Origin: Caldanaerobacter subterraneus | GTDB taxonomy: Bacteria > Bacillota > Thermoanaerobacteria > Thermoanaerobacterales > Thermoanaerobacteraceae | Direction: 5' to 3' | Assembly (NCBI RefSeq): GCF_004345675.1 | Contig: NZ_SLWU01000011.1 | Coordinates: 1 to 64,000 of the forward strand | Length of the DNA: 64,000 nt | Shown: piece by piece, positions 1 to 64,000 of the stretch | Position numbering within the stretch: position 1 is the first letter of the stretch | How the letters are laid out: the number at the start of each line of letters is the position of its first letter | Notes under the pieces: model-generated | The model's input: the letters and a program-made list of their open reading frames with translations, nothing else | Database searches by the model: none | What the model was told of the DNA's origin: nothing | Made by a program: the position numbers and the translations under genes

Positions 1-292
1 TTTAGTGCCTATGATTTCTGGCGAGTTCTCAAGGTAGCGGTGGTGACTCCACTCTCTCCTGAGAAGGTAAAAAGAGACTTCTCTGTCCTGAAGGAATTAT
101 TAATTCAGGGCAAGTGGAGAGACCCGTAAGGGCGTGAGTCCCTGCTTCTTGGGGCAGGGGCTATGGCTTTCCCAAATACCGCCTGCTGGGGTTGGGAAAG
201 TCTGAAGGGCGGACTACAAATACCCCAGCTATCTAAACTGTACATTTTTGTACAGTTTGGGTAACCAGGTGAGTATGTAAAGAGAGAAAACT
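1..292 (+). other. structured tail of an element beginning outside the window
   Basis: A reading frame open from base 1 ends at TAA 127-129 (42 codons, ...LIQGKWRDP); I do not recognise it. The following DNA is rich in stems: CTTTCCCAA (167-175) pairs with TTGGGAAAG (192-200), and the loop copy GCTGGGG (185-191) can pair with CCCCAGC (223-229), giving an H-type pseudoknot. A perfect hairpin AAACTGTAC/GTACAGTTT lies at 235-258. A short frame running into a pseudoknotted RNA and then a terminal hairpin resembles the 3' end of a TnpB/omega-RNA element, but no TnpB motif is visible in the part present. It could also be a leader of the downstream permease. Confidence 0.35.
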
Positions 293-354
293 AAAGTAAG
301 ACTTTAAAAATTAAAAAATAATAATAATAAAAAAGAGAGAGGATGGTGTTATTA

Positions 355-1770
355 ATGACAGAACTTCAAAAACGAATAAGCTTTATTGGTTTAGTTGCTC
401 TTGGAGCAGCGGGTGTTATAGGAACAAGCTGGATATATACAAACAGTAAGTTTTTTGCAGCATACGGAGCAGGAGGGGAAATTTTTGGATTTGTTGTAGC
501 GACAGTGATTGCTAGTTTAATTGCTTTGGCTTATGCCGAATTGTCTACTGTTTTCCCCAGAGCTGGAGGAGAAGTTGTTTACACGTATGTCGCATTTGGT
601 AAGACAACCTCTTTTATAGCAGGATGGGCGTTAGTAGGCGCTTATTTAGCTTCTCTGGCATTTTATGTGACGGCATCAAGTTTGTTATTGGCATGGATTT
701 TTCCTCAACTTGAACAAGGCCCATATTATGTTATTGCGGGGACTAAAATACATTTACCTGAACTTATAGTAGGTATTGCTATTACATTGTTAGTGTTTTT
801 AGTAAATTATTATGGAGCTCATTTAGCATCAGGGATTCAAATTGTAATGTTTGGAACAATGATTGTACTAGGGTTACTGTTAGTAATTGTAGGATTTACT
901 CACGGTCAAGCATCAAACTTTTGGCCTGCCTGGAGTAAAGATATGAATCCATTCCTTTCGACAATGAGATTTGTTTTACCCGCTATGACATATTTAACAG
1001 GGTTTGAGTTAGTTGCTGTACTAGCAGAAGAAGCAAATATGCCCGTAAGGAAAATTGGCATTAGTGTTATTTTATCAGTTGTTTTAGCGGGATTGTTTTA
1101 TACGATAGTGTTGCTATCTTCTGCGTGGGTTATTCCGTGGCAAGAGACTGCTAAATTAAAATTAGGAACAATAGATGCTTTTAAAGTAGCTGGTTTTCCT
1201 GCATTAGGATGGGCGGCATATTTTATTTCTGTCCTAGGATTAGTTACAAGTTTTGTAGGTTTATTTGCAGCAACGCCTAGATTAATCTTGTCTTTGTCAC
1301 GTGCAGGAGTTCTTCCCCAGACCTTCACTAAAACGCATCCTAAATATGGAACACCTGTAAATGCTCTTTACTTAACTCTTGGATTTGCACTTGGTTTAGG
1401 ATGGCTGGGAAAAGGAGCTATGGTATGGTTTTTAGATATGGGAGGATTTGCTATTGCAATTGCGTGGGTATTGGCTACTCTTAGTTTGATTAAAATAAGA
1501 AAAAAATATCCTAATCTTAGAGGTGCTTATAGGACTTCGGCTACTCTCTTACCTTTAATTGGAGGTATAGTAGCAATTATAATTGCAATAGCTACTTTGA
1601 TTCCAGGAACGCCTTTGTCATTAGCTTGGCCATATGAATATATTGTTTTAGGTGTGTGGGCTATAGTGGGAGTTATACTATATGCTAAAGCTCCAAAAGG
1701 TAATGAGGAAGAAGCATTGAAAAATTTGTTAGGTGAGTATTATGAAGCTATAAAAAAGGCTACTGATTAA
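355..1770 (+). CDS. APC-family amino acid permease
   Basis: An integral membrane transporter of the amino acid-polyamine-organocation family, about 471 residues with roughly 12 hydrophobic segments. The first helix carries the family's glycine-rich break (LGAAGVIGTSWIY), and TYLTGFELVAVLAEE is the usual helix-6 region. Substrate cannot be read from sequence. I prefer ATG 355 (MTELQKRISF) because the purine-rich GAGAGGATGGTG sits at a workable distance, whereas ATG 343 abuts the same purines. It is followed by the fossil of a paralogous permease and a D-Ala-D-Ala dipeptidase, so transport of amino acids or a dipeptide product is a reasonable guess. The C-terminal tail (EEEALKNLLGEYYEAIKK) is repeated in that fossil. 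Confidence 0.85.
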   Translation: MTELQKRISFIGLVALGAAGVIGTSWIYTNSKFFAAYGAGGEIFGFVVATVIASLIALAYAELSTVFPRAGGEVVYTYVAFGKTTSFIAGWALVGAYLASLAFYVTASSLLLAWIFPQLEQGPYYVIAGTKIHLPELIVGIAITLLVFLVNYYGAHLASGIQIVMFGTMIVLGLLLVIVGFTHGQASNFWPAWSKDMNPFLSTMRFVLPAMTYLTGFELVAVLAEEANMPVRKIGISVILSVVLAGLFYTIVLLSSAWVIPWQETAKLKLGTIDAFKVAGFPALGWAAYFISVLGLVTSFVGLFAATPRLILSLSRAGVLPQTFTKTHPKYGTPVNALYLTLGFALGLGWLGKGAMVWFLDMGGFAIAIAWVLATLSLIKIRKKYPNLRGAYRTSATLLPLIGGIVAIIIAIATLIPGTPLSLAWPYEYIVLGVWAIVGVILYAKAPKGNEEEALKNLLGEYYEAIKKATD

Positions 1771-1837
1771 TTATGGATAAAATTGGGGTTTTCAAAGATA
1801 CTCCTGCTCCTTTACCTAAAAAGGAATGGAAAAAGTG

Positions 1838-2066
1838 TCAAGTATGTTTTATCCCATTGTAGGTGCGATAATGGCGGGGCTTATTGCTATTTCTACGCTG
1901 ATACCCGGCACGGATTTATCCTTAGAGTGGCCCTACGAGTAATATAATCCTAGTAGTATGGATATTAATAGGTGTAATACTTTACATGTATTCACCTCGT
2001 GAAGAGGACGAAAAGGCCTTGAAAGAATTGGTAGGAGAAGAATATTATAAAATTGCTGGAGAAAAG
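1838..2066 (+). pseudogene. 3' fossil of a second APC permease
   Basis: Translation from about 1838 gives FYPIVGAIMAGLIAISTLIPG and then TDLSLEWPYE, which parallels the C-terminal part of the intact upstream permease (GGIVAIIIAIATLIPG, then TPLSLAWPYE). The frame breaks at TAA 1940-1942. Removing one A there restores YIILVVWILIGVILYMYSP followed by a tail like the intact protein's. So only the last 75 or so codons remain, with a one-base insertion. The restored frame runs without a stop into the next gene, which makes that gene look 30 codons longer than it is. A 29-codon frame at 1773-1862 (MDKIGVFKDTPAPLPKK) precedes it and is unassigned. Confidence 0.8.
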
Positions 2067-2075
2067 GGTGAAAAA

Positions 2076-2837
2076 ATGAGTGATAAAAATTTTAAGGAAA
2101 TACCTATTTCCACTCCAATCGAAAAGTGGAATTGGGAAGAGGTTAGAAAGATTCCGATAAGAGAAAATAATGAAAAGCTGGTTCCTTTAAGTTTATATCC
2201 CGAGAGGATAATAGTGCGCTCAGAGTACTTTCTTCAGGGGATAAAAGGTGCTCTTCCTGAATGTTACGTGAGAGAGAGTGTATATGAAAAATTACTAGAA
2301 GCGGCTGATTTATTGCCACCGGGATATAAGTTTGTGATTTTTGATACGTGGAGACCTATTCAGGTGCAGCAATCTCTGTTTGATACTTTAAAGGAACAGT
2401 TTAGGAAGCAATATCCTTCTGAATCGGAAGAAGAGATTACTAAAAGAACCTTGACATTTGTTGCATTACCTTCTACAGATCCTACGAGGCCTTCGCCCCA
2501 CAACACCGGAGGGGCTGTTGACCTGACAATTGCAGATGACAAGGGAAGGCTGCTCAATATGGGAACAGAGTATGACGATCCTACGGAAAAGGCAAGGACT
2601 ACTTATTTTGAAGAGTTGTTGAAAGAAGGCAAGGAGCTTTCAAAAGAAGAAAGGGAAGCCTTGGAAAATCGCAGGTTACTCTTTAATATCATGACATCAG
2701 TGGGTTTTACAAACTATTTAGATGAATGGTGGCACTATGACTACGGCAATCAAAATTGGGCGTGGGTGAGCAAGAAAGAATATGCTCTTTACGGTAGGGC
2801 CAAACCTTTCTTTGCTTGGAGAAGCGACATAGAATAA
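2076..2837 (+). CDS. D-alanyl-D-alanine dipeptidase (VanX/DdpX family)
   Basis: A zinc peptidase of the M15D family that splits D-Ala-D-Ala or related D-dipeptides. The zinc/catalytic set is visible: SPHNTGGAVDLTI (the SxHxxxxxxxD motif) near residue 140, and DEWWHYDYG, which supplies the catalytic Glu and third zinc ligand, near the C-terminus. DTWRPIQVQQ is the conserved Arg region. The frame is open from 1986, but those first 30 codons encode the tail of the permease fossil, so I start at ATG 2076 (MSDKNFKEIP), preceded by GGGTG. No VanH/VanA ligase is adjacent, so a role in D-amino acid or peptidoglycan dipeptide use is likelier than vancomycin resistance. A strong terminator follows. Confidence 0.85.
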   Translation: MSDKNFKEIPISTPIEKWNWEEVRKIPIRENNEKLVPLSLYPERIIVRSEYFLQGIKGALPECYVRESVYEKLLEAADLLPPGYKFVIFDTWRPIQVQQSLFDTLKEQFRKQYPSESEEEITKRTLTFVALPSTDPTRPSPHNTGGAVDLTIADDKGRLLNMGTEYDDPTEKARTTYFEELLKEGKELSKEEREALENRRLLFNIMTSVGFTNYLDEWWHYDYGNQNWAWVSKKEYALYGRAKPFFAWRSDIE

Positions 2838-2841
2838 GAAA

Positions 2842-2870
2842 GGAAGCGGGTTTTAATCCGCTTCCTTTTT
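2842..2870 (+). terminator. intrinsic terminator after the dipeptidase
   Basis: GGAAGCGG (2842-2849) pairs perfectly with CCGCTTCC (2858-2865) and is followed by five T. Confidence 0.9.
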
Positions 2871-2962
2871 AAATATTTTGAATAGCGTACTTGAAAATAA
2901 GGGGATTGTATGTTAAAAAATAATAGAAAAGGATTTTTTGAAGGCAAAAAGGGGAGAGGCAT

Positions 2963-3385
2963 TTGAAAAAGGCCATTATTTCTGTAAAGGGCACTCAGAA
3001 GAACGACAGGGAAGAAGTTGACACTATAGAACTTGTTACAGAAGGGAATTTCTATGTCAAGGGCAATACTTTTTACGTGGTGTATGAAGAGAGCGAATTG
3101 TCAGGCATGGATGGCACCACTACCACTTTGAAAATAACTAGAGACAAGGTTACCTTGCTCAGATTTGGCACGAACAAGTCCAAAATGGTCTTTGAAAAAA
3201 ATAAAAGGCATGAGACAGATTATCAGACACCTTATGGCAAAATTCTTTTAGGAGTTCTCTCTACAGACGTGAATGTAAATATGGGGGAGAGTGGAGGAGA
3301 GGTAAACATAAAGTATGTTCTCGACCTCAACAATAGAAAGGTAAGCAACAATGAACTATATCTAAAAGTGCGGGAGGTAAATTGA
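2963..3385 (+). CDS. DUF1934 (YwiB-like) beta-barrel protein
   Basis: A 140-residue soluble protein composed mostly of predicted beta strands, with the YwiB/DUF1934 pattern: ISVKGTQ at the start, FYVVYEESELSGMDGTTTTLKI in the first third, then LRFGTNKSKMVFE and YQTPYGKILLGV. The family has a lipocalin-like fold and no established function. It reads TTG 2963 as start behind GGGGAGAGG. It lies one base upstream of argS, an arrangement also known for ywiB-argS in Bacillus, so co-transcription is likely. The family call is from pattern recognition only. Confidence 0.75.
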   Translation: MKKAIISVKGTQKNDREEVDTIELVTEGNFYVKGNTFYVVYEESELSGMDGTTTTLKITRDKVTLLRFGTNKSKMVFEKNKRHETDYQTPYGKILLGVLSTDVNVNMGESGGEVNIKYVLDLNNRKVSNNELYLKVREVN

Positions 3386-3386
3386 G

Positions 3387-5075
3387 TTGGAGAATATTGT
3401 TCAAAAAGCTAAAGAAGAGATAAAAGATGTTGTTTTAAAAGCATTAAATGAAGCTAAAAAAGAGGGATTGCTCAATTTTGAATCCATTCAAGATGTGGAA
3501 GTGGAAGAGCCAAAGGAAAAACAGCATGGGGACCTTGCTACCAATTTTGCAATGGTTATGGCAAGAGAGGCAAAGATGGCTCCTCGTAAAATTGCAGAGA
3601 TTATAGCTTCAAAAATGAATACTTCTGGTACCTTTATAGAGAAGGTTGAAGTTGCTGGGCCAGGCTTTATCAACTTCTTTTTAAACCAAAATTTTTTGAT
3701 TGAGACGCTTAAATTGATTCACAAAAGAGGAAAAGATTATGGAAGGGTTAACCTTGGAAAAGGCAAGAAGGTGCAGGTGGAATTTGTTTCTGCTAACCCT
3801 ACAGGTCCGATGCACATGGGAAATGCTAGAGGGGGAGCGATAGGAGACGTTTTGGCTTCCATACTCGATTACGCGGGGTACAACGTTTCAAGGGAATTTT
3901 ACATAAACGACGCGGGGAATCAGATAGAGAAGTTTGGATATTCCCTTGAGGCTAGGTATTTGCAACTTCTTGGAATAGATGCAGAGGTGCCAGAAGGGGG
4001 TTACCACGGAGAGGACATAATAGACAGAGCGAAAGAATTTTTAGAGATACACGGAGACAAGTATAAGGATGTGCCTTCTGAAGAGAGGAGAAAGGCTTTA
4101 ATAGAATATGGGCTTAAAAAGAATATAGAGAAGATGAAAGAGGATTTGGCGCTTTACGGAATAGAGTATGACGTGTGGTTTTCTGAGCAGTCCCTTTATG
4201 ACAGCGGAGAAGTGTATAAAGTGATAGAGGAGCTTACAGAAAAGGGCTATACCTATGAAAAAGATGGGGCATTGTGGTTTAAAATGACCCTTTTTGGCGC
4301 TGAGAAAGATGACGTTTTAGTGAGGTCAAATGGAGTTCCAACATATCTTGCTTCTGACATAGCTTATCACAAAAACAAGTTTGTGACGCGCGGATTTGAC
4401 TGGGTGATAAATGTTTGGGGAGCTGACCACCATGGGCATGTCGCTCCTATGAAAGGGGCTATGAAGGCTTTGGGGATAGACCCATCAAGGCTTGATGTAG
4501 TTTTGATGCAGCTTGTCAAGCTTATAGAGGGCGGACAGGTAGTCAGGATGTCTAAAAGGACAGGAAAGATGATCACTTTAAGGGATTTGATAGAGGAAGT
4601 AGGTAAAGACGCAGCGAGATTTTTCTTCAATATGAGGTCTCCTGACAGCCCAATAGAGTTTGATTTGGATTTAGCTAAGCAGCAGACGAATGAAAATCCC
4701 GTCTTTTACGTGCAGTACGCTCATGCGAGAATTTGTTCTATAATAAGGCAGTTAGAGGAGATGGGGGTTAAGATAGAAAATATAGAAGATGTAGACCTTG
4801 GGCTTTTAAAAGAAGAGGAAGAGGTGGATTTGATTAAAAAACTTGCCTATTTTCCTGAAGAAATAACTATAGCTGCGAAGACCTTGGCTCCTCACAGGAT
4901 TACAAGGTATGTCATAGACGTTGCTTCTCTTTTCCACTCTTTCTACAACAGCCATAGGGTGAAAGGAGCAGAGGAGAATTTAATGAAAGCACGCTTTGCT
5001 CTGATTTTAGCTGTAAAGACTGTTCTAAAGAACGCTCTTGACATACTTAAAGTCACTGCTCCTGAAAGAATGTAA
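3387..5075 (+). CDS. argS: arginyl-tRNA synthetase
   Basis: A class I aminoacyl-tRNA synthetase charging tRNA-Arg, 562 residues, the usual bacterial length. Order of parts: N-terminal Arg-tRNA additional domain (about residues 1-90), catalytic Rossmann core with the HIGH-type signature HMGNARGG near residue 140, the KMSKS-type RMSKRTGKM near 385, and the C-terminal anticodon-binding DALR domain ending LKVTAPERM. TTG 3387 is the start, with GGGAGG 3372-3377 as ribosome site inside the end of the DUF1934 gene. The spacing of one base from the upstream stop suggests translational coupling. A terminator follows immediately. Confidence 0.96.
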   Translation: MENIVQKAKEEIKDVVLKALNEAKKEGLLNFESIQDVEVEEPKEKQHGDLATNFAMVMAREAKMAPRKIAEIIASKMNTSGTFIEKVEVAGPGFINFFLNQNFLIETLKLIHKRGKDYGRVNLGKGKKVQVEFVSANPTGPMHMGNARGGAIGDVLASILDYAGYNVSREFYINDAGNQIEKFGYSLEARYLQLLGIDAEVPEGGYHGEDIIDRAKEFLEIHGDKYKDVPSEERRKALIEYGLKKNIEKMKEDLALYGIEYDVWFSEQSLYDSGEVYKVIEELTEKGYTYEKDGALWFKMTLFGAEKDDVLVRSNGVPTYLASDIAYHKNKFVTRGFDWVINVWGADHHGHVAPMKGAMKALGIDPSRLDVVLMQLVKLIEGGQVVRMSKRTGKMITLRDLIEEVGKDAARFFFNMRSPDSPIEFDLDLAKQQTNENPVFYVQYAHARICSIIRQLEEMGVKIENIEDVDLGLLKEEEEVDLIKKLAYFPEEITIAAKTLAPHRITRYVIDVASLFHSFYNSHRVKGAEENLMKARFALILAVKTVLKNALDILKVTAPERM

Positions 5076-5077
5076 AG

Positions 5078-5101
5078 AAGGCGGTTTTTGCCGCCTTTTT
5101 T
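5078..5101 (+). terminator. intrinsic terminator after argS
   Basis: AAGGCGG pairs with CCGCCTT across a short T loop, then a T run. It begins three bases after the argS stop. Confidence 0.9.
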
Positions 5102-5133
5102 GTGTTATAATAGGTTTTAGGAGGTGGTCTTTT

Positions 5134-5772
5134 ATGAAAATAAAATGGTTAGGACACGCTTGCTTTAAATTGACTGCCGAAGACGGGACTACAATTGTGA
5201 CAGACCCTTTTGACGATTCTGTAGGATACCCTATGCCGGATGTGAGGGCAGATATTGTCACTTCTTCTCATTCCCATTTTGACCACAATTACTTTAAAGC
5301 TGTAAAAGGGAAATTTGAAATAGTGGACAGGACAGGAGAACACAACATAAAAGGAATAAAAATAAAAGGAATAAGCACTTTCCACGACGGAGAGCAGGGG
5401 GCAAAGCGGGGGAAAAACATAGTTTTCATTTTTGAGATTGACGGTGTAAGAGTGTGCCACATGGGAGATTTAGGACATGTCTTGACGGAAAAGCAGGTCA
5501 ATGAGATAGGGCCTGTGGATGTTTTGCTTATCCCTGTAGGAGGATATTATACCATCGACGCAAAACAGGCGGTAGAAGTGATGAAGCAGTTAAACCCAAA
5601 GATTACAATTCCAATGCACTACAAGACGGAGTACATAGATTTTCCAATAGACACAGTAGATAACTTTTTGAAACTTACAAATGGAGAACAAATCCCCTCT
5701 TCTGAGCTGGAAGTTAAGAAAGAAGACTTGGAAGGACAGGCAAGAGTTATTGCATTAACTTTCCAAAAATAG
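5134..5772 (+). CDS. UPF0173 metal-dependent hydrolase (beta-lactamase fold)
   Basis: A 212-residue metallo-beta-lactamase-fold hydrolase. The metal-binding motif is SSHSHFDHNY near residue 50, with HDGEQGAKRGKN, HMGDLGH and a final MHYK supplying further ligands. These match the UPF0173 (YtkL-like) family, whose substrate is not established. The frame is open upstream of the argS terminator, but AGGAGGTGG at 5119-5127 fixes the start at ATG 5134 (MKIKWLGHACFKL). It appears to be a single-gene unit, followed by the large structured RNA described next. Confidence 0.9.
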   Translation: MKIKWLGHACFKLTAEDGTTIVTDPFDDSVGYPMPDVRADIVTSSHSHFDHNYFKAVKGKFEIVDRTGEHNIKGIKIKGISTFHDGEQGAKRGKNIVFIFEIDGVRVCHMGDLGHVLTEKQVNEIGPVDVLLIPVGGYYTIDAKQAVEVMKQLNPKITIPMHYKTEYIDFPIDTVDNFLKLTNGEQIPSSELEVKKEDLEGQARVIALTFQK

Positions 5773-5819
5773 ATAAAAATTCTTAGAATATTCCCTTAAA
5801 GTGCGGGAAACATAATAGT

Positions 5820-6175
5820 GTAAGGTTCGCGGTGGTTGAGCCAAGGTCATTTAGAGGCGTAAGCCTTAGATGGCCGGCCGAAGATTGATGTTCGGTATTG
5901 CGAATGTCAGTCAGAGGGCAGATTGCAATGTGTCTTGATAAAGCTATAAGCTAAAAAGGATGCATTGCAGTCGAGCTAAGACTGCTATGGGTGCCGCAGG
6001 TCAAAGTACGCGCCTTTGCAGTGTACTTAGACTGGAGGTCTTATGGAAGGTGCATAAGACTTCTAAGGTATCCATAGCAGTCGAGCATAGGTCAGTACAG
6101 GTTGTAAAGTGCTAAAGAGTGCCGAAGGACCTGTACTGGCTGAAGCGAAGACCATCGCGGACCTTACTTTTTTTA
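5820..6175 (+). ncRNA. large structured RNA with its own terminator, class not identified
   Basis: About 350 nt with no credible reading frame but dense pairing. A 17-bp closing stem joins 5820-5836 to 6151-6167 (G-U pairs allowed) and runs directly into seven T, so the molecule ends as an intrinsic terminator. Inside: a 13-bp hairpin capped by GTAA near 5846-5874; CCGAA/TTCGG; an 11-bp stem GATTGCAATGT/GCATTGCAGTC; GACTGCTATGG/CCATAGCAGTC enclosing AAGTAC/GTACTT and GTCTTATG/CATAAGAC; and CAGTACAGGT/ACCTGTACTG. The decamer GCAGTCGAGC recurs at 5967-5976 and 6077-6086, each at the 3' side of a stem. It lacks the landmarks of RNase P, tmRNA, SRP or 6S RNA that I know. The raiA, OLE and ROOL classes should be compared. 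Confidence 0.75.
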
Positions 6176-6297
6176 TGTGATTATACTAGATAATTTCCAC
6201 CATTTCTTTTATAATATTCCTAGAAAGGTAAATCAATTTCAATTAAGAGGGATATTTTCTTTTATCTGAAAATTTATATTCTAGGGAGAGGGATTTT

Positions 6298-7233
6298 ATG
6301 AAAATAGTTAGAATGAAGGATTTGACAAAAAGGTTTGGCAATATTATAGCTTTAGATAATGTAAATTTGGAAATAGAAGAAGGGGAAATTTATGGACTTT
6401 TGGGTCCCAATGGTGCAGGAAAGACTACGGCTATAAGCATAATCTGCGGACTGATAAGTTTTGACAGAGGTGAAGTCTATGTTTTTGACAAAGACATACG
6501 TAAAGATGCTGAATTCATAAAGAAAAATATAGGTATTGTGCCTCAGGACGTTGCTATATATGGAGATTTAACAGCCTATGAAAATGTAAAGTTTTTTGCA
6601 AGCCTTTATGGACTTAAGGGGAAAGAGCTAAAAGAAAATGTAGAGATGGCATTAGAGTTTGTAGGTCTTTCAGATAAAGCGAAAGAAGTACCAAATAAAT
6701 TTTCAGGTGGTATGAAAAGAAGGCTAAATATTGCCTGTGCCATTGCCCATAGACCTAAATTGATAATAATGGATGAACCTACAGTAGGTATAGACCCTCA
6801 ATCGAGGAATCACATTTTGGAATCTGTTAAAAAGTTAAATGAAATGGGTAGTACAATTATTTACACAAGTCACTATATGGAGGAAGTAGAGGCTATCTGC
6901 ACGCGGATTTCTATAATGGACCATGGCAAGGTTATAGCTGAAGGAACAAAGGAAGAACTCACTTCAATGGTTACAGATGTGAATACAGTTTATATTGAAA
7001 TTGGCTCAATTGATGGAATAAAAGAGGAGGAATTGAAAGGAATAAAGGGTGTAAAAGATGTTGAGATAAAAGACAGCACGATAAAGATAACAAGTTTAAA
7101 AGATGTGAGCAATTTTGATGATATAATCCATTATTTTATTTCAAAGAATATACCAATACGCAATCTGAGAAATGAAATTCCCGATTTGGAGACAGTTTTC
7201 CTCACGTTAACGGGCAGAAAATTGAGGGATTAG
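6298..7233 (+). CDS. ABC-2 type exporter, ATP-binding protein
   Basis: The 311-residue ATPase of a DrrA/CcmA-type exporter. Visible parts: Walker A GPNGAGKTTA near residue 38, Q-loop GIVPQDVAIYGDLTAYEN, signature FSGGMKRRLNIA, Walker B LIIMDEPTVGIDP and switch His YTSHYMEE. The C-terminal 90 residues form the extra domain usual in this subfamily (VYIEIGSIDG...). It starts at ATG 6298 behind AGGGAGAGGG. Two membrane proteins follow at 10 bp and zero spacing, so the three make one transporter. Substrate unknown; antibiotic, lipid or peptide export is typical. Confidence 0.93.
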   Translation: MKIVRMKDLTKRFGNIIALDNVNLEIEEGEIYGLLGPNGAGKTTAISIICGLISFDRGEVYVFDKDIRKDAEFIKKNIGIVPQDVAIYGDLTAYENVKFFASLYGLKGKELKENVEMALEFVGLSDKAKEVPNKFSGGMKRRLNIACAIAHRPKLIIMDEPTVGIDPQSRNHILESVKKLNEMGSTIIYTSHYMEEVEAICTRISIMDHGKVIAEGTKEELTSMVTDVNTVYIEIGSIDGIKEEELKGIKGVKDVEIKDSTIKITSLKDVSNFDDIIHYFISKNIPIRNLRNEIPDLETVFLTLTGRKLRD

Positions 7234-7243
7234 AGGTGGTAAA

Positions 7244-8359
7244 ATGAGAATCCTTACTATAATGCTTAAAGAAATAAAGGAAATTCTTTATGACAAGAAT
7301 GTAATGGCAATTATGATACTATTGCCAATAGTTCTTATTGGAATTTTAGGTTTTGCGTTTTCGTCAACATCAGATATAAAATTAGGGGATATAAAAGTCA
7401 TATATACAGATGAAGGAGATACGATACTTTCACAAGGTTTTGATATTTTCATTAAAGAAACTGATAAAATGGGAGTAAAATTTGTAGAAATAAAAGATGT
7501 CAGCAAAGGAATAAGTGAAATAGAAAAACGCACATATGATGGTTATGCTTTTTTAAAAGGTAAAGATATAACTTTTTATAAGAATGCACATGGAGATATA
7601 AAAACGGAGATTGCAGAAAGTATGATTGACTCTTTTGTTGATACTTTTAAGGGAATGACAGCTATAGCTTCACAAAATCCTGCCTTTCTTAAAAATAGAG
7701 GCGATATAAATTTAAATAGAGAATTTGTAAAAATAACCTCTATTGACAGAAAAGTTAAACAAACATCATTCGATTATTATTCTGTTACAATGCTTACTTT
7801 GATAATTTTATACGGTGCTATGAGTGGTGTATTTTCAATAGATATGGAAAGGACAAAAAAGACAGGGCGCAGAATATTAGCTTCTCCTGTTAAGAAATAT
7901 GAAATATTGATAGGGAAGGTGTTAGGGGTAACTTTTTCTGTTTTTATACAGGCCTTGATTATTATTTTTTTTAGCAAATACATCTTCGGAGCTAATTGGG
8001 GAAATGATATCATAACTGTTTTTGTGATTATAATTAGTGAGATAATTTTTGTGGTGGGCTTGGGAGTGAGTTTGGGGTTTATTATAAAAAATGGAGCAAT
8101 GGCACAAGGTTTACTAAACGGTATAATTCCTTTTATAGCCTTTTTAGGTGGGTCATATTATCCTGTAAAAGAGATGGGAAGTCAGTTTATTGAGAGACTT
8201 TCAAATTTTTCTCCAATTACATGGACAAATACAGCCATATTTAACGTGATATGGGTAGGTAATTACCAATATGTACCTACAGCCCTCATGGTAAATTTAA
8301 TTCTTGCAGCTTTTTTCATAGTGTTGTCAGCTTATTTATTCAGAAGGGAGGCTTTTTAA
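7244..8359 (+). CDS. ABC-2 type exporter, permease subunit 1
   Basis: A 371-residue membrane protein with the ABC-2 (DrrB/YhgE-like) layout: one N-terminal helix (MAIMILLPIVLIGILGFAF), a large extracytoplasmic domain of about 150 residues, then five helices from residue 185 on (YSVTMLTLIILYGAM ... FIVLSAYLFRREAF). LASPVKKYEILIGKVLG is the conserved coupling-helix region. The gene follows the ATPase by 10 bp with GAGGTGG as ribosome site and abuts a paralogous permease, so the pore is probably a heterodimer. Confidence 0.9.
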   Translation: MRILTIMLKEIKEILYDKNVMAIMILLPIVLIGILGFAFSSTSDIKLGDIKVIYTDEGDTILSQGFDIFIKETDKMGVKFVEIKDVSKGISEIEKRTYDGYAFLKGKDITFYKNAHGDIKTEIAESMIDSFVDTFKGMTAIASQNPAFLKNRGDINLNREFVKITSIDRKVKQTSFDYYSVTMLTLIILYGAMSGVFSIDMERTKKTGRRILASPVKKYEILIGKVLGVTFSVFIQALIIIFFSKYIFGANWGNDIITVFVIIISEIIFVVGLGVSLGFIIKNGAMAQGLLNGIIPFIAFLGGSYYPVKEMGSQFIERLSNFSPITWTNTAIFNVIWVGNYQYVPTALMVNLILAAFFIVLSAYLFRREAF

Positions 8360-9499
8360 GTGAGAGAGCTATTTTTGGTTATGAACAATACTGTAAAGTT
8401 ATTTTTTAGAAGGAAAGGGAATATTATTTTATTGATTTCTGGTATTATAATTCCACTTTTCTTTTTGCTTTTTACCTATGGTGGCAGCGGACAGCTTAGA
8501 ATAGGTGTTGTAGATAAAGATAAAAGTCTGATTTCGGCAGATTTAATTAATTCATTGGAAAAAACGGATAAATTCAAGGTTGTTTTCTTAAAAGAAGATG
8601 AGATAAATGATAAAGTATCGAAAGGAAAAGTTGACAGCGCTATAGTGATTCCTCAAAGATTTGAAGAAGAAATTTTGAAAGGAAATCCAAAGGATGTAGA
8701 GATTGTATCAATAAAAGGGGAAGAAACCACCTTATTTTTGAAAAGTTATCTTGACCGCAAGATAAATGTTCTTTACAATTTGAGTAAGGCATCCGAAGGA
8801 AATAAAGAAAATTTTTATAAGATGTACAACCTTTATAAGAACAGTCCTTTTAGCTTGAAAACATATATTGTTGAAGATATAGGGAAGACGGCAGTGGCAA
8901 CAACAAGAAGTTTAGGATTTTTTATAATGTTTTTGATGTTTAGTACTTTTAATATTTCTAATTTTATACTTGTGGAGAAGAGAGATAAAACTTTTTACAG
9001 AATTTTTGCTTCTCCTTTAAAGTCAAGAACTTATTTAGCGAGCAATTTTTTGGTAAATTTGATTTTGACAGTTTTTCAAATAGCTTTTATACTTGCGTTG
9101 ATTACCTTTATATTAAACTTAAGCTTCACAAAAGCGACATTTGATGTTTTTTTAGTACTGGTTTCTTTTGGAATAACCTCTATTGGTTTAAGTTCAATGA
9201 TAGTTGCTTTTTCACCCTCTACAAGTTATTCTAATGTCTTGTCTACTTTAATTATTACACCTACTTGTATGTTAGGGGGAACTTTCTGGCCATTATATTT
9301 AATGCCAAAATCATTTCAAAAGCTTTCTGATTTTATACCACAGAAATGGGCAATAGACGCTATAGAAAAAATTCAAATGGGTGGTAGTTTAAGCGATGTT
9401 TATATGAATATAATCATACTGTTGGCTTTTGCATTAACCTTTATCCTGTTAGGAATATATAAAATTAAAACTTCTGAAAAAATGGGAGATTTTATCTAA
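8360..9499 (+). CDS. ABC-2 type exporter, permease subunit 2
   Basis: A 379-residue paralogue of the preceding permease with the same order: N-terminal helix, extracytoplasmic domain, then a C-terminal bundle (FFIMFLMFSTFNISNFIL ... IIILLAFALTFILLGIY). FASPLKSRTYLASNFL matches the coupling region of its partner. It starts with GTG 8360 immediately after the partner's TAA, using GGGAGG within that gene's end. Zero spacing supports obligatory co-expression. A REP hairpin lies 15 bp downstream and may end the transcript. Confidence 0.88.
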   Translation: MRELFLVMNNTVKLFFRRKGNIILLISGIIIPLFFLLFTYGGSGQLRIGVVDKDKSLISADLINSLEKTDKFKVVFLKEDEINDKVSKGKVDSAIVIPQRFEEEILKGNPKDVEIVSIKGEETTLFLKSYLDRKINVLYNLSKASEGNKENFYKMYNLYKNSPFSLKTYIVEDIGKTAVATTRSLGFFIMFLMFSTFNISNFILVEKRDKTFYRIFASPLKSRTYLASNFLVNLILTVFQIAFILALITFILNLSFTKATFDVFLVLVSFGITSIGLSSMIVAFSPSTSYSNVLSTLIITPTCMLGGTFWPLYLMPKSFQKLSDFIPQKWAIDAIEKIQMGGSLSDVYMNIIILLAFALTFILLGIYKIKTSEKMGDFI

Positions 9500-9513
9500 T
9501 TTATATGTTATAA

Positions 9514-9544
9514 TCAGACAAGGGGGACGGTTCCTTTTGTCTGA
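9514..9544 (+). repeat. REP hairpin, left flank of RAYT
   Basis: A 31-nt imperfect palindrome with arms TCAGACAA and TTGTCTGA around the core GGGGGACGGTTCC. The near-identical inverted copy is at 10401-10431, so the transposase gene between them is bracketed. Further copies are at 17756-17838 and 32815-32845. Confidence 0.9.
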
Positions 9545-9569
9545 ATTATTATTTTTGGAGTGGATATAA

Positions 9570-10373
9570 ATGCCTAGAAAGTCAAGAGTTAAAAGCAAGA
9601 GTGGATATTATCATGTGATGTTGCGGGGAAATGAAAAGAAAAATATATTTAACAATGATGATGATAAAAAGCGCTTTATAGAAATATTGGCAGAGAAAAA
9701 GCTAGACGGGAAGTTTTATTTAACTGCTTTTTGTCTAATGAGTAACCATGTTCATTTGATGATCAAGGAAGGCAATGAAGATTTGTCAAGTTCTATTAAG
9801 AGGATTGCAGGAACTTATGTTTCTTATTTTAATAAAAAATACGATAGGACAGGGCATTTATTTCAAGATAGGTTTAGAAGTGAGCCAGTTGAAGATGAGA
9901 GTTACGTTATAGCATTAGTAAGATACATTCATCAGAATCCGGTAAAAGCGGGACTAGTGAAAGAAGTTTCTGATTATAAGTGGAGCAGTTATAGCTGTTA
10001 TCTTAACGATAATGATAAAATGTGTCAAATTGTAGATACAGAGTTGATTTTAGGTATTTTCTCTGATGATAAAAAGAAAGCTATAGAACAGTTTAAGAAA
10101 TATATGGAGCAGACAGAAGGCACTGAAATTTTTATCGACATTGAGGAAGAAAAAATGAGTACGGAAGAAGCCAAAGAGTTATTTAAAAAAATGGCAATGG
10201 AATTTGGGATTAAAGATATAGAAAATCTGGAAATTAAAAAACGTAAAGAATGGCATGACTTAATAAAAAAATACAGAGAAAAAACAGGACTTTCAATTAA
10301 AGATATTGCTTCTATTGCTGGGGTGACTAGGTATAGTATACATAAGATTTTGAAAGAAAAAGGCAAAGCCTGA
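9570..10373 (+). CDS. REP-associated tyrosine transposase (RAYT, Y1 family)
   Basis: A 267-residue single-strand endonuclease of the Y1/IS200-like HUH class. Visible are SGYYHVMLRGNEKKNIF at the N-terminus, the metal-binding NHVHLMI (HUH) near residue 62, the Tyr-bearing RIAGTYVSYFNKKYDRTGHLFQDRF region, and YIHQNPVKAGLV. The C-terminal 60 residues (LIKKYREKTGLSIKDIASIAGVTRYSIHKILKEKG) look like a helix-turn-helix, often seen in this subgroup. RAYTs are held to mobilise or maintain REP hairpins, and here matching hairpins flank the gene in inverted orientation. Ribosome site GGAGTGG. Identification is firm; activity is unknown. Confidence 0.93.
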   Translation: MPRKSRVKSKSGYYHVMLRGNEKKNIFNNDDDKKRFIEILAEKKLDGKFYLTAFCLMSNHVHLMIKEGNEDLSSSIKRIAGTYVSYFNKKYDRTGHLFQDRFRSEPVEDESYVIALVRYIHQNPVKAGLVKEVSDYKWSSYSCYLNDNDKMCQIVDTELILGIFSDDKKKAIEQFKKYMEQTEGTEIFIDIEEEKMSTEEAKELFKKMAMEFGIKDIENLEIKKRKEWHDLIKKYREKTGLSIKDIASIAGVTRYSIHKILKEKGKA

Positions 10374-10400
10374 CTATATAGCCTGATTAAATTTAAAAGA

Positions 10401-10431
10401 TCAGACGGAAGGAACCGTCCCCTTTGTCTGA
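10401..10431 (-). repeat. REP hairpin, right flank of RAYT (inverted)
   Basis: A 31-nt palindrome carrying the complement of the 9514-9544 copy (core GGAACCGTCCCC), differing at a few arm positions. It ends 26 bp before the next gene. Confidence 0.9.
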
Positions 10432-10457
10432 TTGTCTGGGAAGAAAGGAGAAAGTGT

Positions 10458-11699
10458 ATGGGGCTTTTTGACCAGATAAAATTTCTGCCAAGGGAAGTAA
10501 AAATTTTTGTGGCAACAGAGGCATTTTTAGGGATAGGAATGGGTATTTTAGGGTTTGTGCTAAATTTCCACTTTTTAGCTTTGAATATTTCACCTGAAGA
10601 GATTGGCGCTTTAAACTCTATAGGCACTTTTGTCATGGGGCTTTTTTCACTGCCTGCAGGATTTATGGCAAGGCATTTTGGGAGGAAAAGGGTATTTATA
10701 ACGGGGATTGTACTGATAGGATTGGGCTATTTGATGTTTGGAATTGGGACCACCCTTTATGCCTTTTATCCGGCCCAAATAATACAGTTTATAGGGGTTT
10801 CACTTTTGGTTTCCACTGAAATACAGCTTCTCTTTTCTTATGCAGGGTCAAATGAAATGGAGACCTTAAGTTACAGCCTTCTTTTCGCGGTTTTTACGCT
10901 TTTTAGTGGAATAGGGACTCTTATGGGGGGATTTATCCCGCAGTTTCTCAAGTATGGTACCACTAAATATCAGTGGTCAATATACATATCTGCCTTGTCT
11001 ATCTTTTTAGTGGCAATTTTGAGGGGATTATTTTTGCCCTGCCGCAATAACAATAGGCTTAATAGTGCAGAAAAGATTGAGACAAAAAATTTAACAGAGA
11101 ATTTTAAAGAGCATTTGAACAGCAAAATAATAATTTTGACATTATATCTATTTTTAATGGGGATAGTATTTTCATTGGTTATACCTTTTCAGAATGTCAT
11201 AATAAAATTTACCACAGGGTGGCATGATGAGGCTGTCTCTTACGTTTTGACTGCCAATGGTATAATTCTGTTCTTTGCCTCTATAATAATGCCTTGGCTT
11301 ATAAATGAGCTGGGAGTAATTAGGTCTTATTACTACGTGTACGCTATAAATATAGGGCTGGCTTTCATTCTTTACTTTAAGATGCTTCCCATTGCTTTTG
11401 TGTTAATTTTCCTTTTAAGGAGTGGTAGCTTTACACTTTTTCTCAATATGGTGGACAGCCAAACGATGTCTGCTGTAGAGGAAGATAAGAGAGATTTTTT
11501 TGGAGGTGCCAGAACTTTTTTGAGGAGCATAGGAGGGGCTATTGGAAGCTTTATAGCAGGGTATGTAATTCAAAGAGGTAAGAGTACTCTTCCTTTTCTG
11601 ATTACTTCTTTGGTTCTTTTGATTAGCTTTGTGTACTTCGAATTTTTGGTGAAACCCATTTTTATAAAAGAACTTGAAAAAAAGGAGGAGGGCATGTAG
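10458..11699 (+). CDS. MFS transporter
   Basis: A 413-residue major facilitator protein with about 12 hydrophobic helices. The loop 2-3 signature reads GFMARHFGRKRVFI (GxxxxxxGRKR) near residue 75, and a longer central loop (about 190-215) separates the two halves. Substrate is not evident; the family includes drug exporters and sugar carriers. GGAG behind ATG 10458 is a good ribosome site. Its TAG ends one base before the stop codon of the convergent oppF gene, so the two genes meet tail to tail with no spacer and share a terminator hairpin. Confidence 0.88.
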   Translation: MGLFDQIKFLPREVKIFVATEAFLGIGMGILGFVLNFHFLALNISPEEIGALNSIGTFVMGLFSLPAGFMARHFGRKRVFITGIVLIGLGYLMFGIGTTLYAFYPAQIIQFIGVSLLVSTEIQLLFSYAGSNEMETLSYSLLFAVFTLFSGIGTLMGGFIPQFLKYGTTKYQWSIYISALSIFLVAILRGLFLPCRNNNRLNSAEKIETKNLTENFKEHLNSKIIILTLYLFLMGIVFSLVIPFQNVIIKFTTGWHDEAVSYVLTANGIILFFASIIMPWLINELGVIRSYYYVYAINIGLAFILYFKMLPIAFVLIFLLRSGSFTLFLNMVDSQTMSAVEEDKRDFFGGARTFLRSIGGAIGSFIAGYVIQRGKSTLPFLITSLVLLISFVYFEFLVKPIFIKELEKKEEGM

Positions 11700-11735
11700 C
11701 TATACTAAGTGGCAAGCTACATAATGCCCTCCTCC
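11677..11735 (-). terminator. terminator of the opp operon, overlapping both convergent genes
   Basis: On the minus strand the arm at 11735-11716 pairs with 11700-11684 (17 of 20 bases, one three-base bulge) and is followed by seven T that lie inside the end of the MFS gene. The upstream arm codes the end of OppF. Confidence 0.85.
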
Positions 11736-12665
11736 TACATCTCTAAACTCAGGAACTTGTTCTTTACATATGTCCTTTGCAAAAGGACATCTTGTGTGGA
11801 ATTTGCAGCCTTTTGGCGGGTTTGCTGGACTTGGTATATCTCCTTCTAGTATTATTCTCTCTCTTTTTAAGTCCGGGTCAGGTATTGGCACTGCAGAAAG
11901 AAGTGCCTGCGTGTAAGGATGCAGTGGATGGTCAAAGAGTTCATCTCTTGATGCCATCTCTACAATATTGCCCAGATACATTACAGCAACTCTTGTGCTT
12001 ATGTGTTCCACCACGCTCAAATCGTGAGAGATGAAAAGATAAGTAAGGCCTTTTTGTTGCTGCAAATCCATCAAAAGATTTATTATCTGTGCCTGTATTG
12101 ACACGTCTAAAGAAGAGACAGGCTCGTCTAAGACTATAAATTCAGGGTCTAAAATGAGTGCGCGAGCTATTCCTATTCTCTGCCTTTGACCGCCAGAGAA
12201 TTCATGGGGATATCTATCTATGTGATATGAAGCCAGTCCGCACATTTCTAATGCTTCTATTACTCTATCTCTTAATTCGTTTTTTGAGACAAGGCCGTGG
12301 TCTAATAAGGCTTCTCCTACTGCATCCCCTATTCTAAGCCTGGGATTTAAAGAGCTAAAGGGGTCCTGGAATACCATCTGCATTTTGGGGCGAAGTTTTC
12401 TAAGCTCGCTTTTTTTGAGGCTATGTATAGGAATACCTTTAAAAAGAACGTCTCCATCCGTCTTGTCGTAAAGCCTTATTATAGTACGGCCTACAGTGCT
12501 CTTCCCACAGCCAGATTCTCCTACAAGGCTTAAGGTTTCCCCTTTATTTATAGTGAAGCTTACTCCATCTACGGCTTTTACGTATCCTATTGTGCGTTGC
12601 AAAACTCCTCCTCTTATAGGGAAGTATTTTTTTAAATTTTTCACTTCAATCAAAGGTTCGCTCAT
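11700..12665 (-). CDS. oppF: oligopeptide ABC transporter ATPase, OppF type
   Basis: One of the two ATPases that power peptide uptake. Walker [10 protein letters not shown] near residue 48, signature [15 protein letters not shown], Walker [13 protein letters not shown], and the C-terminal oligopeptide/dipeptide extension with the Cys-rich segment [14 protein letters not shown]. About 321 residues. I start at ATG 12665 ([10 protein letters not shown]), which overlaps the oppD stop as ATGA with AGGAGAG at the right distance; a GTG three codons upstream lacks room for a ribosome site. Last gene of the oppABCDF operon. Confidence 0.94.
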
Positions 12666-13645
12666 TTTTTCCACTCTCCTTCGTACAGCCAGCAGGCCAC
12701 TTTATGACCATTTTCATCAGCGACAAAAGGAGGCATCTTTTTGCGGCAGACGTCCATTGTGTATTCGCATCTGTCGCTGAAATAACAGAAATCTCCAAGA
12801 TCTATCGGGTTTGGCACCTGACCTGGTATGGTATAAAGCCTTTCTTGCCTTCTTCCAATCACAGGCTTTGCTTTTAAGAGGCCTCTCGTGTATGGGTGTT
12901 TGGGGTTTTTGAAAAGCTCTCTCACTGGAGCTTCTTCTATGACTTTCCCTGCGTACATCACCACCACGTAATCCGCCATTTCAGCCACAATTCCTAAATC
13001 GTGGGTTATGAGCATGAGAGCCATTTTTTTCTCTTCTTTGAGCCTTCTTAAAAGGTCAAGTATCTGAGCCTGTATGGTAACATCTAGAGCGGTTGTAGGT
13101 TCATCAGCGATTAAAAGTTTGGGGTCGCAGCTTATGGCCATTGCTATCATTATGCGCTGCCTCATTCCGCCGCTTAGCTCATGAGGATAGCTTGTCATAA
13201 TCTGTTCAGCGCGGGGAATTCCAACCTGCTTTATAAGTTCAATAGCTTTGTTCCAGGCTTCCTTTTTTGTCATGTGTTTGTGAAGCATCAGAGGTTCCAT
13301 CAGCTGGTCTCCTATTGTGAGAACAGGGTTTAATGAGGTCATAGGCTCCTGGAATATCATTCCTATTTCATTTCCCCTGATTCTTCTCATCTCAGCATCG
13401 CTTAATTTAAGGATATCTCTCCCATCAAATATTATCTCTCCACCTACGATTTTACCAGGAGGAGATTGGATCAGTCTCATTAGAGAAAGAGCGGTTACAC
13501 TTTTTCCACACCCTGATTCCCCAACGACGCAGACGGTTTCACCCTCGCGAATTGAAAAGCTGACATCATTTACTGCTTTTACAACACCTTCTTCGGTGTA
13601 GAAGTAGGTTTTAAGATTGCGAAATTCTACAATATTTCTTGCCAT
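12662..13645 (-). CDS. oppD: oligopeptide ABC transporter ATPase, OppD type
   Basis: The partner ATPase of OppF, 327 residues. Walker [10 protein letters not shown] near residue 40, signature [15 protein letters not shown], Walker [13 protein letters not shown], switch His ITHDLG, and the oligo_HPY tail with RCEYTMDVC. It binds the inner face of the OppBC pore. ATG 13645 follows AGGAGGAG. It lies 11 bp after oppC and overlaps oppF by 4 bp, consistent with coupled translation. Confidence 0.94.
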
Positions 13646-13656
13646 TTCAACTCCTC

Positions 13657-14577
13657 CTAAATCTTTTGTCTTGGGTCAAAAGCGTCCCTCAAAGCGTCGC
13701 CTACGAAGTTAATAGCAAGGACAGTAAGCATTATGGCAACGCCTGGCGGAATCCATAGCCACGGACGCTTTGCAAAGTCTATCATATTATTGGCGGCAGA
13801 AAGCATATAACCCCAAGAAGGTGTTGGAGGTACGACTCCTAAGCCTAAAAAGCTCAAAGCAGATTCTGAGATTATAGAACTTGCAACTCCTAGTGTTCCG
13901 GCGACAATTACTGTTGGCAAGACGTTGGGGAAAAGGTGTTTTATTATCTTCTTGCTATCTCTTAAACCCAAAACTTCTGTTGCCAGCATGAATTCCTGCT
14001 CTTTTAAACTTAAAATCTGGCTTCTTACAAGCCTTGCAACTCCAACCCATGAGATAATACCCAATATGAACATGACGTAGTATATCCTATGAGCCGGAGG
14101 TATCTTCAAGTCGGACATTATGGCACCCATCACTATCAATATTGGAAGCCCAGGCATAGCGTATATGATATCTGCGATTCTCATTATTATGACATCTACC
14201 CATCCTCCGTAATATCCGGAGATTGCCCCCAAAGACACGCCAATTAATAGAAGTATCAGAGTAGCAGCTATACCTACTGTGAGAGATATTCTACCTGCAA
14301 GCATAAGCCTCAATAGCACATCTCTTCCAAGGTTGTCTGTTCCAAGCCAGTGCTCTTTACTTGGGGGTTGATTTGCCTTTGTCACATCGGGTACGTCCTG
14401 ATGTGGGGAAAAATAAGGTCCTATGAAGGCAAATAAAATCATAAAGGTCAGTATTACAAGACCTAAAATAGCGTATTTGTTCTTTATAAAGCGGCGAAAA
14501 GCGTCTTGCCAGAGTGAAGTACCGCCTCTTTTTTTGTTTTTCCTCCTGTAATCGAGAGTTGGAGTCGGTCTTTCCAA
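13657..14577 (-). CDS. oppC: oligopeptide ABC transporter permease, OppC type
   Basis: A 306-residue inner-membrane permease. An N-terminal cytoplasmic stretch with GGTSLWQDAFRRFIKNKYA leads to the first helix (ILGLVILTFMILFAFIGPYF), a periplasm-facing loop (HWLGTDNLGRDVLLRLM, typical of OppC/DppC), and five further helices. The EAA coupling loop is ATEVLGLRDSKKIIKHLFPN. Start is TTG 14577 preceded by GAGGAGGG seven bases upstream; no in-frame ATG fits. The usual partner of OppB directly upstream. Confidence 0.93.
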   Translation of the reverse strand: MERPTPTLDYRRKNKKRGGTSLWQDAFRRFIKNKYAILGLVILTFMILFAFIGPYFSPHQDVPDVTKANQPPSKEHWLGTDNLGRDVLLRLMLAGRISLTVGIAATLILLLIGVSLGAISGYYGGWVDVIIMRIADIIYAMPGLPILIVMGAIMSDLKIPPAHRIYYVMFILGIISWVGVARLVRSQILSLKEQEFMLATEVLGLRDSKKIIKHLFPNVLPTVIVAGTLGVASSIISESALSFLGLGVVPPTPSWGYMLSAANNMIDFAKRPWLWIPPGVAIMLTVLAINFVGDALRDAFDPRQKI

Positions 14578-14590
14578 ATTTTATCCCTCC

Positions 14591-15556
14591 TCATTTAAGC
14601 CTTACCCTCGGATCGGCTATTCCGTATAATACATCTGCCAGTATATTTGCCAAGATTGTGAGTACTGTGATTAACATGGTATATCCTAAGAAGAGAGGAT
14701 AATCCCTCACGTAAATTGCCTGCAAGACTACTTTTCCTATTCCCGGCCAGTTGTATATTCTCTCTGTTATCATTGCACCTGCAAATAGGCTTGGTATTTC
14801 AAGTGTGAAGAGAGTGATTAAAGGCAAAAGTGCATTTCTCAAAGCATGTTTAAAAATAACAGTCCTTTCCTTTAATCCTTTCGCTCTCGCTGTCCTTATA
14901 TAATCCTGTTTGATAACCTCTAGCATATTGGCTCTGAAGTAGCGGCTTAAGCCCCCTACACTTATCAGAGTCAAGGTTGCAACGGGGAGTACCATATGCT
15001 TAGCTACATCCATTATATAGGCCCATCCAGTGTAGTTTGAACCTGTGGTTATCATTCCACCTACTGGGAACCATCTCAAATCTACAGCGAAAAATTTAAG
15101 TAAAACTAGTCCCAGGAAGAAAGATGGCAGGGAATATAACATAAAAATTATCAAAGTAGCTATCGTGTCAAAGACAGAGTACTGTCGGACTGCCGAGTAT
15201 ATGCCTATTATTGAGGCGATCAACCATTCAAAAAACATTATGGCAACTCCTAAAAGGAAAGAGTTCCATATAAAGTCGTTTATCACGCTTATAACCGGTT
15301 TTTTAAACATTAAAGAGTCTCCCATTTCGCCTCTTAGCATGTTTCCAGCCCATCTTAAATATCTTTCTGGTAAAGGCTTGTCAAGGCCATATAGCGCTCT
15401 TAACTGTTCCATTCTCTCCGGAGTCATTTTAGGGTTTTCAAACTGCCTTGTTACGTAATCGCCAGGAGCAAGAGCAAAAATTAAAAATATTATTATGGAT
15501 GCTCCTATTAATGTTGGAATGCTCTGCAAAAGCCTTCTTATTATAAACTGTGTCAT
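14591..15556 (-). CDS. oppB: oligopeptide ABC transporter permease, OppB type
   Basis: A roughly 321-residue permease with six helices: TM1 is RRLLQSIPTLIGASIIIFLIF, followed by the OppB-type loop FENPKMTPERMEQLRALYGL and the EAA loop RTARAKGLKERTVIFKHALRN. The frame extends seven codons upstream to 15577, but that stretch contains the ribosome site AGGAGGGG, so ATG 15556 (MTQFIIRRLL) is the start. It is separated from oppA by a stable hairpin, which may let oppA be expressed at a higher level. Confidence 0.94.
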   Translation of the reverse strand: MTQFIIRRLLQSIPTLIGASIIIFLIFALAPGDYVTRQFENPKMTPERMEQLRALYGLDKPLPERYLRWAGNMLRGEMGDSLMFKKPVISVINDFIWNSFLLGVAIMFFEWLIASIIGIYSAVRQYSVFDTIATLIIFMLYSLPSFFLGLVLLKFFAVDLRWFPVGGMITTGSNYTGWAYIMDVAKHMVLPVATLTLISVGGLSRYFRANMLEVIKQDYIRTARAKGLKERTVIFKHALRNALLPLITLFTLEIPSLFAGAMITERIYNWPGIGKVVLQAIYVRDYPLFLGYTMLITVLTILANILADVLYGIADPRVRLK

Positions 15557-15578
15557 CAAATCCCCTCCTAAATGCATT

Positions 15579-15610
15579 GGAAAAGCCCGGCCCTAAGTCC
15601 GGGCTTTTCC
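15579..15610 (-). terminator. hairpin between oppA and oppB (partial terminator or mRNA stabiliser)
   Basis: GGAAAAGCCCGG and its perfect complement (12 bp) enclose an 8-base loop in the 60-bp gap between the binding-protein gene and the first permease gene. The T run is short, so readthrough to oppB is expected. Confidence 0.7.
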
Positions 15611-15618
15611 TACTTAAT

Positions 15619-17373
15619 TTAATACTGGAGAAGTTCTGCCTGATAGAGCGAGTAAGTGAAGTCTCTGAAAGATGAAATCTGGAATCCTACTACTCTCATG
15701 TTCTTGGCATTGAGGTCATGTCTCTGGTACATGAAGATGTATGGCAGGTCTTCATTGAGCACTTTGTAAAGCTCATGGTAGAGTTCTTTGCGCTTATTCA
15801 TATCTAACTCTTCGCGAGCTTTTACAATAAGCTCATCAACTTTTGGATTGGAGTATCCGTTTCTGTTCTGTGACCCTTTGGAGTGGAATATGTTGTATGG
15901 ATCTGGTTCAGCACTTAAGCCCCAAGCCATGAAGTACATGTCAAAAGTCTTTTCTTTGGCTTTCTTAATTTTATCAACTATTAAGTTAAACTCCATGGGT
16001 TCTGCTATAAACTCAATACCTAATTGTTTGTAGTTTTCAACAGCAATTGGCACTAAAGCGTCGTTAACAGGGTTTGGTGTTGACTGCAGGAAGTGAATTG
16101 TGAACTTTTCACCATTCTTATAGCGATACCCGTCAGGTCCTAGCTTCCAGCCTGCTTCTTCAAGGAGCTGCTTTGCCTTTTCTGGATCGTAGTTATATGG
16201 ATTTATTTCATCCTCAGGTGGATATGCCCAGGACACTTTTGACTGAGGAACGTTTCTCACTTCTGCCAGCCCCTGGTACACTGCGTCAACTATAGCTTTT
16301 CTGTTAAGACCGTATGTCAGAGCCTGGCGAACTCTTACATCCTGGAACTTTGGCTGATAGAAGTTAAAAGCGATATACCCATATCCGTTTGTGGGCAACA
16401 GTGCATAGTCTACAAATCCCAGGCTTTCAAGAAGCTCTACATTGTCCTTTTTAGCTGTGATGTTGGAAGTTTCATAGTCTGTTTCTCCTGCCTGTAACGC
16501 TTGAACTGCTGTTTCGTCTGTGGTCGTCTTGAAGATCAAATTCTTAATTTTTGGAGCACCTTTCCAGTAGTGCTCATTTGCTACTAAGCGCACTTCCTGA
16601 CCAGGTACAAATTTGTCAAATACATATGGCCCTGAACCAAGTGGCTTTTGCATTAAAGCCTTTATGCCCTCAAGATTTCCCTTCTTAAAGTCTTTTCCAT
16701 AGTAGTGCTTTGGAATTACAGGTATACCCAAATCTGACAAGCTAGTTCCCATGAGTTTTTCTAATTGAATTTGTATTGTGTAGTCATCTAAAACCTTTAT
16801 ACCTTCAATTTTATCTGCTTTGCCCTCCTGATACTCCTTAAATCCTACTATACCTGCAGGAGAGAGGTCAATTGGTCCATCGTAAGTTGGGTCTGCTAAT
16901 ACGTAGTAAGTAAATTCTACGTCATGGGCTGTTAAAGGCGTTCCATCACTAAATTGTACCCCTTTTCTTAAGTGGAAGGTGACAGTGTTATTATCTTTGT
17001 CCAAATCCCACTTCTCTGCAAGGCCAGGTATATATGTTCCGTCAAAGTTTACTTCTATTAAGCCATCAAATATAGCGCTTAAGACGTAATTGTCATAAGC
17101 TGTCTCATAGAAGAGTGGGTTAAATGTTCCTGCTGGCTCATGCAGACCTATTATGAGAGTGTCTGTACGAGATTTTGAAGCTTCTGGTATTTTTGAAGGG
17201 TCTTTTGCTTTTGTCCAGTTGTCGCTGTCCTGGACAGAAGCTGTTGGAGTTGTTTGTTCTTGCTTGGGCTGTTCGGATGGTTGTGTCTCCTGTGGTTTGC
17301 TACAAGCAGATAGGACAACTGATAGGGCGAAGACGAGCACCACTAAAAGAGGAAGCCATTTCTTTCTTAGCAT
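15619..17373 (-). CDS. oppA: oligopeptide-binding lipoprotein, OppA type
   Basis: The extracellular solute-binding protein that captures peptides for OppBCDF, about 584 residues. The signal peptide (LPLLVVLVFALSVVL) ends in a lipobox LSAC, giving a lipid-anchored Cys. The mature protein is a family 5 binding protein: NPLFYETAYDNYVLSAIFDG, then VTFHLRKGVQFSDGTPLTA, DVRVRQALTYGLNRKAIV and FDMYFMAWG. A Gln/Pro/Thr-rich linker follows the Cys. ATG 17373 is nine bases after the GGGGG ribosome site; TTG 17379 is the alternative. First gene of the operon, under the promoter listed next. Confidence 0.94.
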   Translation of the reverse strand: MLRKKWLPLLVVLVFALSVVLSACSKPQETQPSEQPKQEQTTPTASVQDSDNWTKAKDPSKIPEASKSRTDTLIIGLHEPAGTFNPLFYETAYDNYVLSAIFDGLIEVNFDGTYIPGLAEKWDLDKDNNTVTFHLRKGVQFSDGTPLTAHDVEFTYYVLADPTYDGPIDLSPAGIVGFKEYQEGKADKIEGIKVLDDYTIQIQLEKLMGTSLSDLGIPVIPKHYYGKDFKKGNLEGIKALMQKPLGSGPYVFDKFVPGQEVRLVANEHYWKGAPKIKNLIFKTTTDETAVQALQAGETDYETSNITAKKDNVELLESLGFVDYALLPTNGYGYIAFNFYQPKFQDVRVRQALTYGLNRKAIVDAVYQGLAEVRNVPQSKVSWAYPPEDEINPYNYDPEKAKQLLEEAGWKLGPDGYRYKNGEKFTIHFLQSTPNPVNDALVPIAVENYKQLGIEFIAEPMEFNLIVDKIKKAKEKTFDMYFMAWGLSAEPDPYNIFHSKGSQNRNGYSNPKVDELIVKAREELDMNKRKELYHELYKVLNEDLPYIFMYQRHDLNAKNMRVVGFQISSFRDFTYSLYQAELLQY

Positions 17374-17426
17374 CTTCAAAAATCCCCCTTACCTTTAATT
17401 TTGTTTTTATTTTGTAGACGATTACT

Positions 17427-17455
17427 ATTATAGCATATTTAATATTAGTTGGCAA
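17427..17455 (-). promoter_or_regulatory. opp operon promoter
   Basis: On the minus strand TTGCCA (17455-17450), a 17-bp spacer and TATAAT (17432-17427) form a sigma-A promoter about 50 bp upstream of oppA. The AT-rich stretch 17460-17700 upstream holds nothing else I can name. Confidence 0.8.
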
Positions 17456-17755
17456 GATAGCTGTTAAAAATGTAAAACATTTATGAAGAAATTTAATTTT
17501 GTGCAACCAAAATTAAAAAATATTAAAAAATTGCAGTAAATTTTAGTGATTTTTAAATTACCTATTTAAATTTTATGCTGTATCACAAAAGTTTAGTACT
17601 GTTTATCATAAATTTTTACAAAAAATCAATAAGTCTTCAAAAAAAGTTGTAAATTATGCACACATGGTTAAACGTTTTTATATTTATGAGTGTGAAAATG
17701 GTTTTCAAAAAGAGTCCAATTTAAAAATACTAAACAAAAAACAAAGGGAACAAAA

Positions 17756-17838
17756 CAGACAAAAGGGACGGTTCCTTACGACTGAATTTTTCAAGAGCTC
17801 TTTTAAATCAGACAAAAAGAACCGTCCCCTTTGTCTGA
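17756..17838. repeat. inverted pair of REP hairpins (BIME-like)
   Basis: Two 30-31 nt REP copies in opposite orientation, 17756-17785 (core GGGACGGTTCC) and 17808-17838 (core GAACCGTCCCC), separated by 22 bp that include the palindrome AAGAGCTCTT. They match the repeats flanking the RAYT gene 7 kb away. Confidence 0.9.
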
Positions 17839-17931
17839 TTCCTATCTGATTTTTTCACTGTTTTTTGGGAAAAACCTATTGAATTGGAGATATTTATTGG
17901 TTAATATAATACTATACCAGTAAATAAAGTG

Positions 17932-18618
17932 ATGGTGATGAGTATGGCTGATGATTTTGTTCCAGAGATAACTTCTCCCTTAAGGCAGAAAATGGTTTTA
18001 GTGCCTGAGATAATACATCAAAAGGCTTCCGGTATAAAGGTGTATGGGAAATTGATAAAATCTTTAGTTTTTACGACAGATGTGGCTTTGATTAAGAACA
18101 CCAATGCTCATGCCGTTTTGGCTGTATATCCTTTTACACCACAACCTGTAATTACTCATGCTCTCATAATGGCAGCTGACATACCTGTTTTCTGCGGCGT
18201 AGGAGGAGGGCTTACACAGGGGAAAAGAGTTATAAATCTGGCTCTTGACGCTGAATTTTCCGGTGCCATGGGTGTTGTTGTAAATGCTCCAACGGCGAAT
18301 GATATAATAAAAAAGATGAGAGCCACCATCGATATACCGATAGTTGTCACTATAGTGTCTGAGAAGGAAGACATAAAAGGAAGAATAGAGGCGGGCGCTA
18401 CAATTCTTAATGTGTCGGGAGCACAAAAGACACCTGATATAGTGAAAAAGATAAAAGACATAGATCCTGATATACCAATTATAGCAACTGGTGGTCCTAC
18501 TGAAGAGACAATTTTGAAGACCATAGAAGCAGGTGCCAATGCGATAACTTATACACCGCCAACAAATGCGGAAATTTTCTCAGAAATAATGGAAAAGTAT
18601 AGGAAAGAAAGAGAGTGA
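17932..18618 (+). CDS. TIM-barrel protein of unknown substrate
   Basis: About 228 residues with alternating strands and helices typical of a TIM barrel. Near the C-terminus PIIATGGPTEETILKTIEAG and ANAITYTPP resemble a phosphate-binding loop as in ThiG-like or PdxS-like barrels; VFCGVGGGLTQGK and IEAGATILNVSGAQ are further glycine-rich loops. I do not recognise the enzyme. Four in-frame starts lie within 16 bases (GTG 17929, ATG 17932, 17938, 17944). The GGTGATG stretch favours one of the later ones, so the start is uncertain by a few codons. Single gene with its own terminator. Confidence 0.7.
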   Translation: MVMSMADDFVPEITSPLRQKMVLVPEIIHQKASGIKVYGKLIKSLVFTTDVALIKNTNAHAVLAVYPFTPQPVITHALIMAADIPVFCGVGGGLTQGKRVINLALDAEFSGAMGVVVNAPTANDIIKKMRATIDIPIVVTIVSEKEDIKGRIEAGATILNVSGAQKTPDIVKKIKDIDPDIPIIATGGPTEETILKTIEAGANAITYTPPTNAEIFSEIMEKYRKERE

Positions 18619-18630
18619 ATCTACATTAAT

Positions 18631-18654
18631 AGGGCTTTTGCCCTTTTCTTTTTT
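18631..18654 (+). terminator. intrinsic terminator after the TIM-barrel gene
   Basis: AGGGC/GCCCT stem with a TTTT loop, then a T-rich run. Confidence 0.8.
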
Positions 18655-18724
18655 ATAAATTTTGTTCTCAAAAAAAGATGTGATATAATTACTTTACAAC
18701 TTTGCAGGGAAAGGGGAGAGGATT

Positions 18725-19855
18725 ATGCAATATAGAAAATTTGGAAAATTGGATGTGGCAGTGTCTGCATTAGGGTTTGGTTTGATGAGACTCCCTGTCA
18801 TTGACAATGACAACAGCAGAATAGATGAGAAAGAAGCCATAAGGATGATAAGATATGCTATTGACAATGGAGTGAATTATCTCGATACTGCCTGGCCTTA
18901 TCATGGAGGCAACAGCGAGATTGTCACAGGAAAAGCATTGAAAGAGGGATATAGAGAGAGGACTTTTCTTGCGACTAAGCTTCCCACATGGCTTATAAAT
19001 GAAAAAGAGGATATGGACAAATATCTAAATGAACAGCTTAAAAAGCTTCAGACTGACCATATAGATTTTTACCTTTTGCACGCTTTAGATAAAAACAAAT
19101 GGGAAAATATGAAAAGAGTTGATGCCTTAGCCTGGGCTGAAAAGAAAAAACAGGAAGGAAAAATAAGATACATAGGTTTTTCGTTTCACGACGAATTTCC
19201 CGTTTTCAAAGAAATAATAGACTACTATGACAGATGGGATTTTTGCCAGATACAGTACAATTACATGGACATAGATGTGCAGGCAGGAGAAAAGGGGTTA
19301 AAGTATGCTGCATCAAAAGGATTGGGAGTTGTGATAATGGAGCCCATAAGAGGAGGAAGACTTGCCAATCCTCCAAAAGCTGTGCAGGAGATATGGGATA
19401 CAGCAAAAGTGAAGAGGAGTCCTGCTGAGTGGGCACTCCAGTGGCTTTGGAACCAGCCTGAAGTCTCTGTTGTTTTAAGTGGCATGAGCACTTTTGAGCA
19501 GTTGAAAGAAAATATAGAGAGCGCGAACAGGTCTGGGATTGGCACTTTGACTTCTGAAGAGCTGGAGATTGTGGTAAGAGTTAGAAATAAATATAAAGAG
19601 CTTTCCCCTATTGCTTGTACAGGATGTAATTACTGCATGCCCTGTCCAAATGGGGTCAACATACCGAGAAATTTCGAGCTTTACAATGAAGCGCATATGT
19701 ACAATATTTATGAGGCGAATCGCAAAGCCTATGAGGATTTAGGGGATGCAAAGGCTAGTTCTTGTATAGAATGCGGCAATTGTGAGAGCGTATGCCCACA
19801 GCACCTTCCGATTATAGAGTATCTTAAAGAGGTTGCCAGCTATTTTGAGGGGTAG
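18725..19855 (+). CDS. aldo/keto reductase with C-terminal 2x[4Fe-4S] ferredoxin domain
   Basis: A 376-residue oxidoreductase. Residues 1-280 form an aldo/keto reductase barrel: YLDTAWPYHGGNSE contains the Asp and Tyr, LATKLP the Lys and DFYLLHAL the His of the tetrad. The last 90 residues add two iron-sulfur motifs, CTGCNYCMPCPNGVNIP and CIECGNCESVCPQHLPI. This combination is common in anaerobes and suggests coupling of NAD(P)H chemistry with ferredoxin, but the substrate is unknown. ATG 18725 follows GGGGAGAGG. The stop codon is part of the terminator stem. Confidence 0.92.
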   Translation: MQYRKFGKLDVAVSALGFGLMRLPVIDNDNSRIDEKEAIRMIRYAIDNGVNYLDTAWPYHGGNSEIVTGKALKEGYRERTFLATKLPTWLINEKEDMDKYLNEQLKKLQTDHIDFYLLHALDKNKWENMKRVDALAWAEKKKQEGKIRYIGFSFHDEFPVFKEIIDYYDRWDFCQIQYNYMDIDVQAGEKGLKYAASKGLGVVIMEPIRGGRLANPPKAVQEIWDTAKVKRSPAEWALQWLWNQPEVSVVLSGMSTFEQLKENIESANRSGIGTLTSEELEIVVRVRNKYKELSPIACTGCNYCMPCPNGVNIPRNFELYNEAHMYNIYEANRKAYEDLGDAKASSCIECGNCESVCPQHLPIIEYLKEVASYFEG

Positions 19856-19878
19856 GTTTTTGCTACCCCTAAATTTTA
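19849..19878 (+). terminator. terminator overlapping the reductase stop codon
   Basis: GGGGTAG (containing the stop) pairs with CTACCCC (19863-19869), followed by a short T-rich run. Confidence 0.7.
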
Positions 19879-19970
19879 GGGTAAAATGCTGTTATAAAAA
19901 GCATTATTCCAAGTAGAAGGCATAGGAGGCTTAATGCTAGAATAATAATTAAGTAAAACCTTCTTTCCAT
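19869..19970 (-). CDS. 33-residue single-span membrane peptide
   Basis: A short minus-strand frame starts MERRFYLIIILALSLLCLLL and ends FYPKI: three charged residues, then one hydrophobic helix of about 23 residues, then a short tail. GGGAGAG seven bases before ATG 19970 is a convincing ribosome site. It converges on the aldo/keto reductase gene and shares its terminator region. I do not recognise it. Small membrane peptides of this shape include regulators of larger membrane proteins and type I toxins; nothing here decides between these. The rest of the gap to 20123 holds no other feature I can support. Confidence 0.6.
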   Translation of the reverse strand: MERRFYLIIILALSLLCLLLGIMLFITAFYPKI

Positions 19971-20123
19971 TTTTTATCTCTCCCTGACGAAATCTCCCCA
20001 ATATTATAGACGCGGAGTAACACTATTTGGTTTCATTTTTATGTATTATTTTTTCTCGTGATTGTGAAGTTTTTTCTGTGCAAGTTTACTTTTTACTTTA
20101 AAAATGATAAAGGGGAATTTTAT

Positions 20124-20597
20124 ATGATTTACAAGAGATTTAACTCTCCGGTAGGTGTTCTTACAGTATTTTCTTCTGGCAAAGGTATATGCAAAATTGA
20201 GTTTGAAAATGAAAAATTTCCATTAGAGGATTTTGAAGAGGGAACCGATTTTTATATTGAAGAGTGCATTAAAGAGCTTGACCTGTATTTTCAAAAGAGG
20301 CTGAAGAATTTTGATGTGAAGCTGGATTTGCAAGGTACGAAGTTTCAGATGGCTGTGTGGGAGGAGACTTTGAAAATTCCCTATGGATCTGTTGTGACAT
20401 ACGGTGAAATTGCAAGAAGAATTGGGAAACCCAAAGCAGCGAGAGCAGTAGGGCAGGCTCTTAATAAAAATCCTATTCCCATTATAATTCCCTGTCACAG
20501 AGTTATTGGAAGCGACGGAAACTTGACAGGTTTTGGAGGGGGGATTGAGATAAAAAAGTTTTTACTTAAGCATGAAGGGGTTAAGATTGGTGGATGA
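20124..20597 (+). CDS. ogt: methylated-DNA--protein-cysteine methyltransferase
   Basis: A suicide DNA-repair protein that takes the methyl group from O6-methylguanine onto its own Cys. 157 residues: a small N-terminal domain (about 1-70), then the active domain with GSVVTYGEIARRIGKPKAARAVG (helix-turn-helix and Arg finger) and IIPCHRVIGSDG, where the acceptor Cys is plain. ATG 20124 (MIYKRFNSPVG) has AAAGGGG upstream; the open frame before it is unlikely to be translated. Single gene with its own terminator. Confidence 0.95.
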   Translation: MIYKRFNSPVGVLTVFSSGKGICKIEFENEKFPLEDFEEGTDFYIEECIKELDLYFQKRLKNFDVKLDLQGTKFQMAVWEETLKIPYGSVVTYGEIARRIGKPKAARAVGQALNKNPIPIIIPCHRVIGSDGNLTGFGGGIEIKKFLLKHEGVKIGG

Positions 20598-20633
20598 TAA
20601 GAAGAAGCCAGAGGGAATTGGATAAGAGATCAC

Positions 20634-20680
20634 AATGGCGCAATTGATAATAATTTTGTCAATTGTGCCATTATTTTTTA
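20634..20680 (+). terminator. intrinsic terminator after ogt
   Basis: A 14-bp stem, AATGGCGCAATTGA with TCAATTGTGCCATT (one G-T pair), followed by ATTTTTTA. Confidence 0.9.
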
Positions 20681-20721
20681 TTGACCTTATGGTATAATGA
20701 GGATAGAAAGCGGGTGATGGG

Positions 20722-21111
20722 ATGGATTATCTAGAAACTCTAAAAGAGTTTTTCAGGAATAAAGATAATATAGTTATGGCTTTTCTGTTTGGATCTGTTG
20801 CTAAGTGGAAAGCCACAAAAGAATCTGATATAGACATAGCGGTTTATTTAAAGGAATACGATGAGGGATTTGTATATAATTTATGGAATGAACTGGAGGA
20901 TTTGCTTAAAAGGGATGTAGACCTTGTTGTTTTAAATATAGCTAATGCTACTGTTGCATGGGAAGCATTGAGAGGGAAAAAGATTATAATAAACGACCAT
21001 AGTTTTTACATAAATTATATGCTTGAAGTATCTAGGGAAGCGGAAGACTTTAGAGAAGTCATTCGTGATATATATAGATACAGACAGGAAAGAAGGGAGA
21101 AAAATGCTTAA
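20722..21111 (+). CDS. MNT-type minimal nucleotidyltransferase
   Basis: A 129-residue nucleotidyltransferase of the polymerase-beta fold with GSVAKWKATKESDIDIAVYL near residue 28 (GS plus DxD metal ligands) and a further Asp in LLKRDVDLVV. Such proteins usually pair with a HEPN partner just downstream (MntA/HepT toxin-antitoxin, in which the MNT protein adds AMP to HepT). Here only a 27-codon frame follows before polX, so the partner seems lost or elsewhere. Ribosome site GGGTGATGG. Confidence 0.85.
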   Translation: MDYLETLKEFFRNKDNIVMAFLFGSVAKWKATKESDIDIAVYLKEYDEGFVYNLWNELEDLLKRDVDLVVLNIANATVAWEALRGKKIIINDHSFYINYMLEVSREAEDFREVIRDIYRYRQERREKNA

Positions 21112-21187
21112 AGACTCTGACAAGGTTAGTGTAATAATTAAAGTGGATAAAAATAAATCAAAAAAAGAAGTGGTGGGTTATGGATAA
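21104..21187 (+). CDS. 27-codon frame at the expected position of a HEPN partner
   Basis: It overlaps the end of the MNT gene by 8 bp, with GGGAG a few bases upstream of the ATG, exactly where HepT genes usually begin. The product, MLKDSDKVSVIIKVDKNKSK and seven more residues, has no HEPN Rx4-6H motif. It runs 8 bp into polX. It may be a residue of a deleted partner, or a coupling frame that delivers ribosomes to polX. Confidence 0.4.
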   Translation: MLKDSDKVSVIIKVDKNKSKKEVVGYG

Positions 21188-22892
21188 AAAGACTGTTGTG
21201 GATATATTAAATGAGATTGGACTTTTGTTAGAGCTTAAAGGGGAAAATCCTTTTAAATCAAGAGCCTATTACAATGCTGCGAGGACAATTGAGCTTCTCG
21301 ATGAAGATTTGGAGACGCTTGTTAAAGAAGACAGGTTAAAAGATGTGAAAGGGATAGGAGAGGTGCTTAACAAAAAGCTTACAGAGCTTATAACCACCGG
21401 GCGAATGGAGTATTACGAAAAATTAAAAGAGTCAGTACCGCCTGGCCTCATAGAGATGTTAAAAATTCCTGGTTTGGGGCCTAAAAAAATAAAGACGCTT
21501 TATGAGAAACTTGGTATAACCACGATTGGGGAATTAGAATACGCCTGCCTTGAAAACAGACTGCTTAAGCTTCCAGGTTTTGGAGAAAAAACACAGAAAA
21601 AGATATTGGAGGGAATACAGTTTGTGAAGCAATATAGCGGACACCATCTCTACTTTGAAGCCTATGAAGAGGCTACTAAGATTAAAGAATATATCGATGG
21701 CACGGGCCTTGCTATCAAATCTGAAATTGCCGGAAGTTTGAGAAGGAAAAAGGAGATAGTCAAAGACATAGACATACTCGCAACTTCAAAGGAAGCTTTA
21801 AAGCTCATGGATGCATTTGTTAATTATGATGGAGTGAGGGAAGTAATTGCAAAGGGAGAGACTAAAACTAGCGTAGTTTTAAAGTCAGGGATAAACGTGG
21901 ACTTGAGGGTTGTGAAGGAAGAGGAGTTTCCTTATGCTCTTCACCATTTCACTGGAAGCAAAGAGCATAATACTGCAATGAGACACAGGGCAAAATCCAT
22001 GGGTATAAAGATGAATGAATACGGACTTTTTAAGGGAGACCATCTCATAGAGTGTAAAGAGGAAGAAGAGATATTTTCTAAGCTTGGCCTTTTGTATATT
22101 CCCCCTGAATTGAGGGAGGACATGGGAGAGATTGAAGCAGCAGAAAAAGGGAAGATACCCGTCTTGGTAGAGGAAAAGGACATTAAAGGAGTTTTTCACG
22201 TGCATACGACTTACAGCGATGGGAGAAATTCTCTAGAAGACATGGTGAGAAAGGCAAGAGATCTGGGGTATAAGTATATAGCGATTACTGACCACAGCAA
22301 ATCCGCCTTTTATGCAAATGGGCTTACTGAAGAGGTGCTTTTAAGACAGTGGGAAGAGATAGATGAATTAAATAAAAAATATCCTGATATAGTTATTTTA
22401 AAAGGGATAGAATCTGATATTTTGCCTGATGGTTCACTGGATTATGAAGAAGAAATTTTAAAAAGGTTTGATATGGTAGTTGCTTCAATCCATTCTCACT
22501 TCAGGATGAGCAAAGAAGAAATGACTAAAAGGGTCATAAAAGCGTTGGAGAATAAATACACTAAAATTTTGGGGCATCCAACAGGTAGACTCTTGCTTGC
22601 CAGGGATAGTTACGAAATAGATGTATACGCAGTGATTGATGCAGCGGCTCACTATGGAAAGATAATAGAGATTAATTCAAATCCCTTTAGACTGGACCTT
22701 GACTGGAGGTATATAAAATACGCAAAAGAAAAAGGCGTAAAGTTTGCCATAAATCCTGATGCTCACAGTGTTGATGGACTTGAGGATGTCAAATATGGCG
22801 TGGGAATTGCGAGAAAAGGCTGGCTTGAAGCCAGGGATGTGATAAATACTTATGAAGTGGAGGAAGTTTTAAGTATTTTGCGCAATATGTGA
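21180..22892 (+). CDS. polX: DNA polymerase X family with PHP exonuclease domain
   Basis: A 570-residue gap-filling repair polymerase. Helix-hairpin-helix motifs (GIGEVLNKKLTELI, GLGPKKIKTLYEKLG, GFGEKTQKKILEGI) occupy the N-terminal 140 residues. The palm follows with GSLRRKKEIVKDIDILAT and SGINVDLRVV. From about residue 335 comes a PHP domain with HVHTTYSDGRNSLEDM, ITDHSKS, SIHSHF, GHPTGR and NPDAHSVDG, the metal ligands of the 3'-5' exonuclease. Full length for the bacterial PolX family. ATG 21180 sits behind GTGGTGGG. Confidence 0.95.
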   Translation: MDKKTVVDILNEIGLLLELKGENPFKSRAYYNAARTIELLDEDLETLVKEDRLKDVKGIGEVLNKKLTELITTGRMEYYEKLKESVPPGLIEMLKIPGLGPKKIKTLYEKLGITTIGELEYACLENRLLKLPGFGEKTQKKILEGIQFVKQYSGHHLYFEAYEEATKIKEYIDGTGLAIKSEIAGSLRRKKEIVKDIDILATSKEALKLMDAFVNYDGVREVIAKGETKTSVVLKSGINVDLRVVKEEEFPYALHHFTGSKEHNTAMRHRAKSMGIKMNEYGLFKGDHLIECKEEEEIFSKLGLLYIPPELREDMGEIEAAEKGKIPVLVEEKDIKGVFHVHTTYSDGRNSLEDMVRKARDLGYKYIAITDHSKSAFYANGLTEEVLLRQWEEIDELNKKYPDIVILKGIESDILPDGSLDYEEEILKRFDMVVASIHSHFRMSKEEMTKRVIKALENKYTKILGHPTGRLLLARDSYEIDVYAVIDAAAHYGKIIEINSNPFRLDLDWRYIKYAKEKGVKFAINPDAHSVDGLEDVKYGVGIARKGWLEARDVINTYEVEEVLSILRNM

Positions 22893-22900
22893 AACTCTTC

Positions 22901-23202
22901 AGACTGTCTTAGTTTTAAGGCAGTCTCGTTTGTTGATAAAGTCCCATTCAATTAAGTGGCATTTTGTGTTAATGCTCCGGAGTTGCAAAGCGACTAAACT
23001 AAAGCTCGCTTGAGGGCTCAGGCGGGGTACCGGCCAATTCGCCCTTCGGGCTCAAAGTGGCCGCTCGCTTTGCTCGCCCCACCTTCGCTCCTCAAGCTCG
23101 CTAAGTTTAGTTACTGCTTTGGCAACAAGTCGCATTTACACACAAAATGCCACTTCTCTATTTTGTCAACAGTTTTAGACTGTCTTAGTTTTAAGGCAGT
23201 CT
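22901..23202. repeat. 300-bp palindromic element between two copies of a terminator hairpin
   Basis: A 26-bp hairpin sequence (AGACTG...CAGTCT) is present at 22901-22926 and again, identical, at 23177-23202; the second copy has the T run. Between them is a large palindrome: TGTTGATAAA (22931) with TTTTGTCAACA (23161), AAGTGGCATTTTGTG (22954-22968) with its perfect complement (23141-23155), GTTGCAAAGC with GCTTTGGCAAC, and ACTAAACT with AGTTTAGT. The centre (23020-23095) is GC-rich, unlike its surroundings. No reading frame. It looks like a repetitive, foldback extragenic element inserted in or beside the polX terminator. Confidence 0.8.
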
Positions 23203-23232
23203 TTATTTTTTTATGAAAAGCTTTAGAGAATA

Positions 23233-23302
23233 TTGACATACTAGATTGGGAGGAGTAAAATATATTTTGTGTCAAAAATATTTGCATACGAAATATTCGT
23301 AT
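23233..23302 (+). promoter_or_regulatory. promoter and putative operator of the MarR-exporter operon
   Basis: TTGACA (23233-23238), 17 bp, TAAAAT (23256-23261) is a good sigma-A promoter. Just downstream of the expected start, 23286-23302 is a near-perfect dyad with arms ATACGAA and TTCGTAT, partly repeated at 23301-23310. Such a site suits autorepression by the MarR protein encoded next. Confidence 0.7.
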
Positions 23303-23331
23303 ACGAAATAATTTTAAATGCGGTGGTGAAA

Positions 23332-23787
23332 ATGGAAGAGATAAGCAATGGTTTGAAAATATTAAAGCTTTTAAAACAAATAGGTAACACAATAAAGCAG
23401 ATGATGAAATACGAATGCAAGGAGTATGACATAACAGGCCCTCAGGGAATGCTCATGGGGATTTTAGCCCATTATGGAGAGATGAAAGTAAGCGATTTAA
23501 GTCAAAAATTGGGGCTTTCTAACAGCACTGTTTCTGGCATTCTTGACAGACTTGAAAAACAAGGGTTGGTTAAAAGGGTGAGAAGCAAAGAAGACAGAAG
23601 AGTAGTTTATGTCAGTGTTACTCCAGAATTTAAGGAAAAGTTTCAAAGGCATTTTAAAGAAGCGGAAAGAAAATTTGAAGAGTTGATAAATAGAGCTAGT
23701 CAAGAGGACCTTAATAAGATAATAGAGGGACTAGAAGCGTTAAAAAAAGTGTTAGAAATGAAAGGTAATGAGGATTTAAAAAGATGA
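23332..23787 (+). CDS. MarR-family transcriptional regulator
   Basis: A 151-residue winged-helix regulator. The recognition region reads LSQKLGLSNSTVSGILDRLEKQGLVKRVRSKEDRRVVYV, with the wing DRR motif. Helices before and after give the usual dimer interface. ATG 23332 (MEEISNGLKI) follows GGTGG; a GTG 21 codons upstream would lie within the operator. It precedes a two-gene ABC multidrug exporter by 71 bp, and the palindrome upstream suggests ligand-relieved repression of itself and the exporter. Confidence 0.92.
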   Translation: MEEISNGLKILKLLKQIGNTIKQMMKYECKEYDITGPQGMLMGILAHYGEMKVSDLSQKLGLSNSTVSGILDRLEKQGLVKRVRSKEDRRVVYVSVTPEFKEKFQRHFKEAERKFEELINRASQEDLNKIIEGLEALKKVLEMKGNEDLKR

Positions 23788-23858
23788 TGGAAATAAAGAA
23801 GGAAAAGATTACAAGATAACTAAATGTAGCAAAAATTTAAGGAGGAGAAGGTGACTAT

Positions 23859-26084
23859 ATGACAAAGCTGGCAAGATATCTGAAACCCTATGCAGTATTA
23901 ATTTTACTTGCAGTATTCTTCATATTTGTTCAAGCCATGAGTGACCTGGCGCTACCTGATTACATGTCTAAAATAGTCAATAACGGTATACAGCAGGGTG
24001 GAATAACAAATGCAGTTCCTGAAGCAATAAGAAAAAGTGAAATGGATAAGCTAATGCTTTTTGTCACTCCCAGTGAAAAAGAGGAGATTTTGAAAAATTA
24101 CACACTCGTAAACAAGATGAGCTCTGATTATGACAAGTATGTTAAAAAATATCCTATACTTTCAAAAGAACCTGTTTATGTTCTTAATAATATAGACAAA
24201 TCAGAAATTGACAAGATAAATTTGCCCTTAGGAAAGGCATTTCTTGCTGTTTCGGGAATTGAAAAGGCTAAAGAGAATGCCAAAAATGGAGTAATAGAAT
24301 TTAATGGGAAGAAAATACCTGCAAATGTGGACCTGTTTGCGATAATTTCACGAATGCCAGAGGAACAGCTTCTTCAGATAAAAGATGAAATGAATAAAAA
24401 ATTTGAAGTTTTAGGGGATGACATGATAATTCAGGCTGCCACAATGGCGGTTAAAAATGAGTATAAAGCAATTGGCATAAATACTGATAGGATTCAGATG
24501 AACTACATTTTACACACAGGACTTCTTATGCTTCTGATAACTGGCTTAAGTGCGGCAAGTACTATTATGGTAGCCTTTTTTGCCTCCCGCACAGCTGCAG
24601 GAGTAGCGAGAGATTTAAGGAAAGACCTGTTTATTAGAGTCCAGCACTTCTCTAATGCAGAGTTTGACAAATTTTCCACTGCTTCTTTGATAACGAGGAC
24701 TACAAACGATATTACACAAATACAAATGCTCCTTGTAATCATGATAAGAATGGTATTTTACGCTCCTATAATGGGAATAGGTGGAGTTTTCAGAGCTTTG
24801 AGCAAGAGTGTTTCAATGTCATGGATTATAGCATTGGCGGTTATTGTACTTTTTGGGATAATATCAGTCCTGTATTCTATTGCCATGCCTAAATTCATGT
24901 TGATGCAAAAATTAATTGACAGGCTCAATTTAGTTACACGTGAAAATCTATCAGGGATAATGGTGGTAAGGGCTTTTAACAATCAAAAGTTTGAAGAAGA
25001 AAGATTTGACAAAGCAAACCAGGATGTGACCAAAGTGGGTCTTTTCGTAAACCGCGCTATGGCGATACTGTTTCCTTCAATGATGCTTGTGATGAATGGT
25101 GTAACTCTTTTGATAGTGTGGGTAGGGGCTCATCAAATAGAAAATTCCAGCATGAGAGTTGGAGACATGATGGCCTTTATGCAGTACGCTATACAGATAA
25201 TATTTGCTTTCCTGATGTTTTCAATGCTTTTTATAATGATTCCGAGAGCTTCTGTTTCAGCAGAGCGTATTGCTGAGGTTTTAGAAACAGAGCCCTCTAT
25301 AAAAGACCCAGAAAATCCAAAGCAGTTTGATGAAACACAAGCAGGAACAGTGGAATTTAGAAATGTGTCTTTCAAATACCCTGGAGCTGAAGATTATGCT
25401 CTAAAGGATGTGAGCTTCAAAGTTTTGCCTGGTCAGACAGTAGGCATAATAGGAAGAACTGGTTCTGGTAAAAGTACTTTAGTTAATTTGATACTGAGAT
25501 TTTACGATGTTACAGAAGGGCAAGTGCTGGTGGATGGGGTGGATGTAAGAGAAGTGAAACAAGAGGACCTTCGCCGCAGAATAGGGTACGTGCCTCAGAA
25601 AAGCTGGCTTTTCAGCGGTACTATTAAGTCAAATTTGAAATATGGTAACGACCTGGCTACTGAGGAAGACTTAATAGAAGCAGCGGAAATTGCACAGGCG
25701 ATGGAGTTTATAAATGAAAAGCCCAAAAAGTTTGACACAGAAATTGCTCAAGGGGGAACAAACGTATCAGGAGGTCAAAAGCAAAGGCTTTCCATTGCTC
25801 GTGCCCTTGTTAAAAAACCTGAGATATACATTTTTGATGAGAGTTTTTCTGCCCTTGACTTTAGGACAGAAGCAGCTTTAAGGAAAGCTATTAAGGAAAA
25901 GCTAAAAGGCAGCACTGTCATAATGGTATCTCAAAGAGTTTCTACCCTTTTTAATGCAGATCAGATAATTGTTTTGGAGGAAGGAAGAGTTGTTGGCATA
26001 GGTAAGCACAAAGATTTAATGAGGACTTGTCCAACCTATAGAGATATTGCTTTGTCGCAGCTTAAGGAGGAGGAATTAGCATGA
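23859..26084 (+). CDS. heterodimeric ABC exporter subunit with non-canonical switch region
   Basis: A 741-residue type IV ABC exporter half. TM1 is followed by an unusually long extracytoplasmic insert (about residues 35-215, rich in Lys/Glu), then the remaining five helices and the nucleotide-binding domain: Walker A GRTGSGKSTL, signature NVSGGQKQRLSIARAL, Walker B IYIFDESFSALD. The switch position is SQRVS where most exporters have AHR, so one ATP site is probably degenerate, as in TM287/288-like pairs. GGAGGAG precedes ATG 23859. It overlaps the partner gene by 4 bp (ATGA). Confidence 0.93.
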   Translation: MTKLARYLKPYAVLILLAVFFIFVQAMSDLALPDYMSKIVNNGIQQGGITNAVPEAIRKSEMDKLMLFVTPSEKEEILKNYTLVNKMSSDYDKYVKKYPILSKEPVYVLNNIDKSEIDKINLPLGKAFLAVSGIEKAKENAKNGVIEFNGKKIPANVDLFAIISRMPEEQLLQIKDEMNKKFEVLGDDMIIQAATMAVKNEYKAIGINTDRIQMNYILHTGLLMLLITGLSAASTIMVAFFASRTAAGVARDLRKDLFIRVQHFSNAEFDKFSTASLITRTTNDITQIQMLLVIMIRMVFYAPIMGIGGVFRALSKSVSMSWIIALAVIVLFGIISVLYSIAMPKFMLMQKLIDRLNLVTRENLSGIMVVRAFNNQKFEEERFDKANQDVTKVGLFVNRAMAILFPSMMLVMNGVTLLIVWVGAHQIENSSMRVGDMMAFMQYAIQIIFAFLMFSMLFIMIPRASVSAERIAEVLETEPSIKDPENPKQFDETQAGTVEFRNVSFKYPGAEDYALKDVSFKVLPGQTVGIIGRTGSGKSTLVNLILRFYDVTEGQVLVDGVDVREVKQEDLRRRIGYVPQKSWLFSGTIKSNLKYGNDLATEEDLIEAAEIAQAMEFINEKPKKFDTEIAQGGTNVSGGQKQRLSIARALVKKPEIYIFDESFSALDFRTEAALRKAIKEKLKGSTVIMVSQRVSTLFNADQIIVLEEGRVVGIGKHKDLMRTCPTYRDIALSQLKEEELA

Positions 26085-27964
26085 GCGGAGACAGAAAAGT
26101 AGATTCCAAAATGCCGCCAATTCCACATATGGGTAGGGGTGGAGGACCTCGGGCTTTAGTACGTGGAGCAGAAAAAGCAAAAGATTTTAAGGGAACGATG
26201 AAAAAATTTATAAAGTATTTGTCTGAGTATAAAATCTCTATAATAACGGTAATTTTACTGGCAATATTAAGTACCTCCTTTTCCATTGCAGGACCTAAAA
26301 TATTGAGTAAAGCTATCACCAAAATTTTTGAAGGTGTGATGAACAGAATAACAGGTCAGGGAAGCGGAATAGATTTTGAATATATTGGAAGGATAATTTT
26401 AATCCTCATTGGATTATACGGGCTAAGCGCTTTATTTGGCTATTTGCAGGGCTGGATAATGTCCGGTGTTGCAATGAAAGTTACCTACAAATTTAGAAGG
26501 GAAATTTCTGAGAAGATTAATCGACTTCCTTTGAAATATTTTGAAGGCACGAATCAAGGAGAAATACTTTCTCGTATCACAAATGACGTAGATACAATTA
26601 CACAGACTCTCAATCAAAGCTTGACACAGATAATTACTTCTGTGACCACAGTTATTGGCGTTCTGATTATGATGCTTACAATAAACTGGCTTATGACGTT
26701 GGTTGCTCTTTTGATTATACCTCTGTCTTCTTTAGTAATTGCTTTTATTGTAAAGTATTCTCAAAAATATTTTAGAGAGCAGCAAGATTATTTAGGGCAT
26801 GTAAATGGGCATGTGGAGGAAATGTATGGAGGACATCACATAGTAAAAGCGTTTAATGGAGAAAAAAAGAGTATAGCCAAATTTGATGAGCTTAATAGCA
26901 CTTGGTATGATGCTGCTTGGAAGTCACAGTTTTTGACAGGTGTTATGATGCCCCTTATGAATGTGATAGGCAATCTAGGGTATGTCGCTGTTACAGTTTT
27001 AGGAAGTTGGTTGGTCATCAAAAATGCGATAGAAGTGGGAGATATACAGGCTTTTATACAGTACATTAGGTCTTTCACTCAGCCAATTGCGCAGATTGCA
27101 AATATTTCCAATATACTTCAGCAGACAGCAGCCTGTGCTGAGAGAGTTTTTGAGTTTTTGGAAGAAGAGGAGGAAGTGCCTGACAATCCTAAGCCGATAA
27201 AATTGGAGGATATAAAAGGAGACGTTGAATTTAGGAATGTCAAATTTGGCTATAGGCCAGATAAAATAGTCATAAATAACTTTTCTGCTAAGATTAAAGC
27301 AGGGCAAAAAGTTGCAATTGTTGGTCCTACTGGTGCAGGAAAAACTACAATTGTCAAGCTTTTAATGAGATTTTACGATGTAAATGAAGGTGCTATCTTA
27401 ATTGACGGTCACGATATAAGAGAATTTTCAAGGGAAGATTTAAGGTCCCTCTTTGGAATGGTGCTTCAAGACACCTGGCTTTACAATGGAACTATCATGG
27501 ACAATATAAGATATGGCAGACTTGACGCAACCGATGAGGAAGTGATTAAAGCTGCTAAAGCAGCACACGTTCACAGCTTTGTCAAGAGCCTGCCTGGTGG
27601 ATATAACATGATGATAAATGAAGAGAGTACTAACATTTCTCAGGGACAAAAGCAGCTTATTACAATAGCAAGAGCCATATTAAAAGACCCAAAAATTCTC
27701 ATACTGGATGAGGCTACAAGCTCTGTAGATACTTTAACTGAAATACAGATACAAAAAGCGATGGATTATCTCATGAAAGGGCGCACAAGCTTTATAATCG
27801 CTCACAGGCTTTCTACAATAAAAGATGCAGATTTAATACTCGTTATGGACCATGGAGATATAGTAGAACAGGGAACCCATGAAGAACTTCTCAAAAAAGG
27901 CGGCTTCTATGCTAAACTTTACAACAGCCAGTTTGAGAGGGAAGAAGAGCAGCTTGTAAGTTAA
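26081..27964 (+). CDS. heterodimeric ABC exporter, partner subunit
   Basis: A 627-residue exporter half. A 45-residue N-terminal cytoplasmic arm (Gly/Arg-rich) precedes six helices (YKISIITVILLAILSTSFSIA onward). The nucleotide-binding domain has Walker A GPTGAGKTTI, Walker B ILILDEATSSVD and switch IAHRLS, all canonical, but the signature is NISQGQKQLITIARAI rather than SGGQ. The altered signature here complements the altered switch in the partner, so both oddities fall in the same composite ATP site. Start codon overlaps the partner's stop. Substrate unknown; multidrug export is typical. Confidence 0.93.
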   Translation: MSGDRKVDSKMPPIPHMGRGGGPRALVRGAEKAKDFKGTMKKFIKYLSEYKISIITVILLAILSTSFSIAGPKILSKAITKIFEGVMNRITGQGSGIDFEYIGRIILILIGLYGLSALFGYLQGWIMSGVAMKVTYKFRREISEKINRLPLKYFEGTNQGEILSRITNDVDTITQTLNQSLTQIITSVTTVIGVLIMMLTINWLMTLVALLIIPLSSLVIAFIVKYSQKYFREQQDYLGHVNGHVEEMYGGHHIVKAFNGEKKSIAKFDELNSTWYDAAWKSQFLTGVMMPLMNVIGNLGYVAVTVLGSWLVIKNAIEVGDIQAFIQYIRSFTQPIAQIANISNILQQTAACAERVFEFLEEEEEVPDNPKPIKLEDIKGDVEFRNVKFGYRPDKIVINNFSAKIKAGQKVAIVGPTGAGKTTIVKLLMRFYDVNEGAILIDGHDIREFSREDLRSLFGMVLQDTWLYNGTIMDNIRYGRLDATDEEVIKAAKAAHVHSFVKSLPGGYNMMINEESTNISQGQKQLITIARAILKDPKILILDEATSSVDTLTEIQIQKAMDYLMKGRTSFIIAHRLSTIKDADLILVMDHGDIVEQGTHEELLKKGGFYAKLYNSQFEREEEQLVS

Positions 27965-28025
27965 AAGTATTGACACATAGCATAAAAAGTGGTAAAGTTA
28001 AAAATAAGCAAAACAAAATACGGGT

Positions 28026-28121
28026 GGTTATGTCCGCTGGGGGAGCCTGAAAAGGCTGAGACGGCAGAAATGCCGAACCCTTGGAACCTGATGAGGGTAA
28101 TGCCTCCGTAGGGAATGCGGG
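28026..28121 (+). promoter_or_regulatory. TPP riboswitch (THI element)
   Basis: The conserved blocks are all present: CTGGGGGAGCC, GCTGAGA, the variable stem GGCAGAAATGCC, GAACCC, GGAACCTGAT, GGGTAATGCC and CGTAGGGAA. CCGC (28034-28037) pairs with GCGG (28117-28120) as P1. It precedes thiT and a terminator, so it should switch off thiamine uptake when TPP is bound. Confidence 0.97.
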
Positions 28122-28128
28122 CTCAAAA

Positions 28129-28154
28129 GGCACCGCATGAGGCGGTGCCTTTTT
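28129..28154 (+). terminator. riboswitch terminator upstream of thiT
   Basis: GGCACCGC/GCGGTGCC with a short loop, then five T. It lies eight bases after the riboswitch P1 stem. Confidence 0.9.
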
Positions 28155-28194
28155 CAGCGAACATAACCTCCTAAAAATGGAGGTGTTTTTGTTT

Positions 28195-28833
28195 ATGTCC
28201 TATATTTTAAGCATATTTTCTGATTTTGCAGAGATAAAACCAGTGACCCTTTCTGTAATCCTAGCAATTTTGCTGGCAGCTTTTCTCTTGTATCTTATGA
28301 GGAAAAGTGTCAAGTTTGACACAAAAATGCTTGTTTATGGGGCCCTCTCAATTGCTATAGCTTTTGTTCTATCTTATATAAGGTTTTACCACTGGCCCCA
28401 AGGGGGATCTATTACACCTGCCAGCATGCTTCCACTGTTTGTTTTTGCCTATTACTACGGTCCCGGTCCAGGAATTGTCGTTGGAATGGCCTATGGGTTT
28501 TTGCAGCTGATTCAAGATCCTTTTATAGTACAATGGGTACAGGTTCTTTTGGATTATCCTTTGGCTTTTGGGGCTTTGGGGCTTGCAGGCTTTTTTAGAA
28601 AAAATTTAAGTTTGGGAATTTTAGTCGGCGGTTTTGGAAGATTTTTCTCCCACTTTTTGTCTGGAATATTCTTTTTTGCAAGCTATGCTCCAAAAGGTAT
28701 GAACCCCATAGTGTATTCACTTTTAGTTAATGGCAGTATCATAGGAACAGAGGTTTTAATTTGTTTTGTAGTTTCCTTAATTCCTCAAGTGAGAAATGCC
28801 ATAGAAGAAGTTAAGAAAAGAGCTTTGGCTTAA
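28195..28833 (+). CDS. thiT: energy-coupled thiamine transporter, ThiT (S component)
   Basis: A 212-residue membrane protein of the ECF S-component class specific for thiamine. About six helices; the ThiT features include FYHWPQGGSITPASMLPLFVFAYYYGPGPG (positions 68-97 or so), with conserved Trp, Gly and Ser residues that form the thiamine pocket, and a later GRFFSHFLSG. The TPP riboswitch upstream confirms the substrate. The start is ATG 28195: the upstream in-frame ATG 28177 is part of the GGAGGTG ribosome site. The general ECF module (EcfA1A2T) is not in the window. Confidence 0.95.
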   Translation: MSYILSIFSDFAEIKPVTLSVILAILLAAFLLYLMRKSVKFDTKMLVYGALSIAIAFVLSYIRFYHWPQGGSITPASMLPLFVFAYYYGPGPGIVVGMAYGFLQLIQDPFIVQWVQVLLDYPLAFGALGLAGFFRKNLSLGILVGGFGRFFSHFLSGIFFFASYAPKGMNPIVYSLLVNGSIIGTEVLICFVVSLIPQVRNAIEEVKKRALA

Positions 28834-28862
28834 AAAGGGGATAGGGCCCCTTTATTTTTTTA
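28834..28862 (+). terminator. intrinsic terminator after thiT
   Basis: AAAGGGG pairs with CCCCTTT, then ATTTTTTT. Confidence 0.85.
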
Positions 28863-28970
28863 AAATTGTGAAATCAACATGGAGGAATTTGAGGGTGAGC
28901 TCATAAGAGAGACATTTTATAAAAATTATGATAAGATAGAAATGAAGACTTTTAAAGAGGTGGCCTGTCA

Positions 28971-29507
28971 ATGGAATTAAGAAAAATACTGCAGGACAAG
29001 GACAGAAATATATTTTTCTACATCAATGAGAGGATAAAATGCAGCCTCTTGGATAAAATAATGCCCAAAATAACTCATGCGGGTGGCCCTGTTTTCACCG
29101 TGTTTGTGACAGTATTTTTGGCCCTTTTTGGTAAAAATAATGTCAAAACGTCTGCGATAGAGGCTTTGTTTTCCCTTATAAGTAGTCATCTTTTTGTGCA
29201 ACTGTTGAAGAGAAAATACACAAGGCCTCGCCCTTATATGGTGCTTGCAAATGCTAACACTTTTCGTCAATTATTAAAAGATTATTCTTTTCCTTCTGGA
29301 CATGCGACTGCCAGTTTTTCTCTCGCAATGACTTTTTCAATATTCTTTCCCAACCTTGCAATTATCTTTGTTTCTCTTGCAGTACTTGTTGGACTTTCTA
29401 GAATATACATGGGGCTTCACTATCCTTCCGATGTTTTAATGGGTTCTACAATAGGCATTGCTTTTGCTTATCTTACTCATTTTATGAGTGTAAGAATTTT
29501 TGTGTAA
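28971..29507 (+). CDS. PAP2-family membrane phosphatase
   Basis: A 178-residue phosphatase with about five helices and the three-part PAP2 signature: KRKYTRPRP (KxxxxxxRP), PSGHATAS (PSGH) and SRIYMGLHYPSDV (SRxxxxxHxxxD). Such enzymes dephosphorylate lipid phosphates, including undecaprenyl pyrophosphate. GAGGTGG precedes ATG 28971. No partner is adjacent; the M-box leader of mgtA follows on its own promoter. Confidence 0.92.
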   Translation: MELRKILQDKDRNIFFYINERIKCSLLDKIMPKITHAGGPVFTVFVTVFLALFGKNNVKTSAIEALFSLISSHLFVQLLKRKYTRPRPYMVLANANTFRQLLKDYSFPSGHATASFSLAMTFSIFFPNLAIIFVSLAVLVGLSRIYMGLHYPSDVLMGSTIGIAFAYLTHFMSVRIFV

Positions 29508-29524
29508 AAATTTTTGAAAATAAG

Positions 29525-29553
29525 TTGACATTGTGCAAGAAGAAGAATATAAT
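29525..29553 (+). promoter_or_regulatory. promoter of the mgtA leader
   Basis: TTGACA (29525-29530), 17-bp spacer and TATAAT (29548-29553): a consensus sigma-A promoter beginning just after the PAP2 gene. Confidence 0.9.
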
Positions 29554-29571
29554 GTAAAAGGGCGTGAAAAT

Positions 29572-29738
29572 TTAATACCTCGTTAGGTGAGGCTCCTATA
29601 CAGATACAGGCTGCTGCCCGGAAACATCGAGAGATGGTAACGGGTGAACAGGCATTACCGAATCAAGGTTTTGCCTAATGCAGCTGGAGTTTTCTCCAAA
29701 GCTGTATAGTGCCAAAGCTCAACGAAGGAAATTGGATG
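29572..29738 (+). promoter_or_regulatory. M-box (ykoK) magnesium riboswitch
   Basis: The recognisable M-box blocks follow in order: CGTTAGGTGAGGCTCCTATA, CTGCTGCCCGGAAAC, ATCGAGAGAT, GTAACGGGTGAACAGG, ATTACCGAATCAAGG and GCAGCTGGAG. M-boxes sense Mg2+ and usually promote termination when it is plentiful. A terminator follows at once and the downstream gene is a Mg2+ P-type ATPase. Confidence 0.95.
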
Positions 29739-29739
29739 G

Positions 29740-29775
29740 AAAGCCTCTTTCTTTCGTTGAGAGAGGCTTTTTAAA
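29740..29775 (+). terminator. M-box expression-platform terminator
   Basis: AAAGCCTCT pairs with AGAGGCTTT and ends in a T run. CTCAACGAA (29718-29726) can pair with TTCGTTGAG (29754-29762), overlapping the terminator loop and arm, as an alternative (antiterminator) fold. Confidence 0.85.
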
Positions 29776-29789
29776 TTTTGCGGAAAAAC

Positions 29790-30096
29790 GGAGGTGAGAA
29801 GAATGGACGGTGGAGGTAGTAGCATAAGTAAAAAGGGTATATGTAATGCGGCATTAAAGAAGGATGGGGAACTTTCTCCACTTCCATTCTTCTCACCGGT
29901 AATCATAGTATAGCCCTTTTTCTGGTTTCCCTCCCCTTCTTTTAATGCCCTGTTACATATACCTCCAAAACACTGTCTTCCTTTTAATTCCATCGTCTCT
30001 TTGTGAAAGATTTTTTCCAGAAAAACAAATACTGTAATTGGAAGGTTGTAGTAGCAGCAACCTATACCCTACTATTGTGTTTTGGAGGTGAGGAAA
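29790..30096 (+). promoter_or_regulatory. second mgtA leader region with mutually exclusive stems
   Basis: Beyond the M-box terminator are 300 nt of dense pairing. Stem A: 29793-29806 with 29884-29897, a perfect 14 bp extended by GTGGAG/CTCCAC, covers the ribosome site and start of a small frame. Stem B: 29836-29863 with 29935-29963, about 25 of 28 paired, interleaves with A (order A, B, A', B'), so the two are unlikely to coexist. Stem C: CCTCCAAAACAC (29962-29973) with GTGTTTTGGAGG (30077-30088) covers the mgtA ribosome site. GGTTG...CAACC forms another hairpin near 30043-30062. This layout suggests a second, translational layer of control. Confidence 0.65.
29803..29913 (+). CDS. 36-codon upstream frame in the mgtA leader
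   Basis: ATG 29803 is preceded by a strong GGAGGTGA with a 5-base gap. The product starts MDGGGSSISKKGICNAALKK and continues DGELSPLPFFSPVIIV: soluble, with an acidic and Pro-rich segment near the end. It lies wholly inside the interleaved stems, so ribosomes on it would open stems A and B. Salmonella mgtA has a Pro-rich leader peptide (MgtL) with a comparable role, but no sequence relation is evident. No codon-usage test was possible; it could be incidental. Confidence 0.55.
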   Translation: MDGGGSSISKKGICNAALKKDGELSPLPFFSPVIIV

Positions 30097-32805
30097 ATGA
30101 TAAAGATTGCAAAGAAAAACGGTGCAAGTGATGCAATTTTTGCTCAGCTAGTAAATTTTGCAAAAAAAGATATTGATGAGGTGCTTGCAAGCTTAGGGAC
30201 TGATAGAGATGGATTGACTTTAGAAGAAGCAGAAGAAAGACTTGAAATGTACGGTCTAAATGAAGTAGCTCATGAAAAACCAGCTCCTTGGTATGTCCAG
30301 CTTGTGAAAGCTTTTATAAATCCATTTATAGGAATCCTCGTATTTCTGGCAATTGTATCATATATAACTGACGTCTTGTTCGTCTTACCTCAAGACAGGG
30401 ACTGGAGCACCATCATAATAATTTCTATAATGGTCCTAGTTAGCGGACTTCTGCGCTTTGTGCAGGAGTATCGCTCTAACATAGAGGCTGAAAAACTAAA
30501 AGCTATGGTTCACACAACAGCAGCAGTTAAAAGGAAAGAAACAGGTGTAAAGGAAATAAAAATGGAAGAGATAGTTCCAGGAGACATAATACATCTTGCA
30601 GCAGGAGATATGGTACCGGCGGATTTAAGGGTCATTACTTCAAAAGACCTTTTCATAAACCAGGCTACTTTAACTGGTGAATCTGAACCTGTAGAGAAAT
30701 ATCCGAATTTGAAGGAAGAGAAGAGAAAAGCTGAAAGCTTATCTATATCCGATTTAGAAAATATATGTTTTATGGGGACGAGCGTTGTCAGCGGTTCTGC
30801 GATTGGGGTTGTGATTTCGACAGGGGAGCGCACTTACTTTGGTTCAATGGCAAAGACACTGGTCGGCCAAAGAGCTATGACGAGCTTTGAAAAGGGTATT
30901 GACAATGTGAGCAGACTCCTTATCAAATTCATGGCAGCTATGTTCCCAGTAGTTTTTATAGTCAATGGGCTGACAAAAGGAAACTGGCTTGACGCTTTGC
31001 TGTTTGCACTGGCGGTGGCAGTGGGATTGACACCTGAAATGCTCCCAATGATTGTGACTACAAACCTCGCCAAAGGTGCTGTAGCAATGGCAAAGCACAA
31101 GACTATAGTGAAAAGGCTTGATGCAATACAGAATTTTGGAGCGATGGATATACTCTGCACAGATAAAACTGGAACTTTGACTTTGAATAAAATAGTCTTA
31201 GAAAAGCACCTGGATATCCATGGGAATGAAGATGACAGAGTGCTAAGACATGCCTTTTTAAATAGTTACTACCAGACAGGCTTGAGAAACCTTCTTGACA
31301 TAGCAATTTTAGAATACGGCGAAGAAAAGGGAATGAAAGGATCAGAGCTTGAGAAGATTTATAAAAAGGTCGATGAAATACCCTTTGATTTTGTAAGAAG
31401 AAGAATGTCTGTCGTGCTAGAGAGCGAAAATGGGGTTGGTGGTAAAAAGAGGCAATTAGTTACTAAAGGCGCTGTAGAGGAGATGCTTTCCATTTGTGAT
31501 TGGGTTGAGTATAAAGGAGAAGTAGTGCCATTGACAGAAGAGATAAAAGAAGAGGCTTTAGAAATGGTGAGAAAGCTTAATGAAGATGGGATGAGAGTGC
31601 TGGCAGTGGCACAGAAGAACGAAGTTCCTCCAGAAGGCGTGTTCAGTGTGGCAGATGAGAGCAAGATGGTATTGATGGGATTTTTGGCATTTCTCGATCC
31701 GCCAAAAGAGACAGCCCCTCATGCTATAAAGGCTTTGAAAGAACACGGAGTTGAAGTGAAGATTCTGACAGGTGACAATGAAATAGTGACAAAGAAAGTT
31801 TGTAAAGAAGTTGGAATACCTGTGCAGAATGTACTTTTGGGTGAAGAGATAGAGAATATGACAGATGATGAGCTGGCTGAAATAGCAGAAAGAACCACAA
31901 TTTTTGCAAAACTTACTCCAATGCAAAAGGCAAGGATAATCAAGGCATTGAGGACCAAAGGACATGTAGTAGGATTTTTGGGGGATGGAATAAATGATGC
32001 TCCTGCCATGAGAGAAGCAGATGTAGCAATTTCTGTTGATAACGCTGTTGATATTGCCAAAGAGTCTGCTGATATAATTCTCTTAGAGAAGAGCTTGATG
32101 GTTTTGGAAGAAGGGGTAGTAGAAGGGCGCAAAATCTTCGGCAATATCATGAAGTACATTGCAATTACGGCAAGCTCCAATTTTGGCAACGTATTTTCGG
32201 TGCTTGTAGCCAGCGCTTTCTTACCCTTCTTGCCAATGGCGCCGTTACAACTTTTGTTCCTCAATTTAACTTATGACCTTTCAATGGCATCAATACCTTG
32301 GGACAGAATGGATAGAGAGTATATAGAAAAGCCGAGAAAATGGGATGCTGCAAACATAGGGCATTTTATGATCTGGTTTGGACCTACCAGTTCCATTTTT
32401 GATATAACGACTTACGCCTTGATGTTCTTTGTGGTTGGTCCAATGGTAATAGGAGGCTCTTATTTCCTGTTGCCTGCTGAGTTAAAAGCCCAATTTGTTT
32501 CTCTTTTCCAGACTGGTTGGTTTGTAGAGAGCTTGTGGACACAGACTATGGTTGTGCATATGCTGAGAACAGAGAAAGTGCCATTTATACAGAGCATGCC
32601 AGCATGGCCTCTTTTCCTCTTTACAATGACAGCTATACTTGTTGGAACAGTTGTTCCGTTTACTACATTTGGAGCACAGCTTGGCATGAGACCTCTACCT
32701 TTAACATATTTTGGGATAGTATTGATACCAACAATACTGGCATATTTGACTTTGGCTCAGTACGTGAAAACCAGGTTTATAAAAAGATTTGGCACTTTAT
32801 TATAA
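30097..32805 (+). CDS. mgtA: magnesium-transporting P-type ATPase (P3B)
   Basis: A 902-residue P-type ATPase importing Mg2+. Order: cytoplasmic N-tail, cation-ATPase N domain (LTLEEAEERLEMYGLNEV), two helices, actuator domain with LTGESEP, two helices ending in TPEMLP, phosphorylation site CTDKTGTLTLNK (near residue 360), nucleotide domain, hinge GDGINDAPAMREADVAI, and six C-terminal helices. The M-box upstream supports Mg2+ as the substrate. Start is ATG 30097 (MIKIAKKNG) with GGAGGTGAGG; the TTG at 30082 lies within that ribosome site and is not the start. The ribosome site is the one buried in stem C. Confidence 0.95.
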   Translation: MIKIAKKNGASDAIFAQLVNFAKKDIDEVLASLGTDRDGLTLEEAEERLEMYGLNEVAHEKPAPWYVQLVKAFINPFIGILVFLAIVSYITDVLFVLPQDRDWSTIIIISIMVLVSGLLRFVQEYRSNIEAEKLKAMVHTTAAVKRKETGVKEIKMEEIVPGDIIHLAAGDMVPADLRVITSKDLFINQATLTGESEPVEKYPNLKEEKRKAESLSISDLENICFMGTSVVSGSAIGVVISTGERTYFGSMAKTLVGQRAMTSFEKGIDNVSRLLIKFMAAMFPVVFIVNGLTKGNWLDALLFALAVAVGLTPEMLPMIVTTNLAKGAVAMAKHKTIVKRLDAIQNFGAMDILCTDKTGTLTLNKIVLEKHLDIHGNEDDRVLRHAFLNSYYQTGLRNLLDIAILEYGEEKGMKGSELEKIYKKVDEIPFDFVRRRMSVVLESENGVGGKKRQLVTKGAVEEMLSICDWVEYKGEVVPLTEEIKEEALEMVRKLNEDGMRVLAVAQKNEVPPEGVFSVADESKMVLMGFLAFLDPPKETAPHAIKALKEHGVEVKILTGDNEIVTKKVCKEVGIPVQNVLLGEEIENMTDDELAEIAERTTIFAKLTPMQKARIIKALRTKGHVVGFLGDGINDAPAMREADVAISVDNAVDIAKESADIILLEKSLMVLEEGVVEGRKIFGNIMKYIAITASSNFGNVFSVLVASAFLPFLPMAPLQLLFLNLTYDLSMASIPWDRMDREYIEKPRKWDAANIGHFMIWFGPTSSIFDITTYALMFFVVGPMVIGGSYFLLPAELKAQFVSLFQTGWFVESLWTQTMVVHMLRTEKVPFIQSMPAWPLFLFTMTAILVGTVVPFTTFGAQLGMRPLPLTYFGIVLIPTILAYLTLAQYVKTRFIKRFGTLL

Positions 32806-32814
32806 AGATACCCT

Positions 32815-32845
32815 TCAGACAAAGGGGACGGTTCCTTTTGTCTGA
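32815..32845 (+). repeat. REP hairpin after mgtA
   Basis: A 31-nt copy with arms TCAGACAAA/TTTGTCTGA and core GGGGACGGTTCC, same orientation as 9514-9544. It lies between the mgtA stop and a terminator. Confidence 0.9.
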
Positions 32846-32848
32846 AAT

Positions 32849-32892
32849 ATAAAAAGCCCGGACAGAAAGCACTGTCCGGGCTTTTTATATTT
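32849..32892 (+). terminator. strong intrinsic terminator after mgtA
   Basis: A 17-bp perfect stem (32849-32865 with 32872-32888) containing AAGCCCGGACAG, closed by a 6-base loop and followed by T-rich sequence. Confidence 0.92.
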
Positions 32893-32934
32893 TAAATAAA
32901 AGGAATCGACATTTTTCTTTGATACAACATTACA

Positions 32935-32996
32935 GAAATATTACAATTTGGCAATCAAAGAAGGAATTTGGGGGTTAATGGTGAAATATTACAATA
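32935..32996 (+). repeat. two copies of 13-mer GAAATATTACAAT upstream of the GAF gene
   Basis: Exact copies at 32935-32947 and 32984-32996. The same 13-mer recurs at 34758-34770 with a shorter variant at 34739-34750. The copies lie upstream of the split regulator gene and of the lipoprotein gene, so they may be a shared binding site. Confidence 0.65.
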
Positions 32997-33019
32997 TGGA
33001 GCATATATGGAGGGAAAAT

Positions 33020-33550
33020 ATGGACAAGATTGTAAAGTTTGAGACACATAAGGGTCTATTTGAACAGTCGTGGGGGAGATGTTTAAAAAGGGGCTTAACA
33101 CCGGATAAAAAGTTAGTGGCGTTGAATAATGTAAAAATTGTTGAAGATAGCAAAAGATATTCATTAATTAAAGCTTTTCGCAAAAGCATTAAAGATTTGA
33201 AAGATATTAATGATTTTAAAAACTTTATGTTTTTGTTAACTGATAAAGAAGGTGTAATACTGGAATTAAACTTACCCCATGCCGATATCGATTTTTACTT
33301 AAAAAAGGGTATGGTATTAAAAGAAGAAATTGCAGGTACAAATGCAGTATCACTGGCGATAAGAGAGAAGAATATAGCGGTTGTAAGAAAAGAACAGCAC
33401 TATATTGAAGATTTAAAAAGGTTAAATTGTACTGCTGGGCCTATTTTTGATAAAGAAGGAAATTTGATAGGGATAGTAGACATATCTTCTGAAAATGAGT
33501 TTAATGATAATTTAGTAGCAGTAGTATTTTTACTGGCAAGATATATATAA
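33020..33550 (+). CDS. GAF-domain regulator fragment, N-terminal part
   Basis: About 176 residues. The segments FLLTDKEGVILEL, GMVLKEEIAGTNAVSLAIREKN and CTAGPIFDKEGNLIGIVDISS match the GAF sensor domain of AcoR/FhlA-like activators. The N-terminus (HKGLFEQSWGRCLKRGLTPD) also resembles those proteins. No DNA-binding domain is present before TAA 33548-33550, but the next frame, in the same reading register 21 bases later, is a LuxR-type HTH. The intact protein was probably one GAF-HTH regulator. GGAGGG before ATG 33020 sets the start; upstream in-frame starts lack ribosome sites. Confidence 0.75.
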   Translation: MDKIVKFETHKGLFEQSWGRCLKRGLTPDKKLVALNNVKIVEDSKRYSLIKAFRKSIKDLKDINDFKNFMFLLTDKEGVILELNLPHADIDFYLKKGMVLKEEIAGTNAVSLAIREKNIAVVRKEQHYIEDLKRLNCTAGPIFDKEGNLIGIVDISSENEFNDNLVAVVFLLARYI

Positions 33551-33571
33551 AGAAATTACCAGGAATTTGAG

Positions 33572-33778
33572 ATGGAAAGAATAAAAAGAAAATTTGACGA
33601 AATAGATATAAAGATACTCAAGCTTACGGCAGAAGGGAAAACAGATAAAGAAATTGCAAAAACAATTAATATGTCACTAAGCAATATAAAGTATCATAAA
33701 AGGAAAATTTTCAAACTATTGGGAACAAAGAATGTGAAGGACTGCATATACAAGGCAACAAAGTTAGATTTAATATAA
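33572..33778 (+). CDS. LuxR-type HTH, in frame with the GAF fragment
   Basis: A 68-residue helix-turn-helix of the GerE/LuxR class: LKLTAEGKTDKEIAKTINMS followed by LSNIKYHKRKIFKLLG. It lacks a sensor domain of its own. Reading the preceding TAA as a sense codon would join it to the GAF protein through RNYQEFE. AGGA eight bases before ATG 33572 might allow re-initiation, so a functional two-piece arrangement cannot be excluded. Confidence 0.75.
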   Translation: MERIKRKFDEIDIKILKLTAEGKTDKEIAKTINMSLSNIKYHKRKIFKLLGTKNVKDCIYKATKLDLI

Positions 33779-33825
33779 GTTTTTATTGTTTTTACATCAC
33801 TAAATAAGGGATAAAAGATGTTAGA

Positions 33826-33882
33826 TTGTACTTTAGTACAAATTTTAAAGGAGAGAAACTCGGTTTTTATACTAAAGTACAA
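33826..33882. promoter_or_regulatory. operator-like inverted repeat
   Basis: TTGTACTTTAGTA (33826-33838) is perfectly complementary to TACTAAAGTACAA (33870-33882), and the first copy is itself nearly palindromic (TTGTACTTTAGTACAA). AGGAGAG lies between but no gene starts. The rest of 33779-34074 is AT-rich; TTGACA...TACCAT near 33923-33952 may be the promoter of the next gene. Confidence 0.5.
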
Positions 33883-34074
33883 AAGTAAGGGCTATTTTAG
33901 TGAAAATTTATACTTTTGGTCAATTGACATGATGCTGGAAATAAGATACCATGGATATAGAAGGAATTACCGGTAGTCCTTAGAATTATTAAAAAGACAG
34001 GTGGAGGAAAAAAGGTTTTAAAAGTTGTTCTATTAGAATGCTAAGAATATTTGAAATTAGGGGGATGAAATCAA

Positions 34075-34524
34075 ATGAAAAGGATAGTATCATTTTTATT
34101 GTGTTTGACATTACTTTTATCAGCAACTGTTGTATTTGCTGCAACAGATAATATACAGGCAAAAGGTGTAATATCTAAAGCTGGAGACATGTCACAAAAT
34201 ATAGTCGAACCAGAATATATAGCTTATTGTCCTGCAAGTCCTGATGGCTATCATTTAATGAGGCCAAATACTGGTGGTTTATCAAATCTTTGCTGGATTG
34301 AGAATGGGAAAATAATATATTCAAAATACACTTTATGGAAATGCCAGTATTGTGGGACAGAACTGTATGAATCAACAGGTTATGATGTATGGGCATATCC
34401 CTCTGATATTTACAAGCAGGAAATACATTATAGTATTTTGGGGGTTTATTACGATATATATATTTATCCGAGATATGGTACTTTACCTGGGTTAAATGAA
34501 GGATACAAGTACCGATTGTACTGA
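34075..34524 (+). CDS. secreted Cys-containing protein of unknown function
   Basis: A 149-residue exported protein. The signal peptide is MKRIVSFLLCLTLLLSATVV followed by FAA, with probable cleavage after residue 23. The mature part has four Cys: YCPASPDGYHLM, LCWIENG and WKCQYCGTELY; the CxxC unit is zinc-ribbon-like and could bind metal or form disulfides. The rest is Tyr-rich (YYDIYIYPRYG). I do not recognise a family. AGGGGG precedes the ATG. It stands alone between the split regulator and the lipoprotein gene. Confidence 0.7.
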   Translation: MKRIVSFLLCLTLLLSATVVFAATDNIQAKGVISKAGDMSQNIVEPEYIAYCPASPDGYHLMRPNTGGLSNLCWIENGKIIYSKYTLWKCQYCGTELYESTGYDVWAYPSDIYKQEIHYSILGVYYDIYIYPRYGTLPGLNEGYKYRLY

Positions 34525-34619
34525 ACATAAAATGTTGATAGCAAAAGGTTAACTAAATAAAATTTAAAGTAATAAATGCATAAAATTTTCTATAAATAAC
34601 TTATCCCAACTGTATAAAC

Positions 34620-34663
34620 AAGGTAATCCTAAAAATTTGGGATTACCTTGTTGTTGGTTTTTA
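34620..34663 (+). terminator. intrinsic terminator
   Basis: AAGGTAATCC pairs with GGATTACCTT across an 11-base loop, followed by a G/T-rich run ending in five T. Confidence 0.85.
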
Positions 34664-34738
34664 TAACTTGAACTTCCAAAAAGCGAAAATAAAAAATATT
34701 ACTGATTCTTTGGAAAAGAAAAATGCTGTTTTTAATTT

Positions 34739-34770
34739 GAAATATTACAGCAACATTGAAATATTACAAT
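34739..34770 (+). repeat. 13-mer GAAATATTACAAT and a variant upstream of the lipoprotein gene
   Basis: GAAATATTACAG at 34739-34750 and exact GAAATATTACAAT at 34758-34770, 19 bp start to start. They lie just upstream of a plausible promoter (TTGTAA...TATAAG near 34772-34799). Confidence 0.65.
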
Positions 34771-34836
34771 TTTGTAAACGTATGGGTGTAGAATATAAGT
34801 TAAAAATTTTACAAAGTATTTTTATGAGGTGAGGTT

Positions 34837-36003
34837 ATGAAAAAGATGAGGTATTTTTTATTGGCAGTGTTAATGGTAGCGTCATTGATTTTGGTATCCT
34901 GCTCTAATGAATACGCAAATTTGGAGGAGTATCAATTCAATAAAAGTTCTGACCCCAAGTTAGTTTATGCAGATGAGAATAAAGTCATCATTAACGATGG
35001 AGAAGACATGGTTGTTGAATCGAGAGGGAATTTCTACAGGTTACCTATAAAATTAAATCTTGGGATAGAAAGTTTTATATTGACAAGCCCGAGTGGGAAG
35101 AATGCTTTAATAGGTACAATCGATAAAGATGGTTCTAACAATATAGCTATTGTAAATTTTTTTAAAGGATCTAAACTAACATTGGATCAGGGAGTTATAC
35201 GATATGTAATTTCTAATTTTTATTCTATGCTGCCAAATGACTATTATTTTGCTTATACTAATAAAGGTTCTGAAACAATTAAATTGGTGGATTTGGATGC
35301 TCTAAAAATTCGTGAAGTAAAAGTGAATGTGCCTGTTAATGATGCAATTGGTGTAAAGAGGAATACAGGGTACCAGATTTATTTTGAAAGTTCAGGAAAA
35401 ATCTACAAAAAGCTAGAGCAAGAGGAACCTAAATTAGTTACAAATGGGTACTTGTTATCTGTAGATGAAAATAGCAATGTATATTTTTACAGAAATATAA
35501 ACATAAAAACCACGAAAATATATAAGGTGGACAAAAATGGAAGAGAAAAAGAAATAGCTTTAATTGACAAACCTAATGAATTGATAAAGAGAGGGAGTGA
35601 AGCGGTTATTTTTATTACAGCAGCTACTGATAAACAATTTTTAGAAAACAATATAGAATTTATAAATTTGATAACGGGGAAACGTACTACTTTATCAGGA
35701 AATCTCAACGACGTGGTTCCTTTACTGTATGATAGAGGAAATATTGCAATAGTTTTTTATAGAGATGGAAGAGCGCAAATAGTTGATACGAGGACAGGGA
35801 AAATAGAGCTTATAGAAAATTTTGACAAGTACGTACTTTCAGATTTAAAAATGACATTAGGATTAAATGTTTATAAAAATTACCCTATAAAGTTTAATAA
35901 AATTGTGCAATTGAGAAAAGAAAATGATAGCATTAGGCTTTTATTGGTGGATTCTCATAACAAAATTCTAAAAATTTTGGCACAGCAGCAGCTGAAGGAT
36001 TAA
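34837..36003 (+). CDS. lipoprotein of unknown function, possible beta-propeller
   Basis: A 388-residue lipoprotein: MKKMRYFLLAVLMVASLILV ends in a lipobox before Cys 22. The mature chain has repeated strand-rich units with DxDG-type turns (GTIDKDGSNNIAIVN, YKVDKNGREKEIALID, RDGRAQIVDTRTGKIELIE), consistent with a TolB/WD-like propeller, though this is weak. GAGGTGAGG precedes the ATG. The next gene begins 54 bp later in the same register and has similar strand composition, so the two may once have been one gene, or be a two-gene unit. Confidence 0.7.
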   Translation: MKKMRYFLLAVLMVASLILVSCSNEYANLEEYQFNKSSDPKLVYADENKVIINDGEDMVVESRGNFYRLPIKLNLGIESFILTSPSGKNALIGTIDKDGSNNIAIVNFFKGSKLTLDQGVIRYVISNFYSMLPNDYYFAYTNKGSETIKLVDLDALKIREVKVNVPVNDAIGVKRNTGYQIYFESSGKIYKKLEQEEPKLVTNGYLLSVDENSNVYFYRNINIKTTKIYKVDKNGREKEIALIDKPNELIKRGSEAVIFITAATDKQFLENNIEFINLITGKRTTLSGNLNDVVPLLYDRGNIAIVFYRDGRAQIVDTRTGKIELIENFDKYVLSDLKMTLGLNVYKNYPIKFNKIVQLRKENDSIRLLLVDSHNKILKILAQQQLKD

Positions 36004-36057
36004 AAAGATTGAATCGAAAGGGGATCCGAAAAATCTAGTAGAGAAAAAAGAGTTGTA

Positions 36058-36531
36058 ATGCCAGACAAATTTGGAAGAGTGGAATTGAATGGAGGATATA
36101 TAGGCTTATCTTACGACTTTTCTCAAGTGAAGATATTAAAAATAGGTGATGATAGAATTGAAGTTATAGATAAAAAAACAGGAAAGCTATTAGATGTCTA
36201 TGGTGAAGAAATCAAATCTTTGGATAATGGTAGGAGCCAATATATAGTATATCGTGAAAAAGAAAATGATTTTGGAATTCTACGATTGTATACAATTTTT
36301 GAAACCCAAGAGGAAAATGGGAATAAAGAAATTGGCAAAGTAGTAGGTAAGTATTGGGATATAATGTCGCGAAGTGGTTGGTATATAGAAAATCAGCATG
36401 TAGTTATTATTTCTACAACGGGGAATTTTCCTACTACAGAAATAGAAACGGGTGGCACAGTTACTATTGTTAAAAATAGAGTATATAGAGATATAAATTC
36501 GCTTTTTTTGAAAAAAACTATGAATTTATAA
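36058..36531 (+). CDS. hypothetical protein, possibly a detached continuation of the lipoprotein
   Basis: 157 residues without signal peptide or membrane helix. Strand-rich, with IEVIDKKTGKLLDVYGEEIK resembling the propeller-like turns of the preceding protein. The gap to the upstream stop (54 bp, a multiple of three) contains TAA and TGA three codons apart, then an open stretch. No good ribosome site precedes ATG 36058. It may be a broken downstream part of the upstream gene, or a genuine small cytosolic protein. Function unknown. Confidence 0.5.
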   Translation: MPDKFGRVELNGGYIGLSYDFSQVKILKIGDDRIEVIDKKTGKLLDVYGEEIKSLDNGRSQYIVYREKENDFGILRLYTIFETQEENGNKEIGKVVGKYWDIMSRSGWYIENQHVVIISTTGNFPTTEIETGGTVTIVKNRVYRDINSLFLKKTMNL

Positions 36532-36591
36532 GAAAAAATATTGATTTGGGGTGTCGTTATAGTTTGTATTAAGTTGTGGCGTATAGAACAA

Positions 36592-36630
36592 ATGAGGACT
36601 CTTTTAAAAGAGCCCTCATATTGTTTTTAT
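36592..36630. terminator. bidirectional terminator between convergent units
   Basis: ATGAGGACTCTTTT pairs with AAAAGAGCCCTCAT, with T-rich sequence on the plus side. Confidence 0.75.
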
Positions 36631-36635
36631 CTTCG

Positions 36636-36980
36636 TTATTGAGATTTTTCATCTTCTAAATTAATTTCTTTAGAGATTTCATGGAGCATTTGAGGTGTTA
36701 GTCTCATATCAAAATGAGTTAATTCATAATATTTTGTGGCTTTTCCATCACTGGAGATTTCCATACTTGCTTTTACAAGTCCTGCTTCTTCTAATTTGCG
36801 AAGATGGATGTATAAAAGAGGTCTGCTTATGCCTATTATTCTTGCAAGTTCGCTTATATACTGCCTATTTTCATACAAAATGCCTAATATTTTTATTCTT
36901 ACAGGGTGAGATAGGGCGTCAAAAATTTTTATAATCTTTGCCGGATCTAAATATTCTGGTGAGGGGTTGTGTTCAGCCAT
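36636..36980 (-). CDS. ArsR-like winged-helix regulator
   Basis: About 114 residues. The HTH reads LSHPVRIKILGILYENRQYI and SELARIIGISRPLLYIHLRKLEEAGLVKASM, followed by a wing (SSDGKATKYYELT). No cysteine metal site is present, so metal sensing is unlikely. ATG 36980 (MAEHNPSPEY) has AAGGAAG nine bases upstream; the earlier TTG has no room for one. Third gene of a minus-strand operon with two small membrane proteins; the dyad overlapping their promoter is probably its operator. Confidence 0.85.
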   Translation of the reverse strand: MAEHNPSPEYLDPAKIIKIFDALSHPVRIKILGILYENRQYISELARIIGISRPLLYIHLRKLEEAGLVKASMEISSDGKATKYYELTHFDMRLTPQMLHEISKEINLEDEKSQ

Positions 36981-36981
36981 T

Positions 36982-37218
36982 TTAATCAACTTCCTTTAAC
37001 AGTTTTTCTATTTTCTCCAGCGCCTTTTTCACTGCATCTATCTCATTTAATAGATCGTTTGACATTTTTATATAAAGGTCATTTTGTTTTCGCATATTTG
37101 ATATTTTTACAAAGGCAAATATAGAGAAAACTGCAAAGATAACTGCAAAGATAACTGCTAAAATAAAAGGCGTAAAAAGTGTGATAATTGCAAATAAGTC
37201 TGTGCCCGATATATTCAT
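36982..37218 (-). CDS. small membrane protein with coiled-coil tail
   Basis: 78 residues: an N-terminal hydrophobic helix (FILAVIFAVIFAVFSIFAFV) and a charged, heptad-like C-terminal half (LLNEIDAVKKALEKIEKLLK). Unidentified. It shares this architecture with the preceding gene, so the two may assemble through their coiled coils. Ribosome site AGGAGG. Its stop lies one base before the regulator's start. Confidence 0.75.
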   Translation of the reverse strand: MNISGTDLFAIITLFTPFILAVIFAVIFAVFSIFAFVKISNMRKQNDLYIKMSNDLLNEIDAVKKALEKIEKLLKEVD

Positions 37219-37232
37219 ATTAATCCTCCTTT

Positions 37233-37427
37233 TTATTCTATATTTTCAAGTAATTTCTCAATAGATTCTGCTTTTTGACGTAAAGATGACAGTTTTTCTT
37301 GTGTCTCTTGATTTAATTTAGAAAAAACTTTAGATTGCACTTGAAGCTTGGTTATTTCAAGAACAATTGCTGTTAAAAAAATTATTGAAGTGATAGAAAG
37401 GGCGAGTATAAGATAAACAAATCCCAT
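37233..37427 (-). CDS. small membrane protein with coiled-coil tail (first gene of operon)
   Basis: 64 residues: hydrophobic helix YLILALSITSIIFLTAIVLE then a Gln/Glu/Lys-rich predicted coiled coil (KLNQETQEKLSSLRQKAESI). AGGAGG precedes the ATG. It is first after a consensus promoter whose spacer and -10 lie inside a long palindrome. Not recognised; membrane stress or envelope sensing would be a guess only. Confidence 0.75.
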   Translation of the reverse strand: MGFVYLILALSITSIIFLTAIVLEITKLQVQSKVFSKLNQETQEKLSSLRQKAESIEKLLENIE

Positions 37428-37451
37428 TTTAAAAACCTCCTCAATTTTTCA

Positions 37452-37494
37452 TTTCACATGTAATAATTATATTACATATGAAATAATTTGTCAA
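37452..37494 (-). promoter_or_regulatory. promoter overlapped by an operator palindrome
   Basis: Minus strand: TTGACA (37494-37489), 17-bp spacer, TATAAT (37471-37466). The dyad 37452-37483 (arms TTTCACATGTAAT and ATTACATATGAAA, 12 of 13 complementary) covers the spacer and -10. Binding there would block transcription; the ArsR-like product of the operon is the likely ligand. Confidence 0.8.
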
Positions 37495-37573
37495 TATGCA
37501 TTTGCTATTTGGAGTAAGTTTTTTTATAATTATGTAAAATCAAATTTCATCCACAAAAGAAAGAGGGAGATAA

Positions 37574-38722
37574 ATGGGATATGCAGCTATTATGTATTAT
37601 TTTTTCATACTCTTTTACGCAGTATTTTTTATGAGTGGGGCTATTTACGGAACTTTTGTGCCGGTTTATCTGGACTACATAGGTTATAGTAAGAGTGAAA
37701 TTGGAATTTTAATGTCTTTAGGTCCTTTTGTCGCTATAATAGCTCAGCCGTTTTGGGGAATTACAAGCGACAGAGCGAGGTCTAAAAATTTTGTTTTGCA
37801 AATTTTATTTTTAGCTAGCATTTTTACTATGGCATTGTTTCCTTTGTCGCGAAGTTTTTATTATCTTATAGCTGTTATAGCGTTTTTCACATTTTTTCAG
37901 AGTTCTACTGGTCCGATAAGTGATGCCATAACATTGGAGCATTTAAGCGAGATAAATCAAAACTTTGGACCGATTAGAATGGCTGGTACGATAGGATATG
38001 CGGTAATGTCAGTTATAGCAGGATGGTTTGCGCAAAGGTATATTGGGAGTATTTTTATTTTGAACATTGCAGTGATGTTCATAGCTTTTATGATTGTTTT
38101 TAAACTTCCAGTTGTAAAAGGACATCAGTTTGGAAAAGAGAAAATCTCCATATGGAGACTTTTTTCAAATAAAAATCTGGTAGTGCTGATGGCTCTCAAT
38201 TTTTTAATTCAGACTACTCTAGGGTTTTACTATACGTATTTTCCCATCTACTTCAGGCAAATAGGAGGGAGCAACGAACTTCTAGGATTAGCCTATTTTA
38301 TTTCTGCAATGAGTGAAATACCGTTTTTGTTATATGCTGACAGAATACTTAAAAAGATAGGTACAAGATGGGCATTGATAGGGGCTAGCACAGTAGCTGC
38401 AATCAGATGGTTGATTATATTTTTTATATCAAAAGCCTGTTTGTTTTTACCTTTTCAGCTTTTACACGGATTAATTTTTATAGTATTATACTATTCCATG
38501 GCAACCTATATTAATCAAGAAGTTCCAAAAGAATTAAGAGCATCAGGGCAGACCATGAACAATTTAATAGGCATGGGTATTTCAAGGATTGTGGGAAGTT
38601 TATTAGGAGGATTTTTAAGCGACCTTTATGGAATAAAAATGGTATTCCTTTATAATTCTATATTAGCTTTTTCTGTAGTATTAATTTTTGGGTACATCTT
38701 TTTAAAAAAGACAACAAGATAG
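37574..38722 (+). CDS. MFS transporter, MFS_1-like group
   Basis: A 382-residue, 12-helix carrier. GFWGITSDR-type loop reads QPFWGITSDRARSKN near residue 60; the first helices (GAIYGTFVPVYLDYIGYSKSEIG) resemble the nucleoside/phenylpropionate-like MFS_1 group. RQIGGSNELLGLAYFISAMSEIP is the usual mid-protein repeat. Substrate unknown. GAGGGAG precedes ATG 37574. Divergent from the ArsR operon, so a shared regulator is possible but no shared site is obvious. Confidence 0.85.
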   Translation: MGYAAIMYYFFILFYAVFFMSGAIYGTFVPVYLDYIGYSKSEIGILMSLGPFVAIIAQPFWGITSDRARSKNFVLQILFLASIFTMALFPLSRSFYYLIAVIAFFTFFQSSTGPISDAITLEHLSEINQNFGPIRMAGTIGYAVMSVIAGWFAQRYIGSIFILNIAVMFIAFMIVFKLPVVKGHQFGKEKISIWRLFSNKNLVVLMALNFLIQTTLGFYYTYFPIYFRQIGGSNELLGLAYFISAMSEIPFLLYADRILKKIGTRWALIGASTVAAIRWLIIFFISKACLFLPFQLLHGLIFIVLYYSMATYINQEVPKELRASGQTMNNLIGMGISRIVGSLLGGFLSDLYGIKMVFLYNSILAFSVVLIFGYIFLKKTTR

Positions 38723-38763
38723 TTTTTGTAAATTTTAGGAAGAAAAATTTTTTGAAAAAACTC

Positions 38764-38876
38764 TTGAAAAAATTTTTTTCGGTGATATAATGGTAAGTAA
38801 AAGCTGCATAAATATAAATAAAATAGTTTATTTATGCAGCAATTATTTTTTTACGAATTTTTGCATAAATATAAAT
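38764..38876 (+). promoter_or_regulatory. arg operon promoter, leader terminator and ARG-box-like repeats
   Basis: TTGAAA (38764-38769), 16 bp, TATAAT (38786-38791). The 15-mer TGCATAAATATAAAT occurs exactly twice, 38805-38819 and 38862-38876, 57 bp apart, and resembles the ARG box bound by ArgR/AhrC. The first copy is also the 5' arm of a hairpin (38803-38840) followed by a run of seven T, so the leader can end transcription before argC. Confidence 0.75.
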
Positions 38877-38879
38877 TAA

Positions 38880-39947
<1,068 letters not shown>

Positions 39948-39985
39948 TAAAGCATTAATATTAAAAGGGGTGTAGGAACGAGGCG

Positions 39986-43270
<3,285 letters not shown>

Positions 43271-43385
43271 ACTTGTTACTCTTAAAATTATCAACGATTT
43301 TGCCTGAAAAGTCGGTGTTGATAGATAAGTATATAGAGAGCGAAAAGGCAATATAGAAAATTCTCTTTCGTGAGGAGTGTGAAAA

Positions 43386-44618
43386 ATGTTAAAAGGTGAA
43401 AAAGTGGTACTGGCATATTCGGGAGGACTTGACACCTCAGTGATTATACCATGGTTAAAAGAAAATTATGAATGTGAAATAATAGCGGTATGCGTGGATG
43501 TAGGGCAAAGGGAAGACCTAAGGTATATAAAAGATAAAGCTTTAGCAAGTGGTGCCAGCAAAGTATATATTGAAGATGTCAAAGAGGAGTTTGTAAAAGA
43601 CTATATATTTCCTACATTAAAAGCGGGGGCTATATATGAAGGAAAATACCTTCTGGGAACTTCAATGGCAAGGCCTTTAATTGCCAAAAAACTTGTAGAA
43701 ATTGCTCACAAGGAAGGTGCCAAGGCGATAGCCCATGGTGCGACAGGCAAAGGCAATGACCAGGTGAGGTTTGAAGTTTCAATACGTGCTCTTGATCCTT
43801 CAATAAAAATAATAGCACCATGGAGAATATGGGAATTAAAATCGAGGGAAGATGAAATAGAATATGCTAAAAAGAAAGGAATACCTATTCCTGTAACTAA
43901 AGAAAAAATATACAGTGTAGACAGCAATCTGTGGCATGTGAGTCATGAGGGAGGAGACCTTGAAGACCCGTGGAATGAGCCTAAAAGTGATATTTACGAT
44001 ATAGTTACTCCTCCAGAGAAAGTCTCAGATAAGCCGGAATATGTCTATATAGAGTTTGAAAAGGGCATTCCTGTAAAGGTAAATGGAAAAACGCTAAGCC
44101 CTGTCAAATTAATAGAAGAATTAAATGAAATTGGAGGAAGAAATGGGGTAGGGATAGTTGACCTTGTTGAAAATAGACTTGTAGGAATGAAATCTCGTGG
44201 TGTTTACGAGACTCCTGCAGGAACGTTACTTTATATTGCTCACAGAGAACTTGAGTACCTTGTACTTGATAAAGAAACGATGAGGTTTAAAGAGTTGGTA
44301 GCACAGAAATATGCGGATCTGGTCTATAACGGCCTCTGGTTTTCACCTCTCAAAACAGCTTTGGATGCTTTTATTGATGAGACGCAGAAAAATGTAACGG
44401 GTGTTGTAAGGCTAAAGCTTTATAAAGGAAATGTCATAAATGCGGGTGCAAAATCTCCCTATTCTCTTTACAACGAAGAATTCGCAACTTTTGGTAAAGA
44501 TGAAGTTTACAACCAAAAAGACGCAGAAGGATTTATAAACCTCTTTGGGCTTTCTTTAAAAATTAGGGCTTTGATGGAAATGGGAAGGAAGGATATGGAT
44601 GAAGCTGTGGGGAGGTAG
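43386..44618 (+). CDS. argG: argininosuccinate synthase
   Basis: Joins citrulline and aspartate using ATP. 410 residues. The PP-loop is [15 protein letters not shown] at the N-terminus; [13 protein letters not shown] and the later [19 protein letters not shown] are family blocks. A 115-bp gap separates it from argD; the gap holds TATCAAC/GTTGATA around 43290-43332 but no terminator run. argF and carAB, needed to make citrulline, are not in the window. Confidence 0.96.
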
Positions 44619-45915
44619 GTTTAAAAAGGACTTGGACAAACTGATGGAGGATTTCAATTCCTCCATTTCTTTTGATATAAGGCTTTTAAAGTATGATATA
44701 ATGGGCTCTATTGCCCATGCAAAGGGTCTTTACAAGGCTGGCGTTTTAACAGAAGAGGAGCTTAATTTGATAGAAAAAGGGCTTAAAGAAATACTTGAGG
44801 AATCCGAGTTAAAAGAAATACCTCAGGATGAAGATGTTCATTCCTATGTAGAAAGGCTTCTTGTAGAGAAGATAGGCGATGTAGGGCGTAAACTTCACAC
44901 AGGAAGAAGCAGAAACGACCAAGTTGCGACGGATGAAAGGCTTTATTTAAGAGATGAGATAGACAAAATAAAAGAGGATTTAATAAAGCTTATAGATACT
45001 CTAAAAGAAATGGCTGAAACTTATAAAGAAACAATTATGCCGGGATATACGCATTTACAGAGGGCACAGCCTGTGACTTTTGGACATTATCTTCTTGCCT
45101 ATGTTGAAATGTTTAAAAGAGATTTGTCAAGGCTTGATGATATGATGAAAAGAGTCAATGTAATGCCTTTGGGTTCTGGTGCTCTTGCAGGTACTACCTT
45201 TAATATCGACAGATATTATGTCGCTTCTCTTTTAGGGTTCGATGATATAACCTTAAACAGTATGGACGGGGTTAGTGATAGAGATTTTGTGATAGAATTT
45301 TTAAGCTTTGCTTCTATAACAATGATGCATTTGAGCAGATTCTGTGAGGAATTAATTTTGTGGTCTACAAAGGAATTTGACTTTATTGAAATGGACGATA
45401 GATTTTCAACAGGAAGCAGTATGATGCCGCAAAAGAAAAATCCTGATGCAGCAGAATTAATAAGGGGCAAAACCGGCAGGGTTTACGGCGATTTGATTAC
45501 AATACTTACCGTAATGAAAGGACTTCCTCTGGCATATAACAAAGACATGCAGGAGGATAAAGAGGCCTTGTTTGACGGAATAGACACTTTAAAAATGTCT
45601 TTGAAAGTATTTACAGAAATGATAAAGACAATTAAAGTAAAAACAGACAACATGGAAAAAGCTGCAAAATATGGTTATATGAATGCTACAGATTTTGCAG
45701 ACTATCTTGTACAAAAAGGTATTCCTTTTAGGACCGCCCATGAAATTGCAGGCAAAGTTGTCTTATATGCGATAGAACGAAACTTACCAATTGAAGAGTT
45801 ATCACTTGAAGAACTTAAAAAATTCAGCGATGTAATAGAAAAAGATGTATATGGGGCGATAGATGTTAAAAACACATTAAAAAAGAAAAAGACAATAGGT
45901 TCTCCAAAAATATAA
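44599..45915 (+). CDS. argH: argininosuccinate lyase
   Basis: Cleaves argininosuccinate to arginine and fumarate. 438 residues, fumarase/aspartase superfamily. [10 protein letters not shown] start, [38 protein letters not shown] and the signature [16 protein letters not shown] are all present, including the catalytic Ser loop. It overlaps argG by 20 bp with AAGGAAGGA as ribosome site. Last gene of the operon. Confidence 0.96.
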
Positions 45916-45971
45916 TCAAACACCGGGGACAGTTCTGTTTGTTTGATTTTTCAAACAAACAGAACTTTTTT
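45916..45971 (+). terminator. argH terminator built on a divergent REP-like sequence
   Basis: A 15-bp perfect stem (GTTCTGTTTGTTTGA with its complement, 45932-45946 and 45951-45965) followed by six T. The segment 45916-45946 has the 31-nt layout of the REP copies elsewhere (TCAAACA, GGGGACAGTTC, TGTTTGA) with substitutions. Confidence 0.85.
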
Positions 45972-45972
45972 A

Positions 45973-46016
45973 TTGACAAAATCCTTATTACTGTATATAA
46001 TGTATATATACAGTAA
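45973..46016 (+). promoter_or_regulatory. promoter and operator of the gntR operon
   Basis: TTGACA (45973-45978), 17 bp, TATAAT (45996-46001). The dyad 45988-46016 with perfect 12-base arms TTACTGTATATA and TATATACAGTAA covers the -10, as expected for autorepression by a YtrA-type GntR protein. Confidence 0.85.
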
Positions 46017-46042
46017 TAACACAAAGGGGATGGTTGTAATAG

Positions 46043-46417
46043 ATGAACATTATCATTTCTAATTCATCGGAAGAGCCCATATATGAACAAATTGTCAGAC
46101 AAATCAAAGAAGCAATCTTAAAGGGTGAACTTGAAGAGGGAGAACTGCTTCCCTCTATTAGGAATTTGGCAAAAGAGCTGCAGATAAGTGTAATTACGAC
46201 AAAAAGGGCTTATGATGAACTTGAAAAAGAAGGATTCATTACTACAATTCCCGGAAAGGGCACTTACGTAGCAGCGCAAAACAAGGAATTAATGCGTGAG
46301 AAACGGCTAAAAATTGTAGAAGAAAAATTAGTAGAAGCGGTTATAGCTGCAAAAGCAGTAAACTTATCCTTAGAAGAGATAAAAGAGATGTTAGAGATTT
46401 TGTATAAGGAGGTCTAA
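46043..46417 (+). CDS. GntR-family regulator, YtrA subfamily
   Basis: 124 residues. The N-terminal winged helix reads PIYEQIVRQIKEAILKGELE, LLPSIRNLAKELQISVITTKRAYDELEKEGFI and GKGTYVA. The short C-terminal helical dimer domain identifies the YtrA subfamily, which regulates adjacent ABC transporters. Here the transporter downstream is broken, so the repressor may control only remnants. The palindrome overlapping its promoter is the expected operator. Confidence 0.9.
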   Translation: MNIIISNSSEEPIYEQIVRQIKEAILKGELEEGELLPSIRNLAKELQISVITTKRAYDELEKEGFITTIPGKGTYVAAQNKELMREKRLKIVEEKLVEAVIAAKAVNLSLEEIKEMLEILYKEV

Positions 46418-46420
46418 AAG

Positions 46421-47047
46421 GTGGAGCCAATTTTGGAGGTTAAGAATTTAAGGAAGAATTTTAGAGGGTTTACATTGAAAGATATAAGTTTCTCGCTGCC
46501 AAGAGGGTTTATTATGGGCTTCATTGGACCTAATGGGGCAGGGAAAAGTACGACTATTAAGCTTATTATGAATTTGCTAAAAAGAGATGGAGGGGAAATT
46601 AAAGTTTTTGGGTTGGACAATATAAAACATGAAAAGGAAATAAAAGAAAAAATCGGCTTTGTATATGAAGAAAGTTATTTTTATGGAGAGTTAACTATTT
46701 CAGAGATGAAAAGAGTTATAGCACCCCTATATAAAAACTGGGATGAGGAAGCTTTTATGAAGTATTTAAAAGAATTTGATTTGCCTGCTAAAAGAAAGAT
46801 AAAGAGTTTATCCAGAGGGATGAAAATAAAATTTGCCCTTGCCATAGCGTTGTCCCATGGGGCTGAACTTCTCATTATGGATGAGCCGACTTCAGGGCTG
46901 GATCCTTTGATAAGAAGTGAGCTTTTGGACATTTTTTCTTCTTTAATACAAGATGAAAACAAAAGTATTTTCTTTTCAACTCATATAACCTCTGATTTGG
47001 ATAAAATTGCTGATTACATCACTTTGATTAATAGAGCATTCCTGTAA
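46421..47047 (+). pseudogene. ABC transporter ATPase truncated at its C-terminus
   Basis: 208 residues, against about 290 in YtrB-like relatives. The nucleotide-binding domain is complete: Walker A GPNGAGKSTT, signature SLSRGMKIKFALAIA, Walker B LLIMDEPTSGLDP and switch STHITSD. It stops soon after DYITLIN, where the C-terminal domain should begin, and ends with RAFL that looks foreign. Start is GTG 46421 with GGAGG, four bases after gntR. The ATPase might still fold, but its permease is destroyed. Confidence 0.8.
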
Positions 47048-47067
47048 TGAATAAAAAATAAGGGAGA

Positions 47068-47085
47068 ATGGACTTTGAAAAAATA
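47068..47085 (+). pseudogene. first codons of the disrupted ABC permease
   Basis: AAGGGAG followed by ATG GAC TTT GAA AAA ATA looks like a gene start at the position expected for the permease; IS110-like sequence begins straight after. The matching C-terminal end is at 48789-48941. Confidence 0.4.
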
Positions 47086-47212
47086 AGTACCTCCTGATAA
47101 AATACAGAGTGTAAGTTTAAGAACTTACCTCGAATTATCAAAATAAACAGGAGGTACCTAAAATGAAGTATACACAAAATGAGAAGATTTTGCAAGTAAC
47201 GGAAGACACATG
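47086..47212 (+). mobile_element. 5' remnant of an IS110-family element
   Basis: The frame at 47163 reads MKYTQNEKILQVTEDT and then stops twice; this is the start typical of IS110-type transposases as I remember them. Upstream is a short non-coding stretch bounded by GTACCTCCTG and its perfect complement CAGGAGGTAC (47087-47157), the kind of 5' region that encodes a bridge RNA in IS110 elements. The rest of the transposase is missing and ISLre2 sequence begins 17 bp later. Confidence 0.55.
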
Positions 47213-47228
47213 ATAGTGTCAAGATACT

Positions 47229-48787
47229 GTAGGATTTTTTTAAGACAACCCCTGAAACTTAGTTAATTTCAGCCTTCAACTTATCATGCTTTTTTATATA
47301 ACTTGTGCATATTTTAATGCTCTTAAAACCCTATATATTGGCGTTACTTTCCCTATATTCAAAACCGTAATATTATTTATCTTTTCATTTGTAGACGTTT
47401 TAACTCTCCTTACCGCTTCTTTTATTTGCTTCTTCGTTAATTTGTAACTTCCTGCATTTATATTCTTTTTCTTGCCCCATTCTACTTCTCTTAAGTCTCC
47501 TCCATTCTTGCTAAATACCCTTAATTTCGCCATTAGTTTTAATCCTTCTCTGCTCCACCCTAATGGATTCCTGCTTAGTCTTGCTGAAAATACATGGCTT
47601 ATATGTCCTTCTGCACTGCACCCTATTACATCTTCGTCTTCACTGTATATCTTTATCCCTTCCCAATTGTTTAGTATGTATTTCTTTGCTTCTTTTATCT
47701 TCTCTTTCTCTCTCTCTTCCTCTGCTGCCTTTATTAACTCATCAAATACCTTCTTTACTCCTTCTTTATCCCCTTCATTTATTGCTCTCCATATCTTATC
47801 CCTATACTTTGGCTCTTTTGATGTAGCTTTTAATACGTATTTGTTTAAATGATATCTGTCTAGTACAAACCTTGATTTTACTATCCACTCTAATCCCTCT
47901 TTTATCCACGGTGCCCCATCTCCTGCTATGTATATCTTCTCTATCTTCTCTTCTTTGTAATTGTCTTCTATGTAATTTGCTACATCTATCCATATGTCTT
48001 CAGGTTTCTCTCCTACATATGCTTTGTAATAGACATTCTTCAGTACGTTCCTTCCGTTTTTCTCTTCTCTACCTTCATGTATGTATACTAATCGTGGAGT
48101 TTCATCTCTCCCGTCCTGTAAAGGTACATGGTCCTCGTCTGCCTCTATGTATAAACCCCTTACTTCTTTCTTTTCTTTTATTTCTCTCTTTACTTCTACT
48201 TCCCCTATTTCCCTTATTGCATTTAATACCGTCTGTTTACTTAACTCCTCTGGACATGCTTTTTTACTACTTCTCTCATATGATTCTTCTATTGCGTTTT
48301 CTACTAACTTTATCTTTACTCCCTTTTCTATCCTATCGTGCCGTCCTATCTCTAATGCATCATCCACCAAATATGTATATCTCCCATCCTCTTTAGATTT
48401 GTAATATGTCCTCTCATATTCAATATCCCCAAGGACTGTCGTTAATCTCTTTTTATCTTTCCTCTCTACTACCCATTTTTCTTTCCTTCTCTTGTCTTCT
48501 TTTATTATCCTATCTAACTCTTCAATAATTGCTTCTATTGCCTCTCTACCTAGTTTGTCCGTGAGTTCCTTTATCCTTGCTACAAGCTCTGTAATATTCA
48601 TTCCTTTGTTTAACAAATCACCAAAAATTTCTACTACTTCCTCAGTGAAATTTAGAGCATTTTGTAAGTATAATATCCTCAAAGATATGTTTTTTCACAA
48701 GAGACCCCCCTTTCTGTGATGTTTTGTTTCCAAGTTCTATTTTATCACAGGGGTTGTCTCTTGTTTTTTTCACTCAAAAAATCCTAC
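47229..48787 (-). mobile_element. ISLre2-family insertion sequence
   Basis: About 1.56 kb bounded by inverted ends GTAGGATTTTTT (47229) and AAAAAATCCTAC (48787), with a second matching block AAGACAACCCCTG inside the left end and CAGGGGTTGTCTC inside the right. It contains one transposase gene. I cannot see a clear target duplication (flanks AGATACT and GATAATT), which fits later rearrangement with the neighbouring IS110 remnant. Confidence 0.85.
47294..48682 (-). CDS. ISLre2 transposase (UPF0236 family)
   Basis: 462 residues, full length for the family, with no internal stop. Conserved-looking parts: [20 protein letters not shown] near residue 80, [16 protein letters not shown] near 180, [18 protein letters not shown] and [17 protein letters not shown] near 250-280, and [20 protein letters not shown] near 365. 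The acidic residues in EADEDH, GDGAPW and AEGH are candidates for the DDE-type triad. Highly charged coiled-coil N-terminus. The element may still be active. Confidence 0.93.
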
Positions 48788-48788
48788 G

Positions 48789-48941
48789 ATAATTTTACAC
48801 TATGGGTTTCAAAATATTGTATCTTTTATAATGAATCAATCAGATACAGTGAAAATGTTGTTTATAATTGCTTTGACACTTATTGTGTTGACAGTTTCAT
48901 GTCTATTATCTGTTAAATTTTATGAAAATAGGGAGTTTTAA
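48789..48941 (+). pseudogene. C-terminal remnant of the ABC permease
   Basis: In frame from 48789: IILHYGFQNIVSFIMN, then a hydrophobic helix (VKMLFIIALTLIVLTVSCLL) and the tail SVKFYENREF. A last helix plus a KxYxxREF-like end is usual for ABC-2 permeases of YtrC/D type. It resumes directly after the ISLre2 right end, so insertions removed or displaced most of this gene. Confidence 0.65.
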
Positions 48942-48947
48942 AATATG

Positions 48948-48988
48948 AAAGGGGACCGCTCTTTGTACAAAACCCGGGTCCCCTTTTA
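48948..48988. terminator. hairpin between convergent units
   Basis: AAAGGGGACC pairs with GGTCCCCTTT, then TTA. It can serve the broken permease and pepF. Confidence 0.65.
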
Positions 48989-49043
48989 GATATTTTACTT
49001 CAAAATAAAATTCGAATGAGAAGAACCTCTTCCAGTGTTTGAA

Positions 49044-50807
49044 TTATATTAAAGATATAAATTGGTCGATTTCTTCTTTTATGACATCTAAAGATTTTCT
49101 CCAGAAGTCTTTAGAGTGCAAGTCAAATCCTACGATTTTTCCTAAATCATAGAGATTTTTCTTCCCTGTCTGGGAAAGAAGGTTTTTATATTCTTCTACA
49201 AATTTTTTGCCTTCTTGATTGTACTTGTAAATTAGGCCTTTTACAAATAATTCCCCAAATGCATATGGGAAGTTGTAGTAGTTTAAATCGGCATCGTAAT
49301 AATGGGGCTTGTTTATCCACATGTAAGGGTGCAGGTAATTTTGGTCAAGGCCATCCCCGTATGTTTTCTTCTGAGCCTCTATCATAATTTGTTTTAATTC
49401 TTCAACAGATAAAGAATGGTCTTTTCTTCTTTTTATGACTTCATCTTCAAATAAGAATCTTGAGTAAATGTCTACGATGGTTTGTGTTGAGCGCTGCAGT
49501 GAGTTTTCTATAATTGATAATTTCTCTTCTTTAGAAGCTGTTTTTAATGCAGAATTCACTATAATATGCTCGTTGAAAATTGATGCTGTTTCCGCTATAG
49601 GCATCGGGTATCTTGAATTTATTAATGTTTCATTTGCTAGCAAATGGCCGTGATATCCATGCCCTAATTCATGAGCCAGAGTTAGAACATTAGAAAAACT
49701 CCCATCAAAATTTGCCAGTATTCTGCTTTGCTTTATTGGATGAAGGTTGTAGCAAAAGGCTCCTCCTCTTTTGCCTTCCCTTGGCTCTGCATCAATCCAG
49801 CTGTTTTCAAAGGCTTTTTTAGCAAATTGTGCAAGGTCCTCACTGAAGGAGTTAAAGTTTTCTACTATAAATTCTTTCGCTTCATCAAATGTAAATTTTT
49901 TGTCCAATTTTCCTACTGGAGCAAAAAGGTCATAGAAAGGTAGTCCATCTTTATGACCTAAAAGGCGGGCTTTTTCTTTTAAATATCTTCTAAATTCTGG
50001 CAGATATTCTTCTATAGCTTCAAGCATTGCCTCAAGTGTTTCAAAATCCATGCGTGAACGCTGAAGAGTCATTTCTAAAGGAGATGAGTATTTTCTCAGT
50101 TCTGTAACAGTTATTACTTCTCCTTTTATTCCATTGAGGCAAGCTGCTGAAGCGTCTTCTATTTTTTTATAGGAATTTAATTCGGCAAAATAAGCTGTCT
50201 TTCTTATGTAAGGGTCTTTGTCATAAGCCATATTTCTTACAACGGAAAGAGGCAGTTTTTTCTCTTCGCCGCTTATATTTATGTCTACAAGGAGTGTAGA
50301 GGTCAAAAGGTCATGGAGTTTTGCCCATGCTTCTGACCCTGTGTTTTTCATCTTTGCTATTATCGTCTCTTCTTTTTCTGAAAGTAGGTGCATTGCTTCT
50401 TTGACTGTCTCTTTTATAAAAAATTCGTGTTCCTTAAGATAAGAGGAAGACTGGATTGTTTCTTCCAAGTTCGGCATGTTCAAAAGCCATCTTTTAAATT
50501 TGGTCTCTGGCTCTGCAAGCATTGTGCTTAAGTTTTCAAGAGATTCCAAAGCTTTTAATGCCTTTTCATTTTTTACATCCACACTTAAAGATAAAGCAGA
50601 ATATCCTCTTACTTTTACCATTAAATCTCCCAGTTCATTTTTAAATCTTATGTAGTATTCGAGTTTTTCTTTGGAATTTTCATATGTTGTAAAGTTTTCT
50701 TCAGTCCAAGACCGTATGTGTTCGATTGATGAAGTTATTTTTTCGACGTCTTTTTGAAATTCTTCGCTGTCAAAGGAAGTATAAAGGACATCCAAAGACC
50801 ACCTCAT
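49044..50807 (-). CDS. pepF: oligoendopeptidase F
   Basis: A zinc endopeptidase (M3B) degrading oligopeptides in the cytosol. 587 residues with the HExxH site in TLAHELGHGYHGH near residue 380 and the third ligand Glu in PIAETASIFNEHI. The N-terminal half is helical (VRGYSALSLSVD, SYKKIEDASAACLNGIKG). It starts ATG 50807 behind GGGAGAGG. Peptide uptake by the opp system elsewhere in the window would feed it, but there is no linkage. Confidence 0.95.
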   Translation of the reverse strand: MRWSLDVLYTSFDSEEFQKDVEKITSSIEHIRSWTEENFTTYENSKEKLEYYIRFKNELGDLMVKVRGYSALSLSVDVKNEKALKALESLENLSTMLAEPETKFKRWLLNMPNLEETIQSSSYLKEHEFFIKETVKEAMHLLSEKEETIIAKMKNTGSEAWAKLHDLLTSTLLVDINISGEEKKLPLSVVRNMAYDKDPYIRKTAYFAELNSYKKIEDASAACLNGIKGEVITVTELRKYSSPLEMTLQRSRMDFETLEAMLEAIEEYLPEFRRYLKEKARLLGHKDGLPFYDLFAPVGKLDKKFTFDEAKEFIVENFNSFSEDLAQFAKKAFENSWIDAEPREGKRGGAFCYNLHPIKQSRILANFDGSFSNVLTLAHELGHGYHGHLLANETLINSRYPMPIAETASIFNEHIIVNSALKTASKEEKLSIIENSLQRSTQTIVDIYSRFLFEDEVIKRRKDHSLSVEELKQIMIEAQKKTYGDGLDQNYLHPYMWINKPHYYDADLNYYNFPYAFGELFVKGLIYKYNQEGKKFVEEYKNLLSQTGKKNLYDLGKIVGFDLHSKDFWRKSLDVIKEEIDQFISLI

Positions 50808-50984
50808 TTACCTCTCCCCCATTTTGTATAATATTTGCCAATTTGATTGTAAAATATTTTTAAAGATAAGTCAAACCTTTTCAGGGAAATGGTGTAAGAG
50901 CTTTTTGTTGTGTTTATTTATTCATTGAGGTATAATAAAAATAGCCTTTTGGAATAAAATTTAAAGACGAGAAGGTGGTGTAGC

Positions 50985-51734
50985 ATGCACAAAGTAGTTT
51001 TACTTCGCCATGGAGAGAGCATATGGAACATGGAAAACAGGTTCACAGGTTGGACAGATGTAGACCTTTCGCCTAGAGGAATTGAAGAGGCAAAGCAGGC
51101 GGGAAGGATTTTAAAAGAGAAGGGATTTACTTTTGATGTGGCGTTTACTTCAGTTTTGAAGAGGGCAATAAGGACACTATGGATTGTATTAGATGAGCTG
51201 GACCTCATGTGGATACCAGTTTACAAGTCCTGGCGATTGAATGAGAGGCATTATGGAGCTCTTCAGGGGCTTAACAAGGCAGAAACTGCAAAAAAATATG
51301 GAGAAGAGCAGGTAAAGCTTTGGAGAAGGTCTGCAGAGGTTAGACCTCCTGCTTTGACTAAGGATGACCCGAGATATCCTGGCAATGACCCAAGGTACGC
51401 CGACCTTTCTGAGGATGAAATCCCTCTCACAGAGAATTTGATAGACACTATAAATAGAGTTATTCCCTACTGGGAGTCCACAATTGCACCGACTATAAAG
51501 TCTGGCAAGAGAGTGATAATAGCAGCTCATGGAAACAGTTTAAGAGGCCTTGTGAAGTATCTGGACAATCTTTCTAATGAGGAAATAATGGAGCTAAATA
51601 TTCCTACAGGTATTCCTCTGGTTTATGAGTTAGATGAGAACTTAAAGCCTATAAGGCACTATTATTTAGCTGATGAAGAGGAGCTCAAGAAAAAACAGCA
51701 GGAAGTTGCGGAGCAGGGCAAAGCGAAGGCTTAA
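50985..51734 (+). CDS. gpmA: 2,3-bisphosphoglycerate-dependent phosphoglycerate mutase
   Basis: Glycolytic interconversion of 3- and 2-phosphoglycerate. 249 residues. [18 protein letters not shown] carries the phospho-His; [20 protein letters not shown] and [16 protein letters not shown] are the substrate loops; [14 protein letters not shown] contains the second His. Full length for the cofactor-dependent type. GAAGGTGG precedes ATG 50985. A 17-codon frame at 51754-51807 (MILRGKKSVEEAMKEFE) follows; it resembles the tail of sugar-binding proteins and may be a relic. Confidence 0.95.
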
Positions 51735-51825
51735 GGGGCCTTTTGGGAAAAGATGATTTTGCGTGGAAAGAAGAGTGTTGAAGAGGCAATGAAAGAATTT
51801 GAATAAAGGACTTTTTAATAGATAA

Positions 51826-51858
51826 GGTAGGTATTTTTTAAATACCTGCCTTTATTTG
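51826..51858 (+). terminator. intrinsic terminator after gpmA
   Basis: GGTAGGTATTT pairs with AAATACCTGCC, then TTTATTTG. Confidence 0.85.
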
Positions 51859-52023
51859 TTATATTAAGGATTTTCATTTAGTAGGTGCGTTTCATTAATT
51901 TTTCCGTATGCGAAACAGTACAGGAAAAAACAACACTAAAGTTTTAATCAATACCGGGTGGGGGTATATTTTTTTATAAACGATGATTTTATAAATTTTT
52001 TAGTGAAAAAGACAACGTTTTTA

Positions 52024-52041
52024 TTGTCAGACCATAGACAA
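52024..52041 (+). promoter_or_regulatory. Rex-like 18-bp dyad upstream of ndh2
   Basis: TTGTCAGACCATAGACAA has the length and ends (TTGT...ACAA) of sites for the NADH-sensing repressor Rex, though inner positions deviate. It lies 40 bp upstream of a TATAAT (52082-52087) whose -35 is weak. The rest of 51860-52111 shows nothing else I can name. Confidence 0.35.
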
Positions 52042-52111
52042 AATGTGATTTGTATGATAAAATATTGACTAGAAAATTTGTTATAATCATATCAATCGGA
52101 GAGGTGTTTAT

Positions 52112-53902
52112 ATGGGTAATAACAAGAAAATTGTAATCATTGGGGCCGGGTATGGGGGCTTACATGCAGCGAAATTACTGAATAAAAAATTAAAAAATAA
52201 TCCTGATATAGAAGTAACACTTATAGACAAGAAACCTTATCATACTTTGTTAACAGATTTACATGAAGTAGCTGGTTCTAGAATAGAACCTGACAGTGTC
52301 CGCATTTATTTACATAAGGTTTTTGCTGGCAAGAGAGTAAACATAATACTTGACGAAATAGAAAAAATTGATCATGAAAAACAGCAAGTGATTGGGAAAA
52401 AAGGCGCATATCAATACGATTATTTGATTTTAGGCATTGGCAGTGAGCCATGTGATTTTGGTATACCAGGTGTATTTGAATATGGCTTTAATGTAGGGAG
52501 TTTGGAGGCAGCTATTAGAACGAGGGAACACATTGAAGAAATGTTTAGAAAGGCTAGTGTAGAGAAGGATCCGGATGAAAAAAAGAAGATGCTTACTTTT
52601 GTAATAGCTGGAGCGGGATTTACAGGAATTGAGACTGCGGGTGAATTGATGGAATGGACAAAAAGTTTGTGTGATAAATATAACTTAGACCGCAGTGAAA
52701 TCAAAATTATGGTAGTAGAAGCTTTAAATACAATACTTCCCAATTTAAATGCTAAACTGGCTACTAAAGCGCAAAAGTTTTTGAATAAAAAAGGAGTAGA
52801 GGTCTTAACTAATTCCCCTATTGTGGAAGTAGCCAGGGATTATGTTGTGTTAAAAGATGGGAGAAAGATTGAGACAAAAACTTTAATATGGACATGTGGA
52901 GTTCAAGGCAATAAATGTGTTGAAAATTTTGGGCTGGAATTAAATAGACGGTGCAGAGTCCAAACAAACGAATACATGCAAGCAGTAGGAAAAGAAAACA
53001 TTTATGTGATAGGTGACTTGGCGTATTATGAAATAGATGGGAAACCTATACCTCAAGTTGTAGAGACAGCGCTGCAGTCAGCGGAAACTGCTGTTCATAA
53101 TATAGTGGCAGACATAAAAGGGGAAGAGAAAAAAACTTTTAAACCTAAATATCATGGATTTATGGTATCCATAGGAAGTAGATATGCAGTAGCAGAACTT
53201 ATGGGTGTGTCTTTGACGGGTTTTTTAGCAATGGCTATTAAGCATCTTGTGAACATGCACTACCTTTTTGGGGTAGCTGGCATTGATGCTGTGTTATCGT
53301 ACATTTACCATGAGTTCTTTGAAGTCAAAAACAATCGCTCAATATTGGGAGGACATATTGCAGCCCATGTTCCTACTTTTTGGCTTGTCCTTTTGAGAAT
53401 ATATGTAGGCGCTTTGTGGCTTATTGAAGGCATAAATAAAATACAGCAAGGATGGCTTGACCCGTCAAAAATATTTATTATAACTACCTCTGATGTATCC
53501 GGCGCAACTGCTAATGCTACTTCTGGAGCTACTGCTGTTCAAACTTTGCAGCCTCTATTAAAGGAACCGCCGGCTTTTTATAAGTGGTTTATGGATACTT
53601 TTGTAGTACCCCATGCTTTCTTATTCCAGGTCATGGTAGTATTAGCAGAGGTGGCAATAGGATTGGCTTTAATAGCGGGTTTGTTTACTTTCCTTGCATC
53701 TGCTGGTTCTATATTCTTAGCACTTAATTTCATCTTGTCAGCAATGGCAGATAAGTCAATATTGTGGTATATCTTCGCTGCTATAGCTTTAATGGGAGGA
53801 GCAGGGAGGTCTTTTGGCCTCGACTATTATGTAATTCCATGGATAAAAAATTGGTGGAAGAAGACTACCTTTGCTCGAAAAACATATCTTTATATAAGTT
53901 GA
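52112..53902 (+). CDS. ndh2: type II NADH dehydrogenase with C-terminal membrane domain (Ndh2 of FLEET)
   Basis: Transfers electrons from NADH to quinone without pumping protons. 596 residues. FAD site IIGAGYGGLHAAKLL at the N-terminus, NADH site IAGAGFTGIETAGEL near residue 168, and YVIGDLAYYE for FAD near 300. After residue 420 comes a DoxX-like membrane region of about four helices (FWLVLLRIYVGALWLIEGIN, FQVMVVLAEVAIGLALIAGL and others) instead of the short amphipathic tail of ordinary Ndh-2. This form heads extracellular electron transfer loci as in Listeria. GGAGAGG precedes ATG 52112. Confidence 0.92.
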   Translation: MGNNKKIVIIGAGYGGLHAAKLLNKKLKNNPDIEVTLIDKKPYHTLLTDLHEVAGSRIEPDSVRIYLHKVFAGKRVNIILDEIEKIDHEKQQVIGKKGAYQYDYLILGIGSEPCDFGIPGVFEYGFNVGSLEAAIRTREHIEEMFRKASVEKDPDEKKKMLTFVIAGAGFTGIETAGELMEWTKSLCDKYNLDRSEIKIMVVEALNTILPNLNAKLATKAQKFLNKKGVEVLTNSPIVEVARDYVVLKDGRKIETKTLIWTCGVQGNKCVENFGLELNRRCRVQTNEYMQAVGKENIYVIGDLAYYEIDGKPIPQVVETALQSAETAVHNIVADIKGEEKKTFKPKYHGFMVSIGSRYAVAELMGVSLTGFLAMAIKHLVNMHYLFGVAGIDAVLSYIYHEFFEVKNNRSILGGHIAAHVPTFWLVLLRIYVGALWLIEGINKIQQGWLDPSKIFIITTSDVSGATANATSGATAVQTLQPLLKEPPAFYKWFMDTFVVPHAFLFQVMVVLAEVAIGLALIAGLFTFLASAGSIFLALNFILSAMADKSILWYIFAAIALMGGAGRSFGLDYYVIPWIKNWWKKTTFARKTYLYIS

Positions 53903-53929
53903 TAAAAGTTAAAGAGAGGGCTACTTGAT

Positions 53930-54310
53930 GTGAAAAAAGGTGATATTTTTATTATACTTTTTGTAGCGGTTTTATCTGTTGGGTTGTTGGTGTTTTATAG
54001 AATATCAGCAACCCAACAGTATCACCATAAATATGCGGTAATAATGATAGATGGTAAAGTGTACAAAAAGGTGTCATTGGATGATGTAAATCATAAAGAA
54101 GAAATACCTATAGTTACAAAGCAAGGTAAAAATATATTGTTAGTCAAAAATGGGGGAGTTCAGGTTATTCATGCCGAGTGTCCGGATAAAATCTGTATGA
54201 AAGAGGGATTTATTGATAAACCAGGGCAAAGCATAGTGTGCCTCCCCTTTAGGATTGTGGTAGAGATAAGGGGGGATAAAAGTGTGGAGATCGACGAAGT
54301 TACCTATTGA
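53930..54310 (+). CDS. eetA: EetA-like protein with NusG domain II fold
   Basis: 126 residues: one N-terminal membrane helix (IFIILFVAVLSVGLLVFYRI) and an external NusG_II-type domain with AVIMIDGKVYKKVSL, HAECPDKICMKEGFI and IVCLPFRIVVEI. The three Cys are conserved in this small family. In Listeria EetA is needed for flavin-based electron transfer, with an uncertain molecular role. GTG 53930 follows GAGAGGG. It overlaps the eetB frame by 29 bp. Confidence 0.85.
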   Translation: MKKGDIFIILFVAVLSVGLLVFYRISATQQYHHKYAVIMIDGKVYKKVSLDDVNHKEEIPIVTKQGKNILLVKNGGVQVIHAECPDKICMKEGFIDKPGQSIVCLPFRIVVEIRGDKSVEIDEVTY

Positions 54311-54833
54311 ATATACAAATATGTCCAGGACCAAGAAAATGGTTTTTTTGTCAATACTAGTTTCTACTTCATTGATTTTATATATTATAGAAGGAATGCT
54401 GCCTGTTCCTTTTATTGCTCCTGGTGCTAAATTAGGCCTTGCAAATATAATCACTGTTACTTCTTTGTATTTATTTGGTTTTATTGATACATTAATTGTT
54501 CTCATTGTGAGAATACTATTAGCTACTTTTTTTGCTTCTTCGCCTTCTACCTTTTTCTACAGTTTAGGAGGGGGCTTGTTAAGTCTTGTTGTTATGTATC
54601 TTGTCAAAAACATTGGGAAAAATCATGTTAGTGAAGTAGGAGTAAGTGTTTCAGGGGGAGTATTTCACAATATTGGGCAGATGTTGGTGGCTTCTGCAAT
54701 AGTTCAAAATATAAAGATAATGATATATCTGCCTGTGTTGATGATAGCAGGGATAGGAACTGGTATCTTTGTGGGTTTATCTTCTAAATTTCTTTTAAAA
54801 CACTGGAACAAATTAAAAATATTAAAATACTAA
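54282..54833 (+). CDS. eetB: EetB-like Gx transporter family membrane protein
   Basis: 183 residues, about five helices, of the family often labelled heptaprenyl diphosphate synthase component I. Key motif PFIAPGAKLGLANIITV near residue 42, and GGVFHNIGQMLVASAIV near 125. In Listeria the homologue EetB is required for extracellular electron transfer. GTG 54282 has AGGGGGG upstream and lies within the end of eetA. Proximity to the polyprenyl synthase also fits an isoprenoid role. Confidence 0.85.
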   Translation: MWRSTKLPIEYTNMSRTKKMVFLSILVSTSLILYIIEGMLPVPFIAPGAKLGLANIITVTSLYLFGFIDTLIVLIVRILLATFFASSPSTFFYSLGGGLLSLVVMYLVKNIGKNHVSEVGVSVSGGVFHNIGQMLVASAIVQNIKIMIYLPVLMIAGIGTGIFVGLSSKFLLKHWNKLKILKY

Positions 54834-54864
54834 ATTTTTCTTGATAAAGGTTAAAGGTGGTTAA

Positions 54865-55833
54865 ATGGATAAGTTTTGGAATGACAATTTAGAGGTAAAA
54901 GAAGAACTTGTAGAAGTTGTAAAAATCATGAAAAAGGGTGTAAAAAGTTCAAACAAATTAATTAGCGATATACTACTAGATATGGTAAATAATAGTGGCA
55001 AAATGTTAAGGCCTGCTTTTGTAATTATATCGGCTAAATTTGGAAATTATGATAGAAAAAAGATATTACCTTTAGCAGCTGCTATTGAGATGCTTCACAT
55101 GGCGACTTTAGTGCATGACGATATAATTGACAATGCTTTAATAAGGCGCAGTAAACCCACTATTCAGGCAGAATATGGTAAAGATTATGCAGTGTTTATT
55201 GGAGATTTTCTTTTCTCTCAAAGTTTTTTGCTTTTATCAGATAATATCAATGTTGCGAATTTAAAAAAAGTCTCTAAAGTGGTTTCAAGAATATGCAAAG
55301 GAGAGATTGCTCAATTTGAAAGCCGATATGACATAAATATTACAATAAGCGATTATTTAAAAAGAATAGCTGCAAAAACTGCTGCTCTCTTTGCTTTAAG
55401 CTTTTATGTGGGAGCTTATGAAAGCAACTGTGGAGAAGAGTTGTCCAAAGTATTGGCTAGTATAGGCTATAATATTGGAATAGCTTTTCAAATTATAGAT
55501 GATATTTTAGACTATACTGGGGAAGAAAGTGTTGTGGGGAAGCCTTTGTGTAATGATATACGACAGGGTGTCTTTACACTTCCTTTAATATATTCTTTAG
55601 AAAGAAATAGAGATGAAAAAATTATATCGTTGATAAAAAAGAGAAATTATTGTGAGGATGACATAAAACGCATTGTTGCATTTGTTCAACAAAATGGTGG
55701 GATAACCCAATCAAAAATGTTAGCAGAGAAGTATACTAAAAAAGCTTTTGACAAAATAGCTATGTTAAAAGATTCTCCACCAAAACAAATTTTGATTGAT
55801 GTGACGACTAAGCTTTTATATAGAAATTACTAA
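54865..55833 (+). CDS. dmkB: polyprenyl diphosphate synthase (DmkB type)
   Basis: Builds the isoprenoid side chain of a quinone. 322 residues. First Asp-rich motif LVHDDIIDNALIRRSKPT near residue 87, second FQIIDDILDYTGEESVVGKP near 210. Long-chain synthases of this type make heptaprenyl-like chains. In the FLEET locus it supplies DmkA. GGTGG precedes ATG 54865; 31 bp after eetB, so same transcript. Confidence 0.92.
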   Translation: MDKFWNDNLEVKEELVEVVKIMKKGVKSSNKLISDILLDMVNNSGKMLRPAFVIISAKFGNYDRKKILPLAAAIEMLHMATLVHDDIIDNALIRRSKPTIQAEYGKDYAVFIGDFLFSQSFLLLSDNINVANLKKVSKVVSRICKGEIAQFESRYDINITISDYLKRIAAKTAALFALSFYVGAYESNCGEELSKVLASIGYNIGIAFQIIDDILDYTGEESVVGKPLCNDIRQGVFTLPLIYSLERNRDEKIISLIKKRNYCEDDIKRIVAFVQQNGGITQSKMLAEKYTKKAFDKIAMLKDSPPKQILIDVTTKLLYRNY

Positions 55834-55870
55834 AATTGGTTAAAGGCCTTATTCTTGGAGGAGTTATTAT

Positions 55871-56896
55871 ATGAAAAAAATTACAGCATTTTTTGGTATT
55901 TTTCTACTGATATTTATATTTTCTGGGTGTTCAAATAAAAATTCTCAACCTATATCTGATACTAAATTTGCACTGGATACTTATTGTACTTTGACTGTAT
56001 ACGACAAGGTTCCCAAAAAAGTATTGGATGATGGATTTAAAGCCATTGAAGATATAGAAAAGAAAATGAGCGTCACTATAGAGGATAGTGAAGTAAGTGA
56101 AATTAATAAAAACGCAGGGATTAGACCCGTAAAAGTGTCTCCTGATACTTTTTACGTTATAAAAAAAGCAATACATTTTTCTGAAATTGAAAAAGGTTAT
56201 TTTGATATCACGGTAGGTCCTATAGTAAATCTTTGGAATATTGGTACCGATAAAGCCAGAGTGCCTTCAGCGGAAGAAATAAAAGCTAAACTTCCTCTTG
56301 TAAACTATAAAAATATAGTTTTAGATGAAAAGAATATGACAGTTATGTTAAAAGATAAAGGCATGAGCATAGACTTGGGAGGTATTGCGAAAGGCTATGC
56401 TGCAGATAAAGTGGCAGAAGTTTTAAAAAAAGAAGGTGTAAAGCATGCTATTATAAATTTGGGCGGTGATGTCCTTACAATTGGTACAAAACCTGATGGA
56501 ACTAATTGGCGTGTAGGGATTCAAACTCCTTTTAAACCCAGAGGTGAATATTTTGGGATAGTAGAGGTTGCTGAAAAAGCTGTCGTCACTTCAGGGGTAT
56601 ATGAAAGATATTTTGAAAAAGACGGAAAATTATATCATCATATATTAAATCCTTTTACCGGTTATCCTGCGGATAATCACTTATATAGCGTTACTATAAT
56701 AACAGATACTTCTATAGATGGTGATGCACTAGCAAAAGTTTTTGTTATGGGTTTAGATGAGGGTATGAGGGTTGCAGAAAATTTACCTGGAGTAGAAGCA
56801 ATATTTGTGACAGATGATAAAAAAGTGTATATAACTTCTGGGTTAAAAGGAAATTTTAGGATTACCGATCCAGAATATACCTTAATGACTAAGTAA
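55871..56896 (+). CDS. fmnB: FAD:protein FMN transferase lipoprotein (ApbE/FmnB)
   Basis: Attaches FMN covalently to Thr in target proteins outside the cell. 341 residues. Lipobox IFSGC after the signal helix anchors it to the membrane. ApbE motifs: FALDTYCTLTVYD, VSPDTFYVIKKAIHFSE, SIDLGGIAKGYAADKV, INLGGDVLTIG and SIDGDALAKVFVMG with the Mg2+ ligands. The likely substrate is the FMN-binding lipoprotein two genes downstream. GGAGG precedes the ATG. Confidence 0.94.
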   Translation: MKKITAFFGIFLLIFIFSGCSNKNSQPISDTKFALDTYCTLTVYDKVPKKVLDDGFKAIEDIEKKMSVTIEDSEVSEINKNAGIRPVKVSPDTFYVIKKAIHFSEIEKGYFDITVGPIVNLWNIGTDKARVPSAEEIKAKLPLVNYKNIVLDEKNMTVMLKDKGMSIDLGGIAKGYAADKVAEVLKKEGVKHAIINLGGDVLTIGTKPDGTNWRVGIQTPFKPRGEYFGIVEVAEKAVVTSGVYERYFEKDGKLYHHILNPFTGYPADNHLYSVTIITDTSIDGDALAKVFVMGLDEGMRVAENLPGVEAIFVTDDKKVYITSGLKGNFRITDPEYTLMTK

Positions 56897-56920
56897 TTCT
56901 ATTTTTCTGGAGGAAGTTCT

Positions 56921-57850
56921 ATGGATAAAAAGGAATTTTTAAGGATATGGAAGGGTTTTTGGCAGTTGGCAGATCCTAAGATATGGATAGCATCTACTGT
57001 GCCTATGTTTGTAGCGGCTGCCTATGCTTATGGTAAAACGGGAGAGTTTGACTTATTCTGGTTTGTTGTCTCAGTTATAGGCATTTACCTTATTGAGATA
57101 GGTAAAAATGCAGTCAATGAATTTATTGATTATAAATCTGGGGTAGATACTTTTGTAACTCCGGATAAAAGAACTCCTTTTAGTGGAGGGAAGAAAACTA
57201 TAGTCGAAGGTAAACTTACAGTCGAAGAAACAGTAATTATTGCCTTAGTAACAATACTTGTAGCTTGTGCTATAGGGCTAGCTATTGTCATATTTAGAGA
57301 ACCTCGCGTATTTATTGTAGGGCTTGCTGGAGTTTTAATAGCAGTTTTTTATAGTTTGCCTCCTTTTAAATTAAGCTACAGAGGCTTTGGAGAAATAGCT
57401 GTAGGAATAACTTTTGGGCCATTGATAGTTATAGGGATGTATTTAGTGATGACTCATCATGTAAGTATAGATGTTTTATTAGTTTCTTTGCCTATAGGGT
57501 TTTTAATAACCAATGTTCTTTGGATAAACCAGTATCCAGATTATGAAGCAGACCTCAAAGGACATAAATACAATTTGTTAGTTAGAATTGGCAAACAAAA
57601 AGGAGTGATAGTGTACGCATCTCTTTATATAGCAGCCTATCTGTCTCTTGCTTTAATAGCTTTAGTTACTAAAAATCCAATATGGCTTATGACCTTTATA
57701 ACAATTCCACTAGCTGTGAGGTCTGTAAATGTTGCCCGCAAATATTATGACGAAATACCAAAGCTGGTAAAAGCAAATGCCGATACGATAAAAATATATC
57801 AAATTGTAGGACTCATAATGATTTTATCTTCCTTGGTATCAAGATTTTAG
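56921..57850 (+). CDS. dmkA: UbiA-family prenyltransferase (DmkA type)
   Basis: Membrane prenyltransferase, 309 residues with eight or nine helices. First Asp motif NAVNEFIDYKSGVDTF (NxxxD) near residue 67, second NQYPDYEADLKGHK near 200. Relatives (MenA) prenylate 1,4-dihydroxy-2-naphthoate to make demethylmenaquinone. Together with DmkB this would produce a dedicated quinone pool; no men genes are in the window, so the naphthoate source is open. GGAGGAAG precedes ATG 56921. Confidence 0.9.
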   Translation: MDKKEFLRIWKGFWQLADPKIWIASTVPMFVAAAYAYGKTGEFDLFWFVVSVIGIYLIEIGKNAVNEFIDYKSGVDTFVTPDKRTPFSGGKKTIVEGKLTVEETVIIALVTILVACAIGLAIVIFREPRVFIVGLAGVLIAVFYSLPPFKLSYRGFGEIAVGITFGPLIVIGMYLVMTHHVSIDVLLVSLPIGFLITNVLWINQYPDYEADLKGHKYNLLVRIGKQKGVIVYASLYIAAYLSLALIALVTKNPIWLMTFITIPLAVRSVNVARKYYDEIPKLVKANADTIKIYQIVGLIMILSSLVSRF

Positions 57851-57964
57851 GTTTTATTAAGATATTTTTTAGAAGGGAGGTGAGCGAAAAACATTGATAT
57901 TATTTTAACAAAACAGTATAATATTTTTACACAAAATTTGTATTAAAAGGGAGGCTGTGATTTT

Positions 57965-58381
57965 ATGAGAAGGATTTTAACACTCGTATTAGTGGGATTA
58001 TTTTTGGTGTTTGCAATAAGTGGCTGTTCTTCTAAAACAGCAACTGGTACTTACAAAGATGGTACTTACAAAGCGGAACAACCTAATTTTGACGAGCACG
58101 GATGGAAAGGATAGATTGAGATAACTGTAAAAGACGGTAAAATAGCATCCGTGACTTATAATGAAGTAAATAAGGATGGGCAGTTAAAGAGAGATGACCA
58201 GCAATATGCAGAAAATATGAAGGCTAAGTCAGGTGTTACACCAAAAGAAGCATTTGAGAAATTGGAACAGCAGCTTATTGAGAAGCAAGACCCTGATAAA
58301 GTAGATACTGTTACTGGAGCTACACATACATCCCAAACTTTTAAAGAATTAGCTGCAGAGGCTTTAAAGAGTGCAAAGTAA
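57965..58381 (+). CDS. pplA: FMN-binding lipoprotein (PplA-like) with in-frame UAG
   Basis: 138 codons if the TAG at 58112-58114 (codon 50) is read through. Signal peptide and lipobox AISGC are intact. Before the TAG: FDEHGWKG; after it: IEITVKDGKIASVTYNEVNK and DTVTGATHTSQTFKEL, where DTVTGAT is the flavinylation motif with Thr as FMN acceptor. The TAG falls in a normally continuous strand, one base from a Tyr codon. Compared with Listeria PplA (two domains) this has a single FMN-binding domain. GGGAGG precedes the ATG. It could be a nonsense allele, a sequence error, or suppressed. Confidence 0.8.
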
Positions 58382-58403
58382 TTTTTGAGTAGATAGAGAA
58401 AAT

Positions 58404-58441
58404 AAAGGGGACAGTTTTTAAAGCTGTCCCCTTTAAAATTT
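58404..58441 (+). terminator. terminator of the FLEET operon
   Basis: AAAGGGGACAG pairs perfectly with CTGTCCCCTTT (11 bp), then AAAATTTATT. The core GGGGACAG recalls the REP sequences. Confidence 0.8.
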
Positions 58442-58521
58442 ATTAAGACATAAGCCTCTTTTCTCCTTCTATTGCTTTTATAGGAGCGATATCCTGTGTC
58501 ACCTTCAAAATACATATATAT

Positions 58522-58691
58522 TCACCTGTTTATTAGTTCTTGTTCTATTGCTGACAATTCTGTAGAAGTTATTCCATCTATGACATCTTTAAATTTTTCT
58601 TTAACTTCTGCAACACTTTTACCTCTATGAAGTTCTTTTATAACTTCTTTTAAAAGCTTCTGTATTCCCTATTATTAATAAGTTCACTCAT
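58522..58691 (-). pseudogene. 5' fossil of a DUF438-family gene
   Basis: Minus strand: start MSELINNREYRSF, then a one-base frameshift, then KEVIKELHRGKSVAEVKEKF and STELSAIEQELINR before TGA. This is the N-terminal DUF438 pattern as I remember it; the hemerythrin and PAS parts that normally follow are absent. Confidence 0.65.
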
Positions 58692-58981
58692 AGGAAATAC
58701 CTGGACCTCATAAGATACAAGAAATAGGAGCTGGATTTATTCCTGACACATTAAATCTTGACGTTATCGATGAAATTATAAAGGTAAAAGAGAGAGATGC
58801 TTTTGAAATGTCAATGAAACTTGCAAAACAAGAAGGAATTCTTTGTGGTATTTCTTCAGGCGCAAATGTTTTTGCGGCAGTTGAAGTTGCAAATCGCCTC
58901 GGGAGAGGAAAACGAGTTGTAACAGTACTACCTGATACTGGGGAAAGATATTTAAGTATGCACAAATTTTTTGAATATTGA
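58692..58981 (+). pseudogene. 3' fragment of a cysteine synthase gene
   Basis: In frame from about 58698: [40 protein letters not shown] and [20 protein letters not shown]. These are the PLP phosphate loop and C-terminal blocks of CysK-type O-acetylserine sulfhydrylase. About two thirds of the gene, including the PLP Lys, is missing. It begins right where the DUF438 fossil ends, marking a deletion join. Confidence 0.85.
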
Positions 58982-58997
58982 ACGATTATATACGGCT

Positions 58998-59121
58998 GTA
59001 TCCTGGAAAAATTTGCGTTGCTGATACTCCTGCTCATTGCTTTAGTTGTATAACTGCTAGGATAAATAGTATTGGAAGAGTAGTTTCAGAAAGTTTTGGT
59101 TATAGAAAAAAGAGAGTGTAA
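58998..59121 (+). pseudogene. unidentified short coding remnant
   Basis: A 40-codon open stretch without start codon: YPGKICVADTPAHCFSC, then ITARINSIGRVVSESFGYRK, ending KRV-stop just before a terminator. Cys/His spacing suggests a metal site. I cannot name the source gene; it could be an alternative frame of nothing. Confidence 0.35.
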
Positions 59122-59140
59122 AATCTGCACTCTCTTTTTT
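59109..59140. terminator. intrinsic terminator
   Basis: AGAGAGTG pairs with CACTCTCT followed by TTTTT; A residues upstream make it usable from both sides, including for the minus-strand gene next to it. Confidence 0.85.
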
Positions 59141-59145
59141 ACAGA

Positions 59146-59322
59146 TTATTTTGCAGAGTAATAGCATCTTTTAGGAGACATTATTAAATCTTCTTTTTTT
59201 AATTCTTTAATAGCCTTTTCAACTTCTTTTTTGTCAAGGCCTGATTTTTCTACAATATCACTAGGACGCAGAGGCTTTGAAGATTCTCTTAAAGTTTTTA
59301 ATACTATCTCTTTGGCATCCAT
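59146..59322 (-). CDS. 58-residue winged-helix protein
   Basis: A small basic protein beginning MDAKEIVLKTLRESSKPLRP, then SDIVEKSGLDKKEVEKAIKE and a wing ending KRCYYSAK. This is a complete minimal winged helix with a single Cys in the wing. It is too small for a sensor domain, so it may act with a partner or be a FeoC-like or MarR-like minimal regulator. AGGAGG precedes ATG 59322. The upstream region 59345-59400 on the same strand has an AT-rich dyad (TTGATATTATAATTAGAATC) that may be an operator. Confidence 0.8.
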   Translation of the reverse strand: MDAKEIVLKTLRESSKPLRPSDIVEKSGLDKKEVEKAIKELKKEDLIMSPKRCYYSAK

Positions 59323-59599
59323 TTTATTTTTCCTCCTTAATACACATCACAATTTTATATTGATTACGATTCTAATTATAATATCAATTCTTATTTTTGA
59401 CAAGAACTTCTAAAATAATTTTTTAACAATAAAATTAAGATTTCACTGGCTTCCCCAACTACTGCTTTTGCAGCTTTTCAACAAAGGGTATAACTAAAGA
59501 TTTAATTTATTTAATTTATTATACAAAAGGGGTTTATCAAAAATCTGTGATTATTGTCACTTATTATACTAAAAAAAGGCAAATTATATACAAATACAG

Positions 59600-59631
59600 C
59601 CCCCCTTTTCTGTATTCAGAAAAATGGGGGG
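59600..59631. terminator. hairpin in the 59323-59650 gap
   Basis: CCCCCCTTTTCTG pairs with CAGAAAAATGGGGGG, allowing a two-base bulge. It lies 20 bp past the end of the minus-strand SHOCT gene. The rest of this 328-bp gap is AT-rich and I see nothing else in it apart from the dyad noted with the winged-helix gene. Confidence 0.6.
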
Positions 59632-59650
59632 TTCTATCTGATTATTTAGC

Positions 59651-59935
59651 TCACTTTTTTAAAGTTTTAGTTATTTCTATATACTCATCTAAGGTGATTT
59701 CACCGCGAGCGTACCTTAACTTGGCAATTTCTAATGCTTCATTATTAGGATCTGTATTGTGTTTTTTAAAAAAGTTAACATTTCTAATCTGTTTTACTAC
59801 CAAGTAAATTACTACGCCTATTAAAATCAAGAACAATATATTGGTAAGTCCACCGCCGAACCAAGTTCCATAACCACAAGGATAATATCCTCCAAACCAA
59901 CGACCTAAACCACCCATCATATATCCTCCAAACAT
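59651..59935 (-). CDS. SHOCT-domain small membrane protein
   Basis: 94 residues. A Gly/Tyr/Trp-rich start (MFGGYMMGGLGRWFGGYYPC), one membrane helix (NILFLILIGVVIYLVV), then the SHOCT motif ALEIAKLRYARGEITLDEYI. SHOCT domains are short oligomerisation units of unsettled function, often at protein ends. GGAGGAG precedes the ATG. Two other SHOCT proteins lie nearby on either side of a two-component system. Confidence 0.85.
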   Translation of the reverse strand: MFGGYMMGGLGRWFGGYYPCGYGTWFGGGLTNILFLILIGVVIYLVVKQIRNVNFFKKHNTDPNNEALEIAKLRYARGEITLDEYIEITKTLKK

Positions 59936-59966
59936 TATTTTCTCCTCCTCTCTAAATATTTATATT

Positions 59967-60164
59967 TTACAAAATGCTTTTTAATTTGTTATATTCTTCT
60001 ACTGTAATTTCTCCCTTGGCTAAACGTATATCAAGTATTTTCTTTGCTTCATTCACTTGGCAATCTTTGTTTGCATTTAAATTATTAATTATTCTTTGCA
60101 GGTCACCTGTTTTGTACAAATAGAAGCCAATTGCCAAGATTAATATAAGCCCCATACATTTCAA
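59967..60164 (-). CDS. SHOCT-domain small membrane protein
   Basis: 65 residues: N-terminal helix MGLILILAIGFYLYKTG, linker, then AKKILDIRLAKGEITVEEYN (SHOCT). First gene of a two-gene minus-strand unit, divergent from the response regulator gene. AAAGGAG precedes the ATG. Regulation by the neighbouring two-component system is plausible because an inverted repeat lies in the shared upstream region. Confidence 0.8.
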   Translation of the reverse strand: MKCMGLILILAIGFYLYKTGDLQRIINNLNANKDCQVNEAKKILDIRLAKGEITVEEYNKLKSIL

Positions 60165-60215
60165 CTCCTTTCTATTTATTAAAAAACTGTTAACTTGGGT
60201 TCATTTTTATTTTAA

Positions 60216-60285
60216 GGCTTACTTTTGAAGAAAATATGAAGAGAAAATAAATACAGTTTAATTAAAATAATTTCCAAAAGTAAGC
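60216..60285. promoter_or_regulatory. inverted repeat in the divergent SHOCT/two-component control region
   Basis: GCTTACTTTTG (60216-60226) is perfectly complementary to CAAAAGTAAGC (60275-60285), with 48 bp between. A TATAAT lies at 60312-60317 for the rightward genes. Confidence 0.55.
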
Positions 60286-60394
60286 GATTAGATTTTTGTA
60301 AACTGTGATGTATAATATATTAAAAGAAGTTTATCAAGCTATCTTCATAAGTTATTCATAATTTTGCTGCAAAATAATAAAGGGTGGATGGAAG

Positions 60395-61090
60395 ATGAAT
60401 AAGAAAATATTTGTGGTTGATGACGAAATAAAAATACTGGAAGTTGTAAAGTCATACCTTGAGCGTGAGGGATTTAGTGTTATTACTGAAACTAATGGCA
60501 ATAACGTTTTAGATACATTTAAAAAAGAAAAACCAGACCTTGTTATATTGGACCTCATGTTGCCAGGTATTTCAGGAGAGGAACTGTGTAAAAGGTTACG
60601 TCAGTTTTCCGATGTACCGATATTGATGCTTACAGCAAAAGTTCAAGAAAGTGATAAAATTAATGGATTTTCCATAGGTGCTGATGACTATATTACAAAA
60701 CCATTCAGCCCACGTGAATTGGTTATGAGAGTAAAAGCAATATTAAGAAGAACAACTGATGATGTGCCTCTTGCTGAAGTAATGTCTTTTAATAATGATG
60801 ACCTTGTGGTCGATTTAAGAGCACATACAGTGAGGAAAAAGGGTGTGGTTGTAAATCTTACTCCAAATGAATTTAAAATTTTAAAGATTCTAATTCGCAA
60901 TCCAAATAGGGTCTTTACAAGAGAAGAATTAATTGAAAAAGTTATGGGATTTGACTATGAAGGATATGACAGGACGATTGATGCACATATTAAAAATTTA
61001 AGACAAAAAATTGAAGACGATACGAAAAATCCAGTGTATATTAGAACAGTGTATGGTGTTGGATATAAATTTGGTGATGGAAATGTTTAG
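60395..61090 (+). CDS. OmpR-family response regulator
   Basis: 231 residues. Receiver domain with VVDDEIKIL (acidic pair), phospho-Asp in LVILDLMLPGISGEEL near residue 52, and ADDYITKPFS with the conserved Lys. The C-terminal winged helix ends with YDRTIDAHIKNLRQKIEDD and VYGVGYKF. It pairs with the sensor kinase overlapping its end. GGGTGGATGG precedes the ATG. Targets may include the divergent and downstream SHOCT genes. Confidence 0.95.
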   Translation: MNKKIFVVDDEIKILEVVKSYLEREGFSVITETNGNNVLDTFKKEKPDLVILDLMLPGISGEELCKRLRQFSDVPILMLTAKVQESDKINGFSIGADDYITKPFSPRELVMRVKAILRRTTDDVPLAEVMSFNNDDLVVDLRAHTVRKKGVVVNLTPNEFKILKILIRNPNRVFTREELIEKVMGFDYEGYDRTIDAHIKNLRQKIEDDTKNPVYIRTVYGVGYKFGDGNV

Positions 61091-62438
61091 AAATAATTTA
61101 AGAACAAGGGCGGCTATTGTATTTATTTCAATAGCTCTTATATCGATTGTTATTGTAAGTATTACAACAAACATCTTAATAATAAATAGCTTTGGAAATT
61201 ATGTTATAAAGTCAACAGATAAAGAATTTAGCAATATAGCTAACACTCTTGCTGCAGTGTATAAATCTGAGGGAGGTTGGAAAAGTACGACAGGGCGTGA
61301 AATTGGGCATGCAGCTATGATGGAAGGATATGGATTAAGGCTTAGAGATAAAGATGGCAAAATTATATGGGATTTTTCTTCAATGTCATATATGATGAAT
61401 ATGATGGGAAAATGGAATAAGAAAAATATTTCTGAAAAAACTCTTCCCATCATTGTAGATGAAAAAACAGTGGGATATGTAGATATAATTTATTATGGGC
61501 CGATAATGATGAGTGACTTGGATTTTAAGTTTTTATGTGATATTAGCAGATATAATGTTATAGCAACGGTGATAGCTATTTTTATAGCATTGACTATAAG
61601 TATTTATGTGTCAAATTATATTACAAGACCATTAATTAATATTACGGAAGTTGCTAAAAAGCTTGAAAAAGGTGATTTTACTGCAAAGGTTTATGATATA
61701 CCTAAAGAAGATGAGCTATTTAAGCTCACAGCTGCAATAAATCATCTTGGAGAATCTTTAAAAAATCAAGAAATACTAAGAAAACAAATGACCTCTGACA
61801 TTGCACATGAGCTTAGAACACCATTGACAACATTGCAGAGTCATATTGAAGCAATGCTTGATGGGGTTTGGGAGCCGACGCATGAAAGATTGAAGAGTTT
61901 AAATGAAGAGGTCTTAAGGCTTATAAATATTGTAAAAGACCTTGAAACATTGAATAAATTTGAATCTGATATGTTAAAGCTTAATAAAATCAAATTTGAC
62001 GCAAGCGAATTAGTAAAGAGCATTTTGACAAATTTTGAAGCATCTTTTGCTGAAAAAGAACAAGAAGTTGTAAAGAACATCGAAGATAACATTATGTTGT
62101 TTGGTGATAAGGACAGGATAGCACAGGTCTTCGTTAACCTAATATCAAATTCAAATAAATATACTCCTGTAGGTGGCAAAATAAAAATAGACTTTTATAA
62201 AGATGGTGATTATGCAGTATTTATTGTAGAAGATAATGGAATGGGCATATCAAAAGATGATATTCCTTTTATTTTTGAAAGGTTTTACAGAGGAGAAAAA
62301 TCAAGAAATCGTGAAACAGGTGGAAGTGGAATAGGGCTTTCGATTGCAAAAGCTATAGTACTAGCCCATGGAGGCGAAATAAGCGTTGAAAGCGAGATAA
62401 ATAAAGGGAGTAAGTTTACTGTTAAAATTCCTTTGTAA
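61077..62438 (+). CDS. sensor histidine kinase
   Basis: About 453 residues. Two helices (AAIVFISIALISIVIVSITT and VIATVIAIFIALTISIYV) flank an external domain of about 130 residues containing a Met-rich stretch, MSYMMNMMGKW, which might bind metal. HAMP (NYITRPLINITEVAKKLEKG), HisKA with HELRTPLTTLQSHIEAM, and HATPase with NLISNSNKYTPVGG and GGSGIGLSIAKAI follow. ATG 61077 or 61083 fits; both overlap the regulator's end and the longer upstream frame is not needed. Confidence 0.93.
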   Translation: MEMFRNNLRTRAAIVFISIALISIVIVSITTNILIINSFGNYVIKSTDKEFSNIANTLAAVYKSEGGWKSTTGREIGHAAMMEGYGLRLRDKDGKIIWDFSSMSYMMNMMGKWNKKNISEKTLPIIVDEKTVGYVDIIYYGPIMMSDLDFKFLCDISRYNVIATVIAIFIALTISIYVSNYITRPLINITEVAKKLEKGDFTAKVYDIPKEDELFKLTAAINHLGESLKNQEILRKQMTSDIAHELRTPLTTLQSHIEAMLDGVWEPTHERLKSLNEEVLRLINIVKDLETLNKFESDMLKLNKIKFDASELVKSILTNFEASFAEKEQEVVKNIEDNIMLFGDKDRIAQVFVNLISNSNKYTPVGGKIKIDFYKDGDYAVFIVEDNGMGISKDDIPFIFERFYRGEKSRNRETGGSGIGLSIAKAIVLAHGGEISVESEINKGSKFTVKIPL

Positions 62439-62455
62439 AGGAGGAGAGACAATTG

Positions 62456-62695
62456 ATGCGTATGATGTGCGCATGGGGATATAGAGCGGATGTATTCATT
62501 TGGGGTATTATTTGGTCAGCAATAGAAATAGGTTTAATAATTGTAGCAATCTATTTTATTATATCATCATTTCGAGGTACGAGAAGTAGAAGTCACAAGA
62601 GTGATGCATTAGAAATTTTAAAAGAAAGATATGCAAGAGGGGAAATAAGCGAAGAAGAGTATCTGGAACGAAAAAAAATACTTGAAGAAAAATAA
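62456..62695 (+). CDS. SHOCT-domain small membrane protein downstream of the kinase
   Basis: 79 residues. Met-rich start (MRMMCAWGYRADV), one helix (IIWSAIEIGLIIVAIYFIIS), basic linker, then ALEILKERYARGEISEEEYL (SHOCT). ATG 62456 sits eight bases after GGAGGAG, 17 bp behind the kinase, so it belongs to the two-component operon. The same architecture as the gene at 59651-59935 suggests paralogues. Confidence 0.88.
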   Translation: MRMMCAWGYRADVFIWGIIWSAIEIGLIIVAIYFIISSFRGTRSRSHKSDALEILKERYARGEISEEEYLERKKILEEK

Positions 62696-62709
62696 TTATA
62701 TCATCATTT

Positions 62710-63315
62710 TTACTCCAGCTCATTTATCATCCTTAATACTTCATCTGCTTGTATTGCGGCGACTGCCATGACTTTGGGTGCCAAAGGTTTCTTTTCATTA
62801 ATCGATGTAACAAAATCACCCACAATTGAAAAGTTTTTACCCCGTTTTATTTTAATATTTTCGCAATCACCAAATCCTGCGACACCTGAAGCCAAAACCA
62901 CTTTTTTATTATGTTTTTGGGCTTTTTTAAAAATCAGCGTTTTGGTAAATTCATTGTCAACAGCTTCCACAACTATATCATGTTGAGGGATTAACTCATC
63001 TAAATTTGACTCATCAATTTTTATATTTTTGGCTGCTATGTTTGCGTGGGGGTTGATTTTAAAGAGAGTATCTTTAAGGGCTAATACCTTTTTTTCTCCT
63101 ACCTGGTGTAAAAAGTAATTTTGTCGGTTGAGATTTAAGATGTCTACCTCATCAAAATCGACTATTGTGAGGTTTTTAATACCACTTCTTATAAGCATCA
63201 CTGCAACATTTGAACCAAGTCCACCACAGCCAATGAGAAGAATTTTTACTCTTGAAAGCTTGTCAAGCATCTTTTCATCAAAATAATTTTTAAGCATTAC
63301 ATCAAAAGGATTCAT
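62710..63315 (-). CDS. ThiF/MoeB/TtuC-like adenylyltransferase
   Basis: 201 residues of the E1-like family that adenylates the C-terminus of a ubiquitin-like sulfur carrier. ATP loop LLIGCGGLGSNVAVMLIRSG at residue 29, IVDFDEVDILNLNRQ near 52, and VEAVDNEFTK near 115. It lacks zinc-binding Cys pairs and a rhodanese domain, like short ThiF proteins. Adjacent to a TtuA-like gene, it may serve tRNA thiolation (TtuC role) as well as, or instead of, thiamine synthesis. GGGAGAG precedes ATG 63315. Confidence 0.85.
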   Translation of the reverse strand: MNPFDVMLKNYFDEKMLDKLSRVKILLIGCGGLGSNVAVMLIRSGIKNLTIVDFDEVDILNLNRQNYFLHQVGEKKVLALKDTLFKINPHANIAAKNIKIDESNLDELIPQHDIVVEAVDNEFTKTLIFKKAQKHNKKVVLASGVAGFGDCENIKIKRGKNFSIVGDFVTSINEKKPLAPKVMAVAAIQADEVLRMINELE

Positions 63316-63370
63316 GCATTTTTCACTCTCCCTACTTTGTTTGTAATTTTAAATGTTGACTTTTGTGTAA

Positions 63371-63412
63371 GAAAAAAGGCTGGTTTTAAGAATTTTTTAT
63401 ACTACCAGCCTT
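63371..63412 (-). terminator. terminator after the TtuA-like gene
   Basis: Minus strand: AAGGCTGGT pairs with ACCAGCCTT and is followed by a T run. It separates the TtuA-like gene from thiF. Confidence 0.85.
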
Positions 63413-63428
63413 AGGTACAATCTCTACA

Positions 63429-64000
63429 CTAGCCAACGGTATTAGAAACTTTTGTAAGTCTGCAAAAAGAACATTCTTCCCTTGTTGTGACATGGCCACA
63501 AGTTTTGCATTCCTTCAATTCAATATTTTCTACCTCTTTGAAATGCTTTTTGCCCTTTTCAAGGAAGCCAATCAAAAAACGCTGCTTTGTGCCAGGACTT
63601 TTTTCTTCCAGTTCATTCAGCAATTCTTTATAAAGAATTGAACGAGCTCCAATTGAATAAGGACACTCTTCATGTAAAAATTCAATTTTGTTTAAAAGCA
63701 CGTAATACATGTTTTCTTTTTCTGTTAAAGTATAAAGGGGCTTTACTTTTTTTATGAGTTTAGGGTGAGTTTGAGGTAAAACTGGTCCCTGTCTTGCAAG
63801 ATAGCTTTCTCCCCAATTCAAAATATTGCCTAAAAGTGTTGCTGCTTCGTCATCTAGATTGTGACCTGTTGCGATAACTGAAAATCCATTGTCGTAAGCT
63901 ACTTTGTTAAACAGGTATCTTTTAATTGTTCCACATACGGAACAGGGGCTTCGTTTTAAAGTCTTTGAAAGCTTGTATATATCAAGCCCGAATTCTTCTT
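63429..64000 (-). CDS. TtuA/Ncs6-like tRNA thiolation enzyme (partial, start outside window)
   Basis: The C-terminal 190 residues of a PP-loop tRNA sulfurtransferase; the ATP loop is beyond the window edge. Visible are SPCSVCGTIKRYLFN, GHNLDDEAATLL, a third Cys in LHEECPYS about 90 residues after the second Cys of the CxxC (spacing like the Fe-S ligands of TtuA), and a C-terminal zinc ribbon CKTCGHVTTREECSFC. TtuA makes 2-thioribothymidine at tRNA position 54, which stabilises tRNA in thermophiles. An Ncs6/TtcA role cannot be excluded from the part present. Confidence 0.85.
   Translation of the reverse strand, partial: EEFGLDIYKLSKTLKRSPCSVCGTIKRYLFNKVAYDNGFSVIATGHNLDDEAATLLGNILNWGESYLARQGPVLPQTHPKLIKKVKPLYTLTEKENMYYVLLNKIEFLHEECPYSIGARSILYKELLNELEEKSPGTKQRFLIGFLEKGKKHFKEVENIELKECKTCGHVTTREECSFCRLTKVSNTVG

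Follow-up and report, generated by a model that had tools for sequence, protein, structure and literature searches.

The flavin-based electron transfer (FLEET) system of Listeria monocytogenes makes use of EetB, an ECF-S-like FAD exporter subunit, which together with its ECF-T membrane partner FmnA exports FAD for FmnB, while deletion of eetA is without phenotype (PMC9973259). The structure of Listeria FmnB is described in PMC8906456. Lactiplantibacillus plantarum reduces iron largely through Ndh2 and PplA when the process depends on DHNA, and through Ndh2 and EetA when it depends on flavin (PMC9888254); this organism lacks a full quinone pathway and requires exogenous DHNA (PMC10746273). FLEET loci are often labelled complete from gene lists and then used for the prediction of iron reduction. 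The locus considered here lies in a window of 64,000 nucleotides on one contig (C11) of a draft genome with 79 contigs and an estimated completeness of 100%, whose placement in Thermoanaerobacter supports the supposed setting of the locus. Its gene list conceals a nonsense codon, a decayed second copy and the lack of any sign of a quinone precursor pathway.

A sequence-only reading of the window had recognised seven genes in a row on one strand as a complete FLEET-type locus (Table 1). Six of these genes are open, and all six fall into the expected families in Pfam and NCBIfam, upholding the FLEET-type identity. The product of ndh2 combines Pyr_redox_2 with DoxD at residues 480-586 (Pfam), and its residues 1-396 match NDH-2 enzymes in a search among solved structures. 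The others are NusG_II for eetA (E=5e-34), Hpre_diP_synt_I for eetB (E=1e-49), polyprenyl_synt for dmkB (E=3e-68), ApbE for fmnB (E=4e-99) and UbiA for dmkA (E=1e-34). The best PDB match of FmnB is 7esa (319 bits), in an FMN transferase group (7esa/7esb) that we take to be Listeria FmnB. By the ORF list and Pfam, eetA and eetB are adjacent, and both families for demethylmenaquinone, dmkA and dmkB, are present, their substrates being predicted. The gene block recurs in five congeners in the order that had been described, and gene set and order are therefore far beyond chance. The locus genes are under purifying selection, with dN/dS of ~0.05-0.15 against diverged homologues, and such low values imply that they were functional through most of their history. 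Judged by predicted families, the window locus belongs to the Listeria-type FLEET systems.

Table 1. Features of the locus, in window coordinates
Feature	Position	Strand	Remarks
Terminator-like hairpin upstream of locus, end of gpm unit	51824..51852	+	consensus match only
ndh2, type II NADH dehydrogenase with C-terminal membrane (DoxD-like) domain	52112..53902	+	596 aa, intact
Approximate left recombination junction inside ndh2	52850..53000		identity to Bu09 climbs from 80-88% to 99-100%
eetA, NusG_II domain, membrane-anchored	53930..54310	+	126 aa, intact
eetB, PF07456	54282..54833	+	183 aa, intact; GTG start overlaps eetA
dmkB-like polyprenyl diphosphate synthase	54865..55833	+	322 aa, intact
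fmnB, lipoprotein ApbE flavin transferase	55871..56896	+	341 aa, intact
dmkA, UbiA/MenA-type prenyltransferase	56921..57850	+	309 aa, intact
Promoter-like match, best of region, 42 bases 5' of pplA start	57894..57922	+	11/12; match count in region not above chance
pplA pseudogene: lipoprotein signal and 49 codons, TAG, FMN_bind domain	57965..58381	+	start ATG 57965
In-frame TAG	58112..58114	+	glutamine codon in six homologues (five congeners and contig C9 copy)
TGAT flavinylation motif	58313..58324	+	3' of stop; motif from PMC8238504
Terminator-like hairpin after pplA	58403..58435	+	15 pairs

The seventh gene, pplA, is broken, and the locus cannot be called complete. A TAG, flagged by two whole-genome searches with different queries, closes the frame after 49 residues, ~200 bases 5' of the flavinylation motif, and the part beyond it (58115-58381) has no signal peptide but includes both FMN_bind and the motif itself, TGATHTS. 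The truncated product would still carry the lipoprotein signal but lack the flavin domain. In the alignment, pplA homologues are open in five congeners and on contig C9 of the same genome, which thus holds the intact homologue of a flavinylated PplA lipoprotein that the window locus lacks. The single-domain PplA of the earlier description is an apt account of the intact homologues; the window copy itself had been read straight through its stop. Full PplA could still come from this copy if the TAG were suppressed or recoded, and the frame 3' of it is open and conserved up to the natural stop. This is highly improbable: the glutamine codon in the other six homologues speaks against a conserved recoding, and an open downstream frame is expected of a young lesion regardless. 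A sequencing or assembly error in an otherwise complete locus is a stronger candidate, albeit an unlikely one. The record is a draft, frameshifts in the essential obg gene of two further assemblies (G001 and G008) show that errors occur in such records, and apart from the stop, pplA differs from its homologue in Thermoanaerobacter sp. Bu09 by only 1 non-synonymous against 4 synonymous changes. Against this, the change is a substitution and no homopolymer slip, and the control genes gpm, obg and rnfG are open in the window genome. Our preferred reading is that a nonsense mutation recently inactivated the window pplA.

The copy on contig C9 (L008) has 81-84% nucleotide identity to that of the window and is likewise not intact. 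Its pplA, fmnB and eetB are open, dmkB has a 92-base deletion, dmkA carries a stop plus frameshifts, eetA is a fragment and ndh2 is absent. An IS110-type transposase, split into short ORFs, is found beside the truncated end of this copy (L008:8308-9505). In the window genome, FMN_bind occurs in only three places (rnfG, the C9 pplA and the broken window pplA), the only two ApbE genes are the two fmnB copies, and eetB was found only in the locus copies. All of the predicted FLEET proteins are encoded only when the window and C9 copies are pooled, and joint use of the two, with C9 complementing the window locus, would be the corollary. In trees of eetB, fmnB and pplA, the C9 copy is sister to the clade of window and Bu09 (bootstrap 96-97). 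The notion that C9 represents the ancestral copy was rejected on the strength of these three trees, and also because the window copy occupies the shared site adjoining gpm.

The suggested search for the locus across Thermoanaerobacter found it in six of ten genomes, adjoining gpm in 6/6. Genome searches found no second copy in T. wiegelii (G001), T. thermocopriae (G008), Bu09 (G007), G002 or G004. Fully intact loci are present only in G002 and Bu09. In G004, possibly T. pseudethanolicus 39E, ndh2 has a 5-base deletion (AGAAA x3 to x2, L056) at a simple-sequence stretch near codon 155, dmkB a 1-base deletion, and dmkA is replaced by sequence resembling an IS element. The ndh2 of T. wiegelii is frameshifted (A7 to A6) at the same simple-sequence spot, and T. 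thermocopriae has frameshifts in ndh2, eetB and fmnB. As the essential control gene obg is also frameshifted in both of these records (L093 and L091, respectively), their locus breaks may be sequencing errors; some of the other breaks in the genus are secure. Phase variation of ndh2 near codon 155 was set aside for the same reason. Across the order, an ndh2 homologue is present in 17 of 24 genomes; two members of another family (G010 and G011) hold most of the gene set at 66-78% identity, and other genomes show divergent arrangements.

The window locus also bears signs of transfer. Identity to Bu09 stands at 97-100% over a block of 5.5 kb (~53.0-58.5 kb), as against 77-88% just upstream. Outside the locus and in the 5' half of its ndh2, Bu09 is 88-100% identical to G001 and G002, whereas from inside ndh2 to just past pplA it is 74-90% identical to these genomes and 97-100% to the window; at obg, every congener shares 76-78% identity with the window genome. 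The simplest reading of these identities is that the Bu09 allele was replaced by one from the window's lineage in a recent transfer towards Bu09. The Bu09 record is a MAG, and chimerism may instead account for the pattern. Since the Bu09 pplA is intact, the stop probably arose after the transfer. Downstream of the locus, two stretches within 58525-59492 share 92-93% identity with T. wiegelii and G002, as against ~80% for gpm and the locus, possibly marking another exchange. This region contains a pseudogene remnant in which an enzyme of the PALP family (cysteine synthase-like) is reduced to a C-terminal piece with no start (58694-58981). Elsewhere in the window (47294-48682) lies a UPF0236 protein, of a family presumably associated with ISLre2-type transposases.

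A different view of the decay is that the locus is being lost as an electron-export path, with selection keeping a flavinylation module (eetB, fmnB, pplA) that also serves Rnf, and the quinone module (ndh2, dmkA, dmkB) being expendable. Consistent with this, C9 and G004 decayed independently, each losing ndh2, dmkB and dmkA and keeping eetB, fmnB and pplA; the window genome and G004 both have an intact rnfG and no other ApbE; no eetB adjoins rnf in the window genome; and eetB often colocalises with Rnf in Clostridia (PMC9973259). Nevertheless, the quinone module of the window copy is intact and under purifying selection, no rnfG was seen in three locus-bearing genomes (G001, G002 and G007), and a length-weighted shuffle gives ~0.03 for both loci sparing the three genes in a test that was picked post hoc. 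We consider this view doubtful; the retention pattern gives no more than a lead that Rnf is a further reason for keeping the flavinylation half. The stricter proposal that FmnB is kept only for Rnf was rejected, as three genomes carry the locus without a match to rnfG. The rnfCDGEAB cluster of the window genome lies on contig C1 and is followed by a NusG_II (EetA-like) protein (L007:580-6019); neither apbE nor eetB was found beside these rnf genes. A broader and rather speculative idea, to which we give little credence, would have one electron-export system divided between two loci that have diverged and are broken in complementary ways (C11 providing everything except pplA, and C9 just eetB, fmnB and pplA), with the flavinylation half elsewhere in the genus outlasting the quinone half by also maturing the Rnf complex.

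On balance, we think it probable that the window holds the Listeria-type FLEET locus in a Thermoanaerobacter form, with its own pplA recently inactivated by the nonsense mutation, in a genome that has an intact pplA in the partly decayed C9 copy. What the sequences show directly is the gene content, the TAG, the additional copy on C9, purifying selection on the genes and recent transfer of the block. Any route to acceptors outside the cell requires a quinone, a point absent from the sequence-only reading. Neither MenD (no match above the cut-off) nor PF02621 of the futalosine pathway (no match) was found in the ten genus genomes, and DHNA therefore probably comes from outside the cell, making a dependence on exogenous DHNA like that of L. 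plantarum likely. How electrons flow, where the quinone comes from and how C9 complements the window locus we infer by analogy with Listeria and L. plantarum. Electrons taken from NADH by Ndh2 would go to DMK, a prenylated naphthoquinone that DmkA and DmkB would build from scavenged DHNA. EetB would help FAD export, FmnB would attach FMN to PplA and probably also to RnfG, and PplA, from the C9 copy only, would hand electrons to extracellular acceptors. With only the window pplA lost, a flavin-dependent route might persist, and the C9 pplA may cover the rest. Counting against this account, an assembly error may have produced the TAG in a draft of 79 contigs, and, given the ongoing decay in the genus, the pathway may no longer be working in this organism.

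The window locus is thus real and of a known kind and is not complete, with a role in electron transfer that is predicted from its families. As in Listeria monocytogenes, the ndh2, eetA, eetB, dmkA, dmkB, fmnB and pplA families share one cluster, and 7esa is the best solved match of its FmnB. It differs from Listeria in its broken pplA and in its single-domain intact homologues (the NCBIfam Listeria-type PplA model has 302 positions, of which both window pplA pieces match part only), in the lack of a MenD match above the cut-off in its genome, and in the cluster's lack of fmnA, no such ECF-T ORF being found within 51.7-58.5 kb of the ORF list. The sequence-only reading had named this gene a flavin importer; its product instead joins EetB as the ECF-T component of a flavin exporter (PMC9973259). 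L. plantarum is likewise a fermenter with the locus and an incomplete menaquinone pathway that uses exogenous DHNA (PMC10746273), but there DHNA-dependent iron reduction draws largely on a functional pplA (PMC9888254), whereas the window pplA is interrupted. Clostridial Rnf systems with EetA/EetB are resembled by the rnf cluster and NusG_II protein of the window genome, which form a separate locus with a different electron path. The five Thermoanaerobacter congeners share gene order and site with the window and differ from its genome in showing no second copy, with various genes broken in several. Fe(III) reduction has been reported for T. pseudethanolicus 39E (PMC4595116). Should G004 be that strain, iron would be reduced in the genus without an intact FLEET locus, and the locus would be an unsafe trait marker. 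With some genes broken and others kept by nature, the genus provides a ready-made test of what parts the system needs.
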